A DNA stretch of 24,300 nucleotides, taken from the IMG/VR virus record IMGVR_UViG_3300046522_000727, positions 1-24,300 of that record; one strand, given 5' to 3'. The stretch comes from a virus. Numbering within the stretch: position 1 is the stretch's first letter; each line of letters begins with the position of its first letter. Below the pieces are notes generated by a model that saw only the letters and a program-made list of their open reading frames with translations, had not been told where the DNA came from and searched no databases. Of this stretch, positions 1-24,300 are shown one piece after another. The translations under genes were made by a program, and so were the position numbers.

Positions 1-141
1 GCCGACAAGGCCGCTGCCGACAAGGCCGCTGCCGACAAGGCCGCTGCCGACAAGGCCGCTGCCGACAAGGCCGCTGCCGACAAGGCCGCTGCCGACAAGG
101 CCGCTGCCGACAAGGCCGCTGCCGACAAGGCCGCTGCCGAC
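1..141 (+). repeat. Perfect 15-bp tandem repeat, at least 9 copies
   Basis: Unit GCCGACAAGGCCGCT is repeated without a single difference from position 1 to 135. A further GCCGAC at 136-141 begins a tenth unit, which diverges to GGCAAGAAG before the stop codon. The array is in frame with the gene, so copy-number change adds or removes five residues without a frameshift. Identical third-codon positions throughout point to recent slippage or unequal recombination. Confidence 0.95.
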
Positions 142-153
142 GGCAAGAAGTAA
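1..153 (+). CDS. C-terminal end of an unidentified phage protein with (ADKAA)n repeat
   Basis: Only the last 50 codons are inside the window; the gene enters from the left edge. Frame 1 reads nine perfect copies of the pentapeptide ADKAA and then ADGKK before TAA at 151-153. The DNA is an exact 15-bp tandem repeat, unit GCCGACAAGGCCGCT, with no base differences between copies. A run of this kind, rich in Ala, Lys and Asp, should form a long charged helix. The gene directly precedes the head-tail connector, where siphophages and gene transfer agents usually carry the major capsid protein or a small head gene. That identity is a guess from position only. The repeat number is unknown because the array runs off the edge. 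Confidence 0.7.
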   Translation, partial: ADKAAADKAAADKAAADKAAADKAAADKAAADKAAADKAAADKAAADGKK

Positions 154-168
154 GAGAAGCGCCTCGCC

Positions 169-747
169 ATGCTCTTCACCCTGACGCCCTCGACGCCGGG
201 CGGGTATGGCGAGGCGTTGCTGCCGGTCTCCGCGCTCAAGACCTGGTTGCGGGTCGATACCAGCGATGAGGACGATCTGGTCGCCGCATTGCGCGACATC
301 GGGATCGATGCAGTCGAGCAATATGCCAATCTGCGGCTGGGGCCGTGCACCGGCCTGGTCGCGACGTTCGCGACATTCGGTCCGCGCATGCGCCCCGGCA
401 TCGGTCCGACCGCGACGTTGACCGTCACCGGCGTTTCCTATGTCGACAGCGGCGGCGAAGAACAGACGCTTGCGGACGGCGCCTGGCGCGTCGGGCAGGA
501 TGGCGGGCTTTGTCCCGCGATCGGGACATGCTGGCCGGCCGGCGCATCCTCGGTCGCCGTCACGTTCGACGTCGGCTTTTCGGCGGACACTTGCCCGCCC
601 GGTCTGGTGACCGCGGCGAAGATGTTCGCGGCGCATCTCTATGCCAATCGCGAGGCGGTGGTGAGCAGCAACACCAGCGTCAGTGCGACCGAGCTGCCGT
701 TGGGTTTCACGATGCTGTGTGACCAGCACCGGATGCCGGTGATCTAA
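169..747 (+). CDS. Head-tail connector protein (gp6-like, phiE125 gp8 family)
   Basis: This 192-residue protein is expected to form the ring that joins the portal to the head-closure proteins. The N-terminal part, LPVSALKTWLRVDTSDEDD followed by an alpha-helical LVAALRDIGIDAVEQYANLRLG, is the typical opening of the gp6-like connector family, where 'LkahLRvd..dEDdli..lI.aA...vE.y..r.l' recurs. Position fits: first gene after the probable capsid gene and before head closure and gp10-like genes, equivalent to RcGTA g6. It starts 15 bases after the preceding stop with only a weak purine-rich ribosome site (AAGAGAAG). The later two thirds, rich in Gly and Val, are typical for the long version of the family. 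Confidence 0.85.
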   Translation: MLFTLTPSTPGGYGEALLPVSALKTWLRVDTSDEDDLVAALRDIGIDAVEQYANLRLGPCTGLVATFATFGPRMRPGIGPTATLTVTGVSYVDSGGEEQTLADGAWRVGQDGGLCPAIGTCWPAGASSVAVTFDVGFSADTCPPGLVTAAKMFAAHLYANREAVVSSNTSVSATELPLGFTMLCDQHRMPVI

Positions 748-765
748 CCTCTCACGGAGACTGAC

Positions 766-1263
766 ATGAACATTGCGCTTCAGATGCTCGCACAGGTGCG
801 CGGGATCCTTTCCGCCAGTGGCGACGGCGGCGTCGCCACGCTCAACCTCAACTCCAGCTTGTCGAAGTCGGTTGCCAACGGCACCGGGCTCAATCAGGCC
901 AACGCGCTCTACATCGACGATTTCAGCATCGCCGCTTCGGGCACGCTCAACATCGACCTGACGAGCCTGACCGATCGCTTCGGCGCGGCCTTGTCCTTCT
1001 CGAAGGTCAAGGAAATCCTGCTGATCACCGACGCCACCAACGTCAACGACGTCGTCTATGGGAACGGCACCAATCCCTTTGTCGGACCGCTGTCGGTCGG
1101 CACCGCGACCGTCACCGTCAAGCCCGGCAACGCGTTCCACGTCAGCAACTATTCCGCTGCCGGCTGGACCGTCACCGACACCACGGCCGACACGATCAAG
1201 CTCGCCAATAGCGGCAGCGGTACGGCGGTCACCGGCACCATCGTCATCGTCGGCCTCGGCTGA
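766..1263 (+). CDS. Small phage structural protein, possible head decoration protein
   Basis: A 165-residue protein made almost wholly of short beta-prone segments with many Thr, Val, Gly and Asn residues and no cysteine. The C-terminal stretch (VKPGNAFHVSN, GWTV, IKLANSGSGTAVTGTIVIVGLG) resembles a family of small proteins found beside head-completion genes in many siphophages. That is memory of a pattern, not a search. The gene lies between connector and head closure. The ribosome site CGGAGA is 7 bases before ATG, and its TGA shares one base with the next ATG (TGATG), so it is translationally coupled. A decoration or head-fibre role is inferred from place and beta content only. Confidence 0.6.
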   Translation: MNIALQMLAQVRGILSASGDGGVATLNLNSSLSKSVANGTGLNQANALYIDDFSIAASGTLNIDLTSLTDRFGAALSFSKVKEILLITDATNVNDVVYGNGTNPFVGPLSVGTATVTVKPGNAFHVSNYSAAGWTVTDTTADTIKLANSGSGTAVTGTIVIVGLG

Positions 1264-1574
1264 TGCCCGGCGCGGGCGATCTTGATCAGCGGATCACGAT
1301 CGAAGCGCGCACGGTCACACAGGACGAATTGGGCGCCGACGTTGATGGCTGGGCGACCGATAGCCAGCCTTGGGCAAAGGTCATTGAGGCGCCCGGCCGC
1401 GAGTTCCTGAAGGGTGAGATCAAGAGCGAGCGGCTGGCGGTGTTCGTCATCCGCTGGCGCCGGCTCGACAGCACCTATCGGGTCAACTGGCGCGACGCGA
1501 TCTACACGATCGACGCCGTTACCGGGACGCAGCGCCAGGGCTTCGCCTGGCTGCATTGCAAGGAGGTCGTATGA
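1263..1574 (+). CDS. Head closure / head-tail adaptor protein (SPP1 gp16-like)
   Basis: 103 residues, the usual size for the phage head-tail joining family (PF05521). The start, GAGDLDQRITIEARTVTQDELG, matches the family signature 'g.l..rI.i.....t.de.G....W......wA.v', followed by WAKVIEAPGREFLKGE and a C-terminal RVNWRDAIYTIDAVTG (family 'i..gd..y.I..v...'). It should close the channel below the connector ring after DNA packaging; RcGTA g7 is the positional counterpart. It overlaps the upstream gene by one base and the downstream gene by four (ATGA), so it sits inside a tightly coupled head-completion cassette. Confidence 0.88.
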   Translation: MPGAGDLDQRITIEARTVTQDELGADVDGWATDSQPWAKVIEAPGREFLKGEIKSERLAVFVIRWRRLDSTYRVNWRDAIYTIDAVTGTQRQGFAWLHCKEVV

Positions 1575-2122
1575 CAACGATGCGGCTTCAGGGCGCGGAG
1601 GAAGTCGAAGCCCTGCTCAAGGGCCTCCCGGAGAAGGTGGCCAAGAAGGTCGTGATGTCGTCGCTCCGCCAAGGTGGGACCATCCTCGTCAAAGAGGCGA
1701 GGGGCTACCTGGCTACGCACCACAGTATCCGCACGGGCGCGCTGGCTTCTCAGATCCGCAACTTCACCGTGCGGATGCCGCGAGGCGGAACGGCTCAGGT
1801 GACGGTTGGCGTGGGCGGCAAGTCGTTCACGATGACCAACCGCCTTACCGGCAAGAGCATCATCATCAAGCCAGCCAAATATGCCAAGCTGGTCGAGTTC
1901 GGGACCGGAGAACACAAGATCGTCGCGAAAGACCACCGTCCGCTCGTGTTCAAGCTGTTCGGAAAGAAGTTCGACGCTCAGGTCGTTGACCACCCCGGAG
2001 CGAAGCCAAAGCCGTTCATGCGTCCTTCGGTCGACACCAAGGGGACAGCAGTAGTCGACAAGATCGTGTTCGCGATGAAAAAGGGAGTACTTCGCGAAGC
2101 TGGCAAGCTGGCGATCGGATAA
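1571..2122 (+). CDS. HK97 gp10-like protein
   Basis: 183 residues from the ATG at 1571, chosen because a strong AAGGAGG (1560-1566) lies four bases upstream and the ATG overlaps the previous stop; a TTG at 1556 would only add five residues. The sequence begins with GAEEVEALLKGLPEKVAKKV and has the family features 'Al..ga..il..ak...p..tG.L..si' (GGTILVKEAR then HHSIRTGALASQI). Then come AKYAKLVEFGTGEH and the C-terminal PFMRPSVDTKG, both typical of the HK97 gp10 / minor capsid family. The protein acts at the head-tail interface during joining. Order closure, gp10-like, tail terminator is standard for siphophages. Confidence 0.88.
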   Translation: MTTMRLQGAEEVEALLKGLPEKVAKKVVMSSLRQGGTILVKEARGYLATHHSIRTGALASQIRNFTVRMPRGGTAQVTVGVGGKSFTMTNRLTGKSIIIKPAKYAKLVEFGTGEHKIVAKDHRPLVFKLFGKKFDAQVVDHPGAKPKPFMRPSVDTKGTAVVDKIVFAMKKGVLREAGKLAIG

Positions 2123-2527
2123 ATGGCCACGATCGAGGCGGCATTGACCGCGGCTGTAACCGGAGACGCAATCGTCTCGGGGCGCATCGGCACGCGCTTT
2201 TTCCTGATGGGGAGCGCCCAGGCGAAGACGTACCCCTATGGCACTTACGACCGCATTTCGACGGCTGGCGCAGCCCATCTGGACGGCGACGCCAGCTTAG
2301 AATGGCCGCGCTTCCAAATCGATGTGTGGGCGGAAACCGCGCTGGAGGCACTGGAGATCGCGGACGCGATCCGGGCCTTTCTGTGCCCGACGCCAAGCGT
2401 CGAGCGTACCGGGGCAGGGGTCCGCTTCACAGCAAGCTTTCAGGATCAGCGCGGCCCGGAGATCGATGAGGAAAGCCGGAATTTCAGGTGCTCGCAAGAC
2501 TATCTCATTTGGTACGGAAGGACATAA
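2123..2527 (+). CDS. Tail terminator / tail completion protein (DUF3168)
   Basis: 134 residues. Family marks are the N-terminal IEAALTAAVTGDAIVSGRIGTRFFLMGSA, the core YPYGTYDRIS, then WPRFQIDVWAETALEALEIADAIRAFL and a C-terminal beta pair ending in QDYLIWYG. These match DUF3168, the gp17-like tail completion family ('i..aL..l........rv.p......yP.vtyq.is'). The protein caps the tail tube and lets it dock to the head; RcGTA g8 is the positional equivalent. It starts directly after the gp10-like stop codon with no gap. The start lacks an obvious strong ribosome site of its own, so coupling to the upstream gene is likely. Confidence 0.85.
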   Translation: MATIEAALTAAVTGDAIVSGRIGTRFFLMGSAQAKTYPYGTYDRISTAGAAHLDGDASLEWPRFQIDVWAETALEALEIADAIRAFLCPTPSVERTGAGVRFTASFQDQRGPEIDEESRNFRCSQDYLIWYGRT

Positions 2528-2530
2528 TCA

Positions 2531-2962
2531 ATGGACCAGGTATTGCGCTCGCAGGGGACGACTCTGCACATTTCCTTGGAAGATGCGGCCACCACGGTGT
2601 TTGGATCGGCCACCTTCGTGAAGGTCGGTCAGGTGTCGAATATCGGCGCTCCGAGCGGCACCGCGGCCAAGGTGGATACGACCCACCTGGAGAGCGACGC
2701 CAAAGAGTTCATGATGGGCATCCCCGACAATGGCGATGTCGAGGTTTCGGGTAACTCGCTCGACAGCGACGCCGGCCATGACGAAATGGACGAGGCCAAG
2801 GACGCGCAGGAAATGCGTTGGTTCAAGGTGACGAGGTCGGATGGCTCGATCCGCAGGTGGCGTGGCTATGTCCTGAAGTTCACTGACTTCGAGATGGGCG
2901 TCGATGCGAAGGTTCCGTTCTCGTCGACCGTGGCGATCAACGGCGCGATTGCCAAGTCGTGA
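2531..2962 (+). CDS. Major tail tube protein
   Basis: 143 residues, acidic and beta-rich. Features of the phage tail tube family are visible: an opening 'GTTLHIS', GQVSNIGAPSGTAAKVDTTHL (family 'i.gig.p....e.idvT.l.s'), SDAKEFMMGIPDNGDVEVSGN, and the C-terminal GYVLKFTDFEMGVDAKVPFSSTVAINGAI, like 'fp...p.dd...f.v.l..sG.p'. This is the main tube subunit, polymerising around the tape measure; RcGTA g9 holds the same place. Ribosome site AAGGA lies about eight bases before ATG. Its stop overlaps the GTG start of the tail chaperone gene by four bases. Confidence 0.85.
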   Translation: MDQVLRSQGTTLHISLEDAATTVFGSATFVKVGQVSNIGAPSGTAAKVDTTHLESDAKEFMMGIPDNGDVEVSGNSLDSDAGHDEMDEAKDAQEMRWFKVTRSDGSIRRWRGYVLKFTDFEMGVDAKVPFSSTVAINGAIAKS

Positions 2963-3366
2963 GCCTGTCGCGCGACCAGATCCTCAAGCACGTCACCCTT
3001 CCTGTTGGGGAGGTTGACGTGCCTGAGTTGGGCGGAAAGGTCCGTATCGCGGGCCTTAGCGTCAATGCCGCCGAAGGTGTCCGCTCGATCGCCGACACTG
3101 GAAGTGGCGACATTCCTTTCGGCGTGCGTGTCGTCATTGCCTTCGCATGCGATGACAAGGGCGAACCCCTGTTCACAATTAAGGATGCGCCCGCATTGGG
3201 GCGGCTGCACGTGTCAGCAATCAACGCGATCACGAAAGTCGCACTCGATCTCAACGGACTCTCCGACAAGTCGAAAGAAGAGGCAAAAAACGGCTCCGGG
3301 GCGAGTGGGACCGACGGTTCAGATTCCGGCTCGCCCTCGCCCTCGGAAGAACTGTCCACGAGCTAG
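2959..3366 (+). CDS. Tail assembly chaperone, G-type (upstream frame of GT)
   Basis: 135 residues from a GTG that overlaps the tail-tube stop (GTGA). The folded part runs to about residue 103 (PELGGKVRIAGLSVNAAEG, then a FACDDKGEPLF strand and a helical LHVSAINAITKVALDLNGLS). The tail after that (KEEAKNGSGASGTDGSDSGSPSPSEELSTS) is low-complexity, as in lambda gpG and other unshifted chaperones. Position between tail tube and tape measure is diagnostic. At codons 109-111 the mRNA has the slippery heptamer A AAA AAC. A -1 shift there would join this frame to the T frame and give a GT fusion of 225 residues. The chaperone keeps the tape measure soluble and guides tube assembly. Confidence 0.85.
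   Translation: MSLSRDQILKHVTLPVGEVDVPELGGKVRIAGLSVNAAEGVRSIADTGSGDIPFGVRVVIAFACDDKGEPLFTIKDAPALGRLHVSAINAITKVALDLNGLSDKSKEEAKNGSGASGTDGSDSGSPSPSEELSTS
3285..3337 (+). promoter_or_regulatory. -1 ribosomal frameshift site with downstream stem-loop
   Basis: The heptamer A AAA AAC (3285-3291) is phased as X XXY YYZ in the G reading frame. Six bases later the arm GGGCGAG (3299-3305) can pair with CTCGCCC (3330-3336), and G3298 with T3337 as a wobble, enclosing 24 bases. After a -1 slip the frame is open through to the T gene with no stop and reads RLRGEWDRR... then LALALGRTVHELGETMSS, which looks like real T-protein sequence. All parts of a classic GT frameshift are present. Confidence 0.85.
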
Positions 3367-3374
3367 GGGAAACC

Positions 3375-3635
3375 ATGTCCTCGGCGGAATATGCCGAGTG
3401 GCAAGAGTTCTACGGCATCGATCCCTGGGGCGAGCATCGCGCCGACTTGCGGTCCGCACACGTCGCATATGCGGCGTTTCGCCCGCACGTGAAAGGCGAT
3501 CTCAGCGTCGGGGACTTCCTCTTCATCCCGGAAGACGGACCCAAGAAAATCGAAACTGAAGAAGAACAATGGGCGCGGTGGGATGCCGCGCTCGATCGCG
3601 CCGCGGCCAAGAGTGCTCGCAAGAAGGAAGTCTAA
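3375..3635 (+). CDS. Tail assembly chaperone, T-type (downstream part of GT fusion)
   Basis: The 86 residues from ATG 3375 are probably not the natural product. The open frame extends upstream to the slip site at 3291, and the added segment LALALGRTVHELGETMSSAE followed by YAEWQEFYGIDPWGEHRADLR is the typical start of the minor tail protein T family. This domain is therefore most likely made as the C-terminal part of a 225-residue GT protein (2959-3290 in one frame, 3291-3635 in the -1 frame). A possible GGGGA element before ATG 3375 could allow some separate initiation. The end is highly charged (EEEQWARWDAALDRAAAKSARKKEV). In lambda the T part binds the tube subunit while G binds the tape measure. 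Confidence 0.8.
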   Translation: MSSAEYAEWQEFYGIDPWGEHRADLRSAHVAYAAFRPHVKGDLSVGDFLFIPEDGPKKIETEEEQWARWDAALDRAAAKSARKKEV

Positions 3636-3638
3636 GGC

Positions 3639-6377
3639 ATGACCGCTTCAGCGAAAATCGGCATCGATCTGGTCGCCAATACCACTTCGTTCAATGCCAA
3701 CATCACCAAGGCAGCGGCCAACCTGAACTCTAATGCCTCGAAGATGAATCGCTCGCTTGAGTCGATCGCATCGGGGTTTGCGCTGCTCAAAGGCGCGGCG
3801 ATCACCGGCGCGCTGTATGAGGTCGGCAAGCAGCTGGCCGAGGTTGCCGCGCGCAGCCTCGACTATGCGGGCTCGCTCGGCGAAGCCGCGCAGCAACTTG
3901 GCGTTCATTCCGCCGAGCTGCAGATCTATCGCCAGATTGCAGCCCAGGCGGGTATCGAGCAGGGCACGCTGGACAAAGGCCTTCAGAAGCTCACCCGTTC
4001 GCTTGGTGATGCCTCCGTCGGCGCGGCGGCCCCGCTGGCGGCCTTCAAGGCGCTCGGGATCTCCATTCGCGATAGCAATGGCGTCGTGAAAACCGCTGGC
4101 GAGGTGATCCCGGAGATCACCAAGAAGTTCGACGCCATCGCCAGTCCTGCCCAGCGGGCCACGATCGAGGTCGCACTGTTCGGCAAGGCCGGGCAGGAAC
4201 TGGACACATTGCTCGCGGGCGGATCGGCCGAGGTCGACGCCTTAAGAAAGCATCTCGAAGACCTTGGCGTGGTGTTAAGCCAAAACGAGATCGCAAACGC
4301 AGACAAGGCCGCTGATAAAATTGGCGAATTGAAGTGGGTGCTACAGCAGAGCATCGCCAAGGCGGTGTCCGAGAACGCCGCGTCGATCTACGACATGGCC
4401 AATTCGCTCGAAAACCTGATCAGCAAGATTCCCAAAGCGGTCCGCTGGCTTACCGAATTGAACGATCGGATGACGATCGCGCAGACCCTCCAGGGGAATG
4501 GTTTTGCCGCGACCGGCTATCTCAACCGTGACGATCAAGCCAAGGACGTCCAGACCCGAATACGCCGGCTGGGCAAGAACGAGTTCCTCGATAAGTTAGA
4601 CGCGGCCTCCCCCGCGGCACGCGCCAAAGCCATCGCGAAAATGAAGCCCTCGACGCTCGCCTATTTCGGGCTGGGCGGCGATGCGCCGGCCGCGCGCACT
4701 GGCGGCACGGAACTTGGCAATTTCAAAGGATCGCCAACTCCGAAGACGGCCGCCAAGCCTGAACTCGAGGAATATCAGCAGCAGCTCGCCCAGCTCAACA
4801 CCCAGCTATTGCAGGCCACCCGCGCCAATCTGTCTTCGGTCAGTGCTCAATACCAAAACGACCTGCTTATCGCGAAGTCCGAAGAGGACCAGGTCGAAGC
4901 GAATCTGCGCAAGAAGGCGGTGACGAACAAGATCGTTGCCGCCCATCTCGGCGAATTGCTTGGCATCGCGCAGTCGGTCGAAGCGCAAAAGGAAATCACG
5001 CTCAAGAACCAGATGCTCGACCAGCAGTCGAAGGATGCCGTCGAGATCCTGGCGGCGGCTAACGACAATGCGCGTGATCTGCTGCAGGCGCAGGAGCAGA
5101 CGGCGCGCACCGCTGCCGATCGTCGAACGATCGAGCTTCAATTGCTCGAGCTGGATACGACGAACCAGCGGCTCAAGCTCCAGCAGATTATCGACAGCAC
5201 GACGGCGAAGGATCAGGAAAAGAAGCTGGCGAAGCAGGCGCTGGAGGCGCTTGGCGATCTTGTCGACGCGCGCCGCGACGCGGTGATGAAAGCGACCGAA
5301 GGTCCGCTCGGCCAGTACGTCAACAGCCTTCCGCAAGGACAGGGCGATGTGATGGAGCGCCAGCAACAGGTCATCGTCGACAAGGCGAACGAGCTGATCA
5401 ACCGCACGCACGAATTCGCCGACAGCTTCGCGTCGTCGATCAACAGCGGCGTCCAGGACTTGCTTCAGGGCAAGTCGATCATGGAATCGCTGAAGGACGT
5501 TGTCGGCGGACTGGCGCAGACGTTCCAAAAGGCGTTCATCCTCGATCCGCTGCAAGACTTCGTTCGCAACAAGATTTCCGGGCCGCTATCCGAAAAGCTG
5601 TTCCACACCAATGCCGGGCAGCAGGGGCTTTCCCAGGCCGACACCAACAAGGCGCTCGCCGCTGCGGCTGAGGTCGGTGTCGCCAAACTCACGAACTTCA
5701 GCACCGCGGTCGACGCTGCCGCTATGGCCCTTGCTCGGCTGTCGACCGGCAGCGTTTCTGTCGAAGGCTTCGCTGCCGGCGTCATGCCGGCCCCGGCTTC
5801 GGCGAATTACGACGGCGTCATCATGGACAATCCGTTTGCCAGCGCGAGCGACGATGTCGCTGGCCTTGGCGCGTCGGCGCAAAGCGTAACGAAGTCGCTG
5901 AATGCGCAGGTTCCGGCACTTGCTCAGTTCGGCAGCAGCCTGTTGTCGATGCTTGGAGGAGGCGCCTCCGGCGGCGGCGGATTCCTGCAGGGGCTGCTAG
6001 GCATCGCCGGGATGTTTGCGGGCGGCATCAAAGGCGGCGGCGGCGCCGGCCTTGGCGGCGGCACCAATTACGGCGGCGTCATCATGGAGAGCTTCGATGC
6101 TTTCGCGGATGGCGGTCGCCCTCCGCTTGGTGTTCCGTCGTGGGTTGGCGAGCGCGGCAAGGAATTGTTCGTGCCCGACGTCCCCGGCACGATCGTACCG
6201 CACGGCGCCAGCATGGCGCTCAGCCGCGCGGCCAACAACAATGACCGTCCGGCCATGGGGCCGGTCCACTTCCACTTCCCGAACGTCACCAACGAACGCG
6301 ATGCGCGGATCGCCGGGCGCCAGGCGTCTGCGGCCTTCCAGCGCGAACTCTCCAAGACCAGCAAGCAGGGCTATTGA
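3639..6377 (+). CDS. Tape measure protein
   Basis: At 912 residues this is among the longest late genes; it lies directly after the chaperones and before the tail-tip genes. The N-terminus (KIGIDLVANTTSFNANITKA, SLESIASGF) is the usual tape-measure opening. Residues 375-550 are Gln/Glu/Ala-rich and strongly coiled-coil. Residues 767-808 are a hydrophobic, Gly-rich stretch that could interact with a membrane. Near 821-855 is the C-terminal motif FADGG...WVGERGKELFVPDVPG found in many siphophage tape measures. It sets tail length; the rule of about 0.15 nm per residue predicts a tail near 137 nm. Its TGA shares one base with the next ATG. Ribosome site AAGGAAG lies just upstream of ATG 3639. 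Confidence 0.93.
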   Translation: MTASAKIGIDLVANTTSFNANITKAAANLNSNASKMNRSLESIASGFALLKGAAITGALYEVGKQLAEVAARSLDYAGSLGEAAQQLGVHSAELQIYRQIAAQAGIEQGTLDKGLQKLTRSLGDASVGAAAPLAAFKALGISIRDSNGVVKTAGEVIPEITKKFDAIASPAQRATIEVALFGKAGQELDTLLAGGSAEVDALRKHLEDLGVVLSQNEIANADKAADKIGELKWVLQQSIAKAVSENAASIYDMANSLENLISKIPKAVRWLTELNDRMTIAQTLQGNGFAATGYLNRDDQAKDVQTRIRRLGKNEFLDKLDAASPAARAKAIAKMKPSTLAYFGLGGDAPAARTGGTELGNFKGSPTPKTAAKPELEEYQQQLAQLNTQLLQATRANLSSVSAQYQNDLLIAKSEEDQVEANLRKKAVTNKIVAAHLGELLGIAQSVEAQKEITLKNQMLDQQSKDAVEILAAANDNARDLLQAQEQTARTAADRRTIELQLLELDTTNQRLKLQQIIDSTTAKDQEKKLAKQALEALGDLVDARRDAVMKATEGPLGQYVNSLPQGQGDVMERQQQVIVDKANELINRTHEFADSFASSINSGVQDLLQGKSIMESLKDVVGGLAQTFQKAFILDPLQDFVRNKISGPLSEKLFHTNAGQQGLSQADTNKALAAAAEVGVAKLTNFSTAVDAAAMALARLSTGSVSVEGFAAGVMPAPASANYDGVIMDNPFASASDDVAGLGASAQSVTKSLNAQVPALAQFGSSLLSMLGGGASGGGGFLQGLLGIAGMFAGGIKGGGGAGLGGGTNYGGVIMESFDAFADGGRPPLGVPSWVGERGKELFVPDVPGTIVPHGASMALSRAANNNDRPAMGPVHFHFPNVTNERDARIAGRQASAAFQRELSKTSKQGY

Positions 6378-6979
6378 TGACCTTCCTCAACCAACGCCTG
6401 CCGACCAAGGTCGAAATCGGCGCGCAGCTGCACGATGCCGAGGACATCGAGATCGTTGCGACGGATGGCGGGTTCGAGACGCGCAACGCGCGATCGTCGC
6501 AGAGTCTTCGATCGTTCGAGATATCCTTCCCGGCCGCCAAATACGGCGATGCGGTGCACGATGCCGTGATCGCGCAGTACAAGGTGGCGCGCGGACCGCT
6601 CCACGAATGGCGCTTCCGGGACTTCACCAACTACCGGCTGACGGCCGAAGTGATCGGTGCCGGCGACGGCGCGGCCACGACCTTCCAGATCACCCAGTCC
6701 TGGACGGTGGACGGCAACACCGAAAGCCGCCCGATCACGCGGCCGGTCGATCCGGTTCAGGTGTTCAAGGGCGGCGTGCTGCAGTCCATCGGCTATACGG
6801 TCGATTACGATACCGGCGTCATCTCCTTCACTGTCGCGCCGGCCGATGGCGTCGCGATCAGCGTGACGGGCGAATTCGACCTGCCGGCCCGCTTCGACAC
6901 TGCCTTCTCCGCTGCGGCGCTATCCCGCGACATCTCGCACATCGACACGATGACAGTGAAGGAGCTGCGCGAGATATGA
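6377..6979 (+). CDS. DUF2460 distal tail protein (RcGTA g12-like)
   Basis: 200 residues from ATG 6377, which overlaps the tape-measure stop (TGATG); a TTG codon just before it would add one Met only. Family marks are the opening MTFLNQRLPTKVEIGA, then GGFETRNAR...RSFEISFPAAKY, WRFRDFTNYRL, and the repeated beta segments ending in GEFDLPARFDT and the C-terminal DTMTVKELREI. These fit DUF2460, described in RcGTA as the distal tail protein that joins the tube to the hub. The gene opens a four-gene set (DUF2460, DUF2163, NlpC/P60, hub) whose order matches RcGTA g12-g15; each next start overlaps the previous stop. Confidence 0.88.
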   Translation: MTFLNQRLPTKVEIGAQLHDAEDIEIVATDGGFETRNARSSQSLRSFEISFPAAKYGDAVHDAVIAQYKVARGPLHEWRFRDFTNYRLTAEVIGAGDGAATTFQITQSWTVDGNTESRPITRPVDPVQVFKGGVLQSIGYTVDYDTGVISFTVAPADGVAISVTGEFDLPARFDTAFSAAALSRDISHIDTMTVKELREI

Positions 6980-7845
6980 GCCGTACCCTGAGCGGCCCGA
7001 TGGTGGCGCACCTGGCCCAGCCGGCGCACACCCGCGCGCGCATGTTGCGCCTCGACCTGCTCGACGGCACCAGCATCGGCATCACCACGCACGATCGGCC
7101 GATCCTGTTCGATCTTGGCGATGGTGCGATCGTCTACAGCCCGGAAACCGGCATCATGCCGGGCGCCGTGTCGTTGTCGATCGGCTTCGACACCGACAAT
7201 TATGAGGTCAGCGGGCCGATCGCCGATACCGTGACGCTGGACGCGATCCTCGGGCGCCGGTTCAACCGTGCCCGTGCACGGCTGTTCGAGGTCAATTGGA
7301 AATCGCTCGGGGACGGTGCCATCAAGATGATGGCCGGTAATGTGGGTGAGGCGCGCCCTGAAGGCGGCAAGTTCATCTTCTCGATCCGAAGCGATCTCGA
7401 CCGGTACAACCAGACCGTGGGCCGCATCCTGACCCCGATGTGCGATGCCGACCTCGGCGATGCGCGCTGCACGGCCTCATTCGTCAGCATCGATGCCATC
7501 GTGACCGCTGCAACCGATGCCATGCGGTTCACTGTGTCGTTCACGGGCACCTATGCCGATGACTTCTTCAACGCCGGCAAGGTCGTTTTCACCAGCGGTG
7601 CGCTCGCGGGCACGCCAGCAATGGAAATCCACGACTGGAGCGCGGGCGGCGCGATCATCACCTTCATGGCCCTGGCAGACGTTCCGGTGATCGGCGCCGC
7701 GCTGAGCATTAGTCAGGGGTGCCCCAAGACCCGCGCGGCGTGCCGCGACACCTTCCACAACATGGTCAACAATCGTTCATTTTCGGATGTCCCGGGCTCC
7801 GATCAAGTGCTCAAGTCACAGGTGCCCGGCGATGCTGCTGCGTGA
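6976..7845 (+). CDS. DUF2163 tail-tip protein (RcGTA g13-like)
   Basis: 289 residues from ATG 6976, chosen because it overlaps the previous stop (ATGA). The open frame runs much further upstream, but that part is antisense-like Arg/Ala-rich sequence inside other genes. Family marks are the opening AHLAQPAHTRARMLRLDLLDG, the 'GITTHDRPILFDLGDG' segment, VSLSIGFDTDNYEVSG, and the C-terminal QGCPKTRAACRDTFHNMVN, which resembles 'GCdk...tC...F.N..NFrGfP'. Cysteines in PMCDADLGDARC and GCPKTRAAC could bind a metal or an iron-sulfur cluster, as seen in tail-tip proteins of lambda gpL type; that is inference. It should connect distal tail protein and hub. Confidence 0.85.
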   Translation: MSRTLSGPMVAHLAQPAHTRARMLRLDLLDGTSIGITTHDRPILFDLGDGAIVYSPETGIMPGAVSLSIGFDTDNYEVSGPIADTVTLDAILGRRFNRARARLFEVNWKSLGDGAIKMMAGNVGEARPEGGKFIFSIRSDLDRYNQTVGRILTPMCDADLGDARCTASFVSIDAIVTAATDAMRFTVSFTGTYADDFFNAGKVVFTSGALAGTPAMEIHDWSAGGAIITFMALADVPVIGAALSISQGCPKTRAACRDTFHNMVNNRSFSDVPGSDQVLKSQVPGDAAA

Positions 7846-8254
7846 CGACATCCTTGCTGTGGCGAGGTCGTGGGATCGCACGCCGATCCGCTGGCAGGCT
7901 TCGGTCAAAGGGGTTGGCTGCGACTGCAAGGGGTTCATCTGGGGCGTCGCGCGAGAACTTGGATTGCCGGAGGCCGAAAGCTCCTATGCACGCATCGCCA
8001 ATTACGGCCCCGTCGATCCTCGCCTGCTACGCGCAGGCATGCGGACATTGTTCGATCCGGCCGATGGCCTCCGTCCGGCTGATGTGATGCTGATGAAAAT
8101 CAAGGGCAAGGCGCAACATCTCGCGCTTTACATGGGCGATGGGCGGATGATGCATGCCTCGACCGGCTGTGATTGCGTTCTCGATGTGCCGATGGGCCGC
8201 GTGTGGCACGATGCGATCGACAGCGTCTGGGCATGGCGGGGTATCGAGCCATGA
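7832..8254 (+). CDS. NlpC/P60-family tail cell-wall peptidase (RcGTA g14-like)
   Basis: 140 residues from ATG 7832, overlapping the end of the DUF2163 gene by 14 bases. The catalytic cysteine sits in the typical motif GCDCKGFIWG (C32). H96 lies in QHLALYMGDG and a third polar residue H108 in MMHAS, giving the NlpC/P60 Cys-His-His layout in the right order and spacing. Length matches phage members of the family. The enzyme probably opens peptidoglycan during DNA entry and is carried at the tail tip, unlike the amidase of the lysis cassette. An extra Cys at 30 and 'K' in place of the common Ser after the catalytic Cys are minor variations. The stop overlaps the hub gene by four bases. Confidence 0.9.
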   Translation: MLLRDDILAVARSWDRTPIRWQASVKGVGCDCKGFIWGVARELGLPEAESSYARIANYGPVDPRLLRAGMRTLFDPADGLRPADVMLMKIKGKAQHLALYMGDGRMMHASTGCDCVLDVPMGRVWHDAIDSVWAWRGIEP

Positions 8255-11200
8255 GTATCGATCCCGTCAGCCTGGCCATCACCGCGGCATTGACCGCGGC
8301 GCAGATGGCGATGCAGGCTTCGCAGAAGATCGAGGGCCAGCGGCTCGACGATCTCAACGTCAGCCTTGCCGATTACGGCACGCCGCTCAATTACTCCGAG
8401 GGCGATGTCCGGTCGGACGGATGCCCGATCTTCTTCGCCGAGCCGATGAAAGAGGTCTATCGCCAGCGCAAGACCAAGGGCGGCAAGTACGATCAGTGGA
8501 CCTATTACGGCACCTGGGCCAACGCGATCGCGGACCAGCGCATCGCGGCGGTCACCCGCATCTGGATGGACAAGCATCCCGTCTATGATGTCACCGGCAC
8601 CGGGCCGGTCACGCCCTTCTCGATCGCCGATGGGTTCAACGTCGCCGATGCGATTCGCTTCTATCTCGGCACCGAGGATCAGGAGCCGGATCCTCGCATG
8701 CTCGCGACGGTCGACGCGGCCCATGGAGATGGCTCCTGCTCGGCCTACCGCGGCGTCGCCTATGTGATGTTCGTCGACATCCCGACCGAGAAGTTCGGCA
8801 ACCGCGTGCCGCAGGTCGCGATCGAGTGGGTGACCGATACCCAGCCGCATTATCCCTATGAGCCCATCACCCCCAAGCCGATATCTAGCGGCTTCACCTA
8901 TTCGCCAGATTTCTCCCGCTTCCTCGTTATCTCCTATCCCCATTACGAAATCTGGGACGTCGCTGCCCGCAGTCAGATGATCGCTGGCGATCTGCCGGCG
9001 ACGATGAGTGGCGACAGCGGCTACGGTATTTCCTCGACCGGCTCGATCTACACGATGGGCGCTGACCATCGCAGCATTCAGGTGTTCAGCCCGGACGGCC
9101 TGGCGCTGGACGGCACGATCACCGGTATGACGGTCGACCAGGCCCGGTGCGTCGTGCTTCGCGACGGCGCCGGCCGCGAGCACTTGTTCACCCAGCACGA
9201 CTTCTACGACACCTTCTATAGCATGACGCTGTCGGGCGTATCCGGCCTGGTCGAAGAGGATTTGAGCGACAGCACCGGCTATTCGTTCACGCCCAAATTC
9301 TACTTCACCGACAGCCACGGCGATATCTGGATGATCGGCTCGACCTTCACCGAGCTGCTCATGTATCGCGTCGTCGATACCGGCGCCCGGCCGGGCTCCC
9401 TTGGTTTCGCGAGAATAACGGCACCCGATGCCGGGCTCACGACCGTGCAGGCCTGGGCTGGTCACCATGGCGACCATTTCGTCGTGCAGTGGAACCAATA
9501 CCACCTCTACGCCGTCGACGAGACGACGATGACGATCTCCGCCACGGCGAGCGCGCCGGGCGGGGACTATACCGACTGGGCGAACCTGAAGCCCGGATCG
9601 AGTTCGATCTGGCTTGGAACGTCCGAGGTATCGCTGAGCGATCTGTCGGTTATCCGCTCGATCAACTACCTCGACTGGAGGGTCGAAGACGTCAATTTTC
9701 GCGTCTATGAGCCATCCACCAACGCGCTCTGGTGCTGGCCGCAATATGCCGACAACATCACCATCCGCTATCTCGACCGGATCGCTTCGGCCACGGTTCC
9801 GTTGCGCACCGTGGTCGAGCGCGTCACCGCGCTGGTCGGGCTCGACCTGGCGAACATCGACGCGAGCGCGCTCGACCAGGGCATCCGTGGCTATCTGTGG
9901 ACGCGCGGCAGCGGCAAGGACATCCTCGACCCGCTGCTCGACGCGCATGACAGCTACGTGCGGCAGCACGATTTTGGCCTGGAATTCCGCAAGAAAGGCG
10001 ACGTCTCGGCGGGGACGATCGCGACGGCGATGTTCGTCCGACAGGGTGACGTGCGGTACAAGGTGCCGATCACGCAGGACACCGACCTGCCGCGCTATCT
10101 GAGCTTCAGCTTCGCCGATGTCGACGCCGATCACCAGACCAATGCCGTGATCGCGCAGCGCACGGCCGATGCCGTCGACACGACGCGCGACGTGACGATC
10201 AACATGACGACATTGGTGCTGCACGTCGATGAGGCCAAGCAGCTCGCCGACCGCTGGTTTCGGCGGCAATGGTTCGAAAGCACCGGGGTCGAGAATGCCT
10301 TTACGATGCGCGAACTCGCGCTCGAGCCGGGCGACGTCTGGACGCTCGACCTTGACGGCAACCGGGCGACCTATCGCCTGACCAGCACGTTGATCGGCGC
10401 CGATGGCGTGATGCCGTGCAAATGGGTTCGCGACGATCCGTCGCTAGCGGAGCTGTCCGGCGCGAGCGGTGCGGCTATGGACGGGCGGGCAGATTCTGTG
10501 ATCACGGTCGGCGTGATCGCCAAGGGCTTCGTGCTCGACATCCCGCTGATCACCGACGCCGACAACGGGGTGAACCCGCTGCTCTATTACGGCGCAGGTC
10601 CCTATGCGGCGGGAAGCTTCCCGGGCGCCACGATCTACGAAGCGGCGGACGGCGAATATTCGATCCAGTTCGCGACCGTCGCGTCGTCGCTGGCGGTTAC
10701 ATGGGGCTATGCGACCGAAGCGCTCGGCGCCGCCAATCCCTGGCTGTGGGACCTTGGCAACAGCGTCAACGTGGTGCTGAAGAACGGCACGATCCTGTCG
10801 ACGACCGAGGACGCCTGCGACGCCACACCGACCGCCAACCTGGCGATGATCGGCGCCGAAATGATCCAGTTCGCGACCGCGACCCTGGAGCTTGACGGCA
10901 GCTACACCTTGTCCGACCTCAAGCGTGGGCGGCGCGGGACCGAATGGGCGATCGGCACGCATGCCAGCGGTGAAGCATTCGTCCTGCTCGACCGGGTCGG
11001 CAGAGTCGGAATGGGCGCCAGCGACGTCGGCACCGATCTGAGCTTCAAGGCGGTGACCGGCGGTCGCGACACGACGTCGGCCTTCCCGATCCCGGTCAGT
11101 TTTACCGGCGCCAGCCTCAAACCATATGCCCCGGTCGACCTCGATGCAGTGTTGGACGCCGGCAGCGGCGACTGGAGCGTCACCTGGACGCGTCGGTCGC

Positions 11201-11448
11201 GGGTCGGGGGTGCCTGGACCAGCGGCACCAGCGTGCCGCTGGGCGAGGCGTCAGAGGCCTATGAGCTGGATATCCTGAACGGCATGGGCGCGGTCGTGCG
11301 GACGATCAGCGTGACGTCGCCCACGGCCACATATTCGGCGGCCGACCAGACCAGCGACTTCGGCTCGCCGCAAACGTCGCTCGACGTCGTGCTCTACCAG
11401 ATCTCCGCGACCGTCGATCGCGGCTTCCCGGCAACCGCCAGCTTCTAA
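8251..11448 (+). CDS. Tail hub / baseplate protein (RcGTA g15-like) with a propeller-like insertion
   Basis: 1065 residues from ATG 8251 (ATGA overlap). Residues 1-205 begin with a helical ALTAAQMAMQAS segment and continue with YGTPLNYSEGDVRSDGCPIFFAEP...YYGTWANAI and VPQVAIEWV, standard for sphingomonad hub proteins. The hub core resumes near 515 (LRTVVERVTALVGL, IRGYLWTRG, LPRYLSFSFADVDADHQTNA, ELALEPGDVWTLDLDG; Phage-tail_3-like). From about 957 to 1060 there is a fibronectin-III-like region. Residues 205-515 are extra: short beta segments such as FTYSPDFSRFLVISYPHYEIWD, SIQVFSPDGLAL and HGDIWMIGS, suggesting a beta-propeller insertion. The protein anchors fibres and contacts the cell envelope. 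Confidence 0.85.
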   Translation: MSIDPVSLAITAALTAAQMAMQASQKIEGQRLDDLNVSLADYGTPLNYSEGDVRSDGCPIFFAEPMKEVYRQRKTKGGKYDQWTYYGTWANAIADQRIAAVTRIWMDKHPVYDVTGTGPVTPFSIADGFNVADAIRFYLGTEDQEPDPRMLATVDAAHGDGSCSAYRGVAYVMFVDIPTEKFGNRVPQVAIEWVTDTQPHYPYEPITPKPISSGFTYSPDFSRFLVISYPHYEIWDVAARSQMIAGDLPATMSGDSGYGISSTGSIYTMGADHRSIQVFSPDGLALDGTITGMTVDQARCVVLRDGAGREHLFTQHDFYDTFYSMTLSGVSGLVEEDLSDSTGYSFTPKFYFTDSHGDIWMIGSTFTELLMYRVVDTGARPGSLGFARITAPDAGLTTVQAWAGHHGDHFVVQWNQYHLYAVDETTMTISATASAPGGDYTDWANLKPGSSSIWLGTSEVSLSDLSVIRSINYLDWRVEDVNFRVYEPSTNALWCWPQYADNITIRYLDRIASATVPLRTVVERVTALVGLDLANIDASALDQGIRGYLWTRGSGKDILDPLLDAHDSYVRQHDFGLEFRKKGDVSAGTIATAMFVRQGDVRYKVPITQDTDLPRYLSFSFADVDADHQTNAVIAQRTADAVDTTRDVTINMTTLVLHVDEAKQLADRWFRRQWFESTGVENAFTMRELALEPGDVWTLDLDGNRATYRLTSTLIGADGVMPCKWVRDDPSLAELSGASGAAMDGRADSVITVGVIAKGFVLDIPLITDADNGVNPLLYYGAGPYAAGSFPGATIYEAADGEYSIQFATVASSLAVTWGYATEALGAANPWLWDLGNSVNVVLKNGTILSTTEDACDATPTANLAMIGAEMIQFATATLELDGSYTLSDLKRGRRGTEWAIGTHASGEAFVLLDRVGRVGMGASDVGTDLSFKAVTGGRDTTSAFPIPVSFTGASLKPYAPVDLDAVLDAGSGDWSVTWTRRSRVGGAWTSGTSVPLGEASEAYELDILNGMGAVVRTISVTSPTATYSAADQTSDFGSPQTSLDVVLYQISATVDRGFPATASF

Positions 11449-11459
11449 GGACCATCCGA

Positions 11460-13178
11460 ATGTCGAACACGCCAAAGCTCGGGCTTCCCGAGTTTGCGGC
11501 CGCGCAGGCCTTGCCCGAGACGAAAGCTAACGACGTGAGCCGTCGCGTCGAACAGGGCGCGGGCCTGTTCATCGTCGCCGACAAGGACGCGACCAGCCCG
11601 CCCGGATCGCCTGCCCAGGGCGTCGCCTACATCGTTGCCGCCTCCGCGACCGGCGCCTGGTCCGGCCACGATGGGGAGATCGCCTATTACCAGAACACCG
11701 CGTGGAAGTTCATCGTGCCGGGCGAAGGCTTCTTCACCTGGGTGCTGGACGAAAGCGCGCTCTATCACTTCGTCAGTTCCGCCTGGTCGACCTATGCGGT
11801 CGGCGGGCTGGGTACGGCGTCAACGCTCGACTTCGACACCGACGGCACGTTGGCGGCGAACAGCGACAGCAAGATCGCGACGCAAAAGGCGGTCAAGACG
11901 GCGATCGCCGCGGCGGTCACCGGGCTGTTCGATTTCAAGGGCAGCACCGATTGCTCGGCCAACCCGAACTATCCGGCGGCGAGCAAGGGCGATGCCTATG
12001 TCGTGTCGGTCGCGGGCAAGATCGGTGGCGGGTCCGGGCTGAGCGTCGACGTCGGCGACGTCTATGTCGCCAGCGCCGACAATGCCGGCGGTACGCAAAC
12101 CTCGGTTGGCGCGTCGTGGTTCCTGCTCGAGCACAACCTCGCCGGCGCGCTGCTGGCGGCGAACAACTTGTCGGATCTTGCATCGGCGGCAACCTCGCGC
12201 ACCAATTTGGGCGCGACAACCGTCGGCGGTAACGTCTTCACGCTGACCAACCCGAGCGCGGTCCGCTACCTGCGGGTCAACGCCGACAACACAGTCGACG
12301 CGCTCGACGCATCGGCTTTCCGCGCGGCAATCGGCGCCGGCACGGGATCCGGTGGCGGCGACCTCTTGTCGACCAATAACCTTTCGGACGTGGCGAGCGC
12401 GCCGACGTCGCGCACCAACCTCGGCCTGGGCACGGTGTCGACCTTGGCGAGCGATACCGACGGCACGCTGGCTGCGAATAGCGACGCCAAGGTCGCGACG
12501 CAGAAAGCGGTCAAGACATATGTCGACGGAGCGGTCACCGGCCTGCTCGATTTCAAGGGCAGCACCGATTGCTCGGCCAATCCGAACTATCCGGCGGCAA
12601 GCAAGGGTGACGCCTATGTCGTGTCGGTCGCGGGCAAGATCGGCGGCGCGTCGGGATCGAGCGTCGACATCGGCGACGTCTATGTCGCCAGCGCCGACAA
12701 TGCCGGTGGAACACAAGCCTCGGTCGGGGCGTCGTGGTTCCTGCTCGAGCATAACCTCGCCGGTGCGCTGCTGGCGGCAAATAACCTGTCGGACGTGGCG
12801 AATGCGGCGACGGCGCGGGCGAACCTAGGCGTTGGGTTCTACCGTGTTGGCCTCTTCTTCACCACTACCCCAACGGTATCGGAGGTGGTCGCGCTGCACG
12901 TTGCTGCCGATGCCTTCACCTTCCCGGCCAACTTCGCAACGCCCGACAGCAAGGGCAGTTGCGGCACCAACCCGACAGCCACCTTTGCGCTCGACGTGCA
13001 AAAGAACGGCTCGACCATAGGTACGATCACCATCTCGACGGGCGGGGTGTTCACCTTCGCCACGGCAAGCGGCACGTCGAAAAGCATCGCAGCGGGTGAT
13101 GTCATCAAGATCGTCGCACCAAGCCCAGTCGACAGCACCTGCGCGAACGTCGCGATCACCCTGAAGGGAACAATCTGA
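11460..13178 (+). CDS. DUF2793 tail fibre / receptor-binding protein with duplicated module
   Basis: 572 residues; ribosome site AAGGA lies eight bases before ATG. Residues 1-110 match DUF2793 (KLGLPEFAAAQA, SPAQGVAYIVAA, GAWSGHDGEIAYYQNTAWKFIVPGEGFFTWV), an N-terminal domain that attaches fibres to hubs. The middle holds two copies of a module of about 135 residues starting TLxxDTDGTLAANSD and ending WFLLEHNLAGALLAANNLSD, with the short fibre motif 'NNLSDvAsA.tsRtNLG' three times. The last 115 residues (from YRVGLFFTTTPTVSEVV to VAITLKGTI) resemble a C-terminal beta domain common at the ends of phage fibres. Host recognition is the likely role. It is coupled to the next gene by TGATG. Confidence 0.82.
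   Translation: MSNTPKLGLPEFAAAQALPETKANDVSRRVEQGAGLFIVADKDATSPPGSPAQGVAYIVAASATGAWSGHDGEIAYYQNTAWKFIVPGEGFFTWVLDESALYHFVSSAWSTYAVGGLGTASTLDFDTDGTLAANSDSKIATQKAVKTAIAAAVTGLFDFKGSTDCSANPNYPAASKGDAYVVSVAGKIGGGSGLSVDVGDVYVASADNAGGTQTSVGASWFLLEHNLAGALLAANNLSDLASAATSRTNLGATTVGGNVFTLTNPSAVRYLRVNADNTVDALDASAFRAAIGAGTGSGGGDLLSTNNLSDVASAPTSRTNLGLGTVSTLASDTDGTLAANSDAKVATQKAVKTYVDGAVTGLLDFKGSTDCSANPNYPAASKGDAYVVSVAGKIGGASGSSVDIGDVYVASADNAGGTQASVGASWFLLEHNLAGALLAANNLSDVANAATARANLGVGFYRVGLFFTTTPTVSEVVALHVAADAFTFPANFATPDSKGSCGTNPTATFALDVQKNGSTIGTITISTGGVFTFATASGTSKSIAAGDVIKIVAPSPVDSTCANVAITLKGTI
11808..12829 (+). repeat. Two direct 404-bp modules inside the fibre gene
   Basis: Bases 11808-12211 recur at 12426-12829, offset 618 bp (206 codons), in frame. 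By eye roughly nine in ten bases agree, and most differences fall in third codon positions (for example CCGAACTATCCGGCGGCGAG against CCGAACTATCCGGCGGCAAG). The segment between the copies, 12212-12425, carries a third short copy of the NNLSD motif. This looks like an older in-frame duplication kept under protein-level selection. Confidence 0.85.
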
Positions 13179-14143
13179 TGACCATTCCTTTTGCTGGCGG
13201 CGAGACGGAAGCATTTACAATCATCTCGGGAACGGTCGCCGAAAGCACGTCCGGCGGCACCTACGATTCAACCTATAGCCGATGTTCGATAGCTATCACG
13301 GGATCAACCGGTGTCCTCAACTCACTTGCGCTCGGTTCGCTGGCGACGGCGTGGACCCATTTCGAATATAACACAGCCTTCATTTCGAACGCCGCGCGCA
13401 CTCATATTCAGTGGCTCAACTCGTCCGGCACAGCGGTCTTTCGCCTGCAATATTCGGCGGGTGGTGGCGTGCTTCAGGCGCAGTATTGGAACGGCAGTGC
13501 CTGGACCAATATCGGTTCTACCTTCTCGATTACGACGAGTCGCGCGTCAATCGACGTAAAAATTGTCTGCGGGGGCAGCGGCAGCATGGAGGTGTATCTT
13601 GCAGGTTCGCTGGTAACGAGCGGCTCGGCGTCGATGACGTCCGTTACCAATATCGACAAGGTCCAGTTGCTCGACAATATCTCCGGTTCGACCAGCTATT
13701 ATAGCCAGGTGATCGTCGCCACGTCATCGACGGTCGGGTGGAAGTTCTTCACCAAGCCGCCGACTGGCAACGGCGCCAACACCGCATGGACGGGGACGTT
13801 TGCCGACGTCGATGAAACGGTCGTCAGCGATGCCGATTTCATCACGACGGCCGTGGCGAACGATGTCGAGACCTATACCGGGGCTGCGTTGTCGCTTGGG
13901 TCGGGGACGGTGAAGGCTGTCGTCGTATCTATGCGCGCGAAGAATGACGGCGTCTCGCCCGTCAATATTCAGGGCGCGTTGAGGCGCAGCAGCACCAACT
14001 ATTTCAGCGGCAACCTTTCGATCAACTCTGGCTATGGTCCGATGGTTGCCATCTGGGAAACGGATCCGTCCACATCGGCGGCCTGGGTCGGCTCGGATGC
14101 CGCCAGCGCCACAATCGAGTTCGGCGCCAAGGCAATCGCATGA
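13178..14143 (+). CDS. Lectin-like tail appendage protein
   Basis: 321 residues, Ser/Thr/Gly-rich, nearly all beta. Residues 25-185 have the rhythm of a concanavalin-like jelly roll (TAWTHFEYNTAFISN, THIQWLNSSGTAVFRLQYS, GSAWTNIGSTFSIT, SMEVYLAGSLV, VTNIDKVQLLDN). A second domain from about 190 (TGNGANTAWTGTFADVDE, SDADFI, VKAVVVSMRAKND, ALRRSSTNYFSG, WETDPSTSAAW) is one I associate with receptor-binding appendages of sphingomonad phages. Both statements are from pattern memory. It starts within the stop of the fibre gene (TGATG), so the two are probably made together. Role inferred: binding to host surface glycans or capsule. Confidence 0.72.
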   Translation: MTIPFAGGETEAFTIISGTVAESTSGGTYDSTYSRCSIAITGSTGVLNSLALGSLATAWTHFEYNTAFISNAARTHIQWLNSSGTAVFRLQYSAGGGVLQAQYWNGSAWTNIGSTFSITTSRASIDVKIVCGGSGSMEVYLAGSLVTSGSASMTSVTNIDKVQLLDNISGSTSYYSQVIVATSSTVGWKFFTKPPTGNGANTAWTGTFADVDETVVSDADFITTAVANDVETYTGAALSLGSGTVKAVVVSMRAKNDGVSPVNIQGALRRSSTNYFSGNLSINSGYGPMVAIWETDPSTSAAWVGSDAASATIEFGAKAIA

Positions 14144-14340
14144 CGGATACCGTCTCAAAGATGAATTTCGGTCTGATCATCGGACCGAACAACCTTGCCG
14201 TGACCAAGATAAATTTCGGCGTCGCCTTCGGGCCGCCCGGCGGCATGGTCGTTACCAAGATGAATTTCGGCGTCGTGTATGACCCGAACACGCCAGGCCC
14301 CGGCGCATCGACACGCCGCCGGCAAATCACCGTTTGTTGA
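14140..14340 (+). CDS. 66-residue triple-repeat protein of the tail cassette
   Basis: A small protein coupled to the appendage gene by ATGA. It consists of three near-copies of a 16-17 residue unit: VSKMNFGLIIGPNNLA, VTKINFGVAFGPPGGM, VTKMNFGVVYDPNTPG, then a basic end ASTRRRQITVC. Each unit could form one beta hairpin, so the protein may be a small adhesin, a cap or a trimerising element. The Lys-(Met/Ile)-Asn-Phe-Gly core is conserved in protein and largely in DNA (AAGATGAATTTCGG). I know short repeat proteins of similar plan after tail fibres in other sphingomonad prophages but no function for them. Real coding is supported by the overlap, the repeat and the in-frame stop directly before the cargo gene. 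Confidence 0.65.
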   Translation: MTDTVSKMNFGLIIGPNNLAVTKINFGVAFGPPGGMVVTKMNFGVVYDPNTPGPGASTRRRQITVC

Positions 14341-14365
14341 TCATGGGGATGTGCTACAAGCGGCC

Positions 14366-15184
14366 ATGGGGTGGGCTTCAGACCTAGCGCGTGAATGGCT
14401 ACTGGCCTGCGGCGGCTGGCTGATGACATTCGCCACCCTCACGGTTCTTGAGGTCGTCGTGCCGATGGAGCGGCAACCGCTTCAAGGGCGCATCCGGTCA
14501 CTCGGTTATTGGGCCGTATATCTCGCGGCGACTGTCATCACCTATCGCGTAGCAGGCGTGTTGCTGTCCCGGATCGGGATCACGCCGCTTGTCACGCTGC
14601 ATCTCGGCCGATCGCTGGCATGGACGGGATGGCTGGCGCTGGTGCTGGCACCATTCGTCGCGGCATCGTTCGCCGATCTGCTCGGCTATTGGTTTCATCG
14701 GGCGCAGCATCGTTTCTTCTGGCGCTGGCATGCCGTGCATCACTCGGTGCGCGAGTTGAACGCGCTGAGTTCCTACCACCATGTCAGTGAGGCAGCGTTT
14801 CGGATATTGCTGCTCACGGTGCCGACCAGCCTGATCACGGCAGATGCCGGTGTCGTCCTGCCGGCGGTTGCCATCGCGCTCTCGCTGCAACAGACCTATT
14901 TGCATTCGCCGACCCGCGCCAACTTCGGCGGCTTTCGCCGGATCATGGCGGACAACCGATATCATCGTATCCACCACTCGCTTGACCCGCGCCACTTCGA
15001 TCGAAACTTCGCGGTCATCACGCCGATATGGGACGTGCTGTTCGGTACTGCGTATTGGCCGGCAAAGGACGAATGGCCCGACGCGGGGTTGGCTGAGATA
15101 GACGAGCCGCGCACGATGCGGGAATATCTGGACCTGCCGCTACGGTTCAAGCGGCGCAATCAAGAGCCGATCCCGGCCGAATAG
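14366..15184 (+). CDS. Fatty acid hydroxylase / sterol desaturase superfamily membrane enzyme
   Basis: 272 residues from ATG 14366; GTG 14351 is a possible earlier start, and neither has a strong ribosome site. The superfamily's histidine clusters are complete: H111-x3-H115 (FHRAQH), H122-x2-HH (HAVHH) and H200-x2-HH (HRIHH), with extra His in SSYHHV and YLHS. They bind two irons for oxygen-dependent hydroxylation or desaturation of lipids. Hydrophobic helices lie near 16-33, 45-70, 87-107 and 143-175, so it is a membrane protein. The C-terminal DVLFGTAYWP is also typical. Nothing about it is structural for a phage. It sits between tail fibres and lysis genes and ends in its own terminator, which suggests lysogenic cargo. 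The substrate cannot be read from sequence. Confidence 0.85.
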   Translation: MGWASDLAREWLLACGGWLMTFATLTVLEVVVPMERQPLQGRIRSLGYWAVYLAATVITYRVAGVLLSRIGITPLVTLHLGRSLAWTGWLALVLAPFVAASFADLLGYWFHRAQHRFFWRWHAVHHSVRELNALSSYHHVSEAAFRILLLTVPTSLITADAGVVLPAVAIALSLQQTYLHSPTRANFGGFRRIMADNRYHRIHHSLDPRHFDRNFAVITPIWDVLFGTAYWPAKDEWPDAGLAEIDEPRTMREYLDLPLRFKRRNQEPIPAE

Positions 15185-15210
15185 CAGAATAGCTGATCAG
15201 CGCCCGACAT

Positions 15211-15239
15211 AGCCCCTGCGAGTGATCGCGGGGGCTTTT
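15211..15239 (+). terminator. Rho-independent terminator after the hydroxylase gene
   Basis: The arms AGCCCCTGCGA (15211-15221) and TCGCGGGGGCT (15226-15236) form an 11-bp stem with one G-U wobble and a GTGA loop, followed by a T run to 15239. It begins 26 bases after the hydroxylase stop. It would separate the tail/cargo transcript from the lysis cassette or reduce read-through. The in-frame GTG at 15222 of the following open frame lies in its loop, so that GTG is not a likely start. Confidence 0.85.
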
Positions 15240-15270
15240 CGCGTGCGTCGGCCAACTGGAGACAACGACC

Positions 15271-15291
15271 ATGCGACACGCGGCGCGATGA
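15271..15291 (+). CDS. Possible six-codon leader peptide coupled to the lysis gene
   Basis: A GGAGA ribosome site at 15258-15262 is placed eight bases before ATG 15271, but that frame encodes only MRHAAR before TGA at 15289-15291. The stop overlaps the ATG of the next gene (15288) as ATGA. The downstream ATG has no ribosome site of its own. The arrangement suggests that ribosomes load at the leader and re-start on the lysis gene. It could also be a chance short frame, with the ribosome site acting at distance. Confidence 0.35.
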   Translation: MRHAAR

Positions 15292-15752
15292 GCGAACCGG
15301 GGGCGCCGACTGGCTGGGATATTGCCGCGATCTTCGCCGGCGCCCTCGCGGTGCTGAGCGCGCTGGGCAAGGGGTCGGCGTGGCTGCTCGCCTGGGGCGA
15401 CCGGCGGCAACAGGCGCGGCTCGACCGGCTGGCGCGCGAGGAAGACGAGCTGGCCGAAAGCTGGTCAGCCTTCCGCAAGCGCGTGTCGGCCGAGCTGGTC
15501 GATGCCAAGGCGACGATCGTCGAGCTCGGGCGCCGCGACATCGCGCGCGCCAAGGAAAACGCCGCGCTACGCGTCGCGTTCGAGCTGGTGGCGGGCGCGC
15601 TCCGGGCCAAGGATCCGGGCAACGTCGCGCTGCGCCATGCCGAGACCATGCTCGCTGCGGTCTTTCCGCTCGACCCGCAATTGCCGCTCGAAATGACCTT
15701 GGCGATCGCCGCGCTCGACGCGGCGCCACACGAACCAACGATAGGAGACTGA
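15288..15752 (+). CDS. Membrane-anchored coiled-coil protein of the lysis cassette
   Basis: 154 residues from ATG 15288; earlier in-frame GTG codons (15222, 15243) fall in or beside the terminator and lack ribosome sites. After a short N-terminal segment, residues 10-35 (DIAAIFAGALAVLSALG... LLAW) form one hydrophobic segment. A charged helix with Arg/Glu/Ala repeats (about 37-85) follows, and the C-terminal half is helical and acidic. It directly precedes the endolysin, whose ribosome site lies inside its last codons. I do not recognise the family. A pinholin, antiholin or holin partner is possible; i-spanin is less likely because an Rz/Rz1-like pair is present further on. Confidence 0.7.
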   Translation: MSEPGAPTGWDIAAIFAGALAVLSALGKGSAWLLAWGDRRQQARLDRLAREEDELAESWSAFRKRVSAELVDAKATIVELGRRDIARAKENAALRVAFELVAGALRAKDPGNVALRHAETMLAAVFPLDPQLPLEMTLAIAALDAAPHEPTIGD

Positions 15753-15754
15753 CG

Positions 15755-16165
15755 ATGACGATGCTGCCGATCAAATTCCTGACCATCCATTGCGCGGCGA
15801 CGCCCGAGGGCCGCGACGTGTCGGCCGTGACGATCGGCCAGTGGGATACCGCCAAGTTCGGCCAGATCAGCTATCACCACGTGGTGACGCTCGACGGGGT
15901 CGATCACCAGACACTGCGCGACGACCAGAAGGGCGCGCATGTCGGCGGCCACAACACCGGCAATATCGGTGTTTGCTATGTCGGCGGCATGGACGCGCAG
16001 AACGCGCACCCCAAGGACACCCGCACGCCCGCCCAAAAGGCGACGCTGCGGGCGATCGTGGCGGCATATCGGGCCAAGTATCCCGGCATCGTCGTGCGCG
16101 GCCATCGCGACTGGCCGGACGTGCATAAGGCTTGCCCGTCGTTCGACGTGGCGACGCAGCTGTGA
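15755..16165 (+). CDS. Endolysin: N-acetylmuramoyl-L-alanine amidase, T7 lysozyme type
   Basis: 136 residues, the usual size for single-domain phage amidases (Amidase_2/PGRP fold). Zinc ligands are visible as H12 (TIHCAAT), H117 (GHRDW) and C127 (ACPSFDV). Tyr40 (SYHHVV) and K125 stand where T7 lysozyme has its catalytic Tyr and Lys. The segment GAHVGGHNTGNIGVCYVGG is the typical amidase core. It cuts the bond between MurNAc and L-Ala in peptidoglycan. There is no signal peptide, so it needs a holin to reach the periplasm. AGGAG (15743-15747) lies seven bases before ATG. The next gene starts inside its stop codon (GTGA). Confidence 0.93.
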   Translation: MTMLPIKFLTIHCAATPEGRDVSAVTIGQWDTAKFGQISYHHVVTLDGVDHQTLRDDQKGAHVGGHNTGNIGVCYVGGMDAQNAHPKDTRTPAQKATLRAIVAAYRAKYPGIVVRGHRDWPDVHKACPSFDVATQL

Positions 16166-16500
16166 TCCTTCCCGGCTGGCCGCCCCGCGACTGGCGTAAG
16201 CTGCTCGCGATGTTCCTGCTGTCGGGCGGCGGCATGGCGATCACGGTCGTCGTATGGCGCCTGGTCACGCTGGTGGCCGAGCGATCGGTGGGCGACCCCT
16301 GGCCGCTCGCCTATAGCCTGTATGGCGCGCTCGGCCTGCTCGGGCTGGTGCTGGTATCGCTGGGCTGGACGCTCGGCAAGTCGATCGTCAGCGCCGAAGC
16401 GGGCGGCGCCAAATTCAGCGCGAGCGGCGGCGACGATGGCGACGATCCGGTGGTGGCGCCGACCGTCACCACGACGACCAAGACGGAGGTAGTGCCATGA
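16162..16500 (+). CDS. Holin-like protein with two membrane segments
   Basis: 112 residues from GTG 16162, overlapping the endolysin stop by four bases. Two clear hydrophobic helices lie at about 14-36 (LLAMFLLSGGGMAITVVVWRLVTLV) and 51-72 (YSLYGALGLLGLVLVSLGWTLG), separated by a short charged turn. They are followed by a soluble acidic tail rich in Gly, Asp and Thr. Size, two helices, a charged C-terminus and position next to the endolysin suit a holin, but no specific family is recognised. Its polar tail of about 40 residues, ending TTTTKTEVVP, is longer than in minimal holins. The stop overlaps the next ATG (ATGA). Confidence 0.65.
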   Translation: MILPGWPPRDWRKLLAMFLLSGGGMAITVVVWRLVTLVAERSVGDPWPLAYSLYGALGLLGLVLVSLGWTLGKSIVSAEAGGAKFSASGGDDGDDPVVAPTVTTTTKTEVVP

Positions 16501-16844
16501 TCCCGCTGAGTAGCCTTGAAGCCAAGTTTATCGTTGCGACGCCGGGTGGTTCGCGCGTGGTCGAAAGTATCGACGAGGCGCAGGGCGTGCGCTTTCTATG
16601 CCCGAAATGTTTTACCGCGAATGGTGGAGCTGTCGGCACGCATAGCGTGATATGCTGGTCACGGTCGCGAGGTGTCCCCGAAGAGCAGGAACCCGGCCCC
16701 GGACGATGGACGCTGCATGGCACGTCGATGGACAATCTGCAGCTTGAGGGCGATCCCGTCGGCCGCGCGCGCAGTGTCCAGCTTACCGCCGGATGCAACT
16801 GGCATGGCTTCATCAACAACGGACACGCGGAAGGGGATTGCTGA
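16497..16844 (+). CDS. Small Cys/His protein, DUF6527-like, inside the lysis cassette
   Basis: 115 residues. It contains C35-x2-C38 (LCPKC), H49 and C53 (THSVICW), and near the end C100-x2-H103 (GCNWHG) and H110, with GRWTLHGTSMDNLQL in between. The pattern 'f.CP.C...H...W.....g..W...Gt...ltl..S....gC..H.fI..G' matches what I remember of DUF6527, small proteins of unknown function common in phage lysis regions and sometimes mis-named in databases. The Cys/His sets could hold zinc. It overlaps the neighbours on both sides (ATGA and TGATG), so it is translated with holin and spanin genes. No enzymatic role can be stated from sequence. Confidence 0.68.
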   Translation: MIPLSSLEAKFIVATPGGSRVVESIDEAQGVRFLCPKCFTANGGAVGTHSVICWSRSRGVPEEQEPGPGRWTLHGTSMDNLQLEGDPVGRARSVQLTAGCNWHGFINNGHAEGDC

Positions 16845-17272
16845 TGATCGCATGGTTTGTCGCCCTGTCGACGGGGCGCAAGATCGCCGTCGGGGTGGGT
16901 GCGGTGCTGCTGCTGATCGCGGCGGTCACCGGGCTGGTGCTCGCGGTCAACGCGCACGATGCGGCGCAGCGGCAGGCCGGGCGCGACGAGGTGCAGGCGA
17001 AGTGGAACGCGGAGAAGGCGGCCCGCTCGGCCGCGCTCACCGATTTCCAGACGTCGCTGAGCGGCGCGTTGCGTAGCGAGTTCGACCGATTCGGCGGTAA
17101 GCTGGCGGCGATCGACGCGACGGGCTCGCGGATATCGGTCGAGATGCCCAAGGCGATTGCCGCGGCGCCGCGCTATGCCGATCCCAATTGCGACCTGACG
17201 CCCGAGGTTCGCGACCAGATCAACGCCGGCCGCGCACTGTCGCGCCTGCCGCCATCGGGAGTGCCGCAATGA
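16844..17272 (+). CDS. Rz-like inner-membrane spanin
   Basis: 142 residues from ATG 16844 (one-base overlap TGATG). A single N-terminal membrane anchor lies at 12-35 (KIAVGVGAVLLLIAAVTGLVLAV). It is followed by a periplasmic charged helix from about 38 to 75 (AAQRQAGRDEVQAKWNAEKA), typical for i-spanins, and a Pro-rich end. The gene directly after it codes for a small lipoprotein, overlapping by four bases, which is the hallmark of an i-spanin/o-spanin pair. Together they would bridge and fuse inner and outer membrane in the last step of lysis of a Gram-negative host. Sequence identity to lambda Rz is not expected, so the call rests on topology and context. Confidence 0.7.
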   Translation: MIAWFVALSTGRKIAVGVGAVLLLIAAVTGLVLAVNAHDAAQRQAGRDEVQAKWNAEKAARSAALTDFQTSLSGALRSEFDRFGGKLAAIDATGSRISVEMPKAIAAAPRYADPNCDLTPEVRDQINAGRALSRLPPSGVPQ

Positions 17273-17559
17273 ACCGTCTGACCATCGCCGTGCTGGCGTT
17301 ACCGATGTTGGCAGCCGGATGCGGCGACGCGCGCCCGGCAATCGGCTTTCCGACGATCGACGATCTGCCCGCCAACGTGCGTGCGACGTGCCCGGCGTTG
17401 CCCGAGGTCACCGGCTCGCTCGGCGACCTTGCCACGAAGGACGCCCAGGCGGCGGTCGCCTATGCCGCGTGCGCGGCGCGGGGCGATGCGGCAGTGGCGG
17501 CGTACGCGATTGCTCAGGCCAAGCTCGCCGAGGCGCGTGCGAAGGCGGAGAAGCCCTGA
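17269..17559 (+). CDS. Rz1-like outer-membrane spanin lipoprotein
   Basis: 96 residues from ATG 17269, overlapping the Rz-like stop. The N-terminus is a lipoprotein signal: MNRLTIAVLALPMLAAGC with lipobox LAAG-C18. The mature part contains a Pro-containing stretch (PTIDDLPANVRATCPALPEV) and a helical, Ala-rich C-terminus ending KAEKP. A short lipoprotein after an anchored coiled-coil protein at the end of a lysis cassette is best read as the o-spanin. Compared with lambda, the two spanin genes are consecutive and not nested. A weak hairpin (CTGAC ... GTCAG, 17556-17571) follows the stop; it also overlaps the -35 region of the next promoter. Confidence 0.72.
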   Translation: MNRLTIAVLALPMLAAGCGDARPAIGFPTIDDLPANVRATCPALPEVTGSLGDLATKDAQAAVAYAACAARGDAAVAAYAIAQAKLAEARAKAEKP

Positions 17560-17564
17560 CGGGC

Positions 17565-17594
17565 TTGTCAGTCGTTCCACGTTTGTTCTACATT
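17565..17594 (+). promoter_or_regulatory. Sigma-70-like promoter with LexA (SOS) box in the spacer
   Basis: -35 TTGTCA (17565-17570) and -10 TACATT (17589-17594) are 18 bases apart. The spacer contains GTTC-CACGTTT-GTTC (17574-17588), a perfect match to the alphaproteobacterial LexA operator GTTC-N7-GTTC. The start point about seven bases after the -10 would be near 17601, which is the A of the ATG, so the mRNA is probably leaderless. LexA bound here would block polymerase; DNA damage should open the three-gene operon that follows. Confidence 0.75.
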
Positions 17595-17600
17595 TCAGCC

Positions 17601-17897
17601 ATGCCCGAGTCGAATCTCTCGCGCCCGCGCTGGGCGGACGATCCACCGGCGCCGCCCTTGCAAGCGGTCGCGCAGGCGATGGAGGCCGGGGAGACCTGGC
17701 TGTTCGCCTGGGCGATGCAGTCGACTGTTTCCTATCGCCTGTTGTCGCGCGAATGCCGGATCAAACAGGACCGGTTGTTGGCGATCGACGCCGGCGCGCC
17801 GATGACGCTCGACGAACTGGCGGCGTTGGCAAAGACTTGGCGGGTCGATCCCGACGATATCCGGCGCACGTTGCCGCCCGGCGCGCTGATCGAGTGA
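17601..17897 (+). CDS. Small HTH-like protein, first gene of SOS-type operon
   Basis: 98 residues from ATG 17601, the first base of the probable leaderless mRNA; the preceding gap has no ribosome site. The N-terminal 30 residues are Pro-rich and likely flexible (RPRWADDPPAPPLQAVAQA). Residues about 48-95 have helix-turn-helix rhythm: TVSYRLLSRECRIKQDRLLAID (helix, turn, recognition helix), GAPMTLDELAALAKTWRVDPDDIRRTLP, which resembles Xre/Cro-type repressors ('lAr..gis...l..ie.G.p.t..el..LA..w.v'). A DNA-binding role is inferred. Its stop overlaps the GTG of the next gene (GTGA). I do not recognise a named family. Confidence 0.65.
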   Translation: MPESNLSRPRWADDPPAPPLQAVAQAMEAGETWLFAWAMQSTVSYRLLSRECRIKQDRLLAIDAGAPMTLDELAALAKTWRVDPDDIRRTLPPGALIE

Positions 17898-18124
17898 GAC
17901 CCCGATCCTTCAAGAGCGAGCGCGAAACGCTGACAGAGCGCGCCAGGGCGTCGCGGGCGTCAATGGCATGGCTGTCGCGGGCGATCGGCCGCCCCGACCG
18001 CTATCTCGATCGCTTCGCCGCCGGCGGCCCGCCCATGGCGCTGGCACCGGCCGACCGCGAATGGCTCGCCCTGTTCTTCGGCGTTGGCGACGATGGTATG
18101 GGCATCCCGGCCAGCCGTGAATGA
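17894..18124 (+). CDS. Very small HTH protein, second gene of SOS-type operon
   Basis: 76 residues from GTG 17894, four-base overlap with the gene before. The whole protein is one short helical domain: SMAWLSRAIGRPDRYLDRF, then GGPPMALAPADREWLALFFGVGDDGMGI. This resembles the N-terminal DNA-binding domain of sphingomonad S24/LexA-like repressors, where 'lSr.iGRn..YL.qf...G.p..L...dr..LA.fFgv' is common. Here no peptidase domain follows, so it is a free-standing domain. It could act as a Cro-like regulator or as an antagonist of a full-length repressor encoded elsewhere; that is inference. The next gene starts eight bases before its end. Confidence 0.6.
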   Translation: MRPRSFKSERETLTERARASRASMAWLSRAIGRPDRYLDRFAAGGPPMALAPADREWLALFFGVGDDGMGIPASRE

Positions 18125-18518
18125 GCTGAGCCTGACCGTCGTCGGCATCGATCACCCCAATGCCGATCGCAGCAATCGCATGTTCGAACTGCTGCAATGC
18201 GTGCGAGGCGAGCGCATCGAGCTACGCCCCGAACCCAAGAACCCTTTCGACGAACACGCCGTCGCGGTATTCAGCGCGCGCGGCCGGCAGATCGGCTACC
18301 TCAGATCAGAGCGTGCGGTGATGATCGGCGCCCGCCTCCGCGCCGGCGAGGAATACGCTGCGCTATTCCAGGATCTCGACACCCACGCCGCCTATGTCCG
18401 CGTGCGCTTCGGCGGAGGCGTTCCTACGCTCCCGGTCGAGCGTGGCGATCACGACCCGCGCGCTGACCTTGGCGGCGATTTCCAGCCCGACCCCGAGGGG
18501 CCTGAGTGGGGCGCGTGA
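18117..18518 (+). CDS. HIRAN-domain protein, third gene of SOS-type operon
   Basis: 133 residues from GTG 18117, the only in-frame start consistent with a compact N-terminus; it overlaps the preceding gene by eight bases. Residues 4-85 match the HIRAN domain: LTVVGIDHPNADRSNRMFELL, CVRGERIELRPEPKNPFDEHAVAVF, then RQIGYLRSERA. The signature 'GE.i.L..EP.NpfD..Av.V....G..iGYl' is complete. HIRAN domains of Rad5/HLTF enzymes bind 3' ends of single-stranded DNA at stalled forks; stand-alone bacterial forms are poorly characterised. The last 40 residues are acidic and Pro-rich. Placement behind a LexA-box promoter fits a role when DNA is damaged or when the prophage is induced. Confidence 0.82.
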   Translation: MNELSLTVVGIDHPNADRSNRMFELLQCVRGERIELRPEPKNPFDEHAVAVFSARGRQIGYLRSERAVMIGARLRAGEEYAALFQDLDTHAAYVRVRFGGGVPTLPVERGDHDPRADLGGDFQPDPEGPEWGA

Positions 18519-18582
18519 TCGCCGTTCCGCCCTTCGATCAGTCCGGTGTATCTCCGGTGAAAGTCGCGGCAATTCGCCGTTT

Positions 18583-18597
18583 GTTCGGCGTCCGTTC
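18583..18597 (+). promoter_or_regulatory. Second LexA-box match (GTTC-N7-GTTC)
   Basis: GTTC-GGCGTCC-GTTC is an exact match to the alphaproteobacterial LexA consensus. Unlike the site at 17574 it has no convincing -35 or -10 around it and no gene follows on the + strand. By base counting, a match of eight fixed bases is expected somewhere in 24 kb about once, so this may be chance. Confidence 0.35.
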
Positions 18598-18650
18598 CGT
18601 CGTTCCGAATTAGAGGAATGGCGGATTTCTGCGGCTTTGCTGCATTGGCA

Positions 18651-18700
18651 CTGTGTTGACATCGCAGGGGTCGCAAGTTCAATCCTTGCCACGCCCACCA
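18651..18700 (+). other. Phage attachment site: 3' part of tRNA-Val(GAC)
   Basis: The bases fold exactly as tRNA positions 27-76: anticodon stem CTGTG/CGCAG, loop TTGACAT with anticodon GAC at 18658-18660, variable GGGTC, T stem GCAAG/CTTGC with loop TTCAATC, acceptor 3' strand CACGCCC, discriminator A and an encoded CCA (18698-18700). The matching 5' half (GGGCGTG acceptor and D arm) is absent: the 26 bases before it do not pair. This is therefore not a working tRNA gene but the copied tRNA end that tyrosine integrases use as attachment identity block. The integrase gene lies 111 bases to the right. Confidence 0.85.
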
Positions 18701-18703
18701 TCG

Positions 18704-18738
18704 AAAGCCTCGGGAAACTCCGGTTTCCCGAGGCTTTT
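18704..18738 (+). terminator. Strong bidirectional hairpin terminator after the tRNA end
   Basis: A perfect 15-bp stem, AAAGCCTCGGGAAAC (18704-18718) with GTTTCCCGAGGCTTT (18723-18737), and loop TCCG. On the + strand it ends in TTTT; on the - strand the stem end supplies a short T run. It starts four bases after the CCA and so is probably the tRNA terminator copied with the attachment site. It can also stop late transcripts coming from the left and integrase transcripts coming from the right. Confidence 0.9.
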
Positions 18739-18762
18739 GTGTATCATCTCCACAGGTTTCGG

Positions 18763-18780
18763 TTGGTTCAATTGAACCAA
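18763..18780. repeat. 18-bp perfect palindrome between att and int
   Basis: TTGGTTCAATTGAACCAA reads the same on both strands. It is located 62 bases right of the tRNA end and 30 bases beyond the integrase stop. A site for a dimeric protein (integrase arm site, excisionase or repressor) is plausible from its place. It has no loop, so it is not a good RNA terminator. Confidence 0.8.
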
Positions 18781-18810
18781 AAATGCTGGGTTCGGCCCCC
18801 GCTAGGTCGT

Positions 18811-19782
18811 CTACCAGTCCAACGCGGCAGCCGCGTCCTTCATGAAGCTCGGACTGTAGCGAGCATAGGCCCTCTCCGTGACCCGTGTTGAGGTATGTCC
18901 CAGGAACTGGGCAATCTTCTGCATCGGGACATCGGCCTGCGCCATCCAAACGCCCGCCGTGTGACGAAAGACGTGGGGGGAGCAAGCCACTCCAGACCGC
19001 CTCGACGCTTCGCGAATGGCCTTCTTGATGCTTCTTACCGGCTTACCATCCCACTCGATCACATGGGTGGTGAGTGCGCCACGTGCGGCTTCTTCGAGAG
19101 CAGCGTAGGCACGGCCGTTGATCGGTACTTCCGGACGGCGCTTGTTCGTTTGCTCCCGGCCCGAGGCGTTGAAGTTGATAACACGGTGCTTAAAATCGAT
19201 CTGATCCCACGTCAGCTCCAGGATCGCGCTCATCCTCGCCCCAGTGGTGACGGCAAGGACAACGAACAGTCGGACGTGGGGCGTGCCGACGTGTGCGAGC
19301 AACCGGTCGAGCTCATCGCGCGTCAGGTAGCGATCGCGAGGTCTGCTCTGTGCGGGCGTCCAGACGTGCGTGTTGCCGCGGCCATATTTCAGGTTGAGGC
19401 ATGCGCGAAGAAACTCGAGTTCAATGCGGATCGTGCCCGATGCGGCGCCTTGCCGCCCCCGCAGATCGGCATAGGACCGGCAATCCTCCTTCGTGATGTC
19501 ATAGCCAATGCGCTCGCCAAAGAACTCGCCCAGGCGTTTCCAGGCGTCCCGTTGACGCGCCGTGTTTTTGCCGTCTTGTTCACGGTCAGCGACGTAGAGG
19601 CGCCAAAGGTCCGCTACACGCTCGGAAGCGGGCCTGTGCAAATTACTCCAGATTTCGCGCGCTCTTGCCTCCGCTAAGCCGCGATCAGCCGTGCCAGTCG
19701 AGACGCGAACACGGTCTCGTCCGGAGCCGTATGCGAGGGCAAGCTTTCCTCGGTATTCGACAAGTTTGTAGGGCATTGGCAT
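18811..19782 (-). CDS. int: Tyrosine recombinase integrase
   Basis: 323 residues, full length. An N-terminal arm-binding region (about 1-50, LVEYRGKLALAYGSG...GTADRGLAEARA) is followed by a core-binding SAM-like domain (55-135) and the catalytic domain. Catalytic residues visible are R183 (TTGARMSAIL), H270 and R273 (HVFRHTAG), H296 (FLGHTSTRVTERAYARY) and nucleophile Y306. The C-terminus (YSPSFMKDAAAALD) is typical of the family. Start at ATG 19782; a second ATG two codons on is possible. It integrates and excises the element at the tRNA-Val site beside it. The N-terminal 109 bases overlap the excisionase-like gene in another frame, as int and xis overlap in lambda. Confidence 0.95.
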   Translation of the reverse strand: MPMPYKLVEYRGKLALAYGSGRDRVRVSTGTADRGLAEARAREIWSNLHRPASERVADLWRLYVADREQDGKNTARQRDAWKRLGEFFGERIGYDITKEDCRSYADLRGRQGAASGTIRIELEFLRACLNLKYGRGNTHVWTPAQSRPRDRYLTRDELDRLLAHVGTPHVRLFVVLAVTTGARMSAILELTWDQIDFKHRVINFNASGREQTNKRRPEVPINGRAYAALEEAARGALTTHVIEWDGKPVRSIKKAIREASRRSGVACSPHVFRHTAGVWMAQADVPMQKIAQFLGHTSTRVTERAYARYSPSFMKDAAAALDW

Positions 19783-19934
19783 TCGTATCTCTCAACCTCT
19801 GTCGCTGGAACGCGGATCAATTTTCCCAATCGGAAGTAATTTAGCTCGTTTCTCTGGCACATTTTGCGGATCTTCTCTGGGCTGCAGCCCCACCGCTGTG
19901 CTAGTTTCTCGGGCGTGTATGGTGCCTCTATCAC
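19674..19934 (-). CDS. Excisionase-like MerR-type HTH protein
   Basis: 86 residues. Residues 4-50 form a winged-helix of the excisionase/AlpA type (HTH_17): YTPEKLAQRWGCSPEKIRKM (helix-turn-helix) then NELNYFRLGKLIRVPATEVERY, matching 'yT.eelAe.lgvs..tir.l...gel...r.Gr..rI....le.f'. The remaining 35 residues are low in structure and overlap the start of the integrase gene. Such proteins bend DNA at the attachment site and direct excision, or regulate int. It lies upstream of int in the same direction, so the two are probably one transcript. It could also be a transcriptional regulator only. Confidence 0.85.
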   Translation of the reverse strand: MIEAPYTPEKLAQRWGCSPEKIRKMCQRNELNYFRLGKLIRVPATEVERYECQCPTNLSNTEESLPSHTAPDETVFASRLARLIAA

Positions 19935-20059
19935 GGGTATCTCTTCATTATTGAGTGGAGCATGTCCGATAGTGTCATGGCTCTTGGCAGAGCAATGCGC
20001 AGCGCGATGCTAAACTAGGCTACGGGTTCAACTCGATTGCCGCCGGGAGGTGCGCAGGG

Positions 20060-20506
20060 TTATTGCCCCCTCGGCCGGCTATCCTCCATTATCCGCGCCA
20101 GCTCCTCGACCTGGTCGTCGAGCTTTGAGGCTGCCGCGGGCGGAAGAAGGCGGTGAGGGATCGACGCCCACTCGAAGACTGGATTGGCTTCGCCTGTCGG
20201 GATCAGCGCGTGCAGCATCTCCTGCGCTCGACCCACGATCCTGATCGGCTTTCCTGTTTCCGCGTCCACGTCATCGATCAGATCGACCGAGAAACTGAGC
20301 CGGCAGGGGATCGACATGCAATGGCCGAGGGCGCCGACCGTCAGATCAAATTGCAAATTGCCGTTGAACTCCCGGCGCTGGACGAACTGTGGATCGAGGG
20401 GAGGAAGCGGCTGATCGGGATCGAGGCCAACGCTCTTTGCCATGATAAGGGCGCGCTCAGGCGACAGCCTGCGCATCAGTTCATATTGGATGTAGTTGGG
20501 GAGCAT
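20060..20506 (-). CDS. Hypothetical protein, 148 residues
   Basis: Not recognised. The gene has a good ribosome site (GGAGA about seven bases before ATG on the minus strand), proper codon use and a length typical for phage early genes. The N-terminus is helical (MLPNYIQYELMRRLSPERALIMAKSVGLDPDQPLPPLD). The middle is beta-rich with two Cys (FDLTVGALGHCMSIPCRLSFSVDLIDDVD), and a helical acidic C-terminus ends EELARIMEDSRPRGQ. It lies between the excisionase-like gene and a 102-residue gene, all on the minus strand, downstream of the replication gene. A role linked to replication or integration control is only suggested by place. Confidence 0.65.
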   Translation of the reverse strand: MLPNYIQYELMRRLSPERALIMAKSVGLDPDQPLPPLDPQFVQRREFNGNLQFDLTVGALGHCMSIPCRLSFSVDLIDDVDAETGKPIRIVGRAQEMLHALIPTGEANPVFEWASIPHRLLPPAAASKLDDQVEELARIMEDSRPRGQ

Positions 20507-20582
20507 GGTGTTTCTCCGGGACTCGCACGCCAGCCGCCCCGCTGGCGAGCAGCGGGTGGCTGACGAGCGTTGATGTTGCGGG

Positions 20583-20891
20583 TTAGGCTCCGAGGAGCTC
20601 GCGCTGGACCAGGATCAGCCTTTGGAGGTCTTCGGTCACGAGCCTACGTGCCTCGGCCTCGGTGTCCAAGCCGTCCATCTGGCCTTCGAACAGCATCTCC
20701 AGCTTCTGACGAACCGCGGTCAGGTGCGGCGCCGGTGTGTCGAGGAGATCCTCCTCAATTTCGGCGACCGCTCGCTCCAGCGCATCTCGCTCGTGAAGCT
20801 GTGCCTGATCCAGCTTCTGGGTGAGGCTCAGGTAATTTTGGTATTGGGTGTTCCACGCGCTCGCGGGCGCGTTATGGGCTTCGTCAGCCAT
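20583..20891 (-). CDS. Hypothetical helical protein, 102 residues
   Basis: Not recognised. The protein is almost entirely alpha-helical and strongly charged: NTQYQNYLSLTQKLDQAQLH, ERDALERAVAEIEEDLLDTPA, LTAVRQKLEMLFEGQMDGLD, AEARRLVTEDLQRLILVQRELL. Four amphipathic helices of similar length would suit a small helical bundle or coiled-coil dimer. AAGGA lies about nine bases before the ATG. It is 76 bases upstream of the 148-residue gene in the same direction. The intervening gap can form a hairpin (CGCCAGC at 20528-20534 with GCTGGCG at 20541-20547). No function is proposed. Confidence 0.65.
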   Translation of the reverse strand: MADEAHNAPASAWNTQYQNYLSLTQKLDQAQLHERDALERAVAEIEEDLLDTPAPHLTAVRQKLEMLFEGQMDGLDTEAEARRLVTEDLQRLILVQRELLGA

Positions 20892-21218
20892 TCGACTCGA
20901 TCCTTATCCGATCAGTTGCTTGGTCAGGACCGGCTCGGCGTTGGCGCGCCGGGTCGGTCCGCCTGGCAAGTAGGAGTCGACGAGTCGGCGGTCAATCCAC
21001 GCTCGCTGAAAAAGCATACGTAGTCAGACTATGAACAGAAAAATTACACATCAAACGGCGTCGGCCGTCCCTCGGCGCGCTCCTGGGAAACTTAGTCGGC
21101 CCGAATAGATGTGAAACCTCCGATAGCTAGGTTATGAGCTATTTTTCACGTTGGCTTGTGACACTCTAAACCTAGTTAAAGGAGGTTTCGTATCCCTTAG
21201 GCTGCGGTGACTTGGCGG
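20892..21218. other. Intergenic region with structured element near the replication gene
   Basis: These 327 bases between the 102-residue gene and the end of the primase-helicase gene carry no supported protein. The right half is clearly richer in A and T than the surroundings and contains the long imperfect stem-loop at 21108-21194. Plus-strand frames across it lack ribosome sites and have no family features. A promoter for the small leftward genes should also lie here, but none is convincing by eye. Confidence 0.7.
21108..21194 (+). ncRNA. Candidate structured RNA or ssDNA origin stem-loop
   Basis: The 87 bases fold into one long symmetric hairpin. A 14-bp base (21108-21121 with 21181-21194, two G-U wobbles), a 5x5 internal loop, a 7-bp stem CTAGGTT/AACCTAG (21127-21133 with 21169-21175), a 2x2 loop, GAG/CTC (21136-21138 with 21164-21166) and an apical TCAC/GTGA hairpin follow one another. 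The two wobbles pair only in the + strand; in the - strand they become A-C mismatches. The 3' arm contains AAAGGAGGT, a perfect ribosome-binding sequence with no start codon at useful distance. It begins 25 bases beyond the stop of the primase-helicase gene. Confidence 0.5.
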
Positions 21219-23648
21219 TTATGCGGCCCGTCGTTGGGCTTTGCTGACTCCGTGCACGACGTAATCGCCGAGCACATCCTGCTTCACATCCAGATCGAGG
21301 TCCTCGAGCATCTGCATGAAGCGCTCGAAGCCGACCGGCGAACCTCGCCGGTAGTTCTGAATGTGCTGCACGTAGATGTCGTAGAGCTCCTGCGTCTTCA
21401 TCTCGCCACCAGCGGTCAGTTGAATGCCCGAATGATCCTCCAGGAACGCCTGCACCGAGTTGTTGATGCGGCGCATCTGGCGCTGGCGCATGTCGTGACA
21501 CGGAGGCAGGGTGTAGCCGCGTTGATCGAGTAGGCGACGCAGCCCTTCGAGCGCCCAGGCCGCGATCGCCTCGCGCTCCTCGGCGACGATCATGTCTGCC
21601 AGACCCTCGATCTTCTCCTCATCCGGCACTGGCTTGTTGAAGTCGAGGATCAGCCAGCGACGGATGAACCCGCGCGTGGTGTCCCGGCTGACCGGCAGGT
21701 AGTTCGACGCGAACCAGTTGGCCGCGATCGGGGTGAACACGAACCCGTCCTGGTTCTTGAACTCGGTGCGTTGCGGCGCGCCCTCGACCACCTCCTTGAA
21801 GATGTTACCGGTGATCGCCCCATTCTCGGGCAACTCGCCACAGATGTTGGCGGTCTTCCCAATCAGGTCGACGAGGCAGAACTTCTCACCCCAATGCTGC
21901 GGACCCAGTGAGGCCGTCGCGTCAGGCGGCAGCATCGCGCGGAGCACGTTCAGCACTTGAGTCTTGCCGGTGCCGGCGCGGCCGAACAGGAGGAACGCGC
22001 GTTGGTACTGGGTCGCGACTCCGAACAGAGTGGCTGCGAACATCTCCTGCAGCGCGAGCACGCGCTGGTCGAAATCTCCCTCGTGGCCCCAGCACGAATG
22101 CAGGAACTCCATCCACTTCGGGCAGCTTGCGGCCTTGCTACGATCGTACTCGAAGGGGAGGGTGAAGGTCGCGCCGTACTTGGGGTCGTGCTCAGCGACG
22201 GTCAAATCTGCGCGAACAAAGCCGTTGGCGAAGTTGATCCCGCGACATTCGTCTTGGACCAGCGGACGGTTGCACATGTGCGAGAGGACCTCGACGATCG
22301 CGTTATAGTCGCTGTTCCGACGAACCAGCACCGAGTTATCTACGGTATTGGCGACATGCATGTAGGCGGCGTCGTCGTCGAGTTGCTGGAAGCACGACCC
22401 GTTCCATTGCCAGAACTGGCCGTGGTCGAACCGGATTTCGCCGTACTTCTGCAGGTCCTCGAGCACCCGGCTCGCGATGAGCGCGTGAGTTTCGGCCTCA
22501 GTAGTCACCAAACCCTTTCGCGCGCGGCTCAGCATTTCCCTGAGCTGGGGAATGCCGAGACCGAGGTCGCGGCAGTGCCGTTTGACGTACGCGACGAGGC
22601 TTGCTTCGTGCGCCCCCGTGAAGTGAGGATCTCGCGAGACAAGATTGATGAGTTCGTTCAGGCAGGACGCCTTCCAATCGGCGCTGTCCGGCTTCTCGGC
22701 GAATTTAGCAGCCAGCCATTCTCGCGCTCGCTCAAAGGTCCAGCAACCAACTTCATTGAGCTCGACCATCTTGGCGATGGTCGGATGTTGACGCAGCTCG
22801 TCGGTCAGGCCCACGTCCCAGCCATCAGGCATGGTGCGCCCTTTTTCGAGGTCCTTGACCAAGAACTCGAGGAGCTTCGCCACACCCTTGTCGGGGTCCA
22901 TCACGTCGCCCGACACACGCGCCGCGTAGTGCTCGACCCAATGGTGCATGTGGCCGAGCGCCTCGACCAGGCTGAACTGGACCGACCTGTCGATGCCGAG
23001 CACGACGCGCGCGAGATAGCCCGCGTGGCGGACCATCTGCACATCGCGCTCGCCGGCGGGAACGATGTCGATCGGCGAGGACCGGCCACCAGCGCCGAGC
23101 TCGTAACCCTTCTTGCCAAGAAGCGCGCGCAGCTTCTCTTCGATGTCCTCGCCGAGGAACGGCAGCTGGTCGAGCACGTCCCACAGATTGGCATTGGCCG
23201 TGTAGGGCATCTGCGTGTCGGGGTGGATCGAGGGCGGCAACACGACCTGATTGCCCAGGCCGAGGAACTCGCACAGCATTCCGCCGTCCGCGGCGCGCAG
23301 CTTGAAGTTCTTCTGGCCTTCGAAGCGGTAGGCGAGGGCAGCGCCCTTCTTGCCGACACGAAGCCAAGGCGTCGGGCCACAGATCTCACGGATCGCGGCG
23401 TCGAGCTCGGCCTCCTCGGTATCGATGTCGATGATGCAGACGCCCGACGCGGGGCCGAGCGGCAGACCGATATTGCCTTTGGGGAAGGATGCCAGCCAAT
23501 GCTGCATCTCGATATCGGTTGGCATCCGTGAGCCGTAGGTCGACCACTGGTTGATGTCGGGCATCTTGTTCTTCTGGCGAAGGGGGATGACCGGGAGGCC
23601 CGCAGCCCAATAGAGGGGTGCGAACGCCTCGAAAATACGTTCCAACAA
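21219..23648 (-). CDS. Replication protein: prim-pol primase fused to SF3 helicase (P4/D5 type)
   Basis: 809 residues. Residues 1-160 are a primase-polymerase domain: GNIGLPLGPASGVCIIDID with metal-binding D74 and D76, RVGKKGAALAYRFEG, and VVLPPSIHPDTQMPY with the conserved His142. The middle (about 400-530) resembles the D5_N region. The C-terminal superfamily-3 helicase has Walker A GRAGTGKT (about 554-561), a Walker B-like ANICGELPE and the arginine-rich TTRGFIRRWLILDF. It would prime and unwind DNA at the element's origin. The start is TTG 23648: AGAGGA lies eight bases upstream, and an in-frame stop at 23667-23669 excludes much longer versions. The family occurs in phages, P4-like satellites and plasmids. 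Confidence 0.9.
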   Translation of the reverse strand: MLERIFEAFAPLYWAAGLPVIPLRQKNKMPDINQWSTYGSRMPTDIEMQHWLASFPKGNIGLPLGPASGVCIIDIDTEEAELDAAIREICGPTPWLRVGKKGAALAYRFEGQKNFKLRAADGGMLCEFLGLGNQVVLPPSIHPDTQMPYTANANLWDVLDQLPFLGEDIEEKLRALLGKKGYELGAGGRSSPIDIVPAGERDVQMVRHAGYLARVVLGIDRSVQFSLVEALGHMHHWVEHYAARVSGDVMDPDKGVAKLLEFLVKDLEKGRTMPDGWDVGLTDELRQHPTIAKMVELNEVGCWTFERAREWLAAKFAEKPDSADWKASCLNELINLVSRDPHFTGAHEASLVAYVKRHCRDLGLGIPQLREMLSRARKGLVTTEAETHALIASRVLEDLQKYGEIRFDHGQFWQWNGSCFQQLDDDAAYMHVANTVDNSVLVRRNSDYNAIVEVLSHMCNRPLVQDECRGINFANGFVRADLTVAEHDPKYGATFTLPFEYDRSKAASCPKWMEFLHSCWGHEGDFDQRVLALQEMFAATLFGVATQYQRAFLLFGRAGTGKTQVLNVLRAMLPPDATASLGPQHWGEKFCLVDLIGKTANICGELPENGAITGNIFKEVVEGAPQRTEFKNQDGFVFTPIAANWFASNYLPVSRDTTRGFIRRWLILDFNKPVPDEEKIEGLADMIVAEEREAIAAWALEGLRRLLDQRGYTLPPCHDMRQRQMRRINNSVQAFLEDHSGIQLTAGGEMKTQELYDIYVQHIQNYRRGSPVGFERFMQMLEDLDLDVKQDVLGDYVVHGVSKAQRRAA

Positions 23649-23706
23649 AATTGGCGTCCTCTTTCTTCATGGGAGCGTGTGCTCCGTGGGACGGCCGAAT
23701 TACCGG

Positions 23707-23732
23707 CGAGTTCGCGGCATGTCGCGAACTCG
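23707..23732. promoter_or_regulatory. Operator-like inverted repeat upstream of primase-helicase gene
   Basis: Perfect 10-bp arms CGAGTTCGCG (23707-23716) and CGCGAACTCG (23723-23732) around six bases. It lies 59-84 bases before the TTG start of the replication gene, where a repressor would act. It has no T run on the minus strand, so a terminator is unlikely. Confidence 0.6.
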
Positions 23733-23821
23733 TCACAGCGAAACCTAGTCTTGGTGGATGAACTTGCCGCGGAACTATGGTTACGCAGTTGTACGAGACC
23801 CATGGTCGAAGGAAGTCACAT

Positions 23822-23836
23822 CGGAACGTAGTTCCG
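23822..23836. promoter_or_regulatory. Second short palindrome in the control region
   Basis: CGGAAC-GTA-GTTCCG, perfect 6-bp arms. A related half-site GCGGAACTA stands 50 bases left (23769-23777). Two related sites in one control region suit a dimeric regulator; this is inferred from shape only. Confidence 0.45.
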
Positions 23837-23861
23837 TTGCCGCTCAGAGGTTGATCGTCCT

Positions 23862-23881
23862 GCGCGTGCCGGTGCACGCGC
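23862..23881. other. Strong GC hairpin downstream of the DUF1874-like gene
   Basis: GCGCGTGC (23862-23869) and GCACGCGC (23874-23881) form an 8-bp GC-rich stem with loop CGGT. It is 78 bases past the stop of the leftward gene at the edge. No T run follows on either strand, so it is at best a weak or factor-assisted terminator. Confidence 0.45.
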
Positions 23882-23958
23882 GCAGGCGCTCACCCGCGCA
23901 TTGTTTAGGAGCATGCAATCATGGCGCCGACCTATAGTCGGCCCGGCCTCAGCCGCTG

Positions 23959-24300
23959 CTACGCCCCCTCAGCTTCCTGATAGACGTCGACCTCGATCAG
24001 ATAGAACGTGATCATACCGCCAGCCGGCATGGCACCGGACTCGGGTACCTGCGGTCCACGATAGTGGATGTGAATGGCGCTCGTGCCCGGCTTTAGCATA
24101 GCGTAGCGCGCGGTTTCCTGCGCACCGGGAAAGGCGTTCTGGGCCAGCTTCTCATGGCTGATCCTGGTGGCAACGATTTTGGTGGCTTCGCCCACGCGCT
24201 CGCTCGCCTCTTCAGGCGTCACGATGCGGATGTAGGCGGTTGCGCCCTCACCGAACATGGCGGGCGAAAAGGTCGTCAGCACGTAATCTACGGTCGGCAT
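23959..24300 (-). CDS. DUF1874-like protein (STIV B116 / AcrIII-1 family candidate)
   Basis: 113 residues, starting with an ATG at the very edge, so the ribosome site is unseen and an earlier start is possible. The order of elements fits DUF1874: an N-terminal strand DYVLTTFSPAMF, VTPEEASERVG, a helix opening with ISHEKLA (family 'aiGH..TA'), then LKPGTSAIHIHYRGPQVPES and MPAGGMITFYLIEVDV (bacterial members: 'GD.liVaqy.GPRLPEGat.LPeGa.i.f.LV.V'). In AcrIII-1, His47, Arg85 and Glu88 matter for cleavage of cyclic tetra-adenylate. By my alignment from memory H49 and E87 are kept, but the Arg position is Gln84. It may be an anti-CRISPR ring nuclease, an inactive relative, or something else in the fold. 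Confidence 0.55.
   Translation of the reverse strand: MPTVDYVLTTFSPAMFGEGATAYIRIVTPEEASERVGEATKIVATRISHEKLAQNAFPGAQETARYAMLKPGTSAIHIHYRGPQVPESGAMPAGGMITFYLIEVDVYQEAEGA

Follow-up and report, generated by a model that had tools for sequence, protein, structure and literature searches.

Between the lysis genes and the attachment site of a temperate sphingomonad phage lie three overlapping genes which, with a probability of about 0.5, form a LexA-repressed regulatory cassette of antirepressor-like action, to which a factor for DNA ends or forks is attached. In the lysogen, LexA would occupy a box between the promoter hexamers and keep the operon off; DNA damage would remove LexA, and the three genes would then be expressed together. 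The products of genes 1 and 2 (g1 and g2) would tilt the lysis-lysogeny circuit to lytic growth, as non-cleavable DNA-binding or repressor-binding competitors of repressor function in the manner of LexA-controlled antirepressors, and the HIRAN protein encoded by gene 3 (g3) would bind 3' ends or stalled forks once the phage DNA has been excised and replicates. It should be noted that we infer the binding of LexA to the box, the targets of g1 and g2, the DNA-end binding of the HIRAN protein and the effect on induction.

The window, by which we mean the whole stretch analysed, is an IMG/VR virus record of 24.3 kb. Tail and lysis genes occupy its plus strand, integrase, excisionase-like and primase genes its minus strand, and it includes an attP (Table 1). 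As phage genes flank attP on both sides, the record represents a circular, concatemeric or free form rather than an integrated one. The cassette is placed at one phage end, between the spanins and attP, and the phage setting assumed in the earlier note was thereby borne out, as were the coordinates of its three overlapping genes (17,601 to 18,518). Genes 1 and 2 overlap by 4 bp and genes 2 and 3 by 8 bp, and an excess of third-position changes in all three, in comparison with relatives, indicates that they are real coding genes. In the related phages of L009 and L012 a separate S24 repressor (CI) is encoded at another place, so that the cassette, next to att and behind the lysis genes, probably lies outside the immunity region. 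The window does not extend to the CI region: the repressor of the phage itself is missing from the 24.3 kb, where PF00717 has no match, and this counts against an antirepressor-like action. A megablast of the 14–24.3 kb part against phages gave no match, nor did a single-sequence scan of genome contigs. At the far end of the window (23,959 to 24,300), a guess of DUF1874/AcrIII-1 received no confirmation from Pfam.

Table 1. Features of the cassette and its surroundings in the window.
Feature	Position	Strand	Basis
Rz1-like spanin, last late-operon gene before the cassette	17266..17559	+	phrog_456; NF038368 sub-threshold
Sigma-70-like promoter TTGTCA-18-TACATT enclosing the LexA box	17565..17594	+	pattern scan
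LexA box GTTCCACGTTTGTTC (GTTC-N7-GTTC), 12 bp before the g1 ATG	17574..17588	+	exact match; spacing kept in L009 and L165
Gene 1 (g1), 98 aa, ATG start, XRE-like HTH mini-protein of an SOS-associated sphingomonad family	17601..17897	+	profile searches, fold prediction
Gene 2 (g2), 76 aa, GTG start, stand-alone DNA-binding domain of host S24 regulator type, no peptidase	17894..18124	+	profile search, fold
Gene 3 (g3), 133 aa, GTG start, HIRAN protein of the phrog_27141 family	18117..18518	+	Pfam, PHROGs, PDB profile
attP core identical to the 3' part of host tRNA-Val(GAC)	18650..18701		sequence identity
Tyrosine integrase, boundary of the cassette	18811..19782	-	PF00589 3.5e-23; phrog_1

SOS control of the operon, as the earlier note had proposed, is well supported at the level of sequence. 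The promoter is the sole match of a pattern scan of the region (1 found against 0.1 expected) and encloses an exact LexA box. The abundance of such boxes alone is not significant in the window, where two exact copies compare with 0.66 expected by chance and at least two occurred in 14 of 100 shuffles; rather, the box is convincing because of its position inside the promoter and because of a spacing that is common to two related phages. In L009 the box is identical, in L165 it differs in the spacer alone, and in both exactly 12 bp separate it from the start codon of g1, despite flanking DNA that has diverged among the three. L072 has two LexA boxes, one 5 bp before the operon and the other before the mini-HTH gene. 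The same class, GTTC-N7-GTTC, is the LexA motif of Caulobacter (PMC12700426) and is found upstream of lexA itself in the two Sphingomonas genomes examined, those of L072 and L074. LexA would thus be predicted to bind at 17,574 to 17,588. The second exact copy in the window (18,583 to 18,597) is located between the HIRAN gene and attP with no obvious start codon near, and is overlapped by a one-mismatch copy at 18,572 to 18,586.

The position of the box in the promoter, its conserved spacing and the boxes at L072 support an antirepressor-like action, the more so as LexA control of antirepressors encoded outside the immunity region is well established, examples being Tum of coliphage 186, AntC of N15 and GfoA/GftA of the Gifsy phages (PMC3121763). 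Like these, the cassette consists of small phage genes with a LexA box at the promoter, where binding is predicted; it lies beside att, as such loci do, and probably outside the immunity region. Tum of 186-like phages has a second part that resembles DinI, which shows that such a gene can bring a further function with it (PMC3121763). Unlike Tum, AntC and GfoA/GftA, the cassette is built of HTH mini-proteins and a HIRAN protein, with no sequence relation to them; Pfam, PHROGs and NCBIfam gave no relation to any known antirepressor, which speaks against the preferred reading.

The first gene belongs to a rare sphingomonad family with an SOS association of its own. Its product has a weak HTH_26 match in Pfam (E = 0.066) and an XRE-like predicted fold. 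A search of the phage collection with g1 gave no match; homologues are found in phages L009 and L165, and more distant ones in a few host genomes, with ten strong host loci in 9 of the 398 genomes searched. The association rests on the exact LexA boxes 134–907 bp upstream at 8 of these 10 loci, and these boxes, together with those before lexA in two genomes, also favour an antirepressor-like action of the cassette. Behind several host homologues stands a gene for a conserved, zinc-ribbon-like protein of about 105 aa with paired cysteines, and behind one (L163) there are two SRAP genes. Rare host SOS operons with a g1 homologue and this zinc-ribbon-like protein are seen at L157, L160, L163 and L171–L177.

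The third gene encodes a genuine HIRAN protein, as had been recognised from its signature: it matches PF08797 at E = 8.8e-8 (32.3 bits against a gathering cut-off of 24.7), phrog_27141 over its full length (1e-38) and the HIRAN structures of HLTF by profile at about 3e-5. It keeps the NP[FY]D and QIGYL core of the domain known from HLTF/Rad5 and from BIT20_019 of Stenotrophomonas phage DLP4. In HLTF, Y72 and Y93 contact DNA by stacking; the NPYD motif reads NPFD in g3, so that Y93 is probably replaced by F, and the region of Y72 falls outside the aligned stretch. Unlike HLTF and Rad5, g3 is a stand-alone protein without helicase or RING, and its DNA-end binding is putative, as is the role in excision or replication put forward in the earlier note. 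Scans of IMG/VR and GTDB contigs yielded 72 strong relatives, 62 of them distinct (window included). In 54 of the 62, a full HTH-S24 phage repressor precedes the HIRAN gene in the same orientation and at a distance of at most 2.2 kb; 17 of these pairs are directly adjacent and 37 have one to several variable genes in between. Hence, the HIRAN family belongs to lysogeny control regions, which again supports the antirepressor-like reading. The window operon shares the HIRAN family and the setting in a phage regulatory region with the S24 repressor–cargo–HIRAN operons of sphingomonad phages; unlike them, it has no full S24 repressor upstream on the same strand, and a LexA box, found in 1 of 64 S24-HIRAN operons, replaces the repressor's control.

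A maximum-likelihood tree places the window HIRAN in a 10-member clade (support 100/97), nine of whose members, among them plasmid copies and phages L165 and L072, have no S24 neighbour; changes of the S24 label on the tree number 5, against 12.2 in shuffles. In this lineage HIRAN thus left the repressor operon, and it came under a LexA box in three of the members, namely the window, L165 and L072. The plasmid copies rule out that HIRAN occurs only in prophages, and its presence alone on plasmids counts against an antirepressor-like action. On Sphingomonas and Sphingobium plasmids (L166–L168, L170) its neighbours, if any, are MucR and HU genes, and genes of AbiE-type toxin-antitoxin systems lie close by.

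The main rival to the preferred reading is a repair-type SOS "moron", that is, a phage-borne damage-tolerance cassette for fork or end protection which stands apart from the repressor circuit and in which the mini-HTH proteins tune the cassette's own expression only. Such a role would fit the g1 homologues in host operons with LexA boxes, once with the two SRAP (abasic-site/SOS) genes and the small zinc-ribbon-like protein, as well as the HIRAN domain of HLTF/Rad5, which works at DNA ends and forks (PMC4666394), and the solitary HIRAN genes on plasmids. The strong tie of the HIRAN family to phage S24 repressors, and not to repair genes, points the other way, and two regulatory HTH proteins exceed what autoregulation needs, so we regard the repair role as a genuine if doubtful possibility.

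Turning to the second gene, g2 by itself has no Pfam match, and as a lone query it found nothing in viral contigs. A profile built from two phage copies, by contrast, recovers open frames of 210–250 aa in 182 of 200 Sphingomonadaceae genomes. Among the 34 profile matches listed, 33 carry an S24 peptidase, confirmed as PF00717, the exception being a phage mini-protein. The AlphaFold model of g2 (pLDDT 79) matches the HTH of 434 repressor, P22 c2, DdrO and LexA type with high probability and weak E-values, the fold matches in general lying above 0.03. Profile and predicted fold thus agree with the earlier description of the 76-residue protein as the N-terminal DNA-binding domain of an S24/LexA-like repressor without a peptidase, although the weakness of the E-values tells against the antirepressor-like reading that the repressor-like fold otherwise supports. 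The stop codon of g2 directly follows the DNA-binding domain; unlike the S24/LexA-family repressors whose DNA-binding domain it matches (host S24 regulator, phage CI), g2 has no Peptidase_S24 domain and hence no RecA-stimulated self-cleavage. We do not favour g2 as a dominant-negative fragment of the phage CI, since the L009-related phage CI has a different HTH (HTH_31) and the mini-HTH profile misses the repressors upstream of HIRAN, save for one marginal match. Of the damage-triggered switch put forward earlier, the SOS promoter therefore stands, and the dominant-negative repressor domain is disfavoured as a piece of the phage's CI, g2 being closest to the host S24 regulator.

This similarity raises the question of whether g2 targets the host regulator, as a mimic of its DNA-binding domain that occupies or blocks its operator during phage takeover. 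The regulator, on which a literature search found nothing, has one strongly conserved palindrome, AATCCTACTTGTCTAGGAAAAA, in its promoter (22 of 40 genomes), likely its autoregulatory operator. We consider the mimic improbable: the palindrome has no copy in the window, the host offers at most one site per genome and thus little gain, and the predicted recognition helix reads NxxYLQQYITKGSPRKL in g2 against PDRYLDRFAAGGPPMAL in the host regulator. An operator common to both should therefore not be assumed, and the difference weighs against the antirepressor-like reading as well. At many host S24 regulator loci (L115–L144), a GTTC-N7-GTTC box close to a small divergent gene is found some 290 bp upstream.

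The genes carried between S24 repressor and HIRAN in sphingomonad phages (L002–L006, L011–L059, L073–L090) encode AAA/STAND ATPases, DUF1828 and DUF7946/7947 proteins, an SDH-type protease and membrane proteins, and this interval looks like a hotspot of accessory genes, which may act in defence or superinfection. The window operon itself might serve in anti-phage defence or as a toxin-antitoxin system, HIRAN being the antitoxin or sensor, for it occurs beside HipA as the predicted antitoxin "HipI" (PMC11706625), the window HIRAN matches the defence candidate PDC-M03B (8.8e-8), and the cargo elsewhere includes AAA/STAND and DUF1828 (PDC-M24B) proteins. We judge this to be quite improbable, given that the operon holds no toxin-like or enzymatic gene and that its predicted expression is damage-induced and not constitutive.

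A search for the three-gene set across sphingomonads revealed modularity and no fixed set. The order box–g1–mini-HTH–HIRAN was found in the window only. L009 has box–g1–mini-HTH, with no HIRAN anywhere in the record; L165 has box–g1–HIRAN, plus an XRE-mini gene on the opposite strand; and L072 has box–unknown gene–HIRAN, plus a box and mini-HTH gene adjoining a tRNA. The recurrence of the pairs g1–g2 (L009) and g1–HIRAN (L165) alone rules out an obligate trio. Although reassorted, the parts remain at the same end of the phage behind the lysis genes, a constancy that speaks for a common purpose. Decay of an S24 repressor–HIRAN operon, with g2 as a functionless truncated repressor, would explain an S24-type domain minus its peptidase where a full repressor normally precedes HIRAN, but is very improbable in view of the mini-HTH genes of similar length in L009, L165 and L072, the LexA boxes in L009 and L072, the coding constraint in both pairs tested (window with L009 and with L165) and the failure of the mini-HTH profile to match phage repressors.

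With regard to novelty, a literature search found no described system of this composition, in keeping with what the earlier note had stated. The control principle is known, whereas the components and the S24-HIRAN association appear to be new, so that the antirepressor-like cassette would be a variant of a known principle. LexA-controlled antirepressors are, to our knowledge, little described in Alphaproteobacteria, for which the cassette offers a testable SOS-induction module. Phage and bacterial HIRAN proteins are mostly orphans for which a repair role has been guessed. Their consistent position directly behind S24 repressors in sphingomonad phages, and the one lineage on LexA, lead to the hypothesis that the choice between lysis and lysogeny involves binding of DNA ends or forks. 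As a tentative and rather unlikely extension, HIRAN may be a lysogeny-control component of S24-repressor phages that informs the repressor circuit of DNA ends or broken forks, rewired in the window to LexA with peptidase-less repressor DNA-binding domains. Of note, one of the S24-HIRAN loci (L015, 740–1549) encodes what by eye is a Rha/KilA-C-like antirepressor, two genes upstream of HIRAN.
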